Shown here: piece by piece, positions 1 through 64,000 of the stretch
How positions within the stretch are numbered: the first letter of the stretch is position 1
Layout of the letters: each line of letters starts with the position of its first letter
Origin: Acidobacteriota bacterium
GTDB taxonomy: Bacteria; Acidobacteriota; Vicinamibacteria; Vicinamibacterales; CAVVIG01
Reading direction: 5' to 3'
NCBI GenBank assembly: GCA_003222395.1
Contig: QHWB01000039.1
Coordinates: 124,001 to 188,000 of the forward strand
DNA: 64,000 nt
Notes under the pieces: generated by a model
Database searches by the model: none
What the model was told of the DNA's origin: nothing
The model's input: only the letters and a program-made list of their open reading frames with translations
Translations under genes and position numbers: made by a program

Positions 1-827
1 GAGTCGCGCACGTCGCCGGCGCGCTCTTTCTCGTAGATCGCCTGGATGTTCGTGCCGACGATGCCGTTCATCACGCGCAGGAGGTCGTTGAGCGAAATCC
101 GCGTGCCGCACGCGACGTTAATCACTTCACCCGCAGCGTCGGGCGCTTCCGACGCGCGCAGCACGCCGTCGACGACGTTCGCGACGTAGGTGAAGTCGCG
201 CGTCTGCGCGCCGTCGCCGTAAATCGTCGGCTGACGCCCTTCGAGCAGCGCCGTCGAGAAGAGCGAGATGACGCCCGAGTACGGCGATCCCGGATCCTGC
301 CGCGGGCCGAACACGTTGAAATAACGAATCGTCACGGTCTCGAAGCCGTACAGACGTGTGAACATCTGGCAGTACTGTTCCGCGACGAGCTTCTGCAGCG
401 CGTACGGGGACAGCGGATTCGGCGGCATGTCTTCGCGCTTGGGCAGCGTCGGCGTGTCGCCGTACACGGACGAGGAGCCGGCGTACACGAGCCGTCGGAC
501 GCCGGCGTCGCGCGCGGCAACGAGAATGTTCAGCGAGGCATCGATGTTCGCGCGGTTCGACGTGATCGGATCCTTCACCGACCGCGGCACCGACGGAATG
601 GCCGCCTGGTGCAGGACGTAATCCATCCCCTCGACTGCCCGCGCGGCGACATTTGTCTCCGCCAGGTCGCCCTCTAAAAACTCCACGCCAGAAATGTGAT
701 CGAGATTGCGACGCTTGCCCGTGATCAGACTGTCGACGACGCGGACGCGGTGCCCGCGGCGGACCAGCTCCTCCGCGAGGTGGGATCCGATGAAGCCGGC
801 GCCGCCGGTAACGAGATAGCTCGCCAT
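1..827 (-). CDS. NAD-dependent sugar-nucleotide epimerase (extended SDR), 3' end cut by window edge
   Basis: About 275 residues are visible; the C-terminus lies beyond base 1. The protein starts MASYLVTGGAGFIGSHLAEE, which holds the Rossmann NAD-binding glycine motif GxxGxxG. Further on are the SSSVYGD segment and the SPYALQK catalytic Tyr-x-x-x-Lys motif, then RYFNVFGPRQDP, typical of UDP-glucose, UDP-GlcNAc or UDP-uronate 4-epimerases. The expected reaction is C4 epimerisation of a UDP-sugar in the cytoplasm for surface polysaccharide synthesis. I chose the ATG at 827 because it begins exactly at the canonical N-terminus, but no clear Shine-Dalgarno precedes it and the frame stays open upstream into a glyoxalase-like remnant. 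Substrate is not predictable. Confidence 0.88.
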   Translation of the reverse strand, partial: MASYLVTGGAGFIGSHLAEELVRRGHRVRVVDSLITGKRRNLDHISGVEFLEGDLAETNVAARAVEGMDYVLHQAAIPSVPRSVKDPITSNRANIDASLNILVAARDAGVRRLVYAGSSSVYGDTPTLPKREDMPPNPLSPYALQKLVAEQYCQMFTRLYGFETVTIRYFNVFGPRQDPGSPYSGVISLFSTALLEGRQPTIYGDGAQTRDFTYVANVVDGVLRASEAPDAAGEVINVACGTRISLNDLLRVMNGIVGTNIQAIYEKERAGDVRD

Positions 828-1154
828 AGTGATGAGGTCGGAAGCAAAATGCTGGCCGGCCATCAGCATCGAGTCGCCGATGCGCACCTCGAAGTGCGTG
901 CCGGTTTTCGAGCGGAACGTGAGCTGCGCGTCGAAGGCGACGCGGAGGAACTCGATGAGGCGTTCGACTCCGGGCACCGCGAGGTAGGGTGCGACCACAT
1001 CAATAGCACTTCGGCGTCTGGAGAACGTCCTCTCGGAAACGAACGGAGAGCTCGCCTGGTGTTCGTCGAGCGTCACTTCTTCCACATCCTCGGATCGAAA
1101 CTGAATCGCACCGAGACGACATTCACCGGAAGCGCGACTTGGCTTCGACAGGCA
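828..1154 (-). pseudogene. Degenerate VOC/PhnB-like (glyoxalase fold) remnant, in frame with the epimerase
   Basis: Translating the minus strand in the epimerase frame back to the stop at 1155-1157 gives an open stretch without an obvious ATG start. Its last 56 or so residues (about 831-1000) read PYLAVPGVERLIEFLRVAF, then FEVRIGDSMLMAG, matching the N-terminal half of PhnB-like VOC proteins. The domain stops at the point where a VOC protein would continue and runs directly into the epimerase ATG. I read it as a truncated gene left by a deletion or recombination joining two genes. An expressed VOC-epimerase fusion is possible but unlikely. The rest of 1000-1284 holds no recognisable gene. Confidence 0.45.
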
Positions 1155-1284
1155 CTACGGTCGTGATGCTCACCAGAAGGTCGAGCATTAGCCGGCTCAC
1201 GGCGTCGCCTCGACCGTGATCGAAGCTCAACGAGATGACGCCATGCCGATTATTTCAAACGCGGCAGCTACGAGAAAGCGTTAA

Positions 1285-1306
1285 GGGTGACCCTCTCGGA
1301 TCACCC
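1285..1306 (-). terminator. Hairpin downstream of the PEP-CTERM gene
   Basis: GGGTGA and TCACCC pair around a 10-nt loop, beginning 8 nt after the stop codon at 1315. On the transcribed (minus) strand it is followed by TTAACGCTTTC, a weak T-run. A plausible intrinsic terminator, though the stem is only 6 bp. Confidence 0.4.
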
Positions 1307-1314
1307 AGGTTGGA

Positions 1315-2034
1315 CTAGCTGGTCTTGAACCGGCGAATCAGCACGCCGCCGAGGCCCGTGCCGAGCATCAGCAGGGTCGCCGGTTCGGGTGTTGGCGAAG
1401 GCGACGGGGCATTCGACAGGCTGAACGTGAACGTATTCGTTTTCGACTCGGACAATGTTCCGATGCCACCCAGGTTCGCGCCCGCCTCGGCATCGAACGC
1501 ATATTGACCGGCGGGAAGGATGCCGGACTCCATGATGCTGCGAGTGTCCAGGCCGAGGAAACTGAATAGCATTCTGGTGTTCGGGGTCGCCGGTGAGGCA
1601 AAGAGAATCGCTTGCCAGACGCTTCCCTGGCCGTTGCCGGTGAAGTCGCCTTCAAACGTGAACTGTTGCGGCGCGGTCAACGCGAAGCCCACCACGAACG
1701 CCGAAAATCCGTTTGCGCGAGCGGTCACCAGGGCCGTGCCTTGTGTACTTGCTGATGCCGTCGCGGTTCCTGAGAACACGCGACCATCGGAAGATACGCC
1801 ACTGATCAACGTTGCCAAGCTGGATGCACTCGCGCCAGCCGAACTGAGCATTGAAGAAGCGACGATGTTCCCGCTGCCTTGCTGTTCGTCGTGCGTATGT
1901 TGCACCGGCAGAACAAGGGAGGCGTCGGTGACGACGTGCTGAGTAAGAGACACGATCGTGACCGGGTCGGCTGATCCCGTCCCTACTCCCACCAGAAGCA
2001 CGAGGGCGAGTGCAAGCAGAACGATCCGCCTCAT
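1315..2034 (-). CDS. PEP-CTERM sorting domain protein (secreted, exosortase substrate)
   Basis: The 239-residue protein begins MRRIVLLALALVLLVGVGTG, a clear Sec signal peptide, and ends with TPEPATLLMLGTGLGGVLIR followed by RFKTS. That is the PEP-CTERM signature: a Pro-Glu-Pro motif, a hydrophobic helix and a basic tail. Such proteins are recognised by an exosortase and exported or anchored with exopolysaccharide. The middle has no domain I recognise and is rich in Ser, Thr, Ala and Gly. The ATG at 2034 is chosen because AAGGGAAGG, a strong Shine-Dalgarno, lies 5 nt upstream and the signal peptide starts there; the frame is open further upstream but noncoding-looking. No exosortase gene is in the window. 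Confidence 0.85.
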   Translation of the reverse strand: MRRIVLLALALVLLVGVGTGSADPVTIVSLTQHVVTDASLVLPVQHTHDEQQGSGNIVASSMLSSAGASASSLATLISGVSSDGRVFSGTATASASTQGTALVTARANGFSAFVVGFALTAPQQFTFEGDFTGNGQGSVWQAILFASPATPNTRMLFSFLGLDTRSIMESGILPAGQYAFDAEAGANLGGIGTLSESKTNTFTFSLSNAPSPSPTPEPATLLMLGTGLGGVLIRRFKTS

Positions 2035-2292
2035 GTAAACCTTCCCTTTCCCGTAATTTCCGTACGTGTGACAGGTCTTACGCAGTTTCGACACGGCACC
2101 TCTTGTCGCCGTGCGCGACGGCGCGGCGTGCAATGGTGCAGCCAATTCCGTTACGGATTACAGCAGAGGCGTAGGAATCGTGTGGGTATCGCGGGAAGTG
2201 CCAGGTGCTGCTCATGCGGACGTCGCGAATCGTGCGGCGGCGTCCGCTCGTGATCCCCGGCGCGGCCGATCACAGGTAATCGTTCTCGCTCG

Positions 2293-3442
2293 CTAATTCG
2301 TGAACCCGGCGTGCGAAATGCCGGGCGTGATTCTCAAGGCATTCTGATAGTACAGCTTCCTCAGGACCTGATCCGGCAGTCCGATTCCGTACAACTTCCA
2401 GAACGCGTGGTAGTCGCGGTAGTAGTCGAAGTACTCGTCGTTGGTCTCGAACACACGCCAGTAGTACGGATATTCGTCCGGCTGGTAGCTCCTTCCCGAA
2501 CAGAATCCGCTCCTGGTACTTGACGAAGAACTCGTGCGCAGCGCGCGGCTGGCGGCCGAAGTCGTAGAGCACCGCGGCGACGTCGTAAAAGACGTTCGGA
2601 TTCTCGTCGAGCAGCCTGCCGGCGCGCGCGAGGTCGTTTCCGTGCCATCCGAAGTGCGCAAGGATGAACTTCGTGTTCGGGTGTTTCTTGATCATGTTGT
2701 TACGCTCGGTCATCAGCTCCTCGAAGCGCACGCCAGTCTGGTGGCGACGGTCCGGGTACAGAGCGAGCTCGAGCCAGCGCTCGTTCGAGTAGTCGAGCGG
2801 ATCGAAGAAGGCCTGCGGCTCGGCGACGTGAATCAGCACCGGGACGTTGAGACGCGCGCACGTCTCCCACACGGCGTCGAGCTCCGGATCGTCGACGTGC
2901 AGACGGCTGCCGTCGGCTTTCCGGTCGAACATTCCGAGGTCCTTGAACACCTTCAGTCCGACTGCGCCCGCTTTGATGTCGGCCTCGAGCTGCGCCGCGG
3001 CCCTGGCGCTCCAGCCGGGACCGACGTTCCGGAAGTCGACGTTGGCGAACAACACCATTCGGTCTGTGTAGGGACTGCTCCTGATCGCCTGCACGCCCTG
3101 CTGGAGACGGCTGCCGGACGATCCGCTCAAATTCACGAGCAAGCGGAGGTTGTTCGCCTCCATGCCTTTGACCACGCGTCCGAACTCCTCGTTCGAGATC
3201 GGCGTCGACTGATGGCTGTGGATGTCGATGACGGGAAACTTCGCGCGCGGCACCGGATGCTGCGGGACGACGAGCGTCGACTTCGGTTTGTACTCGCGGA
3301 TCGTGGGCGGGTTGAGCTGCGGTTCCCTTCCCTCGGCGGGACGCGAACGGATCTGTCCGGGCGTCTGCTGCGCGACGATTCCGGCGGTCGGCGCGGTCAG
3401 GGCAAGAGCCGCCGCGAATAGAATCGCCAGAAATTTGTTCAT
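2293..3442 (-). pseudogene. Secreted amidohydrolase (amidohydrolase 2 family) broken by a frameshift
   Basis: A signal peptide (MNKFLAILFAAALALTAPTA) is followed by the metal-dependent hydrolase start FPVIDIHSHQS and motifs LLVNLSG, VGLKVFKDLG, LIHVAEP and FILAHFGWHGNDL, as in TIM-barrel amidohydrolase 2 proteins. After ERILFGKE (near 2497) the frame runs into unrelated residues, while the family-like C-terminus (SYQPDEYPYYWRVFETNDEY onward to the stop at 2293) continues in another frame. Restoring about two bases there rebuilds a protein of about 383 residues. This is either a true pseudogene or an assembly error. The start at 3442 is 8 nt from the end of rnpB. The substrate is unknown. Confidence 0.75.
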
Positions 3443-3450
3443 AAAAAAAT

Positions 3451-3917
3451 TTCGCAGTGAGCCGTAAGCCGAATTCTGTGCCCGCTGTCGCTCATACGAG
3501 CGACAACGGATGACGACCATTCCTCTAGCGTCGCCATCGCTGGCGACGTCAAGCGACCTACCCGAAGGCGTCGGACGGGCCATCCTTGTTTTCCCCGGCG
3601 CATCGAGCGCCGGGTCGCCTTCCTATTTGGTCTTGCTCCGTGCGGGGTTTTGCCTGCCACCCGTGTTGCCACGGGCGCGGTGCGCTCTTACCGCACCTTT
3701 TCACCCTTACTTCGATCGCGGGCCTGAAAGCCCCGCGCCACCGTGTGGGGCGACCCTTTTAGGGTCGCCATCGGAGCGGTATGTTTTCTGTGCCACTGTC
3801 CTTCGAGTTGCCCCGACCGGGCGTTACCCGGCGCACTGCCCTGCGGAGTTCGGACTTTCCTCCCCTCGGCTCGGCGCTTCGCGCCTCGCTCGGGGCGGTC
3901 GTCTGGCTCACTGCGAA
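3451..3917 (-). ncRNA. rnpB: RNase P RNA, bacterial type A
   Basis: The minus strand holds the conserved RNase P RNA blocks in order: GAGGAAAGTCCGGACTCC near the 5' end, GGCACAGAAAACATACCGC, TAAGGGTGAAAAGGTGCGGT, then GGCAAAACCCC, AGACCAAATAGG and the 3' ACAGAATTCGGCTTACGG. A 13-nt P1 stem (TTCGCAGTGAGCC with GGCTCACTGCGAA) closes the molecule and sets the ends. It is the catalytic RNA that matures the 5' ends of tRNAs. The P12 arm (about 3711-3781) is two adjacent hairpins that match a repeat found elsewhere in the window (9022 and 21611). The gene ends 8 nt before the amidohydrolase start and begins 17 nt after the NtrC-type gene's stop. Confidence 0.97.
3717..3770. repeat. Two-hairpin palindromic repeat (family A) inside rnpB P12
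   Basis: Read on the plus strand it is TCGCGGGCCTGAAAG then CCCCGCGCCAC, followed by TGTGGGGCGACCC and TTTTAGGGTCGCC. The same two half-elements, same order and orientation, occur at 9022-9110 and 21611-21709. In rnpB the gap between the halves is only 2 nt. Confidence 0.8.
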
Positions 3918-3933
3918 GGATTGATTGTACCAG

Positions 3934-5319
3934 CTAACCGTCGCTTTCCTGGCTGATCTGGTACTGTTCGAGCTTCTTGTACAGATTGCTGCGCGGCGTG
4001 TCGATGACCTCTGCGGTCTTCGAGATGTTCCAGCCGTTTTCCCGCAGCTTGGCGACGAGGAACGCGCGCTCCGCGTTGTCCTTGAACTCGCGGAGCGTGC
4101 CTCCCTTTGCCGCCTCGTTGTCGCTGGACGGTCTTGGCGCGGCCGCCGCGCCCGGCGATCGCACGATATCCGGCAAATCGGCGACGTCGATGCTGTCGCC
4201 GCTGGTCATGATGATCATCCGCTCGACCGTATTGCGCAGCTCGCGGATGTTCCCCTTCCAGCGATAGCGCTGCAGTCCTTCGAGCGCGGCCTGGGTGATG
4301 CGTTTCGGCCTGACGTTGTTCTCGCGGCTGAAGTAGTCGATGTAGTGGCGCACGAGCAGCGGGACGTCCTCGGGCCGCTCGCGCAGCGGCGGCACGTGAA
4401 TCGGAATGACGGCGAGGCGGAAGTACAGATCCTCGCGGAAGGATCCCCTCTCGATTTCCTCCTCGAGGTTCTTGTTGGTCGCCGCGATGACGCGGACGTC
4501 GACCTTGATCGTCCGCGCCGATCCGAGGCGCTCGACCTCGCCCTCCTGCAGGACGCGCAGCACCTTGGCCTGCGTCTTCGCGCTCATGTCGCCGATCTCA
4601 TCGAGGAAAATCGTGCCGCGATCGGCCTGCTCGAACTTGCCGACCTGCTTTTCGGTGGCGCCGGTAAACGATCCCTTTTCGTGGCCGAACAGCTCGGACT
4701 CGATGAGATCTTCGGGAATCGCCGCGCAGTTGACCTGCACGAACCGATCGCGGCTGCGGAGGCTGTTGCGGTGGATCGTCCGGGCGATGAGCTCTTTGCC
4801 GACGCCACTCTCGCCGGTGATCAGCACGGTTGCGTTGGTCGGCGCCGCGCGTCCGATGGCGGCCATCACCTGCCGCAGAGCGGGGCTTTCGCCGATCATC
4901 TGATGGCGGACTTCGACGGCGCGCTTGAGCGACTTGTTCTCGTCGCGCAGCTGGCGCTGATCGAGCGCGTTGCGCAGGCTCACCAGCACGCGCTCGCTCG
5001 CGAACGGCTTCTCGATGAAATCGAACGCGCCCTTCTTGGTGGCGTCGACGGCGGTGCTGATGGTGCCGTGGCCCGAGATGACGACGACCGGCAGCGTCTC
5101 GCTCATCGCGCGAAGGCGATCGAGCACTTCGAGACCGTCCATGCCCGGCATCTTGACGTCGAGGAGCACGAGGTCCGGCGCTTCGCGCTCGGCGAGCGCG
5201 AGCCCTTCCTGTCCGGTCGCCGCGCCGACGAACTCGTAGCCCTCGTACTCGAGCGTCATCTTCAACGAGTCGCGGATTGCCGCCTCGTCGTCGATCACCA
5301 ATATGCGTGACTTGGGCAT
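3934..5319 (-). CDS. Sigma-54-dependent response regulator, NtrC family
   Basis: The 461-residue protein has three domains. Residues 1-120 are a receiver with acidic pocket DDE at 10-12 and phospho-acceptor Asp54 in LLDVKMPG. The AAA+ domain (about 140-380) has Walker A GESGVGKE, the sigma-54-contacting loop GSFTGAT and Walker B-type FLDEIGDM. The Fis-type helix-turn-helix is at the C-terminus (NISKTAEVIDTPRSNLYKKL). It should activate sigma-54 promoters after phosphorylation. The ATG at 5319 fits the receiver start; a GTG at 5331 is the alternative. No histidine kinase is nearby. The gene follows degP on the same strand, so it may answer to envelope stress, but that is inference. Confidence 0.93.
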   Translation of the reverse strand: MPKSRILVIDDEAAIRDSLKMTLEYEGYEFVGAATGQEGLALAEREAPDLVLLDVKMPGMDGLEVLDRLRAMSETLPVVVISGHGTISTAVDATKKGAFDFIEKPFASERVLVSLRNALDQRQLRDENKSLKRAVEVRHQMIGESPALRQVMAAIGRAAPTNATVLITGESGVGKELIARTIHRNSLRSRDRFVQVNCAAIPEDLIESELFGHEKGSFTGATEKQVGKFEQADRGTIFLDEIGDMSAKTQAKVLRVLQEGEVERLGSARTIKVDVRVIAATNKNLEEEIERGSFREDLYFRLAVIPIHVPPLRERPEDVPLLVRHYIDYFSRENNVRPKRITQAALEGLQRYRWKGNIRELRNTVERMIIMTSGDSIDVADLPDIVRSPGAAAAPRPSSDNEAAKGGTLREFKDNAERAFLVAKLRENGWNISKTAEVIDTPRSNLYKKLEQYQISQESDG

Positions 5320-5365
5320 GAACTGGCGCACCGTCTATCGCTGAATCAGCGGCAGCGGGCAATTG

Positions 5366-5399
5366 ACCACGAAACACACGAAACCACGAAACACACGAA
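5366..5399. repeat. Two perfect tandem copies of a 17-bp unit
   Basis: ACCACGAAACACACGAA occurs twice head to tail between the NtrC-type gene and degP. It is A-rich and purine-rich on the plus strand, unlike its neighbourhood. It may be transcribed as leader sequence of the regulator gene; no function is evident. Confidence 0.8.
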
Positions 5400-5404
5400 A
5401 ACCC

Positions 5405-6907
5405 TTAGCGGTCTTCGACGCGGATCGTCTTGAGCTGGCGCTGTTCGAGGTCTGGCGAGTAGATGTAGAGCGTGAGGATGTCGCCGGGGCGGGCGGCGCG
5501 TGCGGCGCGGCGATAGTCGGCGACCGATTCGATCGCCTGCCGGTTGATCTCGAGCAACACCGTGCCGCGTTCGATTCCGCCGTCGAACGACGAGCTCATG
5601 GGCTCGACGCGCGTGATGAGGACGCCTTTGGTCGCCTTCGGCAATTCCAGGCGGTCGGCCGTCTGCCGATCGAGGTCGCGCACCACGAGCCCGAGGGTGC
5701 CGTCGGAGTCGGTCCTGCGCTCGGACGGCGGCGCGGTCTGCTCTGCCTTGTCACCACTCTCGCGGGCGGGTCGCTCGGCCAGCTTCACCGTGATGCTCTG
5801 TTCACGTCCGTCGCGCACGAAGCGCAGGTGCGCCGCCGATCCCGGTGCGCGCGCCGACACTTCACGAATGAGCTGATCGTCGGTGGCGATCGTGTGATCG
5901 TCGAGCGACGTCACGATGTCGTATGGCCGGAGGCCGGCGCGATCGGCCGGCGAGCCCGACGTCACGTCCTGCACGAGCGCGCCGTGATTGACGGTGAGCT
6001 TCAGCGATCGCTCGAGATCCGGATCGACGTCGCGCAGCGCGACGCCCATATAGCCGCGCGTGACCCGTCCGCGCGCGCGCAGCTGCGGCAGAATCGCCGT
6101 CGCGCCGTTGATCGGCACCGCGAAGCCGATGCTGCTCGCGCGCGAGCTGATCGCGGCGTTGATGCCGATCACTTCGCCGCGCGCGTTGATGAGCGGTCCG
6201 CCGCTGTTGCCGAAGTTGATCGCGGCGTCGGTCTGAATGTAATTGTCCAGGCTCATGTCGAACAGCTTCCGTCCGAGGAAGCTGACCACGCCGACGGTGA
6301 CGGTGTGTTCGTAGCCGAGCGGATTGCCGATCGCGCACACCCACTCGCCCATCCGCAGCGACAGGGAATCGCCGAGCGGCGCCACGGGCAGCCCCGTCTG
6401 CCCGTCCACTTTGATCAGCGCGATATCGGTATCGGGGTCGGATCCGACGACGCGCGCCCGCATCGTGCGGCCGTCGGACAGCTTCACGGTGATGCGCTCG
6501 GCGCGATCGATGACGTGGTTGTTCGTGAGGATGCTGCCGTCCACGTCGATGATGAACCCGCTGCCGGCGCCGCGGTGCGGACCGTCGCGGTCCTGGCGCG
6601 GGCCGAACTCGAACGGTTCGGGCGGATCGGGAATGCCGGTGCGATCGCGGCGCCGCCTCGCCTCGCGGCTGCGCGTGGTCGCGTCGATGTTGACCACAGC
6701 GGGGTTGATGCGCTCGACGACGTCCGCGAAATTGACGGATGGGCCGAGGACGGCCGAGGTCCGCGACACGAGCCGGGGCGCCGGCGCTTTCGGCTGCGGC
6801 CCGGCCTCGATCGACGAGCGCGCGACGCCGCCCGCGAAGATCGCGCCGACCAGGAAAGCGACGAGCGCGGTGAGCGCGACGGTGACGAGCGTAAAGCGCC
6901 GAGACAC
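5405..6907 (-). CDS. DegP/HtrA-type periplasmic serine protease
   Basis: The 500-residue protein has an N-terminal membrane or signal segment (about residues 6-28), then a trypsin-like domain with the complete triad: His131 in TNNHVID, Asp161 in DTDIAL, Ser235 in GNSGGPL. Two PDZ domains follow (about 285-375 and 400-495). It belongs to the Do/HtrA family, which degrades or refolds misfolded envelope proteins. The usual INPGNSGGPL is INFGNSGGPL here, a small change next to the oxyanion hole. The long linker at 80-110 is charged and rich in Arg. Its ATG lies 1 nt past the ligA stop, so the two are likely co-transcribed. Confidence 0.93.
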   Translation of the reverse strand: MSRRFTLVTVALTALVAFLVGAIFAGGVARSSIEAGPQPKAPAPRLVSRTSAVLGPSVNFADVVERINPAVVNIDATTRSREARRRRDRTGIPDPPEPFEFGPRQDRDGPHRGAGSGFIIDVDGSILTNNHVIDRAERITVKLSDGRTMRARVVGSDPDTDIALIKVDGQTGLPVAPLGDSLSLRMGEWVCAIGNPLGYEHTVTVGVVSFLGRKLFDMSLDNYIQTDAAINFGNSGGPLINARGEVIGINAAISSRASSIGFAVPINGATAILPQLRARGRVTRGYMGVALRDVDPDLERSLKLTVNHGALVQDVTSGSPADRAGLRPYDIVTSLDDHTIATDDQLIREVSARAPGSAAHLRFVRDGREQSITVKLAERPARESGDKAEQTAPPSERRTDSDGTLGLVVRDLDRQTADRLELPKATKGVLITRVEPMSSSFDGGIERGTVLLEINRQAIESVADYRRAARAARPGDILTLYIYSPDLEQRQLKTIRVEDR

Positions 6908-6908
6908 G

Positions 6909-9099
<2,191 letters not shown>

Positions 9100-9110
<11 letters not shown>

Positions 9111-9597
9111 TGGCGGCACGCTCGAACACATCGTACGCTTGACGGCCGAACAGGACGAGCCGCACCAATTGGATTGATTGTGGTTGATGCGCCCGCACCG
9201 CGCCGATCATGATCCGCGCGCAGTCATCGAGCGGAAATCCACCGACGCCGGTGCCGAACGCCGGCAGGGCGATCGACGTCAGGCCGTGTGCATCCGCGAG
9301 CTTCAGCGCGTTGGCGGTCGCGCGCGCGATGATGTCCGCCGACGTGCGGAGATCCTGGCCCATGACCGCGGCATGAATCACCTTCTTCGCCGGGAGCCTG
9401 CCGGCCGACGTGATGACGCACTCACCGGGCTCGACCGGCCCCTGCGCCATCGCCTCGCGCTCGATCGCGGCGCCGCCGCGCGCTTTGAGGGCGCCGGCGA
9501 CGCCCGATCCCATCCAGAAATGATTGTTGGCGGCGTTGACGACGGCGTCGACGTCCTCGGCCGCGATATCGCCCTCGGCGACCTCGATGGTGACCAT
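9100..9597 (-). CDS. Macrodomain protein (ADP-ribose / O-acetyl-ADP-ribose hydrolase family)
   Basis: The 165-residue protein is a single macrodomain. VVNAANNHFWMGSGVAGAL is the ADP-ribose-binding loop with the catalytic Asn-Asn pair and glycine loop, and LPAFGTGVGGFP is the phosphate-binding loop. Relatives bind ADP-ribose and remove acetyl or ADP-ribosyl groups; substrate here is not determined. The C-terminus (ERAARRP) and the stop codon come from the family A repeat, so the tail has probably been altered by its insertion. The upstream side is an AT-rich inverted heptamer array, which must contain its promoter. Confidence 0.88.
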
Positions 9598-9604
9598 GAG
9601 ATTG

Positions 9605-9752
9605 CAGATTTATGATTGCTGATTGCTGATTGAATTGCTGATTGAATTGCTGATTGAATTGCTGATTGAATTGCTGATTGATTGCAATTATTACAATTGA
9701 CAATCTATTAATCAGCAATCAATCAACAATCAGCAATCTGAAATCAGCAATC
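9605..9752. repeat. AT-rich inverted array of GATTGCT-type repeats
   Basis: The left arm is repeated ATTGCTGATTGA units (12 bp, with 7-bp subunits); the right arm is the complement, AATCAGCAATCAATCAACAA, repeated with variations. The two arms could form one long hairpin. The stretch is strikingly AT-rich in a GC-rich genome and lies between the polyprenyl synthase stop and the macrodomain start. Confidence 0.85.
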
Positions 9753-10745
9753 TCATCGATCCCGTGAGAGGACGTAGTCCGGCAGCGTGAGGAGCGCGTC
9801 GCGCTCGGATCCGGGCGGGAATGCGTAGAGAGGTTTCTTGGCGCGCTCGGCGTACTCCGTGGCGCGGCGGTACGCGTAGTCGATCGACGCGTGGTCCTTC
9901 AGGCTGCGCAGCAGCTCGCTCCATTGCTCCGGTGTGACCGCCCGCGTGGCGATGATGTCGCGGACAATGCGCGATCCTGCGCCGTCGTTGCCCTGCCGCA
10001 GCAGATGGATGAGCGGAAGCGTGACCTTGCCCTCGCGCAGGTCGCTGCCGATCGGCTTGCCAACCGACTCCGGATCGCCGGTGTAATCGAGCAGATCGTC
10101 CACGAGCTGAAACGCGATGCCGAGGTTGAAGCCGTAGTCGCGCAGCGCCTGCTCGCGCTCGATCGTGACCTTGCCAAGCATGCCGCCAATCTGCGCGCAG
10201 CCGCCGAAGAGATACGCCGTCTTGCGGCGCATGATGTCGAAATGTTCTTCTTCCGAGATGTCGGCGTCGCCGTTCTTCGTCAGCTGATAGAGCTCCCCTT
10301 CGATCATCTTCAGCGTGACGTCGCACAGCACGCGGACCAGATCGAGCGTATCGTGCGTCAGCGCGAGCGCCATCGATTTGATGTACAGATAGTCGCCGAG
10401 AAGCACGGTGATGTCGTTGCCCCACCGCGAGTGGACCGACAGCCGGCCGCGGCGCAAATCGGCGTCGTCGATGATGTCGTCGTGGACGAGCGTCGCGGTG
10501 TGAATGAATTCGACGACCGCCGCGTACAGGATCGCCCGATCGCCGGTGTAGCCGCTGAGGCGCGACGCCATCAGCAGCACGGCGGGACGAATACGCTTTC
10601 CGCCGCTGGTCTGGATGTACCGCCCGATCTTCGGAATCAGCTCGACCTGCGACTGGACGTGCCGGCTGAATTCACGATCGACCGCCTCGAGGTCGGCGCG
10701 AATGGGCTCGAAGATCTGCGACAGCGCGGGCGACGAGTTTTCCAC
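9753..10745 (-). CDS. Polyprenyl (trans-isoprenyl) diphosphate synthase
   Basis: A 330-residue polyprenyl synthetase with both aspartate-rich motifs: DDIIDDAD at 89-96 and DDLLDYTGD near 215, plus GGKRIRPAV at the N-terminus. It condenses isopentenyl diphosphate units onto an allylic primer to make the side chain of ubiquinone or menaquinone. The length fits the octaprenyl or heptaprenyl class, but chain length cannot be read reliably. The start at 10745 is a GTG; no better ATG precedes the conserved region. It lies 21 nt downstream of the tatD-like gene and probably shares its transcript. Confidence 0.93.
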   Translation of the reverse strand: MENSSPALSQIFEPIRADLEAVDREFSRHVQSQVELIPKIGRYIQTSGGKRIRPAVLLMASRLSGYTGDRAILYAAVVEFIHTATLVHDDIIDDADLRRGRLSVHSRWGNDITVLLGDYLYIKSMALALTHDTLDLVRVLCDVTLKMIEGELYQLTKNGDADISEEEHFDIMRRKTAYLFGGCAQIGGMLGKVTIEREQALRDYGFNLGIAFQLVDDLLDYTGDPESVGKPIGSDLREGKVTLPLIHLLRQGNDGAGSRIVRDIIATRAVTPEQWSELLRSLKDHASIDYAYRRATEYAERAKKPLYAFPPGSERDALLTLPDYVLSRDR

Positions 10746-10766
10746 GGCAGTGCAGGTAGGACTTTA

Positions 10767-11546
10767 TCACGGCCGGAATAACGTGTGAAAGTTCGCAGCG
10801 GTCCGGCGGGCCATCTCCGACCGATCGACGCCGAACAGCTCCGCCAGGGTTTCGACGACGCGCCCGACGAAGGCCGGCTCGTTGCGTTTGCCTCGATGCG
10901 GGACCGGCGCGAGAAACGGACTGTCGGTCTCGGTCAGCACACGATCGAGCGGCACGCGCCGGACCGTTTCGCGCAGCGCCGCCGCTTTCGGGAACGTGAT
11001 GATGCCGGCGATCGAGATGGAGAAGCCGAGCTCGAGGCCTGCCTCCGCGAGCGCCAATGTTCCGGTGAAGCAGTGCAGCACGCCGCGCACCTCGCCGCCG
11101 CCCTCTTCACGAAGAATACGCAGCGTATCGTCGTCGGCTTCGCGCGTGTGGATGACGACCGGCTTGTGCAGCTCGCGCGCGAGACGCACCTGGCCACGGA
11201 AGACGGCCTGCTGCACGTCGCGCGGCGAGAAGTCGTAGTGGTAGTCGAGGCCGATTTCGCCGATGGCCCGCGCCGACGGCGTGGTCCCGACCTGCTCGAG
11301 CACCACCGACACGGCGCGGTCCGGATCGGCGGCGAACTCGTGGGCCTGATGCGGATGGACGCCGACCGCGAATCGCACCTCGGGCCAGAGCCGCTGCAGC
11401 CGCTCGGCCTGCGCCGCCTCGGCCTGATTGCCGCCTTCGAGGATGACGCACAGGCGCTCGAGTCCCGCCGTCCGGGCGCGCGCCACGACCGCGTCGAGAT
11501 CGTTGGCGAACGCGTCGTCGGCCAGGTGGCAGTGGGAATCGATCAT
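10767..11546 (-). CDS. TatD family metal-dependent hydrolase
   Basis: The 259-residue protein begins MIDSHCHLADDAF, the first metal motif of TatD enzymes. It continues with GEIGLDYHYDFS, PVVIHTREADDD, VLHCFTG and LTETDSPFLAP, which supply the other metal ligands and the active-site Asp. The family includes 3'-5' exonucleases and D-aminoacyl-tRNA deacylases acting in the cytoplasm. The length is normal (about 260). It is the first gene of a likely pair with the polyprenyl synthase; about 140 nt of GC-rich sequence separate it from the alpha-galactosidase. Confidence 0.93.
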   Translation of the reverse strand: MIDSHCHLADDAFANDLDAVVARARTAGLERLCVILEGGNQAEAAQAERLQRLWPEVRFAVGVHPHQAHEFAADPDRAVSVVLEQVGTTPSARAIGEIGLDYHYDFSPRDVQQAVFRGQVRLARELHKPVVIHTREADDDTLRILREEGGGEVRGVLHCFTGTLALAEAGLELGFSISIAGIITFPKAAALRETVRRVPLDRVLTETDSPFLAPVPHRGKRNEPAFVGRVVETLAELFGVDRSEMARRTAANFHTLFRP

Positions 11547-11685
11547 TTCTCAAACGCGTGGGGCCCCCCACGCGCTGACGCCCTCGCGCCGTCGCGCTCG
11601 GGCGTATCTAGAACAGAACGTCGCAGATCAAGGCTCGCCTACGGTAGCAGGCTCGGGCCGCTTCGTGCGTATCAAGAAGAGAACG

Positions 11686-13194
11686 TCACTGAACCTTGAT
11701 GAGCGAGACGCCGTGCGGCTCGACTTGCGTCTGGTACCCGACTTCGAAGCGGCCGGCATCGCGATGCCGCCAGAGATCGTGGACGGCGCGCGCGCCGGTG
11801 AACCCAAGGTCCGACCAGCGCACCTCGATCGTCGCAGGCGTCTCGCCGCGATTGAACATCCCGACGGCGTACTTTCCGCCGGACAGCAGCCTCGACCACA
11901 CCTCGATCGGCCCGCCGGAGCGAAGCCGCCGGCCCTGCCGGCCGAGCGGGTCCTGATCGATCGCAATCACATCCGGGTTCGTCAGAACGGCCGCCGTCTC
12001 GGTCGACATGGCGCGGAGATCGTTGCCGGCCAGCAGCGGCGCGGCAAGGATCGCCCACAGGCTCATGTGCGTGCGGTATTCGGCAGCGTCCATGCCGCCG
12101 TTCCCGATCTCCAACATATCGGGATCATTCCAGTGACCCGGTCCGGCATGCGGCGCCAGCGCATCCTGGCTGAATCCGATCCGCGTCATCGATTCCCAGT
12201 TGTCGCTGATGTCGCCTGTACTGCGCCATAGATTGCCGCCGACTTCAGGTCCCCATTTCCACACGTCGTTCCTGCCGTACTGGCACAGGCTGTAGACGAT
12301 GTCGCGCCCTGAGGCGCGCAGCGCATCGCCCATCTTCTGATACACGGCCTGCATCTCTTCGTCCTTGTAGACGCGCGCGGCGGAACACCAGTCGTACTTC
12401 AGGTAGTCGATGCCCCACGCGGCGAACGTCTTCGCGTCGATCTCCTCGTGGCCGTAACTTCCCTCGTACCCCGCGCACGTGAGGTGGCCTGGCGACGAAT
12501 AGATGCCGAGCTTCAGACCTTTCGAGTGCACATAGTCGGCGAGCGCCTTCATGTTCGGGAACTTGCGATTGGTTTGGATGCGGTTCGAGGCGTCGCGGCC
12601 CGCTTCCCACGTATCGTCGATATTCACGTAGGTGTATCCCGCCGCCTTCATGCCGCTCGTGACCATCGCATCTGCAATCGCCCGCACCGTCGCATCGTCG
12701 ACACGCGCGCGGAAATGATTCCAGCTGTTCCATCCCATCGGCGGAGTCTTTGCGAGGCCATTGGCCGGCACGCGGTGGAGCGCGGGCGGCTCGATGCGGG
12801 CCGGGGCGTCGCCAGCAGTCACCGATCCTTTTGTCGCGATCACAGTCTCCGGGTCCCGGCCGGGCCGGATGAGCGTGACGGCCATCGACGATCCCGACGG
12901 TCTGAGACGATACTCGGTCCGCCGCTCGTTGGGCGGTCGTCCGGCGACGGTCGCGAACGTCAGCGTGCCGTCGGCAATCGCCGCGTCGACGATCGGCTGC
13001 TCGTTCGTCGCGTTGATGACGCGACCAGTCACCGCTCCACCGCTCTGCTCGAGCGCGTACACCTGACGGAACGCCGCGTCGCCTTCCGGCGGTACGACCC
13101 ACCGCCCGGCAAACGCTCCGTGGCGCGCCGGATCCTGGTGCCACGCGAAGGAGCTGGCGACGATCGCGATGACGCCGATCGACAACCCTTTCAT
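11686..13194 (-). CDS. Secreted glycoside hydrolase family 27 alpha-galactosidase-like protein
   Basis: The 502-residue protein has a short N-terminal signal segment, then a domain of about 120 residues (FAGRWVVPPEG to IATKGS) not found in classical GH27 enzymes. The GH27 TIM barrel follows, starting at TPPMGWNSWNHF (150-161). The catalytic nucleophile is Asp268 in YLKYDWC and the acid/base region is GHWNDPDMLE. The C-terminus is the usual beta-sandwich. It should release terminal alpha-galactose from oligosaccharides or glycans outside the cytoplasm. Its ATG overlaps the metG stop (ATGA), so translation is likely coupled, an odd pairing with a tRNA synthetase. Confidence 0.9.
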   Translation of the reverse strand: MKGLSIGVIAIVASSFAWHQDPARHGAFAGRWVVPPEGDAAFRQVYALEQSGGAVTGRVINATNEQPIVDAAIADGTLTFATVAGRPPNERRTEYRLRPSGSSMAVTLIRPGRDPETVIATKGSVTAGDAPARIEPPALHRVPANGLAKTPPMGWNSWNHFRARVDDATVRAIADAMVTSGMKAAGYTYVNIDDTWEAGRDASNRIQTNRKFPNMKALADYVHSKGLKLGIYSSPGHLTCAGYEGSYGHEEIDAKTFAAWGIDYLKYDWCSAARVYKDEEMQAVYQKMGDALRASGRDIVYSLCQYGRNDVWKWGPEVGGNLWRSTGDISDNWESMTRIGFSQDALAPHAGPGHWNDPDMLEIGNGGMDAAEYRTHMSLWAILAAPLLAGNDLRAMSTETAAVLTNPDVIAIDQDPLGRQGRRLRSGGPIEVWSRLLSGGKYAVGMFNRGETPATIEVRWSDLGFTGARAVHDLWRHRDAGRFEVGYQTQVEPHGVSLIKVQ

Positions 13195-15158
13195 CGCACC
13201 CTCGTTCCAGGCTCCGGCGGATTGGTAAACGTGACGACTTCCGGCTTGCCGCCATCGGGGCTGGCGGCCAGCACCATCCCGTTCGACTCGATGCCCATCA
13301 GCTTCGCCGGCTTGAGGTTGAACACGACGACGACCGTCTTGCCGACCAGCGATTCAGGCTCGTAGGCTTCGGCGATGCCGGCGACGAGCGTGCGGTGCTC
13401 GGTCCCGACGTCGACCTGCAGCTTCAGCAGCTTCTTCGACTTTTCGACGCGTTCCGCTGCGACCACCTTCGCAACGCGTAACTCCACCTTCATGAAGTCG
13501 TCGATGCCGATGCGATCGGCGGCCGGGGCCGGCGGCGTCTCGGCACGCGCGCCGGGCGACGGCGCATCGGCCGGAAGAGGATGGTCGGACACAGGCGTCT
13601 CTTTCTGGCCGACGCGTGCGCCGGCCGCAGTACTTGTGCGCTGATCGGTCTCTCGACGGGGCCACAACGGGCCTTCCAGAGCGAGCCGGCGCTCGCCGTC
13701 CGATCGCCAGCGGCCGTCGCGCTCGAGCCGCAAGCCTTCGGGCGGCGCGCCGACGCGCCGCAGAATTTCCTTCGTCGACGAAGGGATGATCGGCTCGAGT
13801 AACACAGCGGCGAGCCGGATCGCTTCCGCCGCGTCGAACAGCACTTGTGTGAGGCGATCGGCTGCGGACGGATCCTTCGCGATCATCCAGGGCGCCGTGG
13901 CCGCGACGTATTCGTTGGTGGCGTCGACGAGACGAAACGCCGCCGCCGCACCGTCGTGCAGCATGAACGCGTCCATGGCCTTGCGATAATCGGCCGCCGA
14001 CTGCTCACCGATGCGAACGAGCTGATCGGACGCCGCGCCGGTCGGCCGCAGAACGCCTTCGCGATACCGCCCCGCCATCGCTGCAACGCGGCTGACCAGA
14101 TTCCCAAGGTTGTTCGCCAGATCCGCGTTGTAGCGTTCGTCGTACCGATCCCACGAGAAGTCGCCGTCGGCGCCGAACACGATCTCCTTCACCAGGTAGA
14201 GCCGGAGCGGATCGTGCCCGAGCCGATCGGCCGCGACGACCGGATCGACGATCGTTCCCAACGTCTTGCTCATCCGCTGGCCGTTCATCGTCATGAAGCC
14301 GTGTCCGAAAATCTGCCGCGGCAACGGCAGCTTCGCGCTCATCAGCATCGCCGGCCAAATGACGGCGTGAAACCGCGTGATGTCCTTGCCGATGACGTGC
14401 AGATCGGCCGGCCACCACTTCTCGAACATCGCCTGGTCGCCGCCGAGGCCGACGGCCGACGCGTAGTTGATCAGCGCATCGAACCACACGTAGACGACGC
14501 CGGACGGGTCGAACGGCAGGGGGATGCCCCACGACTGTCCCGCGCGGCTCACCGAGATGTCGACGAGCCCGCTCTCGATGAGCCGCAGGATTTCGTTCCG
14601 CCGAACGTCCGGCTGGAGGAACTCCGGATGGAGCGTGAAGTGATCGAGCAGCGCCTGCTGATACTGCGACAGCCGGAAGAAGTAGTTCTTCTCGCGAATC
14701 CACTCCGGCTTGAGCGTCGGGTGCAGCGGACAGTTGCCGTCGACGAGATCCTTTTCCTGCTTGAACTCTTCGCAGCTGACGCAGTACCAGCCCTCGTAAA
14801 GCCCTTCGTAGATGTCGCCGGCGTCGTAGATCCGCTGGGCCAGCGCGGTCACGCCGTTCCTGTGCCGCGGTTCGGTGGTGCGGATGAAATCGTCGAACGA
14901 CACGTCGAGGCGCTGCCACGTGCGCCGGAACTCCTGCTCCATCGCGTCGCAGTACGCGAGCGGGTCGAGGTCCTGCTCGACGGCCTGTTTGAACACGTTC
15001 TGCGAGTGCTCGTCGTTCCCCATCAGGAACCGCGTCTCGATGCCGCACAGCCGCTTGTAGCGGGCGATGACGTCGGCGCACACCTTCTCGTACGCCGTGC
15101 CGAGGTGCGGACGGCTGTTGACGTAATCGATCGCGGTCGTCAGAAAGAAACGGTTCAC
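13191..15158 (-). CDS. metG: Methionyl-tRNA synthetase with C-terminal tRNA-binding domain
   Basis: The 655-residue enzyme has the class I signatures HLGT (in NSRPHLGTAYEKV) and KMSKS (as RMSKTLG), with the zinc knuckle CVSCEEF and CPLHP in the insertion domain. After a Pro/Ala-rich linker near residue 540, a C-terminal EMAP/Trbp111-type tRNA-binding domain (IGIDDFMKVELRVAKVV to the end) follows. It charges tRNA-Met and initiator tRNA with methionine. The start is a GTG at 15158 that overlaps the larC stop (GTGA), and the stop overlaps the GH27 start (ATGA). The linker is unusually long and low-complexity. Confidence 0.96.
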   Translation of the reverse strand: MNRFFLTTAIDYVNSRPHLGTAYEKVCADVIARYKRLCGIETRFLMGNDEHSQNVFKQAVEQDLDPLAYCDAMEQEFRRTWQRLDVSFDDFIRTTEPRHRNGVTALAQRIYDAGDIYEGLYEGWYCVSCEEFKQEKDLVDGNCPLHPTLKPEWIREKNYFFRLSQYQQALLDHFTLHPEFLQPDVRRNEILRLIESGLVDISVSRAGQSWGIPLPFDPSGVVYVWFDALINYASAVGLGGDQAMFEKWWPADLHVIGKDITRFHAVIWPAMLMSAKLPLPRQIFGHGFMTMNGQRMSKTLGTIVDPVVAADRLGHDPLRLYLVKEIVFGADGDFSWDRYDERYNADLANNLGNLVSRVAAMAGRYREGVLRPTGAASDQLVRIGEQSAADYRKAMDAFMLHDGAAAAFRLVDATNEYVAATAPWMIAKDPSAADRLTQVLFDAAEAIRLAAVLLEPIIPSSTKEILRRVGAPPEGLRLERDGRWRSDGERRLALEGPLWPRRETDQRTSTAAGARVGQKETPVSDHPLPADAPSPGARAETPPAPAADRIGIDDFMKVELRVAKVVAAERVEKSKKLLKLQVDVGTEHRTLVAGIAEAYEPESLVGKTVVVVFNLKPAKLMGIESNGMVLAASPDGGKPEVVTFTNPPEPGTRVR

Positions 15159-16351
15159 GGTTGTCGCTGCCCGAACGCGGCGATCGCCATCGCCTGGACT
15201 TCCTTCACCGACAGGTTGTTGCTCGCCGCGAGGCTGGCGCAGTCGTCGAACTCGGGCACGGCATTCATCATCCGCCCGTTGCGAGAGGCGACCTTGAACC
15301 TCACGCTGCCGATCGGCGTCTCGATCGCGACGATCTCGCGCTGCAGGCACTCGCGATCGACTTCGGAGTACCGCAGGCCGATCGTCGTCGTTTCGCGGAA
15401 GATGACCTCCGCGACGGCTGGGCGTCGCTCGGGCGGCACGATCGCCGTCAGCAGCGTGCCCGGACGGTTCTTCTTCATCTGCACCGGCACGTAAAACACT
15501 TCCAGGGCGCCGGCCGCGTACAGCCGGTCCATGACCACGCCGAAGATCTGCGGGTTCATGTCGTCGATCTCGCATTCGACGACCGCGACGCGGTCGCCGC
15601 GTACCTGCTCGGCGGCCTCTCCGATCAGCACGCGCAGCACGTTCGGCGTCCCCGGTTCGTCGCGGTCGCCCGCGCCGTAACCGATGCGGTCGACCGACAT
15701 CGGCGGGATCGGGCCGAAGTCCGAGGCGTACGTCGTGACGATGAGCGCGCCGGTCGGTGTGACGAGCTCCTTCTGTATCGCACCGCTGTAAACCGGCGCG
15801 CTGCCCAGCAGCTTCATCGTTGCGGGCGCGGGAACCGGGAAATTGCCGTGAGCGGAGTGCACCATGCCGCCGCCGACGTTCAGCGCCGACGACGAGACCC
15901 GATTGGCGCCCACCCATTCCATCGCGAAGGCGATGCCGACGATGTCGACGATCGAGTCGAGGGCGCCCACTTCATGGAGGTGCACTTTTTCGATCGGCAT
16001 CCGATGGATCGATGCCTCCGCCTCCGCGAGCTTCTGGAACATCGCCTTCGCACGGTCGCGGGCCGACGTCGGGAGCGACGCGCGATCAATCAGCGAGAAG
16101 ATCTCGCTCAGGCTTCGATGAGGGTGGTGGTCCTGGGGGGCACCTGCAACGTGCGCGCGCTCATGGACCGAGAACTTCGTCGCGGAGATGCCTGCGCGAA
16201 GCACGCGATCCGCGTCGATGTGCGCGCCCGGGGGGAGCAGGCCGCCAAGGGCGCGCTGGAGCTCTGCGAGCGGCAGACCGGCGTCGACGAGCGCGCCGAC
16301 CGCCATGTCGCCGGAGATGCCGGAGAAGCAATCGAAATACAGAACCCGCAT
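15155..16351 (-). CDS. larC: LarC-like nickel insertion protein
   Basis: A full-length LarC (398 residues) starting MRVLYFDCFSGISGDMAVGA, with HLHEVGALDSIVDIVG in the middle and EIDDMNPQIFG, RPGTLLTA and GLRYSEVDRE in the C-terminal half. LarC is the CTP-dependent cyclometallase that inserts nickel into the pyridinium bisthiocarboxylate cofactor of lactate racemase and related enzymes. The partner genes larA, larB and larE are not in the window, so the cofactor pathway cannot be confirmed here. It begins 5 nt after the radC stop and overlaps metG by 4 nt, forming a tight radC-larC-metG-GH27 run. Confidence 0.9.
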   Translation of the reverse strand: MRVLYFDCFSGISGDMAVGALVDAGLPLAELQRALGGLLPPGAHIDADRVLRAGISATKFSVHERAHVAGAPQDHHPHRSLSEIFSLIDRASLPTSARDRAKAMFQKLAEAEASIHRMPIEKVHLHEVGALDSIVDIVGIAFAMEWVGANRVSSSALNVGGGMVHSAHGNFPVPAPATMKLLGSAPVYSGAIQKELVTPTGALIVTTYASDFGPIPPMSVDRIGYGAGDRDEPGTPNVLRVLIGEAAEQVRGDRVAVVECEIDDMNPQIFGVVMDRLYAAGALEVFYVPVQMKKNRPGTLLTAIVPPERRPAVAEVIFRETTTIGLRYSEVDRECLQREIVAIETPIGSVRFKVASRNGRMMNAVPEFDDCASLAASNNLSVKEVQAMAIAAFGQRQP

Positions 16352-16356
16352 GGCGC

Positions 16357-17025
16357 CTAGAAGAACCCAGCCTCCTTGAAGCTGTAGTACCGCGTTTCGC
16401 CCAGAATCACGTGATCGACGACGTCGATCCCCAGGAGCGCCCCCGCCGCCGCCAGCCGCCGCGTCAGGTTCACGTCGTCGGGACTGGGCGTGGGATCGCC
16501 CGAGGGATGGTTGTGGAAGACGACAATCGCTGCGGCGCCGCCTCGCGTCGCTTCGCGAAACACCTCACGCGGCTCGACGACCAGCGTGTCCGACATACCC
16601 GAAACGATGACCGACGTGCGGAGCACACGGAGCTTCGAATCGAGCAGCGCGATCCCCAGTCGCTCGACGTCGCCCGATCCGAACCGCGGCAGCAGATATT
16701 CTGCCGCGCGCTTCGGATCGTTGATCCGAACGCGCTCGCCCGGCGGCGATGCGAACGCGCGCCGTCCAAGTTCGAGCGCCGCCACGATCTGCGCCGCGTG
16801 CGCGCCGCCGATGCCCGCGATGCGCGTCAACTCGTCGGCGCCCGCGCGCGTCAACCCGTACAATCCACCGTGCGCCGCGAGGAGCTCGTTGGCGAGCGTC
16901 AGCGCCCCCGCTCGCCGCGATCCGTTGCCGATGATGAGGGCAACGAGCTCGTTGTCGCCGAGCGCCACCGGACCGAGACGCCACAGCTTCTCGCGCGGAC
17001 GATCATCGGGCGCAAGGTTCTTCAT
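16357..17025 (-). CDS. radC: RadC family JAB-domain protein
   Basis: The 222-residue protein has an N-terminal helix-hairpin-helix-like region (ELTRIAGIGGAHAAQIVAAL) and a C-terminal JAB/MPN domain with the metal motif HNHPSGDPTPSPDD. RadC was once called a DNA repair protein, but its biochemical role is unsettled. The start MKNLAPDDRPREKLW matches the family. The ATG lies just 8 nt from an AGCTGTC heptamer array, so its translation signals abut repeat DNA. Confidence 0.93.
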   Translation of the reverse strand: MKNLAPDDRPREKLWRLGPVALGDNELVALIIGNGSRRAGALTLANELLAAHGGLYGLTRAGADELTRIAGIGGAHAAQIVAALELGRRAFASPPGERVRINDPKRAAEYLLPRFGSGDVERLGIALLDSKLRVLRTSVIVSGMSDTLVVEPREVFREATRGGAAAIVVFHNHPSGDPTPSPDDVNLTRRLAAAGALLGIDVVDHVILGETRYYSFKEAGFF

Positions 17026-17033
17026 CTTACACG

Positions 17034-17095
17034 CTATCAGCTGTCAGCTGTCAGCTATCAGCTATCAGCTGTCAGCTGTCAGCTGTCAGCTGTCG
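17034..17095. repeat. Heptamer array, left arm (CTGTCAG/CTATCAG)
   Basis: Eight or nine head-to-tail 7-bp units, CTATCAG or CTGTCAG, lie just upstream of radC and overlap the 3' end of the four-helix-bundle gene. The orientation is opposite to the array at 17568-17625. Confidence 0.9.
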
Positions 17096-17543
17096 AGCGT
17101 CCAGCTTTCGGCTCGCGAGCGTCAGCTCTTCGCTCGCGATCTAATGGCGTCTCCTTGTCTTGGATCCGCACGCGGCGGCGTCCAGCGGGTCCGCAGGTCA
17201 GACTTCCGATGAGACCGCCGAGCATTCGTTTGATCTCGACGACACTTGCGAGAATCGTGTCGTGAACGATCTCAGTTATGAACGCCAGATCGAAGCTGAG
17301 GATCGTTTCGCATTCCAATTCACAAGCCGATCCCATCGCCACGTCCAGAAACCTCCTGAACTCCCTATCTCCGCGGCGGCCGCATCCTTCAGCGATATTC
17401 GAACAGATCGACACAGTGGCTCGGCGCATTTGAGCTTTAAGTCCAAACTCTTCGCTTTCCGGAAAATTGATTGTCAGTTGATAGATCGTTTTGGTCAGGC
17501 GCCGCGCCAATTGCCACACGTTGAGATTCCTGAAGTCCTGCAT
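17079..17543 (-). CDS. Four-helix-bundle protein (S23 / 23S rRNA intervening-sequence protein family)
   Basis: The 154-residue protein starts MQDFRNLNVWQLARRL and contains FPESEEFGLKAQMRRATVSI, then CSNIAEGCGRRGDREFRRFL, the hallmark of the S23/four-helix-bundle family. It is related to the Avd accessory protein of diversity-generating retroelements. Such genes usually lie inside 23S rRNA intervening sequences, but here there is no rRNA. The normal family length is about 120; the last 30 or so residues come from flanking sequence and the heptamer array, which supplies the stop. Inverted heptamer arrays lie at both ends of the gene. Function in the family is not well established. Confidence 0.88.
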   Translation of the reverse strand: MQDFRNLNVWQLARRLTKTIYQLTINFPESEEFGLKAQMRRATVSICSNIAEGCGRRGDREFRRFLDVAMGSACELECETILSFDLAFITEIVHDTILASVVEIKRMLGGLIGSLTCGPAGRRRVRIQDKETPLDRERRADAREPKAGRSTADS

Positions 17544-17567
17544 GGTTGCCTCCTCCTCATGCGCGGT

Positions 17568-17625
17568 CGCTGAAAGCTGTCAGCCGTAGACAGCTGACAG
17601 CTGAAAGCTGACAGCTGAAAGCTGT
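17568..17625. repeat. Heptamer array, right arm (GACAGCT/GAAAGCT)
   Basis: Units such as GACAGCT and GAAAGCT repeat in the opposite orientation to 17034-17095, so the two arrays could pair around the four-helix-bundle gene. It ends 12 nt before the lipoprotein start at 17638. Confidence 0.88.
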
Positions 17626-17637
17626 TATGCTGAATCC

Positions 17638-18219
17638 ATGTCCTTGCGCTGCAGGCTGCTGTCTGCGGTCATCGTCGCGGCGGTGACAGCAGCGGCGTGC
17701 GGCGACCCTCCCGACAAAGAGATCCAACAGGCACAAGGTGCGATCGACGCCGCCAAGGCGGCCGGCGCCGATCTGTACGCGCGCGACGAACTGGCCGCCG
17801 CCGAGAAGGCGCTCAAAGACGCGAACACCGCTGTGAACGATCGCGATTACCGTCTCGCCCTCAACAACGCGCTCGACGCGCGCGAACATGCGCAGACCGC
17901 CGCGAAGCAGGCGGCCGATGGCAAGGCGGCGGCGCGCTCGGGTGCCGAGCGCGTGCTGCGCGATGCGGAGATTGCGCTCGCCGAAGCCCGTGCCCGCCTG
18001 AAGACCGCCGAAACCGTGCGCGTCCCGCCGCGCACGCTGAACGACGCGCGCCGCCTGATTGCCGACGGCGACTCTACCGTGCAAAAAGCGCGCGCAGCCT
18101 TCGACCGGGCCGACTACAGCGCCGCCGGCGACATCATCGCCGGCACAACCACGCGATTACTGGCCACCGCGCGCGATCTCGAGACCGCCGCGGTGTCGGG
18201 CGCACGGCGGCGCCGATAG
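17638..18219 (+). CDS. DUF4398-like lipoprotein
   Basis: A 193-residue protein with a lipoprotein signal (MSLRCRLLSAVIVAAVTAAA, then Cys21 followed by GDPPD). The mature part is almost entirely Ala-rich helix with heptad-like spacing: AGADLYARDELAAAEKALKD, then RDYRLALNNALDAREHAQTA. That resembles DUF4398 helical-hairpin proteins, which are outer-membrane or periplasmic lipoproteins of unknown role. It would be anchored by lipidated Cys. The gene is convergent with the dapF-like gene; their stop codons abut (18219/18220). Confidence 0.8.
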   Translation: MSLRCRLLSAVIVAAVTAAACGDPPDKEIQQAQGAIDAAKAAGADLYARDELAAAEKALKDANTAVNDRDYRLALNNALDAREHAQTAAKQAADGKAAARSGAERVLRDAEIALAEARARLKTAETVRVPPRTLNDARRLIADGDSTVQKARAAFDRADYSAAGDIIAGTTTRLLATARDLETAAVSGARRRR

Positions 18220-19059
18220 TTACGGGGTGAGAAATCGATCGGGGTTTTGGCGGGGAGTACGCGGATTTCGGTCCCGAAGCCACGTTCCGTCGTAGAGGAC
18301 TTCCGCCCAGCCGGTCAAGTAGACACTGTCGTCTCGCCATTCCACTCGCTGCTCGCCGCCCGGCGCGATGACGATCGCGTCGCGCGCCGCGCCGCCAAAC
18401 GCCGCGGCAGCGATGAGCGACGCGCACGATCCGGTGCCGGACGAGGTCGTCGGGCCGACGCCGCGCTCCCAGATCAGGATCCGCACGCGGTCAGGCGCTT
18501 CGACCTGGACGAACTCGACGTTGGTGCCTTCCGGAAACATCGCGTGACGCTCGAGCGCCGGGCCAAGGCGTCGGAACCGCTCGAGGTCGGGCAGCGGCCC
18601 GAGCACGATGCACTGAGGGTTGCCGATGTTGAGCACTGTCAGCTGCAGCGATTCGCCGCCGGCCGACGCATCGATCTGTCGCAGATCGCGCGGCAGGCCC
18701 ATCGCGGCGCGAAACGTCTGACGCGCGCCGTGGCGGCCGATTCGAGTCAACCGCTTGTCGCCCGCATCGGTGCGCACGGTCACCTCGCGCCAATCGCCCG
18801 CATCATCGTCGCGCAGCAGGATTGCCGCGAGGCCGCGGACGCCGTTACCCGACACCTCCGATGGACTGCCGTCCGCGTTCAGCAGCCGCATCGATGCGCC
18901 GCCGTCGACTGCCTCGTACGCGATGAGGCCGTCGGCTCCCGCTCCCGTATGGCGTTCGCACAATTCGCGGGCGAGCGCATCGAGCGCGACACCCGTCACG
19001 TCGCGCTTCAGCACGTACAGGAAATCGTTGCCGTACGCGTGCGCCTTGGTGAACGTCAA
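18220..19059 (-). CDS. DapF-like diaminopimelate epimerase homologue lacking both catalytic cysteines
   Basis: The 279-residue protein has the DapF fold signatures: KAHAYGNDFLYV, RLLNADGSPSEVSGNGVRG and GVGPTTSSGTGSCASLIAAA. In true DapF these motifs contain CGNG and CGTG, whose two Cys are the acid/base pair. Here both are Ser (Ser70 and Ser207), the second RC of GNGxRC is RG, and GNPH is GNPQ. The enzyme may therefore not epimerise LL-diaminopimelate by the known mechanism. It might be a DapF paralogue with another activity, such as an isomerase of the PhzF/proline racemase superfamily. A second, canonical dapF elsewhere would support that. It lies 7 nt after the methyltransferase gene. Confidence 0.85.
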   Translation of the reverse strand: MTFTKAHAYGNDFLYVLKRDVTGVALDALARELCERHTGAGADGLIAYEAVDGGASMRLLNADGSPSEVSGNGVRGLAAILLRDDDAGDWREVTVRTDAGDKRLTRIGRHGARQTFRAAMGLPRDLRQIDASAGGESLQLTVLNIGNPQCIVLGPLPDLERFRRLGPALERHAMFPEGTNVEFVQVEAPDRVRILIWERGVGPTTSSGTGSCASLIAAAAFGGAARDAIVIAPGGEQRVEWRDDSVYLTGWAEVLYDGTWLRDRNPRTPRQNPDRFLTP

Positions 19060-19066
19060 CGTCTTT

Positions 19067-19834
19067 CTATTTCCTACAGAACGCCAGCAGATGCCAGCCG
19101 AATCGGCGAACGAGCGATCGCGGCAGCGCGTTGAACGTGCCGACGAACAGCCCGTTGTAGACCGCGCCCTTCCAGCCGCCGTGCAGGCGCGATTTCACGG
19201 GAAAGCGCTCGGGAACGATGCGGACCTCCCGGAACCCCGAGAGCAGCCGCCGGAATTCGCCGATGCTGAACTTCAGCAGCACCGGCGCATCGTCGTGCTC
19301 GAGGCCGACGTTCATCAGCTTCGACAGCGCGTTCAGCCACGACACGCGGTTGTAGACCTGAAAGATCGCCTCGCCGCCCGGCTTCAGCACCCGCCGGCAC
19401 TGGTCGACGAGCCGCTGCGTATTCGCCGTGTACTGGACAACCCCGTGGGCGTACACCAGGTCAAAGCTGTTGTCGACGAACGGCAGCTGCTCGCCGTCGG
19501 CGACCTCGAAACGGCCGTGCAGCCCCTGTTGTTCGAAATTGGCACGGGCCAGGGCGATGGCCGACGCGGCGAGGTCGACGCCGGTCACCTCGGCGCCGCC
19601 CTTCGCGAATCGCGCGAGGTCGACGCCGGCGCCGCAGCCGACCTCGAGAACCGTCCGGCCGCGCGGGCCGTCAAAAGGCACGAGCCGGAACAGGTGGTGG
19701 AGCTTCTCGAAATGATACCGATCGAGGTCGTCGAAGAAGCCGCGCGAACCGACCGGATGCGTCGTGATGTCGAGATCGTGGATATGTCGCTCCCAGTACT
19801 CGCGGACCTCCGCGGTCGTCGCCACGCAAATCAC
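19067..19834 (-). CDS. Class I SAM-dependent methyltransferase
   Basis: The 255-residue protein has the Rossmann motif I TVLEVGCGAGVDLARFA, acidic residue in VTGVDLA, and the later NSFDLVYAHGVVQYT and LKPGGEAIFQVYN segments typical of UbiE/Methyltransf_11-like enzymes. It should transfer a methyl group from SAM to a small molecule or lipid; the target is not readable. It precedes the dapF-like gene by 7 nt on the same strand. Its start is opposite glpD, with the intervening gap filled by inverted heptamer arrays. Confidence 0.85.
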   Translation of the reverse strand: MICVATTAEVREYWERHIHDLDITTHPVGSRGFFDDLDRYHFEKLHHLFRLVPFDGPRGRTVLEVGCGAGVDLARFAKGGAEVTGVDLAASAIALARANFEQQGLHGRFEVADGEQLPFVDNSFDLVYAHGVVQYTANTQRLVDQCRRVLKPGGEAIFQVYNRVSWLNALSKLMNVGLEHDDAPVLLKFSIGEFRRLLSGFREVRIVPERFPVKSRLHGGWKGAVYNGLFVGTFNALPRSLVRRFGWHLLAFCRK

Positions 19835-19848
19835 TATAACAGTGCTTT

Positions 19849-19990
19849 TCAGCTTTCAGCTGTCAGCTATCAGCTATCAGCTGTCACCTTTCACCTATCG
19901 GCTTCTCAGCTATCGGCTCTCGGCTGCTTCGTTGACAACCGAGAGCTGACAGCTGACAGCTGATAGCTGATAGCTGATAGCTGATAGCTG
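19849..19990. repeat. Inverted heptamer arrays between divergent genes
   Basis: The left part is AGCTGTCAGCTATC-type units, the right part GACAGCT and GATAGCT units, with a degenerate middle. The whole could fold as a long hairpin. It occupies nearly all of the divergent promoter region between the methyltransferase (start 19834) and glpD (start 20001). Confidence 0.88.
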
Positions 19991-20000
19991 ATCGATTACG

Positions 20001-21665
20001 ATGTCTGCGATGATCCGTGATATCGATCGTCTTTCTTCCGACACCTTCGACGTACTCGTCGTCGGCGGCGGCGTCTATGGCCTCGCGGTCGCGTACGATG
20101 CGGCGCAGCGCGGCTTGTCGGTCGCGCTCATCGAACGCGACGATTTCGGCAGCGGAGCTTCTTTTAATCATCACCGGATAATTCACGGCGGCCTCCGATA
20201 CCTCCAGCATTTCGACATCGGCCGGGCGCGCGAATCGGTCCGCGAGCGGCGCGCGATCGCGCGGATCGCGCCGCACACCGTGCGGCCGCTTTCCTTCGCC
20301 GTCCCGCTCTATCGATCCCTCGTTCGCGGAAAGCTGGCGATGCACGCCGGCTTCCTGCTCGATCGCTTCGTCTCGGCCGGACGCAACCGCGGCGTGCCGG
20401 CGTCGCACCGGCTGCCCGCGGGTCGCGTCGTGTCGCGCGGCACGGCCATTCAACGCTATCCCGGCCTGCGGCGTCAGGGACTGACGGGCGCGGCGGTGTT
20501 CTACGACTACGTTACGCTCGAGCCCGATCGGCTGACGTTTGCGTTCGCGATTGCATCCGTCGAGCATGGGGCGTCGATCGCGAACCACGTCGATGCGCTC
20601 GAGCCGATCGTCGAGAGCCGCCGCGTGGCCGGCGTCCGCGCGCGCGATCTCCTCGACGGCCGCCACTTCGACATCGCCGCGCGCGTCACCGTCAACGCGA
20701 CCGGATCGCACGTCGATCGGCTGCTTAAGCCGCTCGGCATCACCAGCGGCATCCCGATGTTCAAAGTCATGAACCTCGTGACGAGCCGAGACGCCGGCGA
20801 CGAAGCATTGGCCGGACGCTCTCTGTTGGGACGCAACCTCTTCCTCGTCCCGTGGCGCGAGCGCGCGCTCTTCGGGACGTGGGAATCGCAGACGACCTGC
20901 GATCCGTGCGACGCGAACGTCGACGAACGGGATGTCGCCTCATTCGTGACCGAGTTGAACCAGGCGTTTCCGTCCCTCGATCTCACGCTCAAGGACGTGA
21001 CGCTCGTCCATCGCGGCGTCGTGCCGGCGGCGGTCGGCCGCGGCAGAGTCTCGCTCGAAGGACGCGATCTCGTTCGCGATCACGCGAGCCAGGGCATCGA
21101 AGGGCTGGTAAGCGTCGTCGGCACGAAATATACGACGGCACGAGCGGTCGCCGAGCGGGTCACTGATGTCCTGCTCACGAAGATCGGGTGTGCGTCAACG
21201 GCCTGCCGCACGGCGTCGGTCGCGCTGCCGGGCGGAAGCCTGCGTGACGTCGGCCTCGCCGTCGCCGATGCCCGGCGCGACCACGACGCCGGGCTTCCCA
21301 GCGATACGATTCCGCATCTCATCGCCGCCTACGGATCGCGCTATCGCGACCTGCTCGGTATTGCGGATCGTCCCGAATGGCGGAAGCGGATCGCGAAGGA
21401 TTCTCCGGTCATTGGCGCCGAGCTCGTGTGGGCCGTGCGAAAGGAAATGGCGATCACCCTGGCGGATGCCGTCATCCGCCGCACGCCGCTCGGCGCGCTC
21501 GGATATCCCGGAGACGACGCGCTGGAACGCGCCGCAGCCGTCGTCGGCGCGGAGCTGAAGTGGTCCGAGGCGCGCCGCCGCGAGGAGATCGCATCGGTCG
21601 CGGCGTTCTATCGCGGGCCGGAAAGGCCCGCGCCACAGCCGGAAAGGCCCACGCCACAGGTGTAA
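20001..21665 (+). CDS. glpD: FAD-dependent glycerol-3-phosphate dehydrogenase
   Basis: The 554-residue GlpD-type enzyme starts with the dinucleotide-binding motif VLVVGGGVYGLAVAYDAAQR, followed by IERDDFGSGAS and IHGGLRYLQ, and has VVGTKYTTARAVAE near residue 370. It oxidises glycerol-3-phosphate to dihydroxyacetone phosphate and feeds electrons to the quinone pool at the inner membrane. The C-terminal tail [18 protein letters not shown] is a translation of the family A repeat, so the native C-terminus was probably shorter. The first ATG at 20001 is used; a second ATG three codons on is possible. The upstream region is only repeat sequence. Confidence 0.92.
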   Translation: MSAMIRDIDRLSSDTFDVLVVGGGVYGLAVAYDAAQRGLSVALIERDDFGSGASFNHHRIIHGGLRYLQHFDIGRARESVRERRAIARIAPHTVRPLSFAVPLYRSLVRGKLAMHAGFLLDRFVSAGRNRGVPASHRLPAGRVVSRGTAIQRYPGLRRQGLTGAAVFYDYVTLEPDRLTFAFAIASVEHGASIANHVDALEPIVESRRVAGVRARDLLDGRHFDIAARVTVNATGSHVDRLLKPLGITSGIPMFKVMNLVTSRDAGDEALAGRSLLGRNLFLVPWRERALFGTWESQTTCDPCDANVDERDVASFVTELNQAFPSLDLTLKDVTLVHRGVVPAAVGRGRVSLEGRDLVRDHASQGIEGLVSVVGTKYTTARAVAERVTDVLLTKIGCASTACRTASVALPGGSLRDVGLAVADARRDHDAGLPSDTIPHLIAAYGSRYRDLLGIADRPEWRKRIAKDSPVIGAELVWAVRKEMAITLADAVIRRTPLGALGYPGDDALERAAAVVGAELKWSEARRREEIASVAAFYRGPERPAPQPERPTPQV

Positions 21666-21709
21666 GAACGGCAGTAACCGCGCTGTGGGGCGGCCCTTTC
21701 AGGGCCGCC
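21611..21709. repeat. Two-hairpin palindromic repeat (family A), overlapping the glpD 3' end
   Basis: The left half TCGCGGGCCGGAAAGGCCCG then CGCCAC is followed by a second partial hairpin (CCGGAAAGGCC). The right half is TGTGGGGCGGCCCTTTCAGG then GCCGCC. The glpD stop lies in the gap between halves. It is the same structure as in rnpB. Confidence 0.8.
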
Positions 21710-21713
21710 GATC

Positions 21714-22562
21714 TTAAGGCAGTGTGAACGCGTTGAACACATAGGTGAATCCGACGGTGAACCCGATCGTCGGATCGATCGTCGTCAGCCCGAGGAACAC
21801 GGCGGCGTCGAATCGGACCGGGCCCTGCGTGTATCGTCCCCCCAGCTTCAACAATCCGCGGCTCTCGGTGCCGGGAAACGGATCGCCCTCGCGCACCGAC
21901 AGCCGCCCGTTCAGTTCGCCGACCACTTCGGTGTGCTGCGTCATCGCGCGGGCGAAGGACAAGCCGTAGGTCAGCACGTCGTTTTGCCGATTGCCGTTGG
22001 TCGGGTCCGCAAGGATACCGACGCCGATGTTGGCGACGACCCGAATCGACTCGACCGTCTTCGCGCCGAGCAGCGAGGCGAAGAAATCGGTGCTATCGAG
22101 CCCGAGGCCGCTTTCGTTCGTCGCATTCGGGAGCTTCGTCGCGAAGCGGACGCCGATTGCCGGACGCCCGGTCGACTCCGACAGCAGCCGGATCTTCGTC
22201 GCGATGATCGTGTCTTCGAATGAATGCGTGCTGTCGCCGGTGACGGTGAGCAGCGACGCAAGCGGCGCGCCCGGGTTGCGGCTGGTGATGCTCAACGAGT
22301 CGTACAGCCCGCCGTCGATCTGCAGCTCCGCGATCGAGCTGATTCCGACGCTGACGCCAATCGTCGGCACACGCCACAAATTGCCCTTCAGCCCCGACAC
22401 GGGATAGCTCACGTCGTGCGCCGCGTCGACGCCGCCTTCGATGAGCAGCCGTCCTGCGCCGATGGTTTCAGGATCTTCGGTCGCCAGAGGCCGCTGCTGC
22501 GCCAGGACCGGTGAGACCACTGCAAGCCAGCAGACCGCAGCAAGCACGAAGCGAGGCGTCAT
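21714..22562 (-). CDS. Putative outer-membrane beta-barrel protein
   Basis: A 282-residue protein with a Sec signal peptide (MTPRFVLAAVCWLAVVSPVL, cleavage after AQ) followed by TEDPETIGAGRLLIEGG and alternating hydrophobic strands to the end. This pattern is seen in the Phenol_MetA_deg/COG4313-like barrel family, sometimes annotated as transporters. It probably resides in the outer membrane; the transported compound, if any, is unknown. Its ATG overlaps the dtd stop (TGATGA), so it is the third gene of the ttcA-dtd transcript, an unexpected partner for two tRNA-quality genes. Confidence 0.68.
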   Translation of the reverse strand: MTPRFVLAAVCWLAVVSPVLAQQRPLATEDPETIGAGRLLIEGGVDAAHDVSYPVSGLKGNLWRVPTIGVSVGISSIAELQIDGGLYDSLSITSRNPGAPLASLLTVTGDSTHSFEDTIIATKIRLLSESTGRPAIGVRFATKLPNATNESGLGLDSTDFFASLLGAKTVESIRVVANIGVGILADPTNGNRQNDVLTYGLSFARAMTQHTEVVGELNGRLSVREGDPFPGTESRGLLKLGGRYTQGPVRFDAAVFLGLTTIDPTIGFTVGFTYVFNAFTLP

Positions 22563-23020
22563 CAGAATCGTCTCCTGCTGTCGAGCAGCAGCGTCACCGG
22601 ACCGTCGTTGACCAGCGACACCTGCATCATCGCCTGGAATTCGCCGGTCGCGACCGTGAGGCCGGTCGCCTCCAGCTCGCGGACGACGTTTTCGTACAGC
22701 GGCTTCGCGACGTGCGGCGCGGCGGCTCCATCGAACGACGGGCGGCGTCCCTTGCGGCAGTCGCCGGCGAGCGTGAACTGCGAGACGACGAGCACGGCGC
22801 CGGCCACGTCCTGAACCGACCGATTGAGGTGGCGCGCGGGATCCGAAGGATCGTCGAAGATGCGCAGATCGCGAATCTTTCCCGCGATGTACTGCGCGTC
22901 GGCTGGGCCGTCGCCCTGCTCCACGCCGACCAGCGCCAGCACGCCGCGGGCGATCTGGCCGACGGTGCGATCGTCGACCGTGACGGCGGCCGACGACACG
23001 CGCTGCACGACGGCTCTCAT
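22562..23020 (-). CDS. dtd: D-aminoacyl-tRNA deacylase
   Basis: A 152-residue Dtd protein, full length, starting MRAVVQRVSSAAVTVDDRTV. It has both signatures: SQFTLAGDCRKGRRPSF (usually SQFTLYGDTRKG) and NDGPVTLLLDS (the cross-subunit Gly-cisPro motif). It hydrolyses D-amino acids, and glycine from tRNA-Ala, off tRNA. I use the ATG at 23020 because it begins at the conserved N-terminus; the longer open frame is antisense-like. The start overlaps the ttcA stop by 4 nt, and the stop overlaps the barrel gene's start. Confidence 0.94.
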   Translation of the reverse strand: MRAVVQRVSSAAVTVDDRTVGQIARGVLALVGVEQGDGPADAQYIAGKIRDLRIFDDPSDPARHLNRSVQDVAGAVLVVSQFTLAGDCRKGRRPSFDGAAAPHVAKPLYENVVRELEATGLTVATGEFQAMMQVSLVNDGPVTLLLDSRRRF

Positions 23021-23850
23021 GCCGGAGGAAAACTGACGTGGCGTGCGACGGGAGCCGGACCGATGCGCCGCCGCAGCTCGCCCGGCGGATTCAGCCGCGT
23101 GTCGAGGAGATGCCGCGGCGCGACGTTTGCCAGCGCCCTGAGCATCGATTGTTTGACGCCGGGGTGCTCGCGCTCGAGCTCCATCAGCAGACGCTTCGTT
23201 CGCTGGCGCTGCAGGCTCAAATCGCCGCACGCCGGGCAGCAGCAGCCGATGATCGGCAGCCCGCTCTCCTTCGTGTACGCGCGCGCCTCGTCTTCGCCCG
23301 CATAAACGAGCGGTCGAATCACCACGTGTTCGCCGTCGTCTGAGACTAGCCTCGGCGGCATCGCCTTCAGCGAGCCGGCGAAGAACAGGTTCAGCAGCAA
23401 AGTCTCGATGAAGTCGTCGGCATGATGGCCGAGCGCGATCTTCGTCGCGCCGATCTCCTTCGCGATCCGATACAACACGCCGCGCCTCAGCCTCGCGCAC
23501 AACGAGCACGGCGTGGCGCCATCGTCGAGGATGTCGTCGATCGCCTCGCCGATGCCGGTGTGCTCGATGCGATATTCCCAGCCGCGCGACTCACACGTCC
23601 GCGCGATCAGGTCGTGCTTGTACTCCTTGTAGCCGGAATCGACGTTGACCGCGACGAGCGTGAACGCGATCGGCGCGCGCTGGCGGAGCACGTCGAGGAT
23701 CTGGAGCAGCGCCCAGCTGTCCTTGCCCCCCGAGAGACCGACCATGACGCGATCGCCGTCCTCGATCATCTGGTAATCGACAATCGCCTTCGTCGCCTTT
23801 TTCGCGAGACGCGATTCGAGTTCGCTCTTGTATCCCATTCGTTTATCCAT
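23017..23850 (-). CDS. ttcA: TtcA-type tRNA 2-thiolation enzyme
   Basis: The 277-residue ATP-pyrophosphatase has the PP-loop VMVGLSGGKDSWALLQIL and the CSLC and C-C-C-P-A-C cysteines of TtcA (TPCSLCARLRRG and GCCCPACGDLS), which hold an iron-sulfur cluster. It should thiolate cytidine 32 of tRNA. LGHHADDFIETLLLNLFF is a further family signature. The first ATG (23850) directly abuts the 37-bp repeat array; MGYKSELE at 23838 is the alternative start. The array therefore separates the gene from any upstream promoter. Confidence 0.92.
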   Translation of the reverse strand: MDKRMGYKSELESRLAKKATKAIVDYQMIEDGDRVMVGLSGGKDSWALLQILDVLRQRAPIAFTLVAVNVDSGYKEYKHDLIARTCESRGWEYRIEHTGIGEAIDDILDDGATPCSLCARLRRGVLYRIAKEIGATKIALGHHADDFIETLLLNLFFAGSLKAMPPRLVSDDGEHVVIRPLVYAGEDEARAYTKESGLPIIGCCCPACGDLSLQRQRTKRLLMELEREHPGVKQSMLRALANVAPRHLLDTRLNPPGELRRRIGPAPVARHVSFPPA

Positions 23851-24300
23851 GCTCGCCTGAAAGGCTCGCGCTACCGTGTCCCCCGTCGCTCGCCTGAAAG
23901 GCTCGCGCTACCGTGTCCCTCGTCGCTCGCCTGAAAGGCTCGCGCTACCGTGTCCCCCGTCGCTCGCCTGAAAGGCTCGCGCTACCGTGTCCCCCGTCGC
24001 TCGCCTGAAAGGCTCGCGCTACCGTGTCCCTCGTCGCTCGCCTGAAAGGCTCGCGCTACCGTGTCCCCCGTCGCTCGCCTGAAAGGTTCGCGCTACCGTG
24101 TCCCCCGTCGCTCGCCTGAAAGGCTCGCGCTACCGTGTCCCTCGTCGCTCGCCTAAAAGGCTCGCGCTACCGTGTCCCTCGTCGCGGCGGCGTGTCCCTC
24201 GTCGCGGCGGCGTGTCGGATTCCCGCGACGATCGGTAGCGCGAGCCTTTGAGGCGAGCGAATTCCAGCAGCGAGCCTTTCGGCCGAGCGCCGAATTCGCG
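23851..24300. repeat. 37-bp tandem array of a palindromic repeat (family B), about nine units, plus degenerate ends
   Basis: GCTCGCCTGAAAGGCTCGCG followed by CTACCGTGTCCCYCGTC repeats with exact 37-nt spacing at 23851, 23888, 23925, 23962, 23999, 24036, 24073, 24110 and 24147. Each unit holds the palindrome GCTCGCC/GGCTCGC-like stem. Units differ mostly at one C/T. After 24183 come two copies of a 19-bp sub-unit (GTGTCCCTCGTCGCGGCGGC) and then inverted copies (GTAGCGCGAGCCTTTGAGGC). There are no variable spacers, so it is not CRISPR. Confidence 0.95.
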
Positions 24301-24301
24301 T

Positions 24302-24544
24302 TCACCCACCCGCAATCCGCGGCACCAGATGGACGTCGCTGTCGGCCCGCAGCGGCTGATATCCCGGATCCTGATAGATCTCGCCGTCGATCGCGACCGC
24401 CATCCCGTCGAGATGATCGCCGAGCTGCGGAAACCGATGACGCAGCTCCGCGATGAGGTCCGGCACGCGCGCCGCGTCGATGTCGATCGTGTCGACGCCG
24501 CCGGTGAACGCCGTCAGGCCGCTCGGAAGGTGGACCGTCGCCAC
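24302..24544 (-). CDS. MoaD/ThiS-like small sulfur-carrier (ubiquitin-fold) protein
   Basis: An 80-residue beta-grasp protein, MATVHLPSGLTAFTGGVDTI to VHLVPRIAGG. It ends in Gly-Gly, the residue pair that is adenylated and thiocarboxylated in MoaD and ThiS, and has the family's IYQDPGYQPLRADSDVHLVP segment. It likely donates sulfur in molybdopterin or another sulfur-transfer pathway. It lies 6 nt downstream of the molybdenum-hydroxylase large subunit on the same strand, which supports a link with molybdenum cofactor, but activating partners (MoeB/ThiF) are not in the window. Confidence 0.8.
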   Translation of the reverse strand: MATVHLPSGLTAFTGGVDTIDIDAARVPDLIAELRHRFPQLGDHLDGMAVAIDGEIYQDPGYQPLRADSDVHLVPRIAGG

Positions 24545-24550
24545 CGTTCT

Positions 24551-26826
24551 TCACGCGTCAACGGGGACGGGCGCCGCCGATTCGATCGCGGCGAGCACGC
24601 GCGGCGGCGACAGCGGCAGCTCGGTGAAGCGGACGCCCGTCGCGTCGCGCATCGCGTTGGCGACCGCCGCGAGCGGCGGAACGATCGGCACTTCGCCGAC
24701 GCCGCGCACGCCGTAGGGATGCAGCGGGTTTGCGACCTCGATCATCACCGTCTCGATCATCGGAAGGTCGGAGGCGACCGGCATGCGGTAGTCGAGGAAT
24801 CCGGCGTTCTCCATCACGCCGTCGCTGTTGTAGATGTACTCCTCGTTCAGCGCCCAGCCGACGCCCTGCGCCACGCCACCCTGCATCTGACCCTCGACGA
24901 AGCTCGGATGCACCGCTTTGCCCACGTCCTGGAAGGCTGTATAGCGAACGACCCGGCTCTGCCCCGTCTCCGGATCCACCTCGAGGTCGCAGATGTGCGC
25001 CCCGAACGCCGGTCCTGCCATCGGCGCGTACAACGACGCGCGGCCGACGATCGGACCGCCAGTGTGGGTCATTTTCGCCGCAATTTCCGCGACGGTCAGC
25101 GGCTCGGCCTTCTCCGTCCCCGGCGGCGGAATCGCGCGACCGTCCTGCCATGTCACGGCGTCCGGCGCCACGTTCCACATCTTCGCCGCGCGCGCCTTCA
25201 GCTGATCCCGAGCGTCCTCGGCCGCGCGTATCACGGCCATGCCCGTCGCATAGCAGACGCGGCTGCCGCCGGTGACGTCGGTGAAGCCGCTGCCGTCGGT
25301 GTCGCCGACGCTTGGTCGGACGCGCTCGACCGGATCGCGAGCTCTTCGGCCACCATGAGCGCCTGCGCCACACGCGTTCCGCCGATGTCCGGATTTCCGG
25401 TCACGACCGCGGCGCTGCCGTCGGCGTTGAGCGTGACGGTGGCACTCGAGTTCATGCCGGCGTTGAACCAGAACCCGACCGCGAAGCCGCGACCCTGGTT
25501 CGGCCCGAGCGGCGCCGTCCAGTGAGGATGGCGCCTCGCCGTCTCGAGCAGCGGCTCGAGCCCGATTGGCCCGTACTTCGGTCCATAAGGCGCCTGATCG
25601 CCTTCCCTGTTGGCGTTCTTCAAACGAAGATCGATGGGATCGACTTTCAGCTCGCGCGCGATGTCGTCAACGGCCGATTCCACGGCGAAGGCCGCCATCG
25701 GCGATCCCGGCGCGCGATACGCGGCCACCTTGGGCTTGTTGACGACCACGTCGTACGCTTCGATGAAGAAGTTCGGAATCTTGTACGCGGCGATCGCGCA
25801 CATCGCTCCGGCGCCGACCGGCGATCCGCGATACGCGCCGGCCTCGTACCACAACGACGCCCGCGCCGCGACCAGCCTACCGTCTCGCCTCGCTCCGAGC
25901 TTCACGCGAATCTTCGAGCCCGACGTCGGTCCTGTCGCGCGAAAGACTTCGTCGCGGCTCATGACCATCTTCACCGGCCGCTGCGCCTTGCGCGAGAGCA
26001 CGATTGCGAGCGGCTCCAGATAGACGACGATCTTCCCGCCGAAGCCGCCGCCGATTTCGCTCGGGATCACCTTGACGTGCGCCGGGTCGAGCCCGACGAT
26101 CGCCGCAGAGGCATCGCGCACGACGAACGGACCCTGCGTCGTGCACCACACGACGGCGCGCCCGTCTTCGCCGCATCGGGCGATGCACGCGTGCGGCTCG
26201 ATGTATCCCTGATGGACCATCGCCGTGCGGAATTCGCGTTCGACGATGACGTCCGCCTCGGCGAAGCCGGCGTCGACGTCGCCGCGCTTGAGCTCGAGGC
26301 GCGAGGCGACGTTGGTCGGTCCGGTTGCTCCCTCCGGCGCGCCCTTCGTTTTGAGGGTCGGATGAAGGATCGGCGCGTCGGGCGCAATCGCGCGGTCGAT
26401 GTCGGTGACCGGTTCGAGCGGCTCATAGACGACCTTGATCTTCTCCGCCGCCTCCTTCGCGATGTCGAATGTTGTCGCGGCGACGGCTGCAACAGCGTGG
26501 CCGTGATACAGCACTTTGGTCCTGGCGATCATGCTCTCGCTGATGTCGCGCAGATCGATCGCGGCCTCGCCCAGCGCCAGCGCCGCAGTCGTTTCGGGAA
26601 AATCGCTGCCCGTGACGACCGCTCTCACACCCGGCGTTCGTTCGGCCGCGCTCGTGTCGATCGACACGATGCGGGCGTGGGCGTGCGGACTGCGCAGGAC
26701 CGCGCCGTGCAGCATGCCGGGCCAGGCCGCGTCGGCGCCGTAACTCGCCCGGCCGGTCACCTTGTCGACGCCGTCGTGGCGGATCGGACGCGTGCCAACG
26801 TATTTGAACTCGCGCGGAATGCTCAT
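24551..26826 (-). pseudogene. Molybdopterin-binding subunit of a xanthine dehydrogenase-type enzyme, interrupted by a frameshift
   Basis: Starting MSIPREFKYVGTRPIRHDGV, the frame carries GGGFGGK and the active-site loop AYRAPGSPMAAFAVES of aldehyde oxidase/xanthine dehydrogenase large subunits (not the AYRCSFR of CO dehydrogenase). After MVAEELAI near 25333 the frame fails, while the expected PVERVRPSVGDTDGSGFTDV and TGGSRV continue in another frame. One missing base there explains it. The downstream part ends with YGVRGVGEVPIVPPLAA, holding the catalytic Glu, so all functional motifs are present across the two frames. Restored length is about 758 residues. Either a recent pseudogene or a sequencing error. 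Its ATG overlaps the 2Fe-2S subunit stop. Confidence 0.85.
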
Positions 26827-27305
26827 ACGGCAGACTCTCGGATGTGCGCGGCGGTGTCGAGCACCGCGCGGATGATCTTGTCGTAGCCGGTGCACCGGCA
26901 CAGGTTGCCGGCCAGCCAGAACCGCGTCTCTTCCTCCGTCGGATTCGGCTTCGCGTCGAGCAGCGCCGCGGCAGCGACGATGAAGCCCGGCGTGCAGACG
27001 CCGCACTGCAACGCCGCATGCTCGAGGAACTTCTGCTGCAGCGGATGCAGCGCGTCGCCCGACGACAGACCTTCGATCGTCGTGATCGTGCGTCCCTGCG
27101 CTTCGGGCGCGAGCACCAGGCACGCCGGCACGAGCCGGCCGTCGACGATCACCGAGCAGGCGCCGCAGTCACCGGTGCTGCACCCCTCTTTCGTTCCCGT
27201 CAGACCCAATCCGTTGCGGAGCGCGGACAGGAGCGTCTCGTGTGGATCGCAGAGGAATTCCGCCGGCTCGCCGTTGATCGTCGTCTCGATATGCAGTCTC
27301 GCCAT
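26823..27305 (-). CDS. 2Fe-2S subunit of molybdenum hydroxylase (CoxS/XdhC-type)
   Basis: 160 residues with both clusters of the family: a plant-type ferredoxin domain (GCSTGDCGACSV, with the distal Cys in PAC) and the C-terminal helical domain (QCGVCTPGFI and LCRCTGYDKI). It relays electrons from the molybdenum site to the FAD subunit. The ATG at 27305 matches the family start MARLHIETTIN; the longer frame upstream is repeat sequence. The stop overlaps the large-subunit start (ATGA), so the pair is coupled. The enzyme's substrate (purine, aldehyde or heterocycle) is not evident. Confidence 0.9.
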   Translation of the reverse strand: MARLHIETTINGEPAEFLCDPHETLLSALRNGLGLTGTKEGCSTGDCGACSVIVDGRLVPACLVLAPEAQGRTITTIEGLSSGDALHPLQQKFLEHAALQCGVCTPGFIVAAAALLDAKPNPTEEETRFWLAGNLCRCTGYDKIIRAVLDTAAHIRESAV

Positions 27306-27307
27306 AT

Positions 27308-27400
27308 TGGCAGCGCGGGCCTTTCGGCCCGCGATATTGGTAGCGCAGCCTTTTGGACTGTTCGCCGACCATCGGCAGGCCTGAAGGCCTGCGCTACGAC
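27308..27400. repeat. Palindromic repeats (families A/B) between the FAD and 2Fe-2S subunit genes
   Basis: Three hairpin halves lie in a row: GGCAGCGCGGGCCTTTCGGC then CCGCG; GGTAGCGCAGCCTTTTGG; and GGCAGGCCTGAAGGCCTGCG. They resemble those at 21611 and 23851. They separate two subunit genes of one enzyme and extend into the 3' end of the FAD-subunit gene. Confidence 0.75.
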
Positions 27401-28257
27401 ACGACCCTCTGTTTCGCAATTGCCGCCGCGCGCCTCGTCAGGACGCCGGCGATGGTTCGCCGATACGCCGTCGTTCCGCGTTTGTCGTCGATCGGTCGCG
27501 CCGCCGCGCTCGACGCCTCGGCCGCGCGCTTCAGCGCCGCATCGTCGAGCCGCGAGCCGACGAGCGCTTTGGCCGCCTCGGGAACCAGCAGCGCCGTCGG
27601 CGCAACGGCGCCTATGGCGACGCGCGCCGCGGTGCACACGCCGTCGGCGTCCACCGTCACGCTGACCGCGGCGCCCGCCACGGCGATGTCCATCTCGCTG
27701 CGCGGAATCAGCCGAAGATAGGCGTCCGACGTTCGGGGCGCCGGCCGCGGCACGCGTATCGCGACGAGCAGTTCACCGCGCTCGAGGACGGTGCGGCCTG
27801 GCGCCATGCAGAACCGCTCGACGGCAATCGTACGTTCGCCGCCGGGCCCGGCGATCACGCACTCCGCGCGATTCACGATGAGGGCGCAGGTCGTATCGGC
27901 TGCCGGCGACGCATTGCACAGATTGCCGCCGACCGACCCGCGACCTTGAATCTGCACCGATCCGATCAAATGAACGGCCTCCGCCAGACCTGGCCACAGG
28001 CGCCGCAGCTCGACGTGCTCGGTGAGGACGGCAGCCGGAGTGGCCGCGCCGAGATGCAGTCCGCCGGCATCGATCGCGACCCCGATTAGCTCGGGAATCC
28101 GTTTGACGTCGACGAACGCCGACGGCAGACGCGCGCCGGCCTTGAACTGCACGAGGAGATCGGTGCCGCCGGCGAGGACTCGTGCCGCTGGATCAGCGGC
28201 GATGAGGCGAACAGCTTCCGCGACGGACCGGGGCGCTTCGTACCGTATGGCGAGCAT
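27394..28257 (-). CDS. FAD-binding subunit of molybdenum hydroxylase (CoxM-type)
   Basis: The 287-residue protein has the FAD-binding signatures VLAGGTDLLVQFKAGARLPS and SVQIQGRGSVGGNLCNASPA, as in CoxM/XdhB subunits, and a C-terminal CO_deh_flav_C domain. It takes electrons from the 2Fe-2S subunit and passes them to an acceptor. The order FAD, 2Fe-2S, molybdopterin subunit, MoaD-like is one transcription unit on the minus strand. The stop codon falls in flanking repeat sequence. Upstream it faces an inverted heptamer array. Confidence 0.9.
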   Translation of the reverse strand: MLAIRYEAPRSVAEAVRLIAADPAARVLAGGTDLLVQFKAGARLPSAFVDVKRIPELIGVAIDAGGLHLGAATPAAVLTEHVELRRLWPGLAEAVHLIGSVQIQGRGSVGGNLCNASPAADTTCALIVNRAECVIAGPGGERTIAVERFCMAPGRTVLERGELLVAIRVPRPAPRTSDAYLRLIPRSEMDIAVAGAAVSVTVDADGVCTAARVAIGAVAPTALLVPEAAKALVGSRLDDAALKRAAEASSAAARPIDDKRGTTAYRRTIAGVLTRRAAAIAKQRVVS

Positions 28258-28319
28258 TTTCAGCTGTCAGCTATCAGCTATCAGCTATCAGCTGACAGCC
28301 GAGAGCTGACACCTGATAG
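28258..28319. repeat. Inverted heptamer arrays (AGCTATC / GATAGCT types)
   Basis: AGCTGTC and AGCTATC units are followed by the reverse orientation (GACAGCC, GAGAGCT, GACACCT, GATAGCG). This is the same family as at 17034, 17568 and 19849, and it fills the region just upstream of the FAD-subunit start. Confidence 0.85.
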
Positions 28320-28333
28320 CGAATGTGATCCAA

Positions 28334-29374
28334 CTATACGATAACAAGCCGCCGCACTGCCGCGTCCCATGACATCGTCGCGGCGCGCGTCTCTGCGTTC
28401 GACCCGAGCCGTTCGGCGAGACGCCGATCATCCGACAGCCGCGCGAGCGCGATTGCCAGCGACGCCGGCGTCGGGTCGCACACGACTCCGGTCTCTTCAT
28501 CGACCACGAGCTCGGTCGGACCGCCGCTGTCGCGGCACGTGATGACGGCCTTGCGCGAGGCAAAGGCTTCCGCGGTGACAAAGCCGTAATCCTCCGCGTA
28601 TGGCGTGAAGCACACCGCACGGCAGCGCGCCAGGTGCGCGAGCATCGTCGGCTCGTCGACGCGTCCGAGAAACCGGACCCGATCGGCGACGCTCAGCGAT
28701 CGCGCCAGCGCGTGAAGCTCGCCGGCGCTTTCGCCTTCTCCGCCGATGACCGCTCTGACACTTCGAGCAGGCGCCTCGGCCAGCGCCCTGACGAGGAGAT
28801 CCACGCGCTTGAGTGGATTCAGTCTCGAGATCGCGAAGATGTAGTCGCCGTACTCGTCGCACCGATACGGACGCCGCGGCGGCGGCGGGTGCAGCACGTC
28901 GGCGTGGATGCCGAAGTCCGCGAGCAGTCGGGACTGGATCGTGTACGACTGCGCGACGACTTGCGTCACATGCCGCTTCAACAGGTGCCTGTCGACCGCA
29001 TGCAGGAGTCTGCGGCGGATGCCCTCCTTCACCTTGTTGCGCGGCGAGAGCGACGCCGCCAGTCGCGGCCACAGATCGTAGTACTCCCGCATCGCGTGGT
29101 TCAGCCAGCAGACGTGCGCGGAGTGGCGGACGCCAAAACTCGGATAGCGGAGGCTGATCACCTGGTCGACGCGGCGGCCGTCGACGTGCGAGACGTCGAC
29201 CTTCAACGTCGCGGCGTACGTCGCAAACAGACGTCCGAACCCGTAATCGGGCGTCACGATCAGATGTGCGTCGTGACCGCAGCCTCGCGCGGCCTCGACG
29301 AGCGCCCGCGCGATGACGAGGTGACCGCCTTCAACCGATGGAGGGCTCGAGGTGACGACGGTGAGGACGGCCAT
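28334..29374 (-). CDS. Glycosyltransferase family 4 (GT-B)
   Basis: 346 residues. The N-terminal half has a Gly-rich segment (SSPPSVEGGHLVIARALVEA), and the C-terminal half has the GT4 signature YIFAISRLNPLKRVDLLVRA, FLGRVDEPTMLAHLARC, and the donor-binding CFTPYAEDYGFVTAEAFASR with its EX7E motif, then SGGPTELV. It likely transfers a sugar from a nucleotide-sugar donor during surface glycan synthesis. The ATG at 29374 gives the normal family start. It is the first clear gene of the glycan region and lies downstream of VapBC. Confidence 0.9.
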   Translation of the reverse strand: MAVLTVVTSSPPSVEGGHLVIARALVEAARGCGHDAHLIVTPDYGFGRLFATYAATLKVDVSHVDGRRVDQVISLRYPSFGVRHSAHVCWLNHAMREYYDLWPRLAASLSPRNKVKEGIRRRLLHAVDRHLLKRHVTQVVAQSYTIQSRLLADFGIHADVLHPPPPRRPYRCDEYGDYIFAISRLNPLKRVDLLVRALAEAPARSVRAVIGGEGESAGELHALARSLSVADRVRFLGRVDEPTMLAHLARCRAVCFTPYAEDYGFVTAEAFASRKAVITCRDSGGPTELVVDEETGVVCDPTPASLAIALARLSDDRRLAERLGSNAETRAATMSWDAAVRRLVIV

Positions 29375-29426
29375 GCTCCGTATAGCGCAGGCCTTCCCGC
29401 CTCCGCTCGCGTCCAATTCTAGCGAG

Positions 29427-29852
29427 CTACGGCGAAGATCGCCGGAGCGCCCAGTTTTCCCGCTTCAGACCTTTGACCCGACCGAACTCGCGCGCGTTGG
29501 ACGTCACCAGCGTCGCGCTTCGACGTCGTCCCTGACCCGCAATCAACACGTCGTACGCCCCGATCCGTTTTCCGGCGCCCTCCAGTTCAGCGCGCACACG
29601 TCCGGCCTCCCGAGCGTCGTCCTCGTCGAAGAGCGTCCACTCCAGCGGCCCGGCCAGGAACGTTTCGAGCCGCTCCGCGTTGGCCTCTTTGCGCTCGCTC
29701 TTCGAAACCCCGTACCACAGTTCGAACGCGACCACCGAAGACAGGAGAACCGTGGCCTCCCTGGCGATCGCCCGTTGAAAACGGCGGCGGACTTCCCTGG
29801 GCGCGCCGTTGATCAGCGCGATGCAGGCGTTCGTGTCGAGAAGATAGGTCAC
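29427..29852 (-). CDS. vapC: VapC-type PIN-domain toxin
   Basis: A 141-residue PIN-domain ribonuclease with the acidic active-site residues: Asp6 in YLLDTNACIAL, Glu44 in VAFELWYG, Asp in GAYDVLIAGQ and the TSNAREF segment. VapC toxins cut initiator tRNA or other RNAs when free of antitoxin. The start overlaps the vapB stop (ATGA), the standard arrangement. GQGRRRS replaces the usual Ala-rich stretch after DVLIA; whether it is fully active is unknown. Confidence 0.9.
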   Translation of the reverse strand: MTYLLDTNACIALINGAPREVRRRFQRAIAREATVLLSSVVAFELWYGVSKSERKEANAERLETFLAGPLEWTLFDEDDAREAGRVRAELEGAGKRIGAYDVLIAGQGRRRSATLVTSNAREFGRVKGLKRENWALRRSSP

Positions 29853-30091
29853 TTCGGAAAGATCTTACGCTTCGGCGTGCGCGGCTGATCGCGGCCGCCG
29901 GCCATGAAGGGCTCGGCCCCGAAGCGATCGAGCTCCTCGAACCAGTCGGCGACGTTCGCGAATATCGGCTCCACGAGAACCCCGCGGCCGGCTCGACGCA
30001 CACGAACGCGGTCGCCGCCGAACCTGAAGTCGCGAGGCATTCGAATCGCCTGACTGCTGCCATTGCGGAAAAGCTTCGCCGTCCGGGTCAT
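29849..30091 (-). CDS. vapB: VapB-type antitoxin (AbrB/SpoVT fold)
   Basis: 80 residues starting MTRTAKLFRNGSSQAIRMPR, which is the swapped-hairpin AbrB-type DNA-binding domain of VapB proteins. The C-terminal part (VADWFEELDRFG onward) should wrap around the toxin. It should bind the operator near 30112-30132 and repress its own transcription together with VapC. Confidence 0.9.
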   Translation of the reverse strand: MTRTAKLFRNGSSQAIRMPRDFRFGGDRVRVRRAGRGVLVEPIFANVADWFEELDRFGAEPFMAGGRDQPRTPKRKIFPK

Positions 30092-30111
30092 CGGACAACC
30101 TCGATAAGATT

Positions 30112-30132
30112 GTATATACCCTCAGTATATAC
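30112..30132. promoter_or_regulatory. Candidate vapBC operator: two GTATATAC palindromes
   Basis: GTATATAC occurs at 30112-30119 and 30125-30132, 13 bp apart centre to centre, 20 nt upstream of the vapB start. Each is a palindrome and the stretch is AT-rich. Paired inverted repeats near the promoter are typical of autoregulated VapBC. TATACAAT overlaps and may be the -10 box. Confidence 0.6.
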
Positions 30133-30158
30133 TGTCTTGCGCCGCGTCACGACCCTGA

Positions 30159-30941
30159 CTACGCATGTTCGCCGCGCGACGCGACGACGCGCGCGGGGAT
30201 GCCGACGGCGATCGCGGCCGCCGGAACGTCTTCGCGAACGACGGCAGCGGCGCCGATGACCGCATGCGGACCGATGGTGACGCCGTCGAGAATCTTCGCG
30301 CCCGCGCCAATCCACGCGCCGTCGCCGATCGTGACGCCGCTCGACACGCGCCGCTGCTCGATGACGGCCTTGGCCGGATCGGAAAAGTCGTGATCGCCGC
30401 CGATGACGTAGGTATACGCCGCCATCAGGACGCTGCGGCCGACGGTCACGCGGCTCGCCGAGAACAGTTCGCAGTTGAACCCGACGTTCGCGCCGTCGCC
30501 GAGGTCGATGTCGCCGTTCTTGCACGACAGGATCGTGTTGCGCCCGATGAAGACGCCGTCGCCGAGGCGGATGCCGCGGTTCGTCTCGCCTTTCGCGTCG
30601 AGCAGGCAGTTGTCGTCGATCACGACGTTGTTGCCGATGCGGATCTTGTGAGGATGTCGCAGCGCGACGTTCTGTCCGAAGACGACGTTGCGGCCGCAGG
30701 CGCCGAGGAGCAGCGGGTAGAGCATCTTGCGGAGCGCGAGCCCCAGCGCGCCGGCCCGCGGCTGCGCGAGCGTGATCACGAACTCGTACGCGAGCAGCGC
30801 GAAGAGTCCGGGACGTCCGACGACGAGCGCCGCGTACTTCCGGCGGCTGCCCGTCGCCGCATCGAACAGCTGATCCTGAGCGCGCGCGATCGTGGCGGCC
30901 GGCGCCTTCGCGGCGTTCCGCGTCGTCGTCTCGTCGCTCAC
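30159..30941 (-). CDS. LbetaH (hexapeptide) acyltransferase
   Basis: 260 residues from a GTG start. The C-terminal two-thirds are hexapeptide repeats of the left-handed beta-helix (IRIGNNVVIDDNCLLD, IRLGDGVFIGRN, VTIGDGAWIGAGAKILDGVT, IGPHAVIGAAAVV). The acceptor His of the WbbJ/LacA type probably lies in IGGDHDF. It should O-acetylate a sugar using acetyl-CoA. The GTG at 30941 follows the epimerase stop by 1 nt. The N-terminal 80 or so residues are a helical extension, partly hydrophobic (ALVVGRPGLFALLAYEFVIT). Confidence 0.85.
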   Translation of the reverse strand: MSDETTTRNAAKAPAATIARAQDQLFDAATGSRRKYAALVVGRPGLFALLAYEFVITLAQPRAGALGLALRKMLYPLLLGACGRNVVFGQNVALRHPHKIRIGNNVVIDDNCLLDAKGETNRGIRLGDGVFIGRNTILSCKNGDIDLGDGANVGFNCELFSASRVTVGRSVLMAAYTYVIGGDHDFSDPAKAVIEQRRVSSGVTIGDGAWIGAGAKILDGVTIGPHAVIGAAAVVREDVPAAAIAVGIPARVVASRGEHA

Positions 30942-30942
30942 C

Positions 30943-31923
30943 TCAAAGCCATCCTTTGTGTCGGTACCACTCCAGCGTCCGGCCGATGCCATCGCGCAGG
31001 CCGACCTGCGGCGCGTAGCCGATTTCCGTGCGCGCGCGCGTGATGTCGAACGCGCGGCTCTTCGTGAAGAAGTCGACGCGCCGGCGATAGAGCGACGGCT
31101 GGATCCGCAGCGGCACGCACACCGCCTCGCAAATCGCGCCGGCCATCCAGACCGGCCAGACCGGCACGTGCAGTTTCGGCGGCGGCACGCCCGCCACGTC
31201 CGCCACGAGGCGCACCAGCTCGTTCAACGTGGTGACCTCCGCGCCGGCGAGGATGTACGTCCGATTGGCGGCGGCCGGATGCTCGCCGCACAGGCGAAAT
31301 CCCTCGACGAGGTCGTCGATGTAGGTGAGATGGTAATAGATCTCGCCGCGGCCGAGCGTGATCCATCGCCGGCGCGCGACCCCGCGAAAGAGCTTCAGCA
31401 GACGCCGGTCGCCCGGTCCGTAGATGCCCGTCGGACGCGCGATCGTGACTTCGATGCCGACGCGATCGCCCGCCCGGCGTGCGAGCTCTTCGCCTTCGAG
31501 CTTCGTCACCTGATAGATGTCGCCGGGTCTGAGGGGTGCATCCTCGTTCGCCGGAGGATGTTCGACATGGCCGTGCACGCCGACGGTGCTGCAGTGCACG
31601 ACGCGCTTCGCGCCGCCGCGCGCGGCGGCTTCGACGATTCGATCGACGGCCGTTGCGTTGATCTCGCGATACGGAGCGTTCGAGACAGCTGCCTGCCGAT
31701 ACAGCGCAGCGATGTGATAGACGACGTCAACGCCCGTCGTGGCGGGGGCGAATGTGGATGGATCGCGCAAATCGCCGCGGACCAGTTCGATGCCCGCGCG
31801 CGCGAGATCGTCGGCGCGCGCGACGTCGCGGACCAGGGCGCGTACGTCGTGGCCCCGCGCGGCCAGGTATCGCGCCAGATGGCCGCCGGTGAAGCCCGTC
31901 GCACCGGTTACGAGGACGCGCAC
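30943..31923 (-). CDS. NAD-dependent sugar epimerase / SDR
   Basis: A 326-residue extended SDR from a GTG start, VRVLVTGATGFTGGHLARYL. The catalytic Tyr-x-x-x-Lys motif is in DIYQVTKLEGEEL, and ARPTGIYGPGDRRLLKLFRG and YHLTYIDDLVEGF are typical of NAD-dependent epimerases and dihydroflavonol reductase-like enzymes. It may modify a nucleotide sugar or a lipid-linked group. It overlaps the upstream methyltransferase gene by 16 nt and precedes the acyltransferase by 1 nt, so the three genes form one unit. Confidence 0.88.
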   Translation of the reverse strand: MRVLVTGATGFTGGHLARYLAARGHDVRALVRDVARADDLARAGIELVRGDLRDPSTFAPATTGVDVVYHIAALYRQAAVSNAPYREINATAVDRIVEAAARGGAKRVVHCSTVGVHGHVEHPPANEDAPLRPGDIYQVTKLEGEELARRAGDRVGIEVTIARPTGIYGPGDRRLLKLFRGVARRRWITLGRGEIYYHLTYIDDLVEGFRLCGEHPAAANRTYILAGAEVTTLNELVRLVADVAGVPPPKLHVPVWPVWMAGAICEAVCVPLRIQPSLYRRRVDFFTKSRAFDITRARTEIGYAPQVGLRDGIGRTLEWYRHKGWL

Positions 31924-32657
31924 CGTTGGGCTACGAGCGACACCGGCGATCCGAAGCGCCTGAGCAGACCCATCCGATCGAGCAGATCCTCGGCCCGCTC
32001 GGTGAACCGGCGCGACCCGATGGCTTTGTGGAAGACGATCGGCAGGACGAACTGGCGATGCACCGAGCGGATGCGGAAGCCATTCCGATCGAACGCGTCG
32101 GCGATCGTACCGGAGCGAAACACGCGGTACGGCTCGGTCTTCACGCCGCTCGCGTACAGGACGCGGCGGGTCACCGATTCCAACGACGCCACGCTCGTCG
32201 CCGAAGGGTAATCGACGATGACCAATTGATCGGCGACGCGGCACAACTCGGACAAAACAGCGCTCCACCGCGGTGTGTGCATCAACACTCGGAGGCAGCA
32301 GACGACGTCGAAGCTGCGATCGGGAAAGTCGAGATAGTGCGCATCGCCGAGTTGAAAGCGAATGCTGCCGACGCCTTCGGCGGCCGCCCGGCTGCGCGCC
32401 ACTTGCAGCATCTGCTCCGATGCATCGATCGCGGTGACCCGCGCACCGCCGCGCGCAAACAGCAGCGCGGCGCGGCCCGTGCCGGTGCCGACGTCGAGGA
32501 TGCGGCGGTGCTGGATACGGCCGACGAAGTCGGCGAGCGTCTTTGCCTGTGCGCCGGCGAGGAGGCTGCCGATCGGGCCGCCAAACCGCTTGTCGTCGAA
32601 CGTCCGCGCCGTTGCCGGATCGGCGTAATGCGCGTAGCTGTAATGTTCCTTGGTCAT
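31908..32657 (-). CDS. SAM-dependent methyltransferase (class I)
   Basis: 249 residues starting MTKEHYSYAHYADPATARTF. Motif I is RILDVGTGTGRAALLFARGG; FDVVCCLRVLMHTPRWSAVL and ELCRVADQLVIVDYPSA are the downstream Rossmann strands. It may methylate a sugar or lipid intermediate of the glycan pathway. It is the first gene of the methyltransferase-epimerase-acyltransferase unit. Confidence 0.86.
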   Translation of the reverse strand: MTKEHYSYAHYADPATARTFDDKRFGGPIGSLLAGAQAKTLADFVGRIQHRRILDVGTGTGRAALLFARGGARVTAIDASEQMLQVARSRAAAEGVGSIRFQLGDAHYLDFPDRSFDVVCCLRVLMHTPRWSAVLSELCRVADQLVIVDYPSATSVASLESVTRRVLYASGVKTEPYRVFRSGTIADAFDRNGFRIRSVHRQFVLPIVFHKAIGSRRFTERAEDLLDRMGLLRRFGSPVSLVAQRCASS

Positions 32658-32845
32658 TACTCACTTGCGCCTGGGGCCCCACCCCCGGGCGCTCTCACTC
32701 GGCGGCCCGGCTTCGCCGGGCTTCCCTCCGGCACCTCGCTCGGGCCGCAGGCGCTACTCACTTGCGCCAGGGGCCCCTGGCGCTCTCACTCGGCGGCCCG
32801 GCTTCGCCGGCTTCCCTCCGGCACCTCGCTCGGGCCGCAGGCGCT
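32658..32845. repeat. Tandem duplication of a GC-rich unit of about 97 bp
   Basis: Copies start at 32658 and 32755. Both begin TACTCACTTGCGCC, then contain GGCGGCCCGGCTTCGCC, CTTCCCTCCGGCACCTCGCT and CGGGCCGCAGGCGCT. They differ by small indels in the central GGGGCCCC segment. Each carries a strong hairpin (GCGGCCC with GGGCCGC). It fills the gap between two genes. Confidence 0.85.
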
Positions 32846-34054
32846 TTACTGCTCGGTCACAGTCGCCATCGGCATGCCGCCACCGCGATGCCATAACGCC
32901 TCGCAGGCCTGGCGCGTGCGTTCGAGGTATGCCTCGTAGCTGTACTTGGTGTCCGCGAGCGTGCGCGCGTTGCGGCCGACTCGGGCGGCGCGACCGACGT
33001 CGGTCAGCGCCGCGACGATGCCGTCGGCGAATTCCTGCGGCGTCGCACCGGTCAGGATTGCCGTGTCGTCGCTCAAGACCTGCGTGTGCGTCAGCAGACG
33101 CGTCGCAACGATCGGCTTCCCCGACCGCAGGTACTGATAGATCTTCAGCGGCGTATTGGTGCCGCGGGACCGCGGCGAGACGAGCACGTCGGCCGCGAGC
33201 AGATAGGCCGGAATCTCCGATGCCGGCCGTTCGCCCGCGAAGATCGTCACGGCGTCGATGCCGGCCTTCCGCGCAGCCTCTTGAGCGCGCGACACCTGAT
33301 CGGCTTTGCCGCCGGCGAGCACCAGCCGCGCGTCGGGCCGCGTGCGGGCAACGATAGTCATCGCCTCGAACAGCAGATCGAGTCCCTGATACGCCTCGAA
33401 CGTTCCGGTATACAGAACCACTCCGGTTGACTGGCTCAGAGCGTGCGCGCGGCGCACGGCCGCCGCCTGCTCCGCCGTCGCGCGATCCTCGACCGATCCT
33501 GGCGCGTTCTCGATCAGCATGGTTCGCGCCGTCGGATCGATCGCGCGGACCGTGTCTTCGAGCGACGGACAGATGACGATGACGACGCGCGAGCGGCGGA
33601 TCATGAAGCGCTCGATCGCGAGAAACAGGCGCCGGGTGATTCGCGAGCCGCTGAACGCGAAATTGGTCAACTGCTGCGGCAGGCTCGAGTGCATATCGTA
33701 CAGGTGCGGCACGCGCAGCGCCGCGGCGATCACGGCGCCGATGACGCCGCCTTCTTCGTGCGAGTGGATCGCATCGTAGCGACCGGCCACGGCGCGCCGA
33801 ATCGCAGTCAAGGTCAGCAGGGCATCGAGCGGGATCTTCGCGAGCGACGGACCGACCTTCACGCCGCCGACCAACGGCGGCCGCAGGCTGCGAAACACAC
33901 GCAGGCCCGGCATCGACACCGGCTGACCGAATGGATAGGTGACGAGATCGACCTGGTGCCCCAGCGCCGTCAGCGCGCGGATTCGATGGAACTCGCTGAA
34001 GGGTGTGCCGCGCGGCTCGAAGAACGGCTCGGGCGCGATCATCAGGATGCGCAC
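32846..34054 (-). CDS. Glycosyltransferase family 4
   Basis: 402 residues starting MRILMIAPEPFFEPRGTPFS. The GT4 signatures are GVVLYTGTFEAYQGLDLLFE, FAGERPASEIPAYLLAADVL, SPRSRGTNTPLKIYQYLRSG and KPIVAT. It should be a cytoplasmic GT-B enzyme using a nucleotide sugar. It diverges from the LPG-synthase-type membrane gene, with 58 nt between the starts. The upstream gap therefore must carry two promoters. Confidence 0.9.
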   Translation of the reverse strand: MRILMIAPEPFFEPRGTPFSEFHRIRALTALGHQVDLVTYPFGQPVSMPGLRVFRSLRPPLVGGVKVGPSLAKIPLDALLTLTAIRRAVAGRYDAIHSHEEGGVIGAVIAAALRVPHLYDMHSSLPQQLTNFAFSGSRITRRLFLAIERFMIRRSRVVIVICPSLEDTVRAIDPTARTMLIENAPGSVEDRATAEQAAAVRRAHALSQSTGVVLYTGTFEAYQGLDLLFEAMTIVARTRPDARLVLAGGKADQVSRAQEAARKAGIDAVTIFAGERPASEIPAYLLAADVLVSPRSRGTNTPLKIYQYLRSGKPIVATRLLTHTQVLSDDTAILTGATPQEFADGIVAALTDVGRAARVGRNARTLADTKYSYEAYLERTRQACEALWHRGGGMPMATVTEQ

Positions 34055-34112
34055 GGATGACGTGATTCTCGCACGAAACCGTAGTACAGTTGCGTGTTCC
34101 CCTCACTGACGA

Positions 34113-35108
34113 ATGCCGTCGTCTCAACCTGAAGCTTCCTCGACGCGGCGCTACGTGCTCCTCGCGTTGAAGATCTCGGTGAGCCTCGCGCTGCTCGCCG
34201 TTCTGTTCTCGCGCATCGACGTCGGACGGCTGTGGGCGGGCGCGCGCAACGCCTCCCTGCTCTGGCTCAGCGCGGCGCTCGCGCTCTATCTGGTCAATGT
34301 GATCGCGAGCATCTGGCGGTGGCACCTGCTGCTGCGCGCGCAGCACGTCGCAATCCGGCGGCGATCGCTGCTCGAGACGTTCCTGATCGCCTGCTTCTTC
34401 AACAATTTTCTGCCGAGCAACATCGGCGGCGACGTCATCCGCATCCGTGATACGGCGCGACCGGCCAACTCGAAGACGCTCGCGGCGACGGTCGTGCTGA
34501 CCGACCGCGTTCTCGGGCTGATGGCGCTGGTGTTCGTCGCGGCGGTTGGCGCCACGGCTGTCGGCGTCGTCCATCCGGCCGACGCGCCGATCTGGCCGGT
34601 CTGGTTGTGGGCCGGGTTCCTGGCCGGCGCCGCGGCGTCCGCACCCGCGGTGCTCGTGCCGGACGGCTTCGGACGCCTCCTCCGTCCGCTGACGGTGTTT
34701 CATCCGGAGTGGGTCGGGAATCGCATCGAAAAGCTGACGAGCGCTCTCGGTCGTTTTCGCGACAGCCCGAGCGCGCTGGCCGGATGCTTTGCGGGCGCGC
34801 TGTTCGTGCAGGGGACGATGGTCGTCTTCTACTTCGCAGTCGCCGACGCACTGCACCTGAACGTCGCGCTGTCGGATCTCTCGGTGATCGTGCCGATTTC
34901 CTTCGTGGTGCAGATGCTGCCGGTCTCGGTGAGCGGATTCGGCGTGCGCGAGGCGACGTTCTCCTTCTACTTCACCCGCATCGGACAGCCGATTGAAGCG
35001 GCGCTGCTGATGTCGCTCGTGGCCCAGGCGCTCATCATCCTGTTCTCGCTGAGCGGCGCCGCCCTCTACATCTCCCGGACTCACCGCGGGAAGCCGACGA
35101 TCTCGTAG
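34113..35108 (+). CDS. Lysylphosphatidylglycerol synthase-like transmembrane domain protein (flippase-like)
   Basis: 331 residues, polytopic, with the UPF0104/LPG_synthase_TM signatures: NVIASIWRWHLLLRAQ, FFNNFLPSNIGGDVIR, LTDRVLGLMALVF and LPVSVSGFGVREATFSFYF. About eight membrane segments are predictable by eye. There is no catalytic aminoacyl-transferase domain; this is the stand-alone membrane form, which acts as a lipid flippase or accessory in glycan loci. It is convergent with the next gene and overlaps it by 28 nt. Confidence 0.88.
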   Translation: MPSSQPEASSTRRYVLLALKISVSLALLAVLFSRIDVGRLWAGARNASLLWLSAALALYLVNVIASIWRWHLLLRAQHVAIRRRSLLETFLIACFFNNFLPSNIGGDVIRIRDTARPANSKTLAATVVLTDRVLGLMALVFVAAVGATAVGVVHPADAPIWPVWLWAGFLAGAAASAPAVLVPDGFGRLLRPLTVFHPEWVGNRIEKLTSALGRFRDSPSALAGCFAGALFVQGTMVVFYFAVADALHLNVALSDLSVIVPISFVVQMLPVSVSGFGVREATFSFYFTRIGQPIEAALLMSLVAQALIILFSLSGAALYISRTHRGKPTIS

Positions 35109-36694
35109 AGCCGCGTGGAGCGATCGGCGTAGATCAACCGCAGGTACGGCGCGAACTGCTTCAGCCGGCCGATGACATCGTTCTGATTCTCCACGTTGTA
35201 CCAGTGCATGTGAAAAACGGCGTATCGGATGTGGAGCGGCTCGAGCAGCCGAAAGGCGTCGCGGCTCGGGAACGGCGCGAGCGTCAGGACGTGATCGCGA
35301 AAATCCTGCGGGATGAAGTCGCTGTAGCCGTTCACGAGCGGCATCCAGTGGACCGTCGATTCGAGCATGTAGTTGGTATGCCGCGGAAACATGTAATCGA
35401 GATAGAAGAACGGCATCTCGATGACCGGGCCGGCCGGCTCCCGGGCAAGCACGCGATAGACCGGCTCGGGCGGCAGCACTTCGCGCATCGGCGACGGCGT
35501 GAAGAGCTCGGCCGCGAGCGCGAGCGACACGATCGCGGCGGCCACGGTTCCTCGCCGCGTCGCGGGCAGCAGGTATGACGCGGCGACGCCTGCGAGGACA
35601 TCGAGGGTAAACGTCACCATCAGGCCGAACCGCGCCGGCGCGCGCAGCCATTCGAACAACGGCACGGTGCGGTACATCAGCGTGTACAAGCCTGCCGGCG
35701 GTCCAAACGACGCCCACGCCGCCAGGACGGCCAGCCCGCCGTAGAGCAGCGCGAGCTCGCCTCGCCGGCGCGCGGCAATCACGAATCCTGCGATACCGAG
35801 CAGCATCGGAATCATCCCGGGAAACGCGACTTCGCCCCACGCCGGCAGCCGCAGCAGCAGCCAGGTATGCGCGTAGGCCGCGCTCGCGAAATACGTGCTC
35901 CACGTGGCGCGAAACGACGAAGCGAGCTCGAGCGAACGGCTGAATCCGGCGCGCTGGACGCGCAGATACGGCACGAACATCGGCAGCACGAGCGCGAATG
36001 TGACGAGCGCCGCCACCGTCATCGCCATCCAGAATCTCGCCGCGGTCCAGTACCCGCGTGTCGACGCGACGACCACGATCGCGTAGCCGACCGCGAGGAG
36101 CACGAACACCTCGTAGTAGCCGCAGAAGAGCGCCTGCGCCGCCAGCGCCGCGCCGAGCGCCGCGCCGCGGCCCGCCGTCGGCCGATCGGCGATCCGATGA
36201 AACGCGAGCATGCTGAACGGCAACCCGGCCACCATCTGCAGCTGAATCTGGGCGCTGTGGGCGAAGATGTACGGACAAAACGCGAACGCGATCGCCGAGA
36301 TGACTGCGGCGCGGCGGTCGCGCGTCAGGTACCGCACCAGGAAGTACATCCCGATCGCGCTCAGCACGAAGCCGCACAGGATCGCGATGTTCAGCGCGGC
36401 GTACGGATTGCGCGTCAGCCAGTACGTCGGAAGCGCGAGGATGCCCGCGCCGAGATTGGCTTCCGAGTACGCGAGCGTGCCCCTGTGCGGATAGAAAATG
36501 TTGGCGTCGAACACGTGCACCGGATCGACGACGAGCGTCCGCGCGACCCACGCCACGTTCCACACCGCGAACTGGCCGTCGCCGTTGTCGATCCGCGCCA
36601 CGTGACCCAGCTTGAATGCGAGCGGGTACGTCATCGCGACCGTCAGCACGACGGCGCCGGCCGCGACGAGCGCGAGCTCGCGCCTGGCCGTCAT
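35081..36694 (-). CDS. Polytopic membrane protein, GT-C-like (YfhO/GT39-like), unassigned
   Basis: 537 residues, about 11 hydrophobic segments, then a C-terminal soluble domain of about 130 residues starting near LPPEPVYRVLAREP. Early motif NGDGQFAVWNVAWVARTLVV holds an acidic residue where GT-C enzymes bind lipid-linked sugar, and FYPHRGTLAYSEANLG follows. It could transfer a sugar from a polyprenyl-phosphate donor at the periplasmic face. The start ATG overlaps the stop of the upstream membrane gene by 4 nt (ATGA). Function is not certain. Confidence 0.65.
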   Translation of the reverse strand: MTARRELALVAAGAVVLTVAMTYPLAFKLGHVARIDNGDGQFAVWNVAWVARTLVVDPVHVFDANIFYPHRGTLAYSEANLGAGILALPTYWLTRNPYAALNIAILCGFVLSAIGMYFLVRYLTRDRRAAVISAIAFAFCPYIFAHSAQIQLQMVAGLPFSMLAFHRIADRPTAGRGAALGAALAAQALFCGYYEVFVLLAVGYAIVVVASTRGYWTAARFWMAMTVAALVTFALVLPMFVPYLRVQRAGFSRSLELASSFRATWSTYFASAAYAHTWLLLRLPAWGEVAFPGMIPMLLGIAGFVIAARRRGELALLYGGLAVLAAWASFGPPAGLYTLMYRTVPLFEWLRAPARFGLMVTFTLDVLAGVAASYLLPATRRGTVAAAIVSLALAAELFTPSPMREVLPPEPVYRVLAREPAGPVIEMPFFYLDYMFPRHTNYMLESTVHWMPLVNGYSDFIPQDFRDHVLTLAPFPSRDAFRLLEPLHIRYAVFHMHWYNVENQNDVIGRLKQFAPYLRLIYADRSTRLYEIVGFPR

Positions 36695-38529
36695 CGCGCG
36701 GCGGCGACCGCAGTGAAGCGCATCAGAACGCCGAGGTTGCGGAAGTCGTTCGAGGCCGGATCGTGCAGGCGCGGCGTGAACCCTTCAGTGGAGCGCGCGG
36801 ACAGCAGGTACGCGTAGCTGCGCTGATCGCGGACGCCCGACGCCTTCACGTCGAACGTCGCCGGTTTGCCGGGAACGAGCGCGATGCGCGACTCTCCCGC
36901 GCCCATCGATACGACGAACGTTGTCGTGATGGGCGATTCGGCCGTGACCTGCAGGTGGTCGATCGCCCACTCGCACCGCACGAGGATGTCGGCGCGGCCG
37001 TCGCCGGCGATCCAGACGCCTTTGCGATGATGCGGGTCGATCTCCTCCGGGAAGTACGCGTGCTCGTCGAGAAAGTACAGCAGCACGTCGCTGAACCATT
37101 CGTGGGCGCGCGGACCTTCCAGCATGATCGGCAGGTCGTTGGCCATCGTGACCTCGACCGGCAGACGCCGCGCAAATCCCTTCGACGCGATTTCGTTCGG
37201 GTGCATCGCCGCGGCGAACGGGTTGACGAGCATCTTCGCCGTGAAGAGCGATCCGCCCAGCCACGCGACCAGGCCGGGCAGCGTCGAGGTGAGCGGCGGC
37301 GTCAGGAAGAACAGCGCGGCGTACACGCTCATGAAGTACCGATTGCCCGGCGGTCCTCCACCGCCGCTCCACGAGTAGGGGAAAAACACGAGGAGGCCGA
37401 TCGCCGATCCGACGACCGCGAGGAAAACGAGCAGGCGCCACAACTCGGTCCGCTGGCGCGAGAGCAGCCAGAGCAGGACCGCGACGACGCCGGGAAAGAA
37501 GTACGGAACGAATCCGAAGTGCCGGCCGATCAGGAAGTACTCGACGTTGTGAGCGAAGCGGTTCGGGAAATCGCGCAGCACGCTGTCGGTGTCGGCGTCG
37601 TTCGTGCTCATCTCCCGACCGCGCGCCGACCAGGCGTCGTCTGCGCCGCCGTCGAACGGAAAACGGCCGATGAACGTCTTGCGGTCGCCGCCCTGGTAGT
37701 TGAGCTCGCCCGAATTGAGCGCGGTCACGCCGAAGAGGACGGCCGCCGTCACGACGCACACGGCGCCGGCGGCGAAGCCGCGCAGGTACTCGCGCCGCCA
37801 CCACGCCCACAGCACGATCGGCGCGATCAGCAGCCCGTGGCTCGGCTTGGAATAGGTGGCGATTCCGAGGAGAACTGCGGCGAAAACGTCGGTCGCTTTG
37901 GCTCTGAGTAGTCCGTATCCGCCTTCCGGCGCAACCTCTTTATATAGCCACAGAAAATAGGCAGCCACGACCAGGGTGAAGTGAAAGACCTCCGGCGTCA
38001 GAAACACGAGATACACCGGCACGCAGCTCGCCGCGACGAACGCCAGCGTGTAGACCAGCGCGGCGGTCGGCCGAGACGTCGCCGCGAGAAACGTGTACGC
38101 GCACGCGCACGCGAGGAACAGCAGCAGCACGTGGAGCACGAAGATGCCGTTCAGGCCGAGCAGCCGCACGAACGGCGCGGCGACGATGGGATACACGAAC
38201 GCCTTGCCGAAGTAGAGGCGATCAACCTGTCGATCGGTTCGCTTGACGAGATGGATGAAAGGAGGCGTTCGGTCGACGGCGACGCGAAGCTGTTTACCGC
38301 GCTTCAGGAAAATGCCGTCTGGTCCATAGCGGTAGATGCCGACGTAGCGCTCGAGATCGCGCCGCTGGTAGGTGAGGTCGTGATCGTACGCGACGCTGAG
38401 CGCCATCATCACGTACGTCGCTTCGTCGCTCTTGACGCCCATCGTCTTCACGACGTCGATCGACACTGCGGCGGCGAGCAGCGACGTGAGCGCTATGACC
38501 GCGACGATCTTCGCCGGCGACACGCGCAC
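36691..38529 (-). CDS. Large polytopic membrane protein, GT-C-like, unassigned
   Basis: 612 residues with a short first hydrophobic segment (IVAVIALTSLLAAAVSIDVV), then KSDEATYVMMALSVAYDHDL, whose acidic residues are placed as in GT39/ArnT-like enzymes, roughly ten membrane segments to about residue 415, and a C-terminal soluble domain of about 200 residues. It is translationally coupled to the next gene. The start is only 29 nt from the divergent polysaccharide deacetylase. A GTG two codons on (VSPAKIVAV) is an alternative start. Confidence 0.65.
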   Translation of the reverse strand: MRVSPAKIVAVIALTSLLAAAVSIDVVKTMGVKSDEATYVMMALSVAYDHDLTYQRRDLERYVGIYRYGPDGIFLKRGKQLRVAVDRTPPFIHLVKRTDRQVDRLYFGKAFVYPIVAAPFVRLLGLNGIFVLHVLLLFLACACAYTFLAATSRPTAALVYTLAFVAASCVPVYLVFLTPEVFHFTLVVAAYFLWLYKEVAPEGGYGLLRAKATDVFAAVLLGIATYSKPSHGLLIAPIVLWAWWRREYLRGFAAGAVCVVTAAVLFGVTALNSGELNYQGGDRKTFIGRFPFDGGADDAWSARGREMSTNDADTDSVLRDFPNRFAHNVEYFLIGRHFGFVPYFFPGVVAVLLWLLSRQRTELWRLLVFLAVVGSAIGLLVFFPYSWSGGGGPPGNRYFMSVYAALFFLTPPLTSTLPGLVAWLGGSLFTAKMLVNPFAAAMHPNEIASKGFARRLPVEVTMANDLPIMLEGPRAHEWFSDVLLYFLDEHAYFPEEIDPHHRKGVWIAGDGRADILVRCEWAIDHLQVTAESPITTTFVVSMGAGESRIALVPGKPATFDVKASGVRDQRSYAYLLSARSTEGFTPRLHDPASNDFRNLGVLMRFTAVAAAR

Positions 38530-38558
38530 ATAATAGAATATTCAGCAGCTAATCTCGC
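38530..38558. promoter_or_regulatory. Very short AT-rich divergent intergenic region
   Basis: Two start codons face away from each other across 29 nt containing ATAATAGAATATTC, -10-like on both strands. With so little room, at least one promoter must lie inside the opposing gene, or the transcripts are nearly leaderless. Confidence 0.3.
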
Positions 38559-39629
38559 ATGACAGCTCGTGTCCCATTCGCCGAACGAGGCGGCGCCGCG
38601 CGAGGAATATTGGATCTCGTGACCGGCTGCTACCCCGCATTCCTCTTCGGCGGATCGATTGGCGATCAGCTGCCAGTCTTTCACTTTCATAACGTGACGC
38701 GCGAATGGCTGGAGCCGCGCCTTCTATATCTGTCGGCTAATGGCTATCGCACCGTCGCGACCGACGAGATTGCTCGGCTGGTGATCGACGGCGTGCGGCC
38801 GGGACCCCGCAGCGTCGCACTGACGTTCGACGATGCGTGGGAGAGCGCCTGGAGTGTGGCCTTTCCGCTGCTGAAACAGTACGGGCTTCGCGCGATTCTC
38901 TTCGCGATTCCGGGACGCGTGGGCGACGACCACGAGCGCTCGCCATTCGTCACCTGGCCGCAGCTTCGCGAGCTCCACGAGAGCGGCGTGTTCGACGTGC
39001 AGTCGCACACGCGGTCGCACGCGATGATGTTCAGCGACGCGGAGGTCGTCGACTTCGTCACGCCGGCATACGTCCGCGAACCGCTCCTGAACCGCCCCAT
39101 CACGTCGACGAACGGCCGCATCGAGACGATCGGCGCCGACGCGCTGGGCACGCCATTGTTCCAGAGGCGCTCGCGGATGTCGGACGGCCGCCGGTTCTTT
39201 CCTGATGGAGAGGAAGCGGCGCGCTGCCGCGAGCACGTCAGACGCAACGGCGGCGCCGATTTCTTCAATCGGCCGAGCTGGAGGCGCGAGCTCGAGCCGT
39301 TTACCGCAGGCGCGCGCGGACGATTCGAGAGCGACGACGAGCGGGCGGACGTCATTCGCAAAGAGCTCGCCGATGGCCGCGCGCTCCTCAACGAGAAGCT
39401 GAGAACGACGTCGGTGAAGCACGTCGCGCTTCCCTGGGGCATCTCCGGCGCCGTCACGCGCGCGGCAATCGAAGCGACCGGACACGAGCTCGCGTTCGCC
39501 GAGCGTCCCTGGCGCCGCCGCGCGGTGCGCGCGGGCGACCATCGCTTTCAGCTGATGCGCTTGAGCAGCCGCTTTCTCACGTGCCTCCCCGGCCGGAATC
39601 GACAGTGGTTCTTCACGACGGTGAGATGA
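38559..39629 (+). CDS. Polysaccharide deacetylase (carbohydrate esterase 4 type)
   Basis: 356 residues. It has VFHFHNV, then the metal-binding SVALTFDDAWESAW (first Asp-Asp) and VQSHTRSHAMM (His-x3-His), and an ALPWG-like VALPWGISG strand later. This is a NodB-type fold that removes N-acetyl groups from glycans. It starts a polycistronic run: it overlaps the next glycosyltransferase by 4 nt. There is no clear signal peptide, so action in the cytoplasm or a noncanonical export route is possible. Confidence 0.88.
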   Translation: MTARVPFAERGGAARGILDLVTGCYPAFLFGGSIGDQLPVFHFHNVTREWLEPRLLYLSANGYRTVATDEIARLVIDGVRPGPRSVALTFDDAWESAWSVAFPLLKQYGLRAILFAIPGRVGDDHERSPFVTWPQLRELHESGVFDVQSHTRSHAMMFSDAEVVDFVTPAYVREPLLNRPITSTNGRIETIGADALGTPLFQRRSRMSDGRRFFPDGEEAARCREHVRRNGGADFFNRPSWRRELEPFTAGARGRFESDDERADVIRKELADGRALLNEKLRTTSVKHVALPWGISGAVTRAAIEATGHELAFAERPWRRRAVRAGDHRFQLMRLSSRFLTCLPGRNRQWFFTTVR

Positions 39630-40699
39630 ACGGAAACAGCGGCCTGGAGACTGGGGACTGGCCAGCCGACGTCGAGGTTGCGATCGTTGCGCACGACAGC
39701 CTGGCGTCGCTGCCGCCAACTGTCGACGCGCTGCTCGCGGCCGATTGTCCGCCGGACCGAATCACCGTCGTCGACATCGCCAGCACGGACGGCACGGCCG
39801 CATGGCTGGCGCGCGAGCATCCGCGCGCGCGCGTTCGCCGCCTCGATCGCAACGAAGGACCGAACCCGGGGCGCAACGTCGGCATCACCGAAGCCCGGCA
39901 GCCGTTCGTGTTATTGATGGACGCCGACGTCCGCGTCAGGCCCGACGCGGTGCGGCGTCTCCGCGACGCGATGGCGGCCGACCCCTCCATCAAAGTCGGA
40001 AGCCCGATTGTCGTGCGCGGCGATCGACCCGACATCATTCAGTACGCGGGCGGCGCACTCCACTACATCTGCGAAGCGGTGAATCCGTGGCAGGATCGCG
40101 CGCTCGCCGACCGCGGCGCGGCGCCGCTCGACATCGGCGCCGCTCCGGCGTGCGCGCTGCTCCTCGATCGGGCGGCGGCCATCGACATCGGTCTGTTCGA
40201 CGAACGCTACTTCATGGGCAAGGACGACGGCGATTTCATTCATCGGATGAAGATCGCGGGCCACAAGGTCTGGGAGGTTCCGCAGGCGACCGTCCTGCAC
40301 GACGCGCGTCCGCGCAGCGCGTGGCTGTTCTACTATCAGATTCGCAATCGCTGGCATTTCATCCTGAAGAACTACCAGGTGCGCACGATCGTGTCGCTCA
40401 TTCCACCGCTCCTCGTCCACGAGCCGCTGCAGTTCGCCGTGCTCGCGGCGAAGGGGCACGCGTGGACCTACGTGCGCGCCGTCGGCGGACTGCTGGCGAT
40501 GCTGCCGGCGCTGCCGCGCGATCGCGCGCTGACGCGGCGCATCCGCCGCCGGCCCGATCGCGATCTGCTCGTCAGCGCGCCCATCGTGGTCCGCGACGAT
40601 GTGGCGTCCAGCCCAATCCTGAGGCGCGGAAGGTCGGCCTACGAACGCTGGCTCGATTCGTACTGGCGGCTGTTGACGAAGACCGTCCTCGCGCGATGA
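39626..40699 (+). CDS. Glycosyltransferase family 2
   Basis: 357 residues with GT-A signatures: VEVAIVAHDSLASLPPTVDA, NEGPNPGRNVGITEARQPFV, LLMDADVRVRPDAVRRL (the DxD motif) and FMGKDDGDFIHRMKIAGHKV. Family relatives include rhamnosyl and other sugar transferases. The start is the ATG at 39626 overlapping the deacetylase stop (ATGA). It is followed by the GT4 gene with another ATGA overlap. Confidence 0.9.
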   Translation: MNGNSGLETGDWPADVEVAIVAHDSLASLPPTVDALLAADCPPDRITVVDIASTDGTAAWLAREHPRARVRRLDRNEGPNPGRNVGITEARQPFVLLMDADVRVRPDAVRRLRDAMAADPSIKVGSPIVVRGDRPDIIQYAGGALHYICEAVNPWQDRALADRGAAPLDIGAAPACALLLDRAAAIDIGLFDERYFMGKDDGDFIHRMKIAGHKVWEVPQATVLHDARPRSAWLFYYQIRNRWHFILKNYQVRTIVSLIPPLLVHEPLQFAVLAAKGHAWTYVRAVGGLLAMLPALPRDRALTRRIRRRPDRDLLVSAPIVVRDDVASSPILRRGRSAYERWLDSYWRLLTKTVLAR

Positions 40700-41898
40700 A
40701 AGCGCGCGTGCTCGTTCTGACCACCTACTACCATCCCGTGCTCGGCGGTGTCGAAATCCACGCGCGGCAGCTCGTGCGCCATCTGCACGAGCGCGGTTTC
40801 CGCGTCGAGGTCGTGACCAAGCGCGTCAGCCGCGATCACGAGCCGGCCACGCGCGTCGACGGCGTTCCCGTCCATCGCGTCGGTCCGATCGGCGAGCGGC
40901 GCGCAAGCGGCAAATGGATCGTGCTGCCGGCGCTGATGGCGAAGACGCTGGCACTGGCGCGCCGGGCAGACGTCATCGTCTGCGTCGACTATCGCGGCAT
41001 CGGCGTGGCGGCGATCGCGGCCGGCCGGCTGCTGGGCAGGTCGGTCATCGTTCAGGGCGAGGTCGCCGGTGTGCTCGCTGGCGCCGATGAAGCTGCCTCG
41101 TCAGGGCTCCCGCCCGAATCGAGCGCCATGCGCGCGCTCAAGGCGCCGGTCCGCGCCATCTACCGTCGCGCGGATCACGTTGTCTGCATCGGCCGCGATC
41201 TCGAGCGGGAGGCGCTGCGGGCCGGCGTGCCGCGCGAGCGCGTTCACTATCTGCCGCACGGCGTGGACCTGGAACGGTTCCACCCGGCCGCAGCGGCCGA
41301 GCGCGAGCGGATTCGCATCGACGTCGGCTGGCCGATCGATCGGCCAGTCGTCCTGTTCGTCGGACGACTGAGCCTCGAAAAGGGCGTGATGGATCTCCTG
41401 AACGCATGGCGAATCGCGCAACCGCGCGACGCGGTGCTCGCGCTCGTTGGACCCGACATGGCCGGACATCCTTGGGATGCGGGACAGCCGGGACGCGCCT
41501 TCGCCGCCGCAAACGGCCTCGGCGATCGCGTCCGGTTCGAAGGAGGCACCGCCGACCCGGCGCCGTATTACCGCGCCGCCGATCTCTTCGTGCAGCCGTC
41601 GCATTTCGAGGCGCTCGGCAACACGGCGCTCGAAGCGATGGCCAGCGCGCTTCCGGTCGTGACGTCGGGCGTCGGCGGCCTCGCCGATTTCTGCGTCGAC
41701 GAAAGGACGGCGCTCGTGCATCGGCCTCGATCGCCCGAGTCGCTCGCCGGCGCGCTGACGCGAATGCTCGACGATGCGCCGCTGCGTACCCGGCTCGCCG
41801 AGGCGGGGCGTCGACATGTGACCGAGCACTTCGAATTGCGCCGACTGCTCGACCGGTACGTGGAGTTGATCGAAAGCGCCGTAGCGCGAGGCTTTTAG
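40696..41898 (+). CDS. Glycosyltransferase family 4
   Basis: 400 residues starting MKARVLVLTTYYHPVLGGVE. It has VHYLPHGVDLERFHP, VVLFVGRLSLEKGVMDLLNA, YYRAADLFVQPSHFEALGNT and VVTSGVGGLADFCVD, the classical GT4 donor-site features. The start overlaps the GT2 stop (ATGA). The C-terminal AVARGF and the stop codon come from a family B palindromic repeat. Acts in the cytoplasm on a lipid-linked glycan intermediate, by inference. Confidence 0.92.
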   Translation: MKARVLVLTTYYHPVLGGVEIHARQLVRHLHERGFRVEVVTKRVSRDHEPATRVDGVPVHRVGPIGERRASGKWIVLPALMAKTLALARRADVIVCVDYRGIGVAAIAAGRLLGRSVIVQGEVAGVLAGADEAASSGLPPESSAMRALKAPVRAIYRRADHVVCIGRDLEREALRAGVPRERVHYLPHGVDLERFHPAAAAERERIRIDVGWPIDRPVVLFVGRLSLEKGVMDLLNAWRIAQPRDAVLALVGPDMAGHPWDAGQPGRAFAAANGLGDRVRFEGGTADPAPYYRAADLFVQPSHFEALGNTALEAMASALPVVTSGVGGLADFCVDERTALVHRPRSPESLAGALTRMLDDAPLRTRLAEAGRRHVTEHFELRRLLDRYVELIESAVARGF

Positions 41899-41906
41899 GC
41901 GAGCGG
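41880..41906. repeat. Palindromic repeat (family B) at the 3' end of the GT4 gene
   Basis: GTAGCGCGAGGCTTTTAGGC then GAGCGG, the reverse orientation of the unit in the 23851 array. It supplies the stop codon of the gene. Confidence 0.7.
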
Positions 41907-41923
41907 CGTGGAAATGTCCTCCG

Positions 41924-43129
41924 ATGCTGCGTAATCTCGCGTATTCGTCGTTCTCGGCCGGTACGGCCGCGCTGCTCCTGATTCTGATGATCGCCGCCGG
42001 GCGCGCGCTCGGCGAGGTGGAATTCGGCAAGTTCGCGTTCGCGCTGCTCCTCGGCGGCATCTTCGAAACGCTGATGGATTTCGGGCTCCACCAGGTGACC
42101 GTCCGCGCGGTCGCGCGCGACAAGACGCGCGCGACGCCGCTGCTGCATCACGTGCTTGCGATCAAGCTGCTGTGGGCGGCGGCGACGATGGCGCTGCTCG
42201 TCGTGACGGCGACCATCCTCCGACCGCAGTGGGACGTGCGGATCGCCTGCTATCTCATCGGCGGCTCGCTCGTGTTCCGGTCGTATATGCTCACGATCCG
42301 CGGCGTGCTGCAGGGAGTAGACCAGTTCGGGTGGGACAGCGTCGTCGTCCTCGCCGATCGCGGCCTGATGCTCGCCTTCGGCCTGACGGCGCTGCAGTCG
42401 GGGACGGGATTGCGCGGCCTGACGATTGCGTTCGTCGCGGCGCGCGGCGTCGCCCTCGTGCTCGCGGGAATGATCGCGCAGGCGCGGCTCGGCGGAGTCG
42501 GCTTTCGATACGACGCCGCCGCGTGGCTGGATCTTCACAAGACGGCGCTCCCGCTGGGATTCTTTCTCGTTGTGTTGAACCTGTATTCGTACGTCGACGG
42601 GGTGATGCTGGGGTACATGCGCACCGACGCCGAGACGGGACTGTATACCGCCGCGTACAAAATCTACGAAGGGTTCACCTACGCGCCGCTCGCAATTTCC
42701 ACCGTGCTGACGCCGCGACTGTCGGAGCTGTTCGTCGTCGATCGCCGACGTCACCGCCAGGTCGCGATCGGCGGCGTGGCCGCGTCGGCGGCGCTCGGCG
42801 TCGCCGTGGCCGCGGTGGCGTACGTCATCGCCAGGCCGCTCCTCGTCGTGCTGTTCGGCAACGCGTTCGCCGCTGCGACGCCGCCGTTCCGCATTCTTTC
42901 GTTCGGGCTGCCGGTGGTCTTCGCGATTTGGATTCTGCATGCCGCGGCGATTTCGGTCGATCGCGAGCGGCTGCTGCTGCGAACCGGGCTCGTCGGCCTT
43001 GCTGTGAACGTCGGCCTGAACCTGTACGCAATCCCGCATCACGGACCGAACGGCGCGGCGTTCGCGACCGTCGCGGGCGAGGTCGTGAGCATGGCGATGC
43101 TCGTCGCCGGACTGCGAGGCGCGGTGTGA
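41924..43129 (+). CDS. Polysaccharide flippase, Wzx/MATE-like (MVF superfamily)
   Basis: 401 residues, polytopic with about 12 membrane segments; starts MLRNLAYSSFSAGTAALLLI. Signatures are FGKFAFALLLGGIFETLMDF and DGVMLGYMRTDAETGLYTAA, found in polysaccharide biosynthesis and O-antigen flippases. It should move lipid-linked oligosaccharide across the inner membrane. It sits between the GT4 gene and the GT-C-like gene in one transcription unit; the GT-C-like gene starts at a GTG that overlaps its stop. Confidence 0.88.
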   Translation: MLRNLAYSSFSAGTAALLLILMIAAGRALGEVEFGKFAFALLLGGIFETLMDFGLHQVTVRAVARDKTRATPLLHHVLAIKLLWAAATMALLVVTATILRPQWDVRIACYLIGGSLVFRSYMLTIRGVLQGVDQFGWDSVVVLADRGLMLAFGLTALQSGTGLRGLTIAFVAARGVALVLAGMIAQARLGGVGFRYDAAAWLDLHKTALPLGFFLVVLNLYSYVDGVMLGYMRTDAETGLYTAAYKIYEGFTYAPLAISTVLTPRLSELFVVDRRRHRQVAIGGVAASAALGVAVAAVAYVIARPLLVVLFGNAFAAATPPFRILSFGLPVVFAIWILHAAAISVDRERLLLRTGLVGLAVNVGLNLYAIPHHGPNGAAFATVAGEVVSMAMLVAGLRGAV

Positions 43130-44586
43130 ATCGCCGCGTGGCGCTGTTCGTGCTGCTGTTCGCGTCGTACGCGTACTTCTATCAGGCCGGCGGCTGGAAC
43201 CAGAACTCGCGCTTCGATCTCGTACGCGCCATCACGAACGAACACACGTTCCACATCGATCCGTACAGGCACGCGACCGGCGACAAGGCGTACTTCGAGG
43301 GCCACTACTACTCGGACAAGGCGCCGGGGCTCGCGCTGGCGGCGGTGCCGATCGTGGCGCTGGTTCGGTCCGGGATGCATCTGTTCGGCGCCGACCCGGA
43401 GACGTATGCGGGGATCGCGCTGCTTTCGTATCTCGCCACGCTGTTCACGGCCGGTCTCTTCACCGCGCTCGCAGGTGTATCGCTCTATACGCTCTGCATC
43501 GAGCTCGGGGCCAGCTCGGACGCCGCGCTCTTCGCCGCAATCACGTTCGGCCTCGCCACTCCCATCTGGACGCTCGCGACCATCTTCATCGGCCACGCGT
43601 TCTCGGCGGCGCTGCTCGTCTTCGCGTTCGTGGCCGCGTGCCGCTCCCGAACCTGGCTCGATGGCGCGCTCGTTGGCTTCTGCGCCGGATGGGCAACGGT
43701 GTCCGAGTTTCCGGCGGCGGTGCCGGCCGTCGTGATCGCGGCGCTCACGGTCGTCAACGCGCGACGTCTCGGACGCGATCGCGCGCTTCACGTCATTGGC
43801 GCGATGACAGCGGCGGCCGTCGCAGCTGCCGCGGTGCTGATGGCGTACCAGTGGGCGTGCTTCGGATCGCCGTTTCACATCGCCTACAGCAGCGAAGAGG
43901 GATACATCGGGATGCAGCAGGGCGTCTTCGGCGTCAACGTGCCGCGAATGATCCGGCTGCGGCGGATTCTCTTCGGCGGGTATCGCGGTCTGCTGCCGCT
44001 CGCGCCGACGCTCGCGGCGGCGCCGATTGGACTCGCGATCATGATCGCCGGCGTCCGCATCGATGGAGCCCGGATGAAAGCCGGCGTCGTGGCTGCCGCT
44101 ATCGCGGCGTATTACATCCTGCTGAATGCGAGTTATGCGTACTGGGAAGGCGGATGGTCGTACGGACCGCGTCACGCGGCGCCGGCAATTCCGTTTCTCT
44201 GCATCGGCCTCGCGTTCCTGTGGACGATGGCGCCGGCGCTGGTGCGGTGGGTGTTCGTCGCGCTGTCGGCCTACGGCCTCGCGGTCACGCTCGTCGCCGT
44301 CTCGACGATGCCGCTGCCGCCCGCGAACATCCGCCGTCCCGTCGCCGACTTTCTGTGGCCGGCGTTCCGCGACGGCGATCTCTCGCTCAACACCCAGACG
44401 TTCGTTTCGGGCGGCGTCGCGGATGCCGGCTTTCGATCGCACACCGAGCCGAAGGCGGCGTTCAATCTGGGCATGAAGATCGGTCTGGACGGACGCGCCA
44501 GCCTCCTCCCGCTCATCGTCGTGTGGGCAGGATGTTCGGCAGCGCTGTGGGGGTCGGCCCGGGTGAAACCTCGAGCTGCTGCCTGA
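43126..44586 (+). CDS. Polytopic membrane protein, GT-C-like, unassigned
   Basis: 486 residues from a GTG start overlapping the flippase stop (GTGA). About 11 membrane segments. The N-terminal loop has ITNEHTFHIDPYRHATGDKA and HYYSDKAPGLALAAVPIV, features of Acidobacterial and similar GT-C-like membrane proteins. It lies directly after the flippase, where a polymerase or periplasmic sugar transferase is expected. The last 74 bases overlap the 3' end of the convergent SGNH gene. Confidence 0.65.
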   Translation: MNRRVALFVLLFASYAYFYQAGGWNQNSRFDLVRAITNEHTFHIDPYRHATGDKAYFEGHYYSDKAPGLALAAVPIVALVRSGMHLFGADPETYAGIALLSYLATLFTAGLFTALAGVSLYTLCIELGASSDAALFAAITFGLATPIWTLATIFIGHAFSAALLVFAFVAACRSRTWLDGALVGFCAGWATVSEFPAAVPAVVIAALTVVNARRLGRDRALHVIGAMTAAAVAAAAVLMAYQWACFGSPFHIAYSSEEGYIGMQQGVFGVNVPRMIRLRRILFGGYRGLLPLAPTLAAAPIGLAIMIAGVRIDGARMKAGVVAAAIAAYYILLNASYAYWEGGWSYGPRHAAPAIPFLCIGLAFLWTMAPALVRWVFVALSAYGLAVTLVAVSTMPLPPANIRRPVADFLWPAFRDGDLSLNTQTFVSGGVADAGFRSHTEPKAAFNLGMKIGLDGRASLLPLIVVWAGCSAALWGSARVKPRAAA

Positions 44587-45604
44587 GCGAGGCAAAGAAC
44601 GTATCGGCGATCTTGTGATAGCCGTTTGCGTTCGGATGCAGGCCATCGGCGCCGATCAGCGACAGGTCGTTGTTGAACGCCTGATGGATGTCGACGAGCG
44701 TCACACCCTCCGACGATGCCAGCAGCCGAATCTGATCGTTGAAGCCGGGCACGAGACTCCACGCCAGCGCCCGGAATCCGGCGGGATTCTCGGGCGGAAT
44801 CGTCGCGAGAAACACGCGCATGCCGCGGCTCTTCGCATCGCTGATCATCCGTCGAAGACCGCTGATGACCGTCGGAAAGATCCTCGAATCTCGATCGGCG
44901 AGATCGTTGGCGCCTTCCATCAGCAGCACGGCGCTGTATTGCCCCGACGACGTGAAGCCGACGAACCGCGGAAACGTCGTGGAACCGGTGACCGCTTCGA
45001 GTGGTTTGCCGGCGTTTGAGACCTGCGGCGTCTGCACCGTGTACCGGTCGCGAAGGGCATTCTGAAGTGCGCCCGGGTAGGTGTCGGCAAAGGGCAACTG
45101 AACCGCCGGCCGCAGACGTTCCCCTGCGTCGAACACCGTCGACGCGGTGTTCAGGCCGTTCTCGCCCCAGGTCATGCTGTCGCCGAACGCGAGGAATCTC
45201 TCGAGGGCGATTTTCGGCGGCGCGTTCAGCGTCACCGTGAACGTGCACGAGTTGGTGATGCTCTTCGCATCCGTCGCCACACATGTCACCGTCGTCGTGC
45301 CGATGTTGAACATCGAATCGCTCGCCGGCGTGCATGTCAGCTGGATCGGCGGAGTACCGCCGGTGGTCGACGCGGTTCCGTACCGAACCGCGGTCGGTTG
45401 ACCCGTGCTCGACGTCAGGGTCACGGCAGATGGACAGCTGATCCGCAATGGATCGACCGGCGGAGGAGGTGTCGGCGCGCTGGCGCTCTTTGCGCAGGCG
45501 CTGGCAAACACGCACGCCAACACGAGCGCGCACCGGAGCGAGCGGAACGGTGTGAGGCGAATCAAATGATCTATTCGCCTCACACTAGCCGGGGCATCTT
45601 GCAA
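44513..45604 (-). CDS. SGNH/GDSL hydrolase lipoprotein
   Basis: The ORF has 363 residues. A lipoprotein signal ends ACVFASAC, then a Pro-rich linker and a HYR-like beta-sandwich (LTCTPASDSMFNIGTTTVTC), followed by an SGNH hydrolase: FLAFGDSMTWGENG (nucleophile Ser block I), EGANDLA (block III) and GLHPNANGYHKIAD (block V His). Such enzymes deacetylate or esterify surface glycans. The ATG at 45604 would put a perfect inverted repeat inside the coding N-terminus, so a TTG at 45565 just before LIRLTPFRS is a credible start. It is on the opposite strand to the flippase-run genes. Confidence 0.8.
   Translation of the reverse strand: MQDAPASVRRIDHLIRLTPFRSLRCALVLACVFASACAKSASAPTPPPPVDPLRISCPSAVTLTSSTGQPTAVRYGTASTTGGTPPIQLTCTPASDSMFNIGTTTVTCVATDAKSITNSCTFTVTLNAPPKIALERFLAFGDSMTWGENGLNTASTVFDAGERLRPAVQLPFADTYPGALQNALRDRYTVQTPQVSNAGKPLEAVTGSTTFPRFVGFTSSGQYSAVLLMEGANDLADRDSRIFPTVISGLRRMISDAKSRGMRVFLATIPPENPAGFRALAWSLVPGFNDQIRLLASSEGVTLVDIHQAFNNDLSLIGADGLHPNANGYHKIADTFFASLRQQLEVSPGPTPTALPNILPTRR
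45551..45584. promoter_or_regulatory. Perfect 12-bp inverted repeat at the SGNH gene start
   Basis: TGTGAGGCGAAT and ATTCGCCTCACA are perfect complements separated by 10 nt (CAAATGATCT). The loop overlaps a possible TTG start for the SGNH gene. It may be an operator for a dimeric regulator or an RNA hairpin controlling translation. Confidence 0.55.
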
Positions 45605-45610
45605 ACGTCA

Positions 45611-45658
45611 AGTAGGGCCGACCAACGTGTCGGCGCACACGTTTGTTCCGTCCCTACT
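45611..45658. repeat. Palindromic repeat (family D) between the SGNH and lipoprotein genes
   Basis: AGTAGGG and CCCTACT enclose smaller palindromes GCCGACCAACGTGTCGGC and CGTGTGCGCCGACACG on the complementary strand. Boundaries resemble the elements at 8223 and 52412. It includes the stop codon of the repeat-domain lipoprotein gene and could serve as its terminator. Confidence 0.5.
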
Positions 45659-46967
45659 GAATCCGGCCGAAGGAGAACGTGAAGGAGCCGTTGTCGCCTG
45701 GCGGCAGCGCCACGGAGACGACGTTCGTCCGTTCACGCACCGACGAGACGTCGGTCTGTCCCCGCGCGTTGCCGGCCGACAGGAAGAATCCCATCTGTTC
45801 ACCGGCATGCGGCTGATAGCCGGCCATCGGACCCCAGCGCGAGTCGTACGCCCAGTTCCGAGCGAACTCGCTCAGAATCGGGGCCCCGGTGCTTGGACGG
45901 CCGCGCCACATCTGGATGAATCCTGACGTGTTCCAGCGTCCGCCGACGTTCACGACCGCCCACACGGTGTACTGGAGCGGACCGCTAAATCCCGGAGGAA
46001 TCACGTCGGGCCAGCGGTTCGAGTGGCTGAACTCGAATGAAAGTCCGGCGGAGCCCGACATATTGAGCCGTGTGATCGTCGCAGTCGCCGGCCAGCTCGC
46101 GATGTCGGGCGGCGAGTTGTAGACGGCGGCCGCGCCCAGATTGATCGCATCGTTCGGCGCCGGACCCACCGGACCCGACGGCGGGGGCGGCGGCGCGACG
46201 ACTGGCGCCGGCGGCGTCACGAACGCCAGCGTCGTCGACCACGGACCGAGCGTCGTCGGATCGTATGCGCGCACGTGCCAGTAGTAGACCTTTGCGTAGG
46301 CGAGATCCGAGGGTATGGTCAGCGTCGTTTGATTCGGCTGCTCCGCCGCTGTCCACGTCGCCACTTTGTTCGCGAACGTTTCACTGTCCGCGACTTCGAT
46401 GAGATACGTGATCGCGCCGACCGGACCCGAGCGCTTCGCGTTGCTGACGAGGAAGCTCGGATGGATCGTGTTGATCGCCGCGTTTGCCGCCGGTGCGACG
46501 AGCCCCGGAACCTCGATGACGATCGGGGTGAAGACGTCGAAGCCGATGGCCGACGTGAACGATCCGGTATTGGCGCCGTCTTCGGCGCGCGCGCGCCAGA
46601 AGTAGGAGCGCTCCGGCGCGAGCGGATCCGGCAGCCGCAGGCTCGTGCGCCCGCCGTCGCCGGGCGCCACGCTGTCGCGCGCGAACACCTTGTTCGTGAA
46701 GTTCGCATCCGTCGCGACCTCGAACGCGTAGGTGAGCGGCCGGACGAAATTGGTTTCCGCGTTCGCGACGACCAGCGTCACCGGCTGCTTGTCGACCGCG
46801 ATTTTCGATCCACCCGACGGCGAGACGATCGCCGGCACGGTGATGTTGACGCCGGGTACCGGCCCCGCGACCGTCGGGCTGAGGGGGTTGGAGCTTTTTG
46901 TGACGCAAGCCGTGAGCGCGATTGCCGCGCACAGAGCGGCACACGCCGAAGCAACTCTCGAGTTCAT
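45654..46967 (-). CDS. Lipoprotein with repeated FN3-like domains, paralogue of 48592-49902
   Basis: 437 residues. Starts MNSRVASACAALCAAIALTA followed by lipidation Cys; then three beta-sandwich domains of about 90-100 residues with the FN3-like spacing ...YFWRARAEDGANTGSFTSA, VYYWHVRAYDPTTLGPWSTT and similar. A C-terminal module of about 160 residues follows, including FSGPLQYTVWAVVNVGGRWN and NWAYDSRWGPMAGYQPHAGE. That C-terminal module is shared with the protein at 48592. The pair flanks a membrane GT gene. A surface-exposed glycan- or protein-binding role is plausible but unproven. Confidence 0.8.
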   Translation of the reverse strand: MNSRVASACAALCAAIALTACVTKSSNPLSPTVAGPVPGVNITVPAIVSPSGGSKIAVDKQPVTLVVANAETNFVRPLTYAFEVATDANFTNKVFARDSVAPGDGGRTSLRLPDPLAPERSYFWRARAEDGANTGSFTSAIGFDVFTPIVIEVPGLVAPAANAAINTIHPSFLVSNAKRSGPVGAITYLIEVADSETFANKVATWTAAEQPNQTTLTIPSDLAYAKVYYWHVRAYDPTTLGPWSTTLAFVTPPAPVVAPPPPPSGPVGPAPNDAINLGAAAVYNSPPDIASWPATATITRLNMSGSAGLSFEFSHSNRWPDVIPPGFSGPLQYTVWAVVNVGGRWNTSGFIQMWRGRPSTGAPILSEFARNWAYDSRWGPMAGYQPHAGEQMGFFLSAGNARGQTDVSSVRERTNVVSVALPPGDNGSFTFSFGRIQ

Positions 46968-47058
46968 TGAATGCACACCACTGCGTTTATCGGGTCGAAG
47001 AATTTGTGAGTTTAGTGCCGCCGCGCCGTGAGTTTGCGGGGAGAGTCCGTATGGTAGC

Positions 47059-48561
47059 ATGCGCGCGCCTCACGTGTTCCCCCTCGTGGACACCGATCGA
47101 CGGGAGCGGGCCGTCTTCTGCGCGCTTGCCGTCGCGCTGGTGCTGCTGCGCGGCTTCGTCGCGACGTCGTACGAGGGGTTTTTCTTCGATTCCGATCAAG
47201 CCATCGTCGGATTGATGGCGCGACGCCTCAGCAGTTTCCGCGAATTTCCGCTTTTCTATTACGGCCTGAACTACCTGCTCGCCGTCGAAGCGTGGATCAT
47301 CGCTCCGTTTTTCTGGATCGCGCGGTCGTCGGTCACCGTCATGCGGCTCCCCTTCGTGGCGTTGAACGCAATCACAGCCGTCTCGCTCGTCACCGCGCTG
47401 ACTGGTTCTCTGAGATTGCGACCAGCGCTGGCCTTCGTCGCAGCTCTGCCGTTTGTGATTCCGACGCCAGCGGCGGCAAATCATCTCCTCGAACTAGCGG
47501 GCGCCTGCGTTGAGCCGTTCGTCTACGTCCTCATTCTCTGGAAATTGCGCCGCCGCCCGCTGGCGTTTGGCGCCGTGTTGGCGGTCGCCTATCTCCACCG
47601 CGAGTTCGCCATCTTCGCGCTGCCGGCGCTCGTCCTCGTCGAGTGGCGCCACTGGATGCCGCTGACGCCAAACGGCGTCACGCGCGCGGCATGGTCGGCC
47701 GCCGGATTCGCGGTCATCTGGCTGATCGTCGACGATGTGAAGATGCATCTCGCCGGTGGAACGCTGGCGTTGCAGATGGCGTCGCTGCGCGGTCAGATAT
47801 GCCTCGATCGAGCCGGGCTCATCCGGCACGTGCGCGCGCTGCTCACCGAAGCGCTGCCCGCCCTCTACGGCGCGCGGCCGATGCCGCTCAGTGCGTTCCG
47901 CATGAACAGTCCTGTCGCCACTGGTTGGCCTATCGTCGGATGGATCGTTCTGGGCGCGCTCGTCGTGATGCTCGTGCGAATTGTCGTGGCGCGGGGTAGG
48001 GCCGCGCCACATTCGTGCGCCGACGGTTCATTTCACAGTGACAGCAAGTTCGGTCTCTACCTGGCTTGCGTCGGTGCTTTCACGGCTTGCGCGTATCCGC
48101 TGTCGTGCAACACTGGACCCGGCGCGCTGCCGCTGTTCCGCTATCTCCTGCTCGCGCTGCTGCTGCCGATCGGCATCGCCGCTGATTTTTTTCAGCGCGA
48201 ACGATCTGCGCTGCTGCGCCGCGTCGTCGCGTCGGTCATCGTGCTGTGGGCCGCGGCCAACCTGTTCGACAACGTTCGCGTCGTCCGCGCAGCGGTCGCG
48301 GATCCGCCGGGGAGCGAGCATCGTGTCCTCGTCGACCACCTGCTGGATCAGCGCATTCGCTACGCGCGCGCGATCTACTGGGATGCGTACGTCGTCGACT
48401 TTCTTTCACGCGAGCGCGTGATTACCGCATCGGTCGATCTGATTCGGATTCCGGAGTATCAGAAGGAAGTAGACGAGCACGCAGCCGCCGCCGTGATGCT
48501 CGAGCGTCTGCCGTGCAAAGGAAGAGAACGTGTCGCGTCCTGGTGCATTCAGAGACCCTGA
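47059..48561 (+). CDS. Polytopic membrane protein, GT39-like, unassigned
   Basis: 500 residues, about 10 membrane segments. The first extracytoplasmic loop has FFFDSDQAIVGLMARRLSSF, an acidic pair placed as in GT39/ArnT-like glycosyltransferases. A mid-region peptide GRAAPHSCADGSFHSDSKFG resembles repeat-derived insertion sequence (GTAGGG-type at about 47996). It lies alone between two lipoprotein genes on the other strand. A 13-bp hairpin follows its stop codon. Confidence 0.65.
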   Translation: MRAPHVFPLVDTDRRERAVFCALAVALVLLRGFVATSYEGFFFDSDQAIVGLMARRLSSFREFPLFYYGLNYLLAVEAWIIAPFFWIARSSVTVMRLPFVALNAITAVSLVTALTGSLRLRPALAFVAALPFVIPTPAAANHLLELAGACVEPFVYVLILWKLRRRPLAFGAVLAVAYLHREFAIFALPALVLVEWRHWMPLTPNGVTRAAWSAAGFAVIWLIVDDVKMHLAGGTLALQMASLRGQICLDRAGLIRHVRALLTEALPALYGARPMPLSAFRMNSPVATGWPIVGWIVLGALVVMLVRIVVARGRAAPHSCADGSFHSDSKFGLYLACVGAFTACAYPLSCNTGPGALPLFRYLLLALLLPIGIAADFFQRERSALLRRVVASVIVLWAAANLFDNVRVVRAAVADPPGSEHRVLVDHLLDQRIRYARAIYWDAYVVDFLSRERVITASVDLIRIPEYQKEVDEHAAAAVMLERLPCKGRERVASWCIQRP

Positions 48562-48576
48562 ACGCACCAGGACGCG
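48534..48576 (+). terminator. Strong hairpin between two convergent genes
   Basis: CGCGTCCTGGTGC (48534-48546) and GCACCAGGACGCG (48564-48576) are perfect complements with a 17-nt loop that includes the GT39-like gene's stop. The stem has no clear T-tract on either strand. Its location between converging genes suggests bidirectional termination. Confidence 0.5.
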
Positions 48577-48591
48577 CTGCATCGTAGTCGA

Positions 48592-49902
48592 TCAGTGGCG
48601 ACGGAGGCCGAGTGTACGCGTGCCGGCGGACAGGAACGTGTACGTCGCCGTATCATCGTTGTGCCACGGCACCAAGGCGACGTTCGACCGCTCACAGATC
48701 TGCGGGCATACCGTGAACGTCTTGTCGCGCAGGTTGCCCGTTCCGACGAACAACCCGACGGTCTCGCCATTCTGGGGCTGGTAGCCGTTCAGCGGTCCCC
48801 AACGGGAGTCGTAGAACCAGTTCCTCCCAACGTACGACGGCGGAGTCGACGCGGCGAGATCGCGGCCGTGCCAGAACTGAACGACGGCCGAGCAGAACCA
48901 CTGTCCACGGAGGTTTGCGCACATTCCGAGGGTGTACTGGAGCGTGCCGCCCCTTCCATCGCCGAAGTCCAGGTCGCGCCACCGGTCGGGTCCATCCCGC
49001 CGATCGAAATCGACAAGGAAGGCGTCGCCCGTAAAGTCCACGCGTGTGATATGGGCCGTCTCGTTCCAGCCGCCGAGGCCCGGCGGCGAATCGATGATAA
49101 TCGCCTGGCGCATATCGAACGGCACGTACTTGAACGAGAACACCGACGAGAACGGACCGGTGACGCCATTGCTCGGATCGGTCGCCTGCACGCGCCAGTA
49201 GTATGTCGCGTTGGTGGTCAGGTTCGCCGAGACCTGCGCTGTCGTCTGACCGTCCTGCTCTGCGGCCGTTGCGGCACCGATCAGATTCGTGAACGCGCTG
49301 GAGTCTGATACCTCGAACCGATACACGATTTGGCCCGCCGGACCGCTGCGTCCCGCGTTCACGACCGTGAGCGACAGCACCGAGCCGCCGGCCTGACCGT
49401 TGTTCGCGGGCGCTGACAGCGTCGGCGCCTGGAGAACCACTTCAGGGCCGATGTTGAACGTCCGTCCCTTGGAGAAGGGGCCAGCAAGGCTGCCGCTGTT
49501 GACGCGGGCGCGCCAGAAATAATCCTTGTTGCCCGAGAGCCTGTCGATCTTGAGGCTCGTCTGACCGTTTCCCTCGGCGACGCCATCTTTGCTGAAGACA
49601 ACGCTGCCGAACGCGGCATCGCTCGCGACCTGGAACGTATAAGTGAGCGTCGACGATCCGGTCGCCGCTGCGTTCTTGACCGTCAGCGTCAAGCCCTGAT
49701 CGCCGAATCGGAATCGCTGGCCGTCTGTCGGAGTGACGAGTTGCGGTGCGGTAATCGTCACGCCGGCTTTGGCATCGACGACGACTTCCGTCGAACCTTC
49801 GGATGCCGTGTCAGTCGGCCGAGTCGGGCTGCTCTTCTGGCATGCGGATACAGCGACCGCAAGGGCCAGAGCCGTCGATACACTTACAGACTTCAGTTTC
49901 AT
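48592..49902 (-). CDS. Lipoprotein with repeated FN3-like domains, paralogue of 45654-46967
   Basis: 436 residues. Lipoprotein signal MKLKSVSVSTALALAVAVSA followed by Cys, then a Ser/Thr/Glu-rich spacer and three beta-sandwich domains (KDYFWRARVNSGSLAGPFSK, ATYYWRVQATDPSNGVTGPF). The C-terminal module is LQYTLGMCANLRGQWFCSAV and GRNWFYDSRWGPLNGYQPQN followed by GETVGLFVGTGNLRD. Clear homology with the 45654 protein implies gene duplication around the GT gene. Function unknown. Confidence 0.8.
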   Translation of the reverse strand: MKLKSVSVSTALALAVAVSACQKSSPTRPTDTASEGSTEVVVDAKAGVTITAPQLVTPTDGQRFRFGDQGLTLTVKNAAATGSSTLTYTFQVASDAAFGSVVFSKDGVAEGNGQTSLKIDRLSGNKDYFWRARVNSGSLAGPFSKGRTFNIGPEVVLQAPTLSAPANNGQAGGSVLSLTVVNAGRSGPAGQIVYRFEVSDSSAFTNLIGAATAAEQDGQTTAQVSANLTTNATYYWRVQATDPSNGVTGPFSSVFSFKYVPFDMRQAIIIDSPPGLGGWNETAHITRVDFTGDAFLVDFDRRDGPDRWRDLDFGDGRGGTLQYTLGMCANLRGQWFCSAVVQFWHGRDLAASTPPSYVGRNWFYDSRWGPLNGYQPQNGETVGLFVGTGNLRDKTFTVCPQICERSNVALVPWHNDDTATYTFLSAGTRTLGLRRH

Positions 49903-50023
49903 GTGCTCCTACCGCGGTTTAGAGTGCGAAAGACGGACGCTGCGCCGCGACAAAGGCTGGGAAGCTTGCCGACGGCTGTGCGGGAGTCCACAGAATACGG
50001 ATCTGTGATCCCGACGTCAATAG

Positions 50024-51001
50024 CTATCGGCTGGAAAACACACGTTCGACAGGCAGGGTCTGCCGGATTTCTCGAATCACGTACGTCGGTTTGTTCTGAG
50101 ACTCGTGGTACGTCCGCGCCTGGAGCTCAGCCAAAAGGCCCAGCGTCACCAGCTGCACTCCCGTAAAGATCAACAAGATGCCAAACAGCAGCAGCGGACC
50201 ATGCTGATTGAGCGACATCGCGCCGATCAGACGTTCGAAGGCGAGCCACGCGCTGATGACAAATCCCACCAGTCCCATGATGCCCCCAATCAATCCGAAG
50301 ATCTGGAGCGGTCGGGTCGAGTACGTGAGTAAGAACTTCACTGTCAGAAGATCGAGGACGACGCGAATGGTGCGGCCAATGCCGTACTTCGATCGGCCGT
50401 ACTTGCGCGGGCGATGTCTGACGACCATCTCGTCGATGTTCGACGTCTGCTCGCTCGCGATCGCCGGCAGGAACCGGTGCATCTCTCCATACAACTTCAT
50501 CGGCTTCACGATCTCGGCGCGGAACGCCTTGAGCGAGCAGCCGTAGTCGTGCAGCCGAACCGCTGTCACGATCGAAATGAGCGCATTCGCCATCGTCGAC
50601 GGCATGCGGCGCGAGAAGAACGGATCTTGCCGCTCTTTGCGCCAGCCGCACACGATGTCGGCTCCTCGTTCGAGCGCGGCGACCATCGCCGGGATGTCCG
50701 CGGGATCGTTCTGCAGGTCGCCGTCCATCGTCACGATGTAGCGGCCGCGCGCGTGATCGAAGCCGGCGGCGAACGCAGCCGTCTGACCGAAGTTGCGGCG
50801 GAAGCGGATGACGCGCAGGTTCGCATCCGCCGACTGCAGTCGCGTCAGGATCTCGAAGCTCTCGTCGGTGCTGCCGTCGTCGACGACGATGATCTCGAAC
50901 GACCGTCCCCAGGCGGTGAGCGTTTCGAAGAGCTCCCGGTGGAGCTCCGCGATCGATGCCGCTTCGTTGCGAACCGGAACGACGACGGTCAGGTCGACCA
51001 T
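50024..51001 (-). CDS. Glycosyltransferase family 2, dolichyl/undecaprenyl-phosphate sugar transferase type
   Basis: 325 residues. GT-A domain MVDLTVVVPVRNEAASIAEL, VVDDGSTDESFEIL, GRYIVTMDGDLQNDPADIPA (DxD and DLQ), then two C-terminal membrane helices (GLIGGIMGLVGFVISAWLAF and LLLFGILLIFTGVQLVTLGL). This is the DPM1/ArnC/GtrB organisation; it would make undecaprenyl-phosphate sugars for the GT-C-like enzymes in this region. It is on the same strand as the DedA gene, 17 nt away. Confidence 0.92.
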   Translation of the reverse strand: MVDLTVVVPVRNEAASIAELHRELFETLTAWGRSFEIIVVDDGSTDESFEILTRLQSADANLRVIRFRRNFGQTAAFAAGFDHARGRYIVTMDGDLQNDPADIPAMVAALERGADIVCGWRKERQDPFFSRRMPSTMANALISIVTAVRLHDYGCSLKAFRAEIVKPMKLYGEMHRFLPAIASEQTSNIDEMVVRHRPRKYGRSKYGIGRTIRVVLDLLTVKFLLTYSTRPLQIFGLIGGIMGLVGFVISAWLAFERLIGAMSLNQHGPLLLFGILLIFTGVQLVTLGLLAELQARTYHESQNKPTYVIREIRQTLPVERVFSSR

Positions 51002-51018
51002 TTCTTTATGCCGCTATT

Positions 51019-51618
51019 TTATCGGCCTTTTCGGCCCTGCGCTCTGGTGGACCATAGATAGGCGACGAAGACGATGAGCAGGAGGCCGACGGCGACGAGC
51101 GACGCCTCGAGCGCATGCTCGCCCATGTAGGCCATCGCGCGATCGCCGTACTCGACCGCGAGAATGCCGAGAAGCAGGTAACGTCCGCCGCGCCCGATTG
51201 CAATGGCGAGCACGAACTGGCGCGCGCTGATACCGGCGACGCCGGCGAGCAGCACGAAAACCTTGAAGGGGGCTGGCGGCGGCAGCAGCGATGGAATGAG
51301 CACGGCCATCACCCCGTGGCGCCGCAGGCTCGCCATCGTGCGTTCGATGTTGGCGGATGCGAACCGCTTGCGGACGAGCGCCTCGCCGCCTTTCCGGCCG
51401 ATGAAATACATCACGAGGCAGCCGGCCATCGATCCCAGCAACGTGGCCACGACGTACACGAGCATGCGCGCCTTGTGCCGCGTGACCATGTAGACGACGA
51501 GCAGGTCCGCGATTTCGGGAAGTGACAGGAACGACGAATCAAGAAACGCGATGATGAAGAGCCCCGGGGCGCCAAGCGCCAGCGCGAGCGCGCGCAACCT
51601 GTCGGCGAAACCGCTCAT
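51019..51618 (-). CDS. DedA/VTT-domain membrane protein (YqaA type)
   Basis: 199 residues with about five hydrophobic segments. It has GLFIIAFLDSSFLSLPEIAD at the N-terminus and LPPPAPFKVFVLLAGVAGIS, the VTT-domain signature. DedA relatives move undecaprenyl phosphate or phospholipids across the membrane. Here it could recycle the carrier lipid used by the neighbouring glycosyltransferase. Upstream is AT-rich with a candidate promoter shared with the divergent small gene. Confidence 0.85.
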   Translation of the reverse strand: MSGFADRLRALALALGAPGLFIIAFLDSSFLSLPEIADLLVVYMVTRHKARMLVYVVATLLGSMAGCLVMYFIGRKGGEALVRKRFASANIERTMASLRRHGVMAVLIPSLLPPPAPFKVFVLLAGVAGISARQFVLAIAIGRGGRYLLLGILAVEYGDRAMAYMGEHALEASLVAVGLLLIVFVAYLWSTRAQGRKGR

Positions 51619-51687
51619 AGAACAAATTATTGATTATAGAAGGTGGGTCTTTGGTGTCGCGGCCGATCGGCCGATAGATCCAGGGAC

Positions 51688-51891
51688 ATGTCCGTCGCCA
51701 TCACTATTCTTGTGCTGTTCCCGCTGATGCTGCTCATCGACGTTCGGCTGGCCGTCATGTCAATGGTCGTGGCAGTCGTCATCCTGTATCGCCGCCGAAC
51801 GGCCACCCGGCGTCGCCGGAAGCTGGCGAAACCGGGCATCCCGCACGTCTCGTGGAGAGATCCCTGGAACACCGACGGCCTGCAGTCCTGA
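51688..51891 (+). CDS. Small predicted membrane protein
   Basis: 67 residues, MSVAITILVLFPLMLLIDVR, continuing LAVMSMVVAVVILYRRRTAT, with two hydrophobic stretches and an Arg-rich cytoplasmic tail. The ATG at 51688 is preceded by AGGGA. Codon use looks coding and there is little room for another gene. It lies 34 nt before the GT39-like gene. No family recognised; moderate doubt that it is expressed. Confidence 0.45.
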   Translation: MSVAITILVLFPLMLLIDVRLAVMSMVVAVVILYRRRTATRRRRKLAKPGIPHVSWRDPWNTDGLQS

Positions 51892-51925
51892 TCGCCGCCT
51901 CGCCCTGCTCCCATAGAATACGGAT

Positions 51926-53482
51926 GTGACCCATCCGCGCGCGCTGCGCGGGCCGTCGGCGGTTCCGTTCGCGATCAGCTGGGCGGCGGCGCTCGTCGGC
52001 GCTATCGCCGCGTGGCACTACCACGGGCTCGGCCTCACGCTCAGCCACTACGACGCGCGCGGACATCTGATCGTCGCGCGCCGCATCTTCGACAGCATCA
52101 CGCCGGGATGGCAGCAAATCGGCGCCGTCTGGTTGCCGCTGCCGCATCTGCTCAACGCGATTCCGGTTCAGGTCGATTTCTTCTACCGGACGGGAGCTTC
52201 CGCCGTCGCGATCTCAATCGCCGCGTTCGCCGTCGCGACCGGCGCAATCGCATGGATCGTGCTGAGCCTGACCGGGTCGTCCGGCGCGGCAATTGCCGCG
52301 GCAAGCGTATTCGCGTTGAACCCGAACGTTCTGTATCTGCAATCGACGCCAATGACAGAGCCGTTGCTGATCGCGCTGCTGACAGTTGCGATCGGGCTGT
52401 TGCTCGCGATGGTAGGGGCGGAGCCTGCTCCGCCCGCGGCGCCTGCTCCGCCCGTGGCCGCGGGCCGAGCAAGCTCGGCCCCTGCCGTGACAGGATGCGC
52501 CTTCGCGCTCGCGTGCCTCACTCGCTACGAAGCCTGGCCTGTGACCGCTGTCGCGATTGCGACGACGACATGGATCGATTGGCGCGGCGGTCGGAGATTC
52601 GCCGATGCGTGTCGCGGCACAGGATTGATTGCGATCTACCCTGCGCTGGCGATCGCCGGCTTCGCGATTTTCAGCCGCGTCGTCATCGGTCAGTGGTTCG
52701 TCAGCGGCGACTTCTTCGTCCCCGAGAACAAGGCGCTTGGCGATTCGATGATGGCGCTCAAAGAGGTCGGCTGGGGCGTGCAAATGCTCGGCGGCCGCCT
52801 CCTCGTTCTCATCGGCGCGGCCGGCGCTGCCGTTCTCGCCGCGCGCGGATTCTTCAGACGCCGATCGTCGAGCGCGATCCTGCCGCTCGCGCTGCTCGCG
52901 ATGGCGGCGATTCCATGGGCGGCGTTCGTCGAAGGCCACCCGTTCCGGATCCGCTACATGGTGCCGCTCGTCGCGATCGAAGCGATCGGCGCCGGCATCG
53001 CGGCAGCCTCGTGGCGGCGCGCGCGCCTCGTCGGCTCGCTGGTGGTCCTCGCGCTCGCCGCGTACGAGCTGCGTCCGCTCGATCGGTCGGCGCCAATGGT
53101 CATCGAAGCGCAGTGGGACCGTCCGAATCTCGCGGCGCGCACGCGCGTCACCGATTGCGTGGGACAACCCGGCACGGGACGCAAGATCATGGCGAGCATG
53201 GGCTCGCTCGGTCACTACATGCAGGAAGCATCCGAGTCTGGATTCTCGATCCGCGATTTCCTGCACGAAGGCAACGGCGACATCTGGCTCGCGGCGCTCG
53301 ACGTGCCGCGCTATTACGCCGACTGGATTCTCATCGAGGAAAAAGCGGAAGGCGGCGACATGCTCGCCCGCCGCGCGCGCGAGCGGCCGTCGTTTCTCGA
53401 CGGCTATACGCGTGTGTGCGAAGGGGCGGGCATGGCGTTGTACAAAAGGGACGAGGGCAAAGGGCAAAGGGCACCGGAATAG
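51926..53482 (+). CDS. Polytopic membrane protein, GT39/GT-C-like
   Basis: 518 residues, about 11 membrane segments, from a GTG start. The first loop DARGHLIVARRIFDSITPGW carries the acidic residue of GT39-like enzymes, and IGAVWLPLPHLLNAIPV follows. The peptide AEPAPPAAPAPPVAAGRASS, between a membrane helix and ALACLTRYEAWP, is a translation of a palindromic repeat (52412-52487) in the reading frame. The C-terminal soluble part (after the membrane helices) has FLHEGNGDIWLAALDVPRYY. The role is likely sugar transfer from a polyprenyl-phosphate donor, by similarity of layout. Confidence 0.7.
   Translation: MTHPRALRGPSAVPFAISWAAALVGAIAAWHYHGLGLTLSHYDARGHLIVARRIFDSITPGWQQIGAVWLPLPHLLNAIPVQVDFFYRTGASAVAISIAAFAVATGAIAWIVLSLTGSSGAAIAAASVFALNPNVLYLQSTPMTEPLLIALLTVAIGLLLAMVGAEPAPPAAPAPPVAAGRASSAPAVTGCAFALACLTRYEAWPVTAVAIATTTWIDWRGGRRFADACRGTGLIAIYPALAIAGFAIFSRVVIGQWFVSGDFFVPENKALGDSMMALKEVGWGVQMLGGRLLVLIGAAGAAVLAARGFFRRRSSSAILPLALLAMAAIPWAAFVEGHPFRIRYMVPLVAIEAIGAGIAAASWRRARLVGSLVVLALAAYELRPLDRSAPMVIEAQWDRPNLAARTRVTDCVGQPGTGRKIMASMGSLGHYMQEASESGFSIRDFLHEGNGDIWLAALDVPRYYADWILIEEKAEGGDMLARRARERPSFLDGYTRVCEGAGMALYKRDEGKGQRAPE
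52412..52487. repeat. Palindromic repeat (family D) inside the GT39-like gene
   Basis: GTAGGGGCGGAGCCTGCTCC, a second CCTGCTCCGCCC copy, and GGGCCGAGCAAGCTCGGCCC then CTGCCG. Same boundary sequences as the ligA element at 8223, but longer, with two hairpins. It is translated in frame between membrane helices. Confidence 0.75.
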
Positions 53483-53505
53483 TCGTGCCCTCTGCGCTTT
53501 CAGCG

Positions 53506-54246
53506 TTAGAAGCGGAAAGCGACCGTGAACTGATAGGTGAAGCCGCCCAGATCTATTTTCGGCGCGACGAAGTCGTCGGTCGACAGGTTGCCTTTCGCCG
53601 ATTGGTATCGGATTTCGCCGCCGATCGCGGCGCCGCCCACGGGCACGCGCACGCCGCCGAGAACCACGGGGCCTGCCGCGCTGCCGCTTCCCACGAAGTT
53701 CGCTGAGAAGATCGTCCGGCGATCGGCCGAATCGACGAACTGGCCGGTTTCGCTGAACCGCCACGCATATGCGCCGACGCCGGCGCCGATGTACGGAACG
53801 AACGAGCTGCGTCGACCCATCGGGAGAAAGCGCACGGTCGCCGTGAACGGCACGATGCGCAGCTTGAGATCCTGCTCGATTTCAGTGCCGTTCGCGTTCA
53901 CGAGATCCGCGTACGTCGTCGGCACGGTGCGCGTGTAGAACCCGAGCCCGAGGCCGCCTTCGAAGTTGTTTCCAAAGCCGACCAGCCATTCGCCGCCTAT
54001 CGTGAAGCCGTTGAATTCGTTCACGTCGATCCCGGTGTTGCGATTCAACGTCGCGAGCGGACACGCCGGCGTGCAGCCGCCGTTGACGCTTTCCCGGAGC
54101 AGGACATCGTCATTCGCGCGGCCGTCGAGGCCTCGAGGCACGAATCCGCCCAGGAAGATGTTGAAAGATTGTTGAGCTGCGGCGGGCGCGGGCACGAGCA
54201 CGCCGATGATCAATGCCGCAGGGACGAAAGAAGGTAGTCGGCTCAT
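53506..54246 (-). CDS. Outer-membrane beta-barrel protein
   Basis: 246 residues with signal peptide MSRLPSFVPAALIIGVLVPA (cleavage after AAAQQ) and alternating strands to a C-terminal aromatic residue: GGFTYQFTVAFRF, typical of barrel insertion by BAM. The OmpA/opacity-type motif FVPYIGAGVGAYAWRF and FNIFLGGFVPRG support it. No role can be assigned; it is near the glycan region. The longer ORF upstream of the ATG at 54246 is not protein-like. Confidence 0.75.
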   Translation of the reverse strand: MSRLPSFVPAALIIGVLVPAPAAAQQSFNIFLGGFVPRGLDGRANDDVLLRESVNGGCTPACPLATLNRNTGIDVNEFNGFTIGGEWLVGFGNNFEGGLGLGFYTRTVPTTYADLVNANGTEIEQDLKLRIVPFTATVRFLPMGRRSSFVPYIGAGVGAYAWRFSETGQFVDSADRRTIFSANFVGSGSAAGPVVLGGVRVPVGGAAIGGEIRYQSAKGNLSTDDFVAPKIDLGGFTYQFTVAFRF

Positions 54247-54338
54247 GTTGTCAATCGCTGTAGCAGAAGAGGTGCCACAAAAATTTACCGAATCGGGCCG
54301 AAATCGCGAAATCCTTCCGATGGTGTCTGCCCTGGATA

Positions 54339-55151
54339 TCATCGCGTCCGCGATTGGTGACTTGCGCGAAAGCCGCGGATTACGTCGAGCATCGAATCGT
54401 GGATGCGGCCGTTCGACGCCAGAATGTGGCCGCCGCGCGATGTGAACGGTCGGCCGTCGGTGCCGGTCACGCGGCCGCCCGCCTCCGCGACGATCAGCGC
54501 GCCGCCCGCGATGTCCCACGGCTTGAGATCGGTTTCCCAGAATCCGTCCATGCGGCCGGCAGCCACGTAGCACAGGTCGATCGCCGCCGAGCCGAGGCGC
54601 CGCACGGCGCGCGCGCGACCGACGAAATCGCCGAACAGTCCCACGATCTCTTCGACGCGCCGGTGCACGTCGTAGGGAAAGCCGGTGACGAGCAGCGCGT
54701 CGACGAGCGACGAGGCCGCCGAGACGCGAAGCGGCCGCCCGTTCAGAAATGCGCCGCCGCCGCGTTCGGCGGTGAACAGCTCGCGTCGATTCGGGTCGTA
54801 CACCGCCGCCACCTCTGCGGCGCCGTTGACCTCGACGGCCAGCGACGCGCAGAAAATCGGCAGCCCGTGCGCGTAGTTCGTGGTGCCGTCGATGGGATCG
54901 AAGACCCAGCACGGTCCGGGCGGCGGCGCGGCATCGCCGCCGAGCTCTTCGGCGAGTACTCGATGATCCGGAAAGCGCTCGGCGATGAGCGCGCGGAACA
55001 TCCGCTCGACGGCGACGTCGACTTCCGTCACCAGGTCGATCGTCCCTTTCTTGTCGATGTGAAAGTCGCGGCCGAACCGTTCGAGCTGAAGCTCTCCGGC
55101 CTTCACGACCGCTTCGACCGCGGTCGTCAGCAGCAGCGGATGCGGCGCCAT
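54339..55151 (-). CDS. suhB: Inositol monophosphatase family protein
   Basis: 270 residues. Metal-binding motifs VLAEELGG (Glu) and WVFDPIDGTTNYAHG (Asp-x-Ile-Asp-Gly-Thr) and the C-terminal WETDLKPWDIAGGALIVAEA complete the family signature. It hydrolyses inositol monophosphate or a similar substrate, and SuhB homologues also take part in rRNA antitermination. Length is normal. It follows the RsbW-like gene by 33 nt on the same strand. Confidence 0.92.
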   Translation of the reverse strand: MAPHPLLLTTAVEAVVKAGELQLERFGRDFHIDKKGTIDLVTEVDVAVERMFRALIAERFPDHRVLAEELGGDAAPPPGPCWVFDPIDGTTNYAHGLPIFCASLAVEVNGAAEVAAVYDPNRRELFTAERGGGAFLNGRPLRVSAASSLVDALLVTGFPYDVHRRVEEIVGLFGDFVGRARAVRRLGSAAIDLCYVAAGRMDGFWETDLKPWDIAGGALIVAEAGGRVTGTDGRPFTSRGGHILASNGRIHDSMLDVIRGFRASHQSRTR

Positions 55152-55184
55152 TCGTCGGTCGGGCTCAGGATAGAAGGGAATTCC

Positions 55185-55634
55185 TCAGGCGGTGGCCGGC
55201 AGCACGCGCTTGAGCATCCGGATTTCCATGCCGCCTTCCGGCGCGCGCTCGAGCTGCACGTCGTCCATGAAATTGCGGATCAGGAAAATGCCGCGGCCGC
55301 TCGACTTCAGAAGATTTTCGGGCGCGAGCGGATCGACGAGTATGCCGGGATCGAACCCTTCGCCCTGATCGCGCACGCGAATCGTCAGCTCGGCGACGTC
55401 CGAAGGCCGCGCCGTGTCGAACTCCACGAAGACGTGCTTGCTGGCGTCGTTGCGGTTGCCGTGCTTGATCGCGTTGATGACCGACTCGCGAATCGCGACG
55501 CTGACCCAGTGCGCCGCATCGTCGTCGAGACCCACGCTGTGCGAGACATGGTCGCTGACCACCTGCACGAAGTCGAGCATTTCGAACGCGCTCGTGAATT
55601 CGAGCCGAACGATCTGGTGACCGTTAGGTGTCAC
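55185..55634 (-). CDS. RsbW/SpoIIAB-like ATP-binding protein (HATPase_c_2)
   Basis: 149 residues from a GTG start, with the GHKL ATPase boxes: AIRESVINAIKHGNRND (N box), VRDQGEGFDPG (G1) and SSGRGIFLIRNFMD (G2). Such proteins act as serine kinases that hold anti-sigma-factor antagonists, or regulators of partner-switching. No STAS or phosphatase partner is nearby. It lies divergently from aroA, 33 nt apart, so the two promoters overlap. Confidence 0.88.
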   Translation of the reverse strand: MTPNGHQIVRLEFTSAFEMLDFVQVVSDHVSHSVGLDDDAAHWVSVAIRESVINAIKHGNRNDASKHVFVEFDTARPSDVAELTIRVRDQGEGFDPGILVDPLAPENLLKSSGRGIFLIRNFMDDVQLERAPEGGMEIRMLKRVLPATA

Positions 55635-55667
55635 GCGCCCCCTTTAATATCATAGATGCGCTGACCC

Positions 55668-56987
55668 ATGCGCTCGTTCCCCGCCGTGACCATCGCGCCG
55701 GCTCGCCGACTGCACGGACGTTTGCGCGTTCCGGGTGACAAATCGATCGCCCATCGCTATGCGATTCTCGCGGCGCTCGCCGACGGCCGGTCGTCGCTGG
55801 CGAATTATGCACCAGGCGCGGATTGCCGCTCGACGCTCGCGGTGCTGCGCCGGCTCGGCGTCGAGGAGGTGGAAGGGCCTGCCGGCATGGTTACTGTATT
55901 GGGACGAGGGTTCGGCCGCCTCTGTTCGCCTTCCGCGCCGCTCGACGCCGGTAATTCGGGCACCACGATGCGCCTGATGGCCGGCGTGCTGGCGGGCCAC
56001 CCGTTTTCGAGCACGATGGTCGGCGACGCGTCGCTGTCGCGGCGTCCCATGCGCCGCGTGATCGCGCCGCTCGAGCAGATGGGCGCGCGGATCGAGTCGG
56101 TCGACGGCCACGCGCCGCTGACGATCGAGGGATCAGCACTTCACGCGATTGCACACGAACCGTCCGTCCCATCGGCCCAGGTGAAAAGCGCCGTCCTGCT
56201 CGCCGGACTTCACGCCGACGGCACGACTCGCGTCACGGAACCGGCGTCGACGCGCGATCACACCGAGCGCGCCGTCAGGGCGTTCGGCGGCGAGGTGGCG
56301 TCCGACGGCCTCACGGTATCGATCCGCGGCGGCCAGCGTCTCGCGGGGCAGTCGTTGACCGTCCCGGGAGATTTCTCTTCCGCTGCGTTCTGGCTGGCCG
56401 CCGCCGCGGCGCTGCCCGGATCGCGCGTCACCATCGAGGACGTCGGATTGAACCCCACGCGGTCGGCGCTGCTCGACGTCCTGCGGCGGTTCGGCGCCCG
56501 CGTCGACGCGGTCGTCACAGCGACCGAGGCGTTCGAGCCGCGCGGCACGGTGACCGTCGAAGGCGATCGCACCGGTGCGATTGAAATCGCGCCGGACGAG
56601 GTTCCAGGTCTGATCGACGAGCTGCCGGCGATCGCCGCGCTGGCGGCGCACGGCGGCCAGGTCACGGTCCGCGGCGCCGCCGAGCTGCGCGTGAAGGAAA
56701 GTGACCGGATCGCGGCACTCGTCGCCGGCTTCCGCGCGCTCGGCATCGACGCCGACGAACGGCCCGACGGGTTCGTGGTTCGCGGTCCGTCATCGACGCG
56801 TCCGACGGGCGGCGTCGCCGACGCGCGCGGCGATCATCGCATGGCGATGGCGTTCGCGATTGCCGCGCTCGGCGCCGAGCGTTCCTCGACCATCTCGGGC
56901 GCCGACGCGGTCGTCATCTCGTATCCGGGCTTCTTCGAAACGCTGGACCGGCTTGTCGCTCCCTTCGACGGGATCGGGGAGCTCTGA
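55668..56987 (+). CDS. aroA: 3-phosphoshikimate 1-carboxyvinyltransferase (EPSP synthase)
   Basis: The 439-residue enzyme has the PGDKSIAHR and LDAGNSGTTMRLMAGVL N-terminal motifs, GDFSSAAFWLAAAAA, and the C-terminal RVKESDRIAAL and DHRMAMAFA. It joins shikimate 3-phosphate and phosphoenolpyruvate in the chorismate pathway. The start at 55668 is a plausible ATG. The last residues (APFDGIGEL) and the stop lie in the family C repeat, so the native C-terminus may differ. It is followed by aroK, the preceding pathway step, in one operon. Confidence 0.95.
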   Translation: MRSFPAVTIAPARRLHGRLRVPGDKSIAHRYAILAALADGRSSLANYAPGADCRSTLAVLRRLGVEEVEGPAGMVTVLGRGFGRLCSPSAPLDAGNSGTTMRLMAGVLAGHPFSSTMVGDASLSRRPMRRVIAPLEQMGARIESVDGHAPLTIEGSALHAIAHEPSVPSAQVKSAVLLAGLHADGTTRVTEPASTRDHTERAVRAFGGEVASDGLTVSIRGGQRLAGQSLTVPGDFSSAAFWLAAAAALPGSRVTIEDVGLNPTRSALLDVLRRFGARVDAVVTATEAFEPRGTVTVEGDRTGAIEIAPDEVPGLIDELPAIAALAAHGGQVTVRGAAELRVKESDRIAALVAGFRALGIDADERPDGFVVRGPSSTRPTGGVADARGDHRMAMAFAIAALGAERSSTISGADAVVISYPGFFETLDRLVAPFDGIGEL

Positions 56988-57000
56988 GCGAGTCGAAGGG
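56961..57000. repeat. Palindromic repeat (family C) at the aroA-aroK junction
   Basis: CCCTTCGACGGGATCGGGGA and AGCGAGTCGAAGGG form a hairpin (CCCTTCGAC with GTCGAAGGG). It holds the aroA stop and ends 1 nt before the first possible aroK start codon, so it may affect coupling of the two genes. Confidence 0.7.
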
Positions 57001-57001
57001 C

Positions 57002-57502
57002 TTGAAAGCTGAAAAAGTGTACCTGGTCGGATTCATGGCCGCCGGCAAGACGACCGTGGCCAGAGCGCTCGCGCGGCGTCTGGACTGGGAGGCGGTGGAC
57101 ATCGACGAGCGCGTCGAGCAGCGCGAGCGCATGACGGTCGCGGAAATCTTCGCGAAACACGGCGAATCCTACTTCCGCGCGGTCGAGCGCGGCGTGCTGT
57201 TCGAGCAGATCGGCCGTCCGCATCTCGTTGTCGCGACCGGCGGCGGCACGTTCGCCGACGCGCAGAATCGTGCCGCGATCAAACAGGACGGCGTGTCCGT
57301 GTGGCTCGACGTGCCGCTCGATCGCCTCATCGCGCGCGTGCCGGCGGATGGACGACGTCCGCTGGCGGCCGATCGAGCGGGCTTCGAACGCCTGTATCAT
57401 CTCCGTCGCGTGGCGTACGAACAGGCGCACCTGCGGCTCGACGCCGGTCGCGCCGGCGTCGACGCGCTGGTCGAACAGCTCATGGACTGGCTCAACGCGT
57501 AA
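57002..57502 (+). CDS. aroK: Shikimate kinase
   Basis: 166 residues with Walker A GFMAAGKTTVARALARRL, the shikimate-binding DIDERVEQRE, ATGGGTF and the lid RRPLAADR. It phosphorylates shikimate at the 3-hydroxyl, feeding AroA. The start used is TTG at 57002; a GTG at 57017 (VYLVGFMAAG) is an alternative. The start is immediately after the family C repeat. The stop and the next gene's ATG overlap as TAATG. Confidence 0.92.
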   Translation: MKAEKVYLVGFMAAGKTTVARALARRLDWEAVDIDERVEQRERMTVAEIFAKHGESYFRAVERGVLFEQIGRPHLVVATGGGTFADAQNRAAIKQDGVSVWLDVPLDRLIARVPADGRRPLAADRAGFERLYHLRRVAYEQAHLRLDAGRAGVDALVEQLMDWLNA

Positions 57503-58245
57503 TGCGTTATCTCGTGCTGACGGATATCCACGCCAATCTCGAAGCGCTCGACGCGGTGCTGGCCGACGCGCGGGTGCGTGGCTACGCAAAGACACTCGTG
57601 CTCGGCGATCTCGTCGGCTACGGTGCCGATCCGAATGCGGTCGTGGAGCGCGTACGCGCGCTCGCGCCGGCGGCGATCGTCCGCGGCAATCACGACAAGG
57701 TGGCGTGCGGCCTCGAGCAGGCCGACGGGTTCAACACGGTCGCGAAGAGCGCGGCACGCTGGACGCTCGACGTGTTGACGCCGGAGTACCGTCAGTGGCT
57801 CGCGGCGCTGCCCGAGGGTCCGATCGACGTCGACGACACCGTACAGATCTGCCACGGATCGCCGTTCGACGAAGACGCGTACATCTTCGACGAGCTCGAC
57901 GCGGTACGCGCGCTGAAGGTGGCCACGCGACCGCTCTGTCTCTTCGGCCACACGCACTATCCGATGACGTTCGAGCTCTCGGCGGAGACGTTCGACAGCG
58001 CGGGTCCCGCGACCGCCGGCGAAGCGCAGCTCGAGCTCAAACCAGGATCGAAGTACTTGGTCAACCCCGGCTCGGTCGGCCAGCCGCGTGACGGCGATCC
58101 GCGCGCGGCGTACGCGATCGTCGACACCGATCACCGATCGGTCGAGCTGATTCGGTTGAAGTATTCGATCGAAGATGCGCAGTCGAAGGTAATCCGAGCC
58201 GGCCTGCCGGAAGTCCTCGCACAACGATTGGCAATCGGACGATAG
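57502..58245 (+). CDS. Metallophosphoesterase (calcineurin-like)
   Basis: 247 residues. The metal-binding motifs are all present: LVLTDIHANLEALD, VLGDLVGYGADP, VRGNHDKVACG, CLFGHTHYPMTF and NPGSVGQPRDGDP. It resembles YfcE/MJ0936-type enzymes and bacterial metallophosphoesterases of unknown substrate. The ATG at 57502 overlaps the aroK stop. The aroA-aroK pairing with a phosphoesterase may be fortuitous. Confidence 0.9.
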   Translation: MRYLVLTDIHANLEALDAVLADARVRGYAKTLVLGDLVGYGADPNAVVERVRALAPAAIVRGNHDKVACGLEQADGFNTVAKSAARWTLDVLTPEYRQWLAALPEGPIDVDDTVQICHGSPFDEDAYIFDELDAVRALKVATRPLCLFGHTHYPMTFELSAETFDSAGPATAGEAQLELKPGSKYLVNPGSVGQPRDGDPRAAYAIVDTDHRSVELIRLKYSIEDAQSKVIRAGLPEVLAQRLAIGR

Positions 58246-58247
58246 AC

Positions 58248-58270
58248 GCTCGCCTGAAAGCTCGCGCTAC
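58248..58270. repeat. Palindromic repeat (family B), single copy
   Basis: GCTCGCCTGAAAGCTCGCGC then TAC, one unit of the 23851 array family, between the convergent phosphoesterase and small membrane protein genes. Confidence 0.7.
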
Positions 58271-58470
58271 CCTGCTCTTCCTGTCTCGCTCGCCGGTCCT
58301 GCCCCCTGGCCTGCCGTACCTGCCCGTCCCGCTCGCGCGGCCGCTCGTTCTTCTCTCCGTCGCAACTCTGCCGCGTAGGCGTCTCTCGCCGCGCGCGAGC
58401 CGAGAATCCACCCGATCACGAGGCCGATCAGCATGACCGCCGGAATGAAGATGAAGTGTCCTGCGGTCAT
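58267..58470 (-). CDS. Small membrane protein downstream of the CcmD-like gene
   Basis: 67 residues, MTAGHFIFIPAVMLIGLVIG then WILGSRAARDAYAAELRRRE, one membrane helix and a long Arg/Ala/Gly-rich tail. The ATG at 58470 overlaps the stop of the CcmD-like gene (ATGA). The last codons run into GC-rich repeat. The position in the ccm cluster suggests a small accessory protein, but no family is recognised. Confidence 0.6.
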   Translation of the reverse strand: MTAGHFIFIPAVMLIGLVIGWILGSRAARDAYAAELRRREERAAARAGRAGTAGQGAGPASETGRAG

Positions 58471-58745
58471 CGGCTCGACCGTGTCGTCCTTTGCTCGAGC
58501 GTGTGGATCTCGCGTTCGACGCGGTTCAACCGGCGCCACACGGTCCACACGTAAAAGATCATCAAGGCGAGGAAGAAGGCGTACGCGATGACGAGCAGCG
58601 GCGCGGCCGGCAGCTGCTCGCTCGGAGGAAGCTCCTTGATCGGAACGAACTCGCTTTGCCCCGGCGGCGGAGGCTGAAAGGCGAACAGCGGCGCGGCCAT
58701 CAGGATGATGGACCAGATGGCGATGGCGAGATGACGCGGTTTCAT
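58467..58745 (-). CDS. CcmD-like small membrane protein
   Basis: 92 residues with an N-terminal hydrophobic segment (MKPRHLAIAIWSIILMAAPL) and a second helix LLVIAYAFFLALMIFYVWTV, followed by WRRLNRVEREIHTLEQR. The second half matches the CcmD-type layout, a helix then a basic coiled coil, but the protein is longer than the usual 60-70 residues. It would aid heme release from CcmE in the inner membrane. It lies between ccmC and a small gene with overlapping codons. Confidence 0.7.
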   Translation of the reverse strand: MKPRHLAIAIWSIILMAAPLFAFQPPPPGQSEFVPIKELPPSEQLPAAPLLVIAYAFFLALMIFYVWTVWRRLNRVEREIHTLEQRTTRSSR

Positions 58746-58750
58746 GACGA

Positions 58751-59419
58751 TCAATCCTCGTGCGCGAGATACAGCTCGTCGAGCGCGTCCTGATGCGCGG
58801 CGAGATAGACGCGCACCATCAAGAGCAGCACGAACAGCAGGACGAAGGCGAGCATGCTGACGAGCAGCGGCGCGGCAAAGCCTTTCGCGGGGTTCTTGAC
58901 GATGTCGGGCACGACGCTGGTTTTCGGGTGGATGGTGCGCCAGATGTTCACCGAAACGTAGACGAAGGGCGACACGGCCGCGCCGAAAATCCCTACGGCC
59001 GCCGCGAGCTTCTCCGATCCTGGCCCCCCGTATTTCCGCACGAGCAGATACGCGACGAAGATGAGCCACAGGAGCAGCGCGCTCGTGAGCTTCGCGTCCC
59101 ACTGCCACCACACGCCCCACGCCTTTCGCGCCCACAGCGGTCCGCTGACGAGCCCGTTCAGCCCGAAGAGCAGCACGAGCTCGGCTGCAGATTCCGCGTA
59201 CCGATCGGCCACGCGATTGCCTTTGAACAGGTACCAGATGCTGCCCACGGCGCACACCAGCAGCCCGCAGTACATCGCGACCCACGACGGCACGTGGAAA
59301 TAGAAGATTTTCTGAATCAGCAGCATTTCCGATTCGTACGGGGCGCGCGCGATCAGGATCGGCGCGATGACGAACAGGAGCGCGGTCACGACGGCAAGGG
59401 GAACGAACGACTTTTTCAT
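58751..59419 (-). CDS. ccmC: Heme exporter / cytochrome c maturation protein CcmC
   Basis: 222 residues, six membrane helices, with the WWD heme-handling motif WGVWWQWDAKLTSALLLWL and periplasmic His residues (YFHVPSW and HPKTSVV). It delivers heme to CcmE. The start MKKSFVPLAVVTAL fits. It is 5 nt upstream of the CcmD-like gene and 10 nt downstream of ccmB on the same strand. Confidence 0.94.
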   Translation of the reverse strand: MKKSFVPLAVVTALLFVIAPILIARAPYESEMLLIQKIFYFHVPSWVAMYCGLLVCAVGSIWYLFKGNRVADRYAESAAELVLLFGLNGLVSGPLWARKAWGVWWQWDAKLTSALLLWLIFVAYLLVRKYGGPGSEKLAAAVGIFGAAVSPFVYVSVNIWRTIHPKTSVVPDIVKNPAKGFAAPLLVSMLAFVLLFVLLLMVRVYLAAHQDALDELYLAHED

Positions 59420-59429
59420 GGCGAACCCG

Positions 59430-60107
59430 TCATTCCGTCATCAACGGTTCGAACGTCCACAGCGCGAGCGTGAGGAACACGACGTCGAGCGCGAAGAGAA
59501 TGCCGAGCCACATGACGGCCGTCGTCTCGTCCGGCGGCGACTCGAGGAGCGCCGCCGTCCCTCGCACGCCACAAATGATGACCGGAACCGTGATCGGATA
59601 CAACAGGATCGGCAGCAGCACGTCGCGCGTGCGCGACCGTATCAGCATCGCCGCGAAGAGCGTGCCGACGGCGGCGAACCCGACCGTGCCGCCCGCGAGC
59701 AGCAGCAGCAACAGCAGGGGCCGCGCGAACAGCGGCGCCGTGAACAGCAGCGCGATGAGCGGCACGAGGATGAGGGCGTCGAGCGCCAGCAGGACGAGGA
59801 TGCCGAGCAGTTTGCCGACGTAGAGCGCCGGCCTCGGCGCCGGCGCGAGCAGCAGCGCGCGAAGCGTTTCGGCGTACCGCTCGCGCTCGAACGTCCGGCC
59901 GAGCGCCAGCGTGCCGGAGAACGCGATCGCAATCCACAGGATCCCAGCCGCCGCGTCCGGCGGCGCCTGCCCTTCCTTGACGAACGCGAACGAGAAGACG
60001 AGCACGCATGACACCGCGAAAAACAGCGTCGTCACCAGGATCTCGAGCGTCTTGACCTCGATCGCGAAATCCTTCTTGAGGACGAGCAGAGCTGTACGCA
60101 GGAACAT
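59430..60107 (-). CDS. ccmB: Heme ABC exporter permease CcmB
   Basis: 225 residues from the ATG at 60107 (MFLRTALLVLKKDFAIEVKT), six membrane helices, with FSGTLALGRTFERERYAETL and LPILLYPITVPVI typical of CcmB. It pairs with CcmA to form the ATPase-driven complex. GTG at 60191 and ATG at 60152 are alternative starts that overlap the ccmA stop; I prefer 60107 because it matches family N-termini. Codon composition before 60107 looks less coding. Confidence 0.92.
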   Translation of the reverse strand: MFLRTALLVLKKDFAIEVKTLEILVTTLFFAVSCVLVFSFAFVKEGQAPPDAAAGILWIAIAFSGTLALGRTFERERYAETLRALLLAPAPRPALYVGKLLGILVLLALDALILVPLIALLFTAPLFARPLLLLLLLAGGTVGFAAVGTLFAAMLIRSRTRDVLLPILLYPITVPVIICGVRGTAALLESPPDETTAVMWLGILFALDVVFLTLALWTFEPLMTE

Positions 60108-60180
60108 CAGATCGCTGCGCCCGGCTGAACCCCCGCGCTCCGTTGCCGACATGTGGAACACGAGCCGGGAGGCGGGTGCC

Positions 60181-60909
60181 TCATGCGCCACCGATGGCGC
60201 TGCGGTAGCGCGCTCGCAGACCGGTCGATGCCTGTTCGTCGGCGATCAGGCGCCCTTCGCGGATGACCGCCACGCGCGTGACGAGTCCGTCCGCCAGATC
60301 GAGATCGTGCGTCGCGACGACGACGATCGAACCGTCGCCCGCCAGGCGGCGCAATCGATCCGAGACGACGCGGACGGCCGAGTCGTCGAGGCCGGTAAAT
60401 GGCTCGTCGAACAACACGAGCCGCGGATGATGCAGCAGCGCCCGTTCGAGCGCGAGCCGCTGCCGCATGCCGCGCGAAAAACCGGCGACGTCATCGTCGC
60501 CGCGATCTCCGAGGCCGGCGCGTTCGAGTGCAGGCGTCACGACGGCGTCGGCGTTCAACCCGTAGAGCTGTGCGAAGAAGGTGAGATTCTGCCGCGCCGA
60601 CAGTTCCGGATACACGTAGAGCTCGTGCGCGAGGAGACCGATCCGCTGTCGCAACGCCGCACCGAGCTCGCGCGACAGCTGATTGCCGAATCGCACTTCC
60701 CCGCTCGTCGGCGCGACGATCGTCGAGAGCAGGCCGATGAGCGTCGATTTGCCGGCGCCGTTCGGTCCGAGCAGACCGACGATGTCGCCGGCGCGCGCGG
60801 TCAGCGACACTTTCGTAAGTGCGCGGCGACGGCCGAAATGGCGGGAGGCGTCGACGAGTCGAACGGAATCGAAATCCGGGCTCCCGTCCTGAGCACCGTC
60901 GAAGGACAC
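60181..60909 (-). CDS. ccmA: ABC transporter ATPase CcmA
   Basis: 242 residues with Walker A GPNGAGKST, a signature loop in FSRGMRQRLALERALLHHPR, and Walker B LVLFDEPFTGLDDS, followed by the H-loop VVATHDLDLAD. It powers release of holo-CcmE. The first 10 residues (MSFDGAQDGS) are a translation of a family C repeat, so the ancestral start may have been further in. The order ccmA-ccmB-ccmC is the standard one. Confidence 0.93.
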   Translation of the reverse strand: MSFDGAQDGSPDFDSVRLVDASRHFGRRRALTKVSLTARAGDIVGLLGPNGAGKSTLIGLLSTIVAPTSGEVRFGNQLSRELGAALRQRIGLLAHELYVYPELSARQNLTFFAQLYGLNADAVVTPALERAGLGDRGDDDVAGFSRGMRQRLALERALLHHPRLVLFDEPFTGLDDSAVRVVSDRLRRLAGDGSIVVVATHDLDLADGLVTRVAVIREGRLIADEQASTGLRARYRSAIGGA

Positions 60910-60926
60910 GCTCAGGAGGCCCTGAG
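60885..60926. repeat. Palindromic repeat (family C) at the ccmA start
   Basis: CGTCCTGAGCACCGTCGAAG and GACACGCTCAGGAGGCCCTG contain the CCTTCGAC core (reverse strand) and CTGAGC halves. It spans the end of the 60912 gene and the N-terminal codons of ccmA. Confidence 0.5.
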
Positions 60927-62168
60927 CTGGCCCATCGGCGCCGCGAGGCCTGCGTGATCGACGGGTGCGGGCCCGGCATCGTCGCTGTCGAGGGCGCCGT
61001 AAATCAGTTCGAGGGCGGAGATGAGCTCCTCACGGCGCGTGGCCGTGCGGTGTGGGTCGACACGGCCGCTGCGGCGATCGTGTTCCACCCTGACGAGATC
61101 GTTCAGGAGGCGGTCGCGCTTCGAGATAAGGCGCTTGCGCTCGGCGGCATCCTCGGCCTCGTTCTGTTCGCGCGGACGCGACGACCACCCGGCCACGACG
61201 AAAATGGCGGCGGCGAGCATGAGCGTGACCCAGCGCGGAGCGGAGCTGTGATGCGGCACGCCGCTGATTTCGAACGTCATCGGCTGCCCGGCGGCAATGG
61301 ATCCGCCGCTGCCGGCGATGTACATCTGGCCTTCCGCCGGCATCTCGCGCTGGTTGGCGATTTGCGGCGAGCTGATCGCGGTGTCGCCGACCTTCTTGAC
61401 GACGACGCCGAGCTGCGAGAAGGTGGCGGGAAAGGTCTGGGAGATGCTGACCGAGCCATCGACCGCCGCCATCTCATATGCGACCTGCACCAGCGTCTGG
61501 CCCGGCGGAAACGGCCCTTGGACCGTGACGCGCCTGCCCTTGACGCTCGCCAACGGGGATGAGCCCTGCATGATGCCGGCGCCGGTCGCGCCCTTCGGCA
61601 CGTCGAACACGAACGGCGCGCCCGGGTTCACCGGCACGCGCGCCGTGTTCTCGATGTCCAGAAGGTAATACACGTCGACCGCCTCATCGGTCGGCTGCAC
61701 GATGATGCGCGACTGGTTGCCGATGACGACCTGACCGGAGATCGGCGCCGCGTTCGGTTCGGTGGCGGGTCCCTTCGATTTGTCGGTCGCCACCAGCATC
61801 AGACGCACGCCGCCTTTGTCGGGCGCCGGAAATTCCTGCGATTCGAGATGCTCGCCGTCGACGTCGGCGGTCGCCTTTACCGGCGCGCCGGGCGTGACGT
61901 CGTTGAACTGCGCGCGGCCGTTCTCGTCCGTTTTGACCGTCACGGTTTTCGAGCCGATGCGCAGCTGCACCTGGTGGTTCGCGATGTTGTTGGACAGCTC
62001 GCCGCGAATGAGCCGCACCGAGATCGCGTGATCAGGAAGATCGGTCACCGGACGCGGGATGCCCGACATCTGTTTCGGGTCCGGCATCTGGAACTGCGCA
62101 CGGACGACCGCTGAACCGACACACAGCACACCGAGGACACAAAGAGCGCAACGGGGCGCCCACTTCAC
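60912..62168 (-). CDS. Membrane-anchored protein with carboxypeptidase-regulatory-like domain, unassigned
   Basis: 418 residues from a GTG at 62168 (VKWAPRCALCVLGVLCVGSA). It has a signal-type N-terminus, then beta-rich segments with ISVRLIRGELSNNIANHQVQ and KTDENGRAQFNDVTPGA, as in CarboxypepD_reg-like domains. A single membrane helix lies at WVTLMLAAAIFVVAGWSS and a cytoplasmic coiled coil (RKRLISKRDRLLNDLVRVEH) at the C-terminus. The start overlaps the zinc-ribbon gene's stop (GTGA). Its position before ccmA suggests a role in cytochrome maturation, but this is inference. Confidence 0.72.
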   Translation of the reverse strand: MKWAPRCALCVLGVLCVGSAVVRAQFQMPDPKQMSGIPRPVTDLPDHAISVRLIRGELSNNIANHQVQLRIGSKTVTVKTDENGRAQFNDVTPGAPVKATADVDGEHLESQEFPAPDKGGVRLMLVATDKSKGPATEPNAAPISGQVVIGNQSRIIVQPTDEAVDVYYLLDIENTARVPVNPGAPFVFDVPKGATGAGIMQGSSPLASVKGRRVTVQGPFPPGQTLVQVAYEMAAVDGSVSISQTFPATFSQLGVVVKKVGDTAISSPQIANQREMPAEGQMYIAGSGGSIAAGQPMTFEISGVPHHSSAPRWVTLMLAAAIFVVAGWSSRPREQNEAEDAAERKRLISKRDRLLNDLVRVEHDRRSGRVDPHRTATRREELISALELIYGALDSDDAGPAPVDHAGLAAPMGQLRAS

Positions 62169-62809
62169 AGCTTCACCCCGCATGATTTGCAGAACGTCGC
62201 GTCCGCGTCGTTCACGGTCGAACAATTCGCGCAGAGGCGCTCGGCTGAAGCCTCGCGCTCCCCTGCGATTCGCTCGGCTGAAAGCCTCGCGCTGCCTGTG
62301 TCCGTCTGCATCTCGTTGTGCGAGCCGGCGCTTCCGCTGTCGTAGCGCGAGCCTTTCAGGCGAGCAGCGAGATCGCGTTCGATCTGATCGCGGTATCCCG
62401 ACCCTGCGTCGAGTTGACGGAGGAGGCCCGCAGCGCGCATGCGCAGGCGGGTCGACATCTCCTGAAAGTCGGCTTCCGCCAGCTTGCCCATCGCGCGATC
62501 GAACTCCAGCTCCTTGATCGCGCGCAGCGTGAGGTGCTTCTCGCGTTCGAGCGCGGCCCGCGTACGATGGCCGATCATCACCGTGCGATCCTCTTCGCTC
62601 GAGACCAGCGGCCGTACCATCCGCAGCACCGCAATGCCGACCGCAGCCGTCGTGATCATGAGGATGCCGAGCAGGATGATGCTGACGATCCCCTGTCCCC
62701 GCGCGAGGAACGTGACCGCGGTGGCGCAGCCGAGCGCCGCGAGGAGGAAGAATTGCCAGGTTTGAAGACCGCTGTCTTCTGCGCTCTTAGTCGAGGTCGC
62801 GGAGCTCAT
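62165..62809 (-). CDS. Membrane protein with C-terminal zinc ribbon, interrupted by repeat-derived peptide
   Basis: 214 residues. Two membrane helices (QTWQFFLLAALGCATAVTFL and VSIILLGILMITTAAVGIAV) are followed by a charged helix (LREKHLTLRAIKELEFDRAM-type) and a zinc ribbon CANCSTVNDADATFCKSCG. Between them, LAARLKGSRYDSGSAGSHNE and GSARLSAERIAGEREASAER translate family B palindromic repeats (62237-62365). The domain order suggests a c-type cytochrome maturation accessory (CcmI-like placement), but no family match. It overlaps the CcmF-CcmH stop by 23 nt. Confidence 0.7.
   Translation of the reverse strand: MSSATSTKSAEDSGLQTWQFFLLAALGCATAVTFLARGQGIVSIILLGILMITTAAVGIAVLRMVRPLVSSEEDRTVMIGHRTRAALEREKHLTLRAIKELEFDRAMGKLAEADFQEMSTRLRMRAAGLLRQLDAGSGYRDQIERDLAARLKGSRYDSGSAGSHNEMQTDTGSARLSAERIAGEREASAERLCANCSTVNDADATFCKSCGVKL
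62237..62365. repeat. Three palindromic repeats (family B) inside the zinc-ribbon gene
   Basis: GCGCTCGGCTGAAGCCTCGC (62237), GCTCGGCTGAAAGCCTCGCG (62272) and, in inverse orientation, GTAGCGCGAGCCTTTCAGGC (62342). Their translation lies between the helical part and the zinc ribbon of the encoded protein. Confidence 0.8.
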
Positions 62810-64000
62810 CGTTGAGGCGCTCCTCGAGCGCGGGATCGTCCAGCGTCGCGGACGTTTCCGGCGGCGCCGCGGCGGAGTGATGGGACCACTTGATGGCGGC
62901 GAAGCCGATGGCAAAGACGCCGGTCGCGCCGAGGACGTACGGGAAGAGCCACGCGACACGGTTGAAGCCTTTGTCGATCGGCGCCTGCAGGAACTGCTGC
63001 CCGCCGTAGATCCCGATGAACGCCTGGATGATCTCGTCGTGCCCCTTTCCCTGATCGATCTGCGCGCGCAGCTGCGACCGCATCTGCTGCGCCGTGCCGC
63101 ACGTGCACTTGGTCAGCGCCTCATGTGCGCACGTGCCGCACACGCAGCCCATCTCGCCGCGCAGCTGCTCCTCGAGCGCGTTCTTCGACGGCGTCACCGC
63201 GACGTTCGGGTCGACTTGATGCTGCTGCGCCTTCAGCGAGACACCGCTCAATAGCAGCCCCGCCAGCAGCACGACGGCAGTGGTCGCGGCTTCCGCCGGC
63301 AGCTTCGCGAGCGCAAACGAATACGCGCGCTCCGGCAGCAGCGCGATACCGGTGCCGAACGCGAGCACGCCGAACCCGAGCCAGATCCAGTCGACGAGAG
63401 GATTCACGAACGCCTGCAGCGTGATCGTCTGCGTTCCGAAGTCGACGTCCGGCGCAAGCACGAGATACAAGTCCTGTGCGAGCGAGCGCCGAATGGCGAC
63501 GTCAGTCCGCGCCTCTTCGTCTTCGTGCTTCCGGAACACCGACCGACCGGGGTACATCGATTCGATTGGCTTGCCGTTCTGGGACACCGAGATGTAGGCC
63601 GTGGCCATCTGCTTCTGTCCGTCGTCGCTCACCTTGACGCCGTCGTTGCGCAGCGTGAATGCGCCGATCGTCGCCTGATCGTGGAGCTTCAGCCGGAACA
63701 GCTGTTCCTTCTTCGACCCGCTGCCGGCGAAGCCGAGGAAGATGAGCACGATGCCGAGATGCACGATGTAGCCGCCGTAGCGCCGCTTGTTGCGGCCGAC
63801 GAGGCCGATGATGGCCGTGAAGAGATCGGTGCCCGTATTCCTGCGGCGAACGTTGCCGCCGCGCAAGAACTCCTGGACGATCGTCGCGGTCACGAGTGCG
63901 CACAATGCGAAGCACAATCCCGGCGCCCACACCGGAATGCCCAGCGCCGTTGTCGCGGCGAGCGTCGTCGCGGTGGCGACGCCCGGCCATAGGAACTGCT
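62787..64000 (-). CDS. CcmF-CcmH fusion protein, cut by the right window edge (5' end missing)
   Basis: About 404 residues are visible; the reading frame continues past base 64000 without a start. The first part is the C-terminal CcmF region (KRRYGGYIVHLGIVLIFLGF and VNPLVDWIWLGFGVLAFGTG), heme-lyase membrane helices with a periplasmic domain. After about residue 270 comes a CcmH-type domain with GCVCGTCAHEALTKCTCG and a final membrane helix (PYVLGATGVFAIGFAAIK). The CcmH motif is usually LRCxxC; here it is CxCxxC. Fusion of heme lyase and thioreductase is rare. It should ligate heme to apocytochrome c. Confidence 0.85.
   Translation of the reverse strand, partial: QFLWPGVATATTLAATTALGIPVWAPGLCFALCALVTATIVQEFLRGGNVRRRNTGTDLFTAIIGLVGRNKRRYGGYIVHLGIVLIFLGFAGSGSKKEQLFRLKLHDQATIGAFTLRNDGVKVSDDGQKQMATAYISVSQNGKPIESMYPGRSVFRKHEDEEARTDVAIRRSLAQDLYLVLAPDVDFGTQTITLQAFVNPLVDWIWLGFGVLAFGTGIALLPERAYSFALAKLPAEAATTAVVLLAGLLLSGVSLKAQQHQVDPNVAVTPSKNALEEQLRGEMGCVCGTCAHEALTKCTCGTAQQMRSQLRAQIDQGKGHDEIIQAFIGIYGGQQFLQAPIDKGFNRVAWLFPYVLGATGVFAIGFAAIKWSHHSAAAPPETSATLDDPALEERLNDELRDLD

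What the first reader, a model, noticed from the sequence alone, without database searches (positions are those of the whole stretch)
17034..17625. Four-helix-bundle (S23) gene enclosed by inverted heptamer arrays, an IVS-like architecture outside rRNA
The S23-type gene lies between two arrays of 7-bp units in opposite orientation (CTGTCAG/CTATCAG left, GACAGCT/GAAAGCT right), which could pair. In 23S rRNA intervening sequences the S23 gene also sits in a stem formed by complementary flanks. Here the same layout is intergenic, and the other heptamer arrays in the window (19849-19990, 28258-28319) are inverted pairs without cargo. This suggests a small mobile unit with full and empty versions.
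Basis: partly seen in the sequence, partly recalled or inferred. Interest (0 to 1): 0.68.

Follow-up and report, generated by a model that had tools for sequence, protein, structure and literature searches.

The report
Mobile hairpin element carrying S23 gene
A small gene of unknown function, known from inserts in bacterial ribosomal RNA, also sits in many kinds of bacteria in the loop of long hairpins built from matching seven-letter repeats, and it is present or absent between near-identical plasmids like a tiny mobile element with no recognisable transposase.

Summary
The S23/IVP gene (PF05635; window 17543-17079, minus strand) lies between inverted heptamer arrays. All six PF05635 genes found in the genome are framed this way, each by a different motif. 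In 195 S23 loci from four sets, 159 exceed the control threshold. The two arms of a locus match each other, not the arms of other S23 loci in the same genome. Cargo-less hairpins of the same motifs are scattered in the 464 kb read.

Full and empty sites exist. At the focal site 3 of 22 genomes carry S23; at another site 1 of 13. Plasmids 97-98% identical differ by a 423-bp S23 insert between two copies of GTAAT, single in the empty plasmids. Copies at two other sites share homology over nearly that insert. The focal gene is under purifying selection (dN/dS 0.087).

I conclude that most extra-ribosomal S23 genes are cargo of a compact IVS-like mobile element with hairpin-array ends. How it moves is inferred: reverse transcriptase or Y1 transposase is often absent. 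A clean target-site duplication was seen in one comparison only. Ten literature searches found no account of the link.

The parts
17079..17543 (-). S23/IVP gene (PF05635, TIGR02436 four helix bundle protein), 154 aa; last codons lie in the left array
   Evidence: AF2 mean pLDDT 89.7 and Foldseek matches 2gsc, 2rld and, at E 0.008-0.13, Avd; dN/dS 0.087 against the G023 copy
17033..17094 (.). left array (3' arm relative to S23), (CAGCTRT)n, 8.9 copies
17095..17139 (.). degenerate inward continuation of the left array
17569..17624 (.). right array (5' arm relative to S23), (GACAGCT/GAAAGCT)n, inverted to the left array
17550..17559 (-). Shine-Dalgarno-like purine run before the S23 ATG
   Evidence: read from the sequence; function inferred
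16357..17025 (-). radC, downstream neighbour; its spacer to DUF4398 is the insertion site
17638..18219 (+). DUF4398 gene, divergent neighbour
19847..19992 (.). cargo-less hairpin of the same CAGCTRT family, loop 47 bp
28258..28320 (.). cargo-less hairpin of the same CAGCTRT family
9600..9752 (.). cargo-less hairpin of the GATTGCT family (motif that frames another S23 gene of this genome, L004)
53442..53500 (.). small hairpin AGGGCAAAGGGCAC...GTGCCCTCTGCGC (motif that frames S23 gene L003)
   Evidence: read by eye from the sequence; not called by the pair detector

Best explanation
The feature is one copy of a compact mobile element of about 400-600 bp whose only gene is S23. Its ends are two inverted arrays of 7-9 bp repeats that let the whole element fold into a long hairpin with the gene in the loop. 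It sits in short spacers between genes, often directly after a stop codon. SHOWN: the layout, locus-specific complementarity of the arms, cargo-less copies, filled and empty sites, common element boundaries in one plasmid family, and constraint on the focal protein. INFERRED: the S23 protein (a pentamer in its crystallised relative, recalled) binds the hairpin, as RNA or as single-stranded DNA at the replication fork, and delivers it to a new spacer or to the loop of a resident hairpin, with host replication or repair enzymes doing the cutting and joining. Cargo-less hairpins would be MITE-like derivatives or targets. The arms would stay matched because slippage expands repeats and hairpin-templated copying carries one arm's motif to the other.
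For: (1) All 6 PF05635 genes found in the genome lie between inverted arrays with different motifs (scores 48-76). (2) Scores above control thresholds: 56 of 69 family loci, median 52 against 23 for mismatched pairs, also within genomes; 24 of 30 phylum loci; 60 of 76 named loci, 48 of 76 above the 99th percentile; 19 of 20 further loci. On 11 plasmid loci, ten score 29-63 inverted against 15-43 for shifted controls. (3) Among loci above threshold the first arm is the G-rich one in 48/56, 21/24 and 58/60, period mostly 7. (4) Full/empty: focal spacer, S23 in 3 of 22 genomes; L110 site, 1 of 13, with 11 of 12 empty spacers folding at z below -2; L372 against L379-L381, 423 bp between two GTAAT copies. 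(5) L372 and L389 copies at different sites are homologous over L372 1445-1863; the empty sites give 1446-1868. (6) Array-only copies with the L372 arms. (7) dN 0.14, dS 1.61. (8) 23 of 144 S23-positive genomes have neither RT nor Y1 transposase hits.
Against: 36 of 195 loci fall below threshold and some show no clear arrays (for example L175, L184). Direct-orientation matches exceed the threshold in 12 of 69 and 16 of 76, and in plasmid locus L374 the direct score (125) beats the inverted one (62). Only one filled/empty comparison gives a clean 5-bp repeat; L375/L388 share 3 bp, and L389, L395, L368 and L370 show replaced bases. L383 (90% identity) carries a truncated S23 at the L372 place, so the empties there could be precise losses. 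No catalytic motif was recognised in S23. S23 presence is associated with RT (OR 2.2, p 0.002) and Y1 transposase genes (OR 2.9, p 3e-5), so help in trans is not excluded. Seven direct array pairs against three inverted ones were seen in the sampled S23-positive relatives.
Confidence: 0.7

Rival explanations
1. S23 is a passenger. Heptamer hairpins are spread by host recombination or by a transposase in trans, and S23 genes ride in some loops because matching arrays act as portable homology for gene conversion between hairpins.
For: Five of the six motifs that frame S23 in this genome also occur as cargo-less hairpins in the 464 kb read, one of them by eye only. At the L110 site 11 of 12 S23-free sister spacers fold better than shuffles (z below -2), and G124's empty hairpin has the motif of G188's filled one. 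S23 is associated with Y1 transposase genes.
Against: Copies at different sites share the whole element, not the arms alone. The L372 empty sites have no array. Of 20 sampled Y1 genes, 15 have inverted flanks scoring above 50, but these read as longer REP-like palindromes, not heptamers. Outside the S23 loci, the only two G-first array pairs with loops of 300-600 bp each contain a further S23 gene (polarity by eye).
Confidence: 0.3
2. The element moves through RNA, as a 23S IVS might: the transcript is cut out at its stem by RNase III, joined into another transcript, reverse-transcribed and recombined. S23 acts like Avd, the reverse transcriptase partner in diversity-generating retroelements.
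For: IVS layout with S23 in the loop; strong RNA fold; fold similarity to Avd alone and in the DGR ribonucleoprotein (8ub7, E 0.008); insertion next to stop codons of operon genes (read).
Against: 83 of 144 S23-positive genomes have no PF00078 hit, including G143, a one-contig genome with 10 S23 genes. The window's S23 falls below the Avd cut-offs (21.1 of 40 bits, 21.7 of 80).
Confidence: 0.12
3. No mobility: a resident regulatory cassette in which S23 binds the hairpin of its own mRNA. Arrays arise locally by slippage, and patchy presence reflects gene loss.
For: Strong hairpin and purifying selection on the focal gene; L383 and L386 look like decayed copies.
Against: A clean 423-bp difference with a 5-bp repeat between plasmids 97-98% identical and no array remnant; related copies at unrelated sites with nearly the same ends; a different S23 gene (35% identity) before radC in another genus.
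Confidence: 0.07

Closest known systems
23S rRNA intervening sequences (IVS) with S23 ORF, e.g. Coxiella (PMC4990558, passages read)
   Same: S23 ORF in the loop of a stem made of complementary ends; 428 nt in Coxiella; sporadic presence; called selfish
   Different: Here in spacers between protein genes; ends are tandem arrays of 7-9 bp repeats that differ from copy to copy; several copies per genome; cargo-less versions
Heptameric inverted repeats of Xanthomonas (GGGAATC; PMC4692102, passages read) and Geobacter (PMC2700814, passages read)
   Same: Arrays of 7-mers in spacers, in Xanthomonas in convergent pairs (70 and 75 cases)
   Different: In the passages seen no gene is linked to them, and the Xanthomonas paper reports no general association with mobile elements. 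Here the S23 gene is the recurrent cargo
REPIN / RAYT (PMC3116915, search listing only)
   Same: A small protein gene framed by hairpins plus dispersed cargo-less hairpins (RAYT part recalled)
   Different: RAYT is a Y1 transposase (recalled); no such domain was found in S23. Y1 genes sampled in related genomes have other repeats
trnL intron P6b stem-loop of Nostoc (PMC4476775, passages read)
   Same: A stem built of 7-nt repeats, replaced repeatedly by a stem of another motif
   Different: One intron locus; no S23 mentioned in the passages seen
Avd of diversity-generating retroelements (4dwl, 8ub7)
   Same: Fold; PMC10053308 (passages read) notes that PF05635 resembles Avd
   Different: Below the Avd model cut-offs; no PF00078 hit in 83 of 144 S23-positive genomes

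Membership tests
23S rRNA IVS | inserted in a 23S rRNA helix | tested here: not met
   Focal copy lies between DUF4398 and radC; Rfam finds no rRNA in the window, only RNase P; no Rfam match in 16 named loci, 15 of them the low scorers
23S rRNA IVS | complementary ends forming a stem | tested here: met
23S rRNA IVS | S23 ORF inside | tested here: met
23S rRNA IVS | excised by RNase III | not testable with these tools
REPIN/RAYT | Y1 transposase gene as the framed gene | tested here: not met
REPIN/RAYT | dispersed cargo-less hairpins of the same repeat family | tested here: met
IS element / MITE | terminal inverted repeats | tested here: met
   arrays act as inverted ends, sequence variable
IS element / MITE | target-site duplication of fixed length | tested here: inconclusive
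   5 bp GTAAT in one comparison, 3 bp in one, none clear in the others
IS element / MITE | recognisable transposase | tested here: not met
   S23 is the only annotated gene of the L372 insert
Heptameric STRR-type repeats | tandem 7-bp units in spacers | tested here: met
Avd / DGR | passes the Avd family cut-off | tested here: not met
Avd / DGR | RT, template and variable repeats beside the gene | not tested
   Own-genome RT hits are on contigs C8 and C96; the six S23 genes are on C118, C14, C25 and C89; TR/VR not searched

The most novel reading that the evidence does not exclude
Extra-ribosomal S23 genes define a new class of autonomous mobile element, spread through many bacterial phyla, in which a four-helix-bundle protein with no nuclease fold mobilises any hairpin by its shape rather than by its sequence. 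That would explain why each copy has different but self-matching heptamer ends and why resident heptamer hairpins, trnL P6b stems and 23S helix tips are all colonised. Heptamer repeat families across bacteria would be its non-autonomous progeny.
Probability: 0.3. Interest if true: 0.96.

Novelty: new variant of a known kind. Interest (0 to 1): 0.85.

Why it matters
It gives a protein family of unknown function (PF05635 hits in 144 of 297 sampled genomes of this phylum) a genomic role. It offers an owner for heptamer repeat families reported piecemeal in Xanthomonas, Geobacter and cyanobacteria, and it makes the ribosomal IVS look like a special case of a wider element. It also poses a testable claim: that a protein without a known nuclease fold can be the core of a mobile element.

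Tried and rejected
Chance: rejected by own-genome window scans and mismatched-pair controls. RAYT/REPIN ownership of the arrays: 20 Y1_Tnp loci fetched; 15 of 20 have inverted flanks scoring above 50, but the repeats read as longer REP-like palindromes, not heptamers. Reverse transcriptase requirement: rejected as general (draft genomes, so single absences are soft). Phage carriage: 0 matches in 50,697 phage records with one query protein. Classical IVS hidden among low-scoring named loci: no Rfam hit in 15 of those 16 loci plus L155 (L214 not scanned). Co-variation of hairpins with S23 presence: too sparse to lean on. L119 site: S23 in G196 and another S23 in G295; 10 other genomes gave an S23-free gap and G063 could not be aligned on the right.

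Full report
WHAT IS THERE. The window is G000:C118:124001-188000 of a 7.74-Mb, 118-contig draft genome. The S23-type gene is at 17543..17079 (minus), PF05635 E 1.6e-34. The array at 17033-17094 and the array at 17569-17624 are inverted to each other. The gene lies between radC and a divergent DUF4398 gene. Rfam finds no ribosomal RNA in the window.

EVERY S23 GENE OF THE GENOME. A family search gives six PF05635 genes. All six lie between inverted arrays and the motifs differ: CAGCTGT, GGGCGGAC-like, AGGGCAG, GATTGCTGATTGA, GGGATTC and GGTAATTG (read; scores 48-76). In 7,690 windows over 464 kb of this genome only this locus and one GC-rich coding stretch without arrays reach 48. The other five S23 genes lie outside those 464 kb.

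RELATIVES. The score is a local alignment of the 500 bp before the gene against the reverse complement of the 500 bp after it. Family: of 104 matches in 27 genomes I read 74 loci; 5 were dropped for short flanks; 56 of 69 exceed 31, the 95th percentile of 600 mismatched pairs; median 52 against 23. Same-genome mismatched pairs (214) have a 95th percentile of 32 and a maximum of 49, so the motif belongs to the locus, not to the genome. In direct orientation 12 of 69 exceed 31. Phylum: 144 of 297 genomes have a match; of the 30 best loci handed out, 24 exceed 31. Named genomes of many phyla (Proteobacteria, Bacteroidota, Bacillota, Planctomycetota, CPR and others): 80 loci kept of 586 relatives, 4 dropped for short flanks; 60 of 76 exceed 27 (95th percentile of 277 shifted windows), 48 of 76 exceed the 99th, and 16 of 76 exceed 27 in direct orientation. 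That set was drawn with the patterns SIPSNIAE and YGL..Q.RR, so it favours classical S23. Further set: 19 of 20 other S23 genes from five genomes exceed 31. Sum: 159 of 195. Among loci above threshold the first arm is the G-rich one in 48/56, 21/24 and 58/60; because the pair is inverted this polarity is the same read from either strand. In a blind scan of the 184 loci of the first three sets (787 kb), 107 array pairs enclose the S23 gene, 16 are short hairpins (median loop 36 bp) and 14 have loops of 150 bp or more. Two of the 14 contain a further S23 gene (L185, L212); nine of the other twelve have, by eye, the opposite polarity, as expected from arms of two neighbouring hairpins.

FULL AND EMPTY SITES. 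(a) Focal spacer. radC was found in 26 of 27 family genomes; I compared 25 (G016 and G026 left out). G001 and G009 had no DUF4398 in reach and G020 was unreadable. In the other 22 (own genome included) S23 lies between DUF4398 and radC in 3 (G000, G023, G015), and in 19 the spacer is 17-201 bp without S23. Within one genus, G021 and G022 have CAAGTATACGTGCGGCTGTAGTACG while G023 has S23 with CAGCT arrays between CAAGTATAC and GTAGTACG. G018 has a CAGCT-like hairpin without S23 at the same point (by eye). G001 has another S23 before radC, 35% identical to the window protein. (b) L110. In 12 of 12 sister species S23 is absent and the spacer is 55-91 bp; 11 of the 12 spacers fold with z below -2 against 100 shuffles. 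By eye the repeat motif differs between species, and G124 has the AATCGTN motif of the S23-filled G188 copy. The neighbours look like ribosomal protein S7 and EF-G genes (read by eye, recalled). (c) Plasmids. With one query protein S23 is found in 38 of 72,556 plasmid records, most of them Nostoc and other cyanobacteria, and in 0 of 50,697 phage records. I fetched 11 of the 38. Ten score 29-63 inverted; L372 scores 22 because its ORF runs into the array; shifted controls are 15-43, the high ones in L374, whose direct score is 125. L372 against L379, L380 and L381 (hosts of three genera, 97-98% identity): 423 bp between two copies of GTAAT, one copy in the empties. Three more records of that kind (H70, H72, H73) were listed but not fetched. 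L383 (90% identity) holds a truncated S23 at the same place, so gain against loss at this site is not settled. L375/L388 share 3 bp; L389/L390, L395/L396, L370/L384 and L368/L391 show short replaced stretches. In L372, L389, L375, L370 and L110 the insert begins at or directly after the upstream stop codon (read); selection against gene disruption may explain this.

ELEMENT ENDS AND CARGO-LESS COPIES. L372 and L389 copies at different sites align over L372 1445-1863, against 1446-1868 from the empty sites; L395 aligns over 1424-1863. Of 26 plasmid records matched by the L372 element, six (H92-H97) match both arms across 170-202 bp, too short for S23; I read two of them (L393, L394). L394 lies in a stretch similar to IS4 transposase genes.

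PROTEIN. The model (mean pLDDT 89.7) matches XCC0516 (2gsc) and BT_0352 (2rld) and, at E 0.008-0.13, Avd alone and in the DGR ribonucleoprotein. Twelve columns are invariant in 41 aligned sequences; W10, P28, E31, G53, R56, S72 and E75 lie outside the search patterns, while Q38, N49 and E52 lie inside them. G000 and G023 focal copies: 87 of 112 residues identical, dN 0.14, dS 1.61 (near saturation).

MECHANISM. Of 144 S23-positive genomes in 297, 83 have no PF00078 hit, 33 no PF01797 hit and 23 neither, though both are enriched with S23 (OR 2.2 and 2.9). Draft genomes make single absences soft; G143 is one contig with 10 S23 genes, no RT hit and 4 Y1 hits. Sampled Y1 genes have other, longer repeats. 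My working model is that S23 binds the hairpin and that host enzymes complete the move. Shown and inferred steps are marked in the statement.

LITERATURE. Ten searches (open-licence PMC only) listed no paper that I could see linking S23 genes to heptamer arrays. The Xanthomonas paper reports inverted heptamer pairs and no general association with mobile elements (PMC4692102, passages). The Coxiella paper describes the ribosomal IVS (PMC4990558, passages). PMC4476775 describes repeated replacement of a repeat-built stem-loop in trnL (passages). Subscription papers were not searched, so priority is not certain.

Noticed in passing
window 23851-24185: 37-bp tandem repeat, 9.1 copies, 97% matches; not heptameric, unexplained.
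   Followed up: no
window 3450-3914, minus strand: Bacterial RNase P RNA class A (Rfam, 266.7 bits); ordinary.
   Followed up: no
G000:C14 about 262300-263610 (locus L231): A transposase-like ORF (IS701-like by eye) interrupts one arm of a cargo-less GGTAATTG-type hairpin.
   Followed up: partly
L373, L374, L377 (cyanobacterial plasmids): S23 elements sit inside CRISPR operons: between cas6 and cas4 (two plasmids) and between cas10 and a cmr3 family gene.
   Followed up: partly
L002, L048, L051, L072, L097, L098: Several S23 proteins carry a C-terminal hydrophobic segment that looks like a tail anchor (by eye).
   Followed up: no
L091, L093, L073: S23 ORFs run into their arrays, so repeat-encoded tails are part of the predicted protein (by eye).
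   Followed up: no
L348-L365: Many Y1_Tnp (RAYT-like) genes in one related genus are framed by inverted REP-like repeats: a REPIN/RAYT-like system beside the S23 elements.
   Followed up: partly
L368 (Nostoc edaphicum plasmid pNe_5): S23 element sits antisense between ribonucleotide reductase beta and alpha genes; Calothrix NIES-4105 has a short spacer without it.
   Followed up: partly
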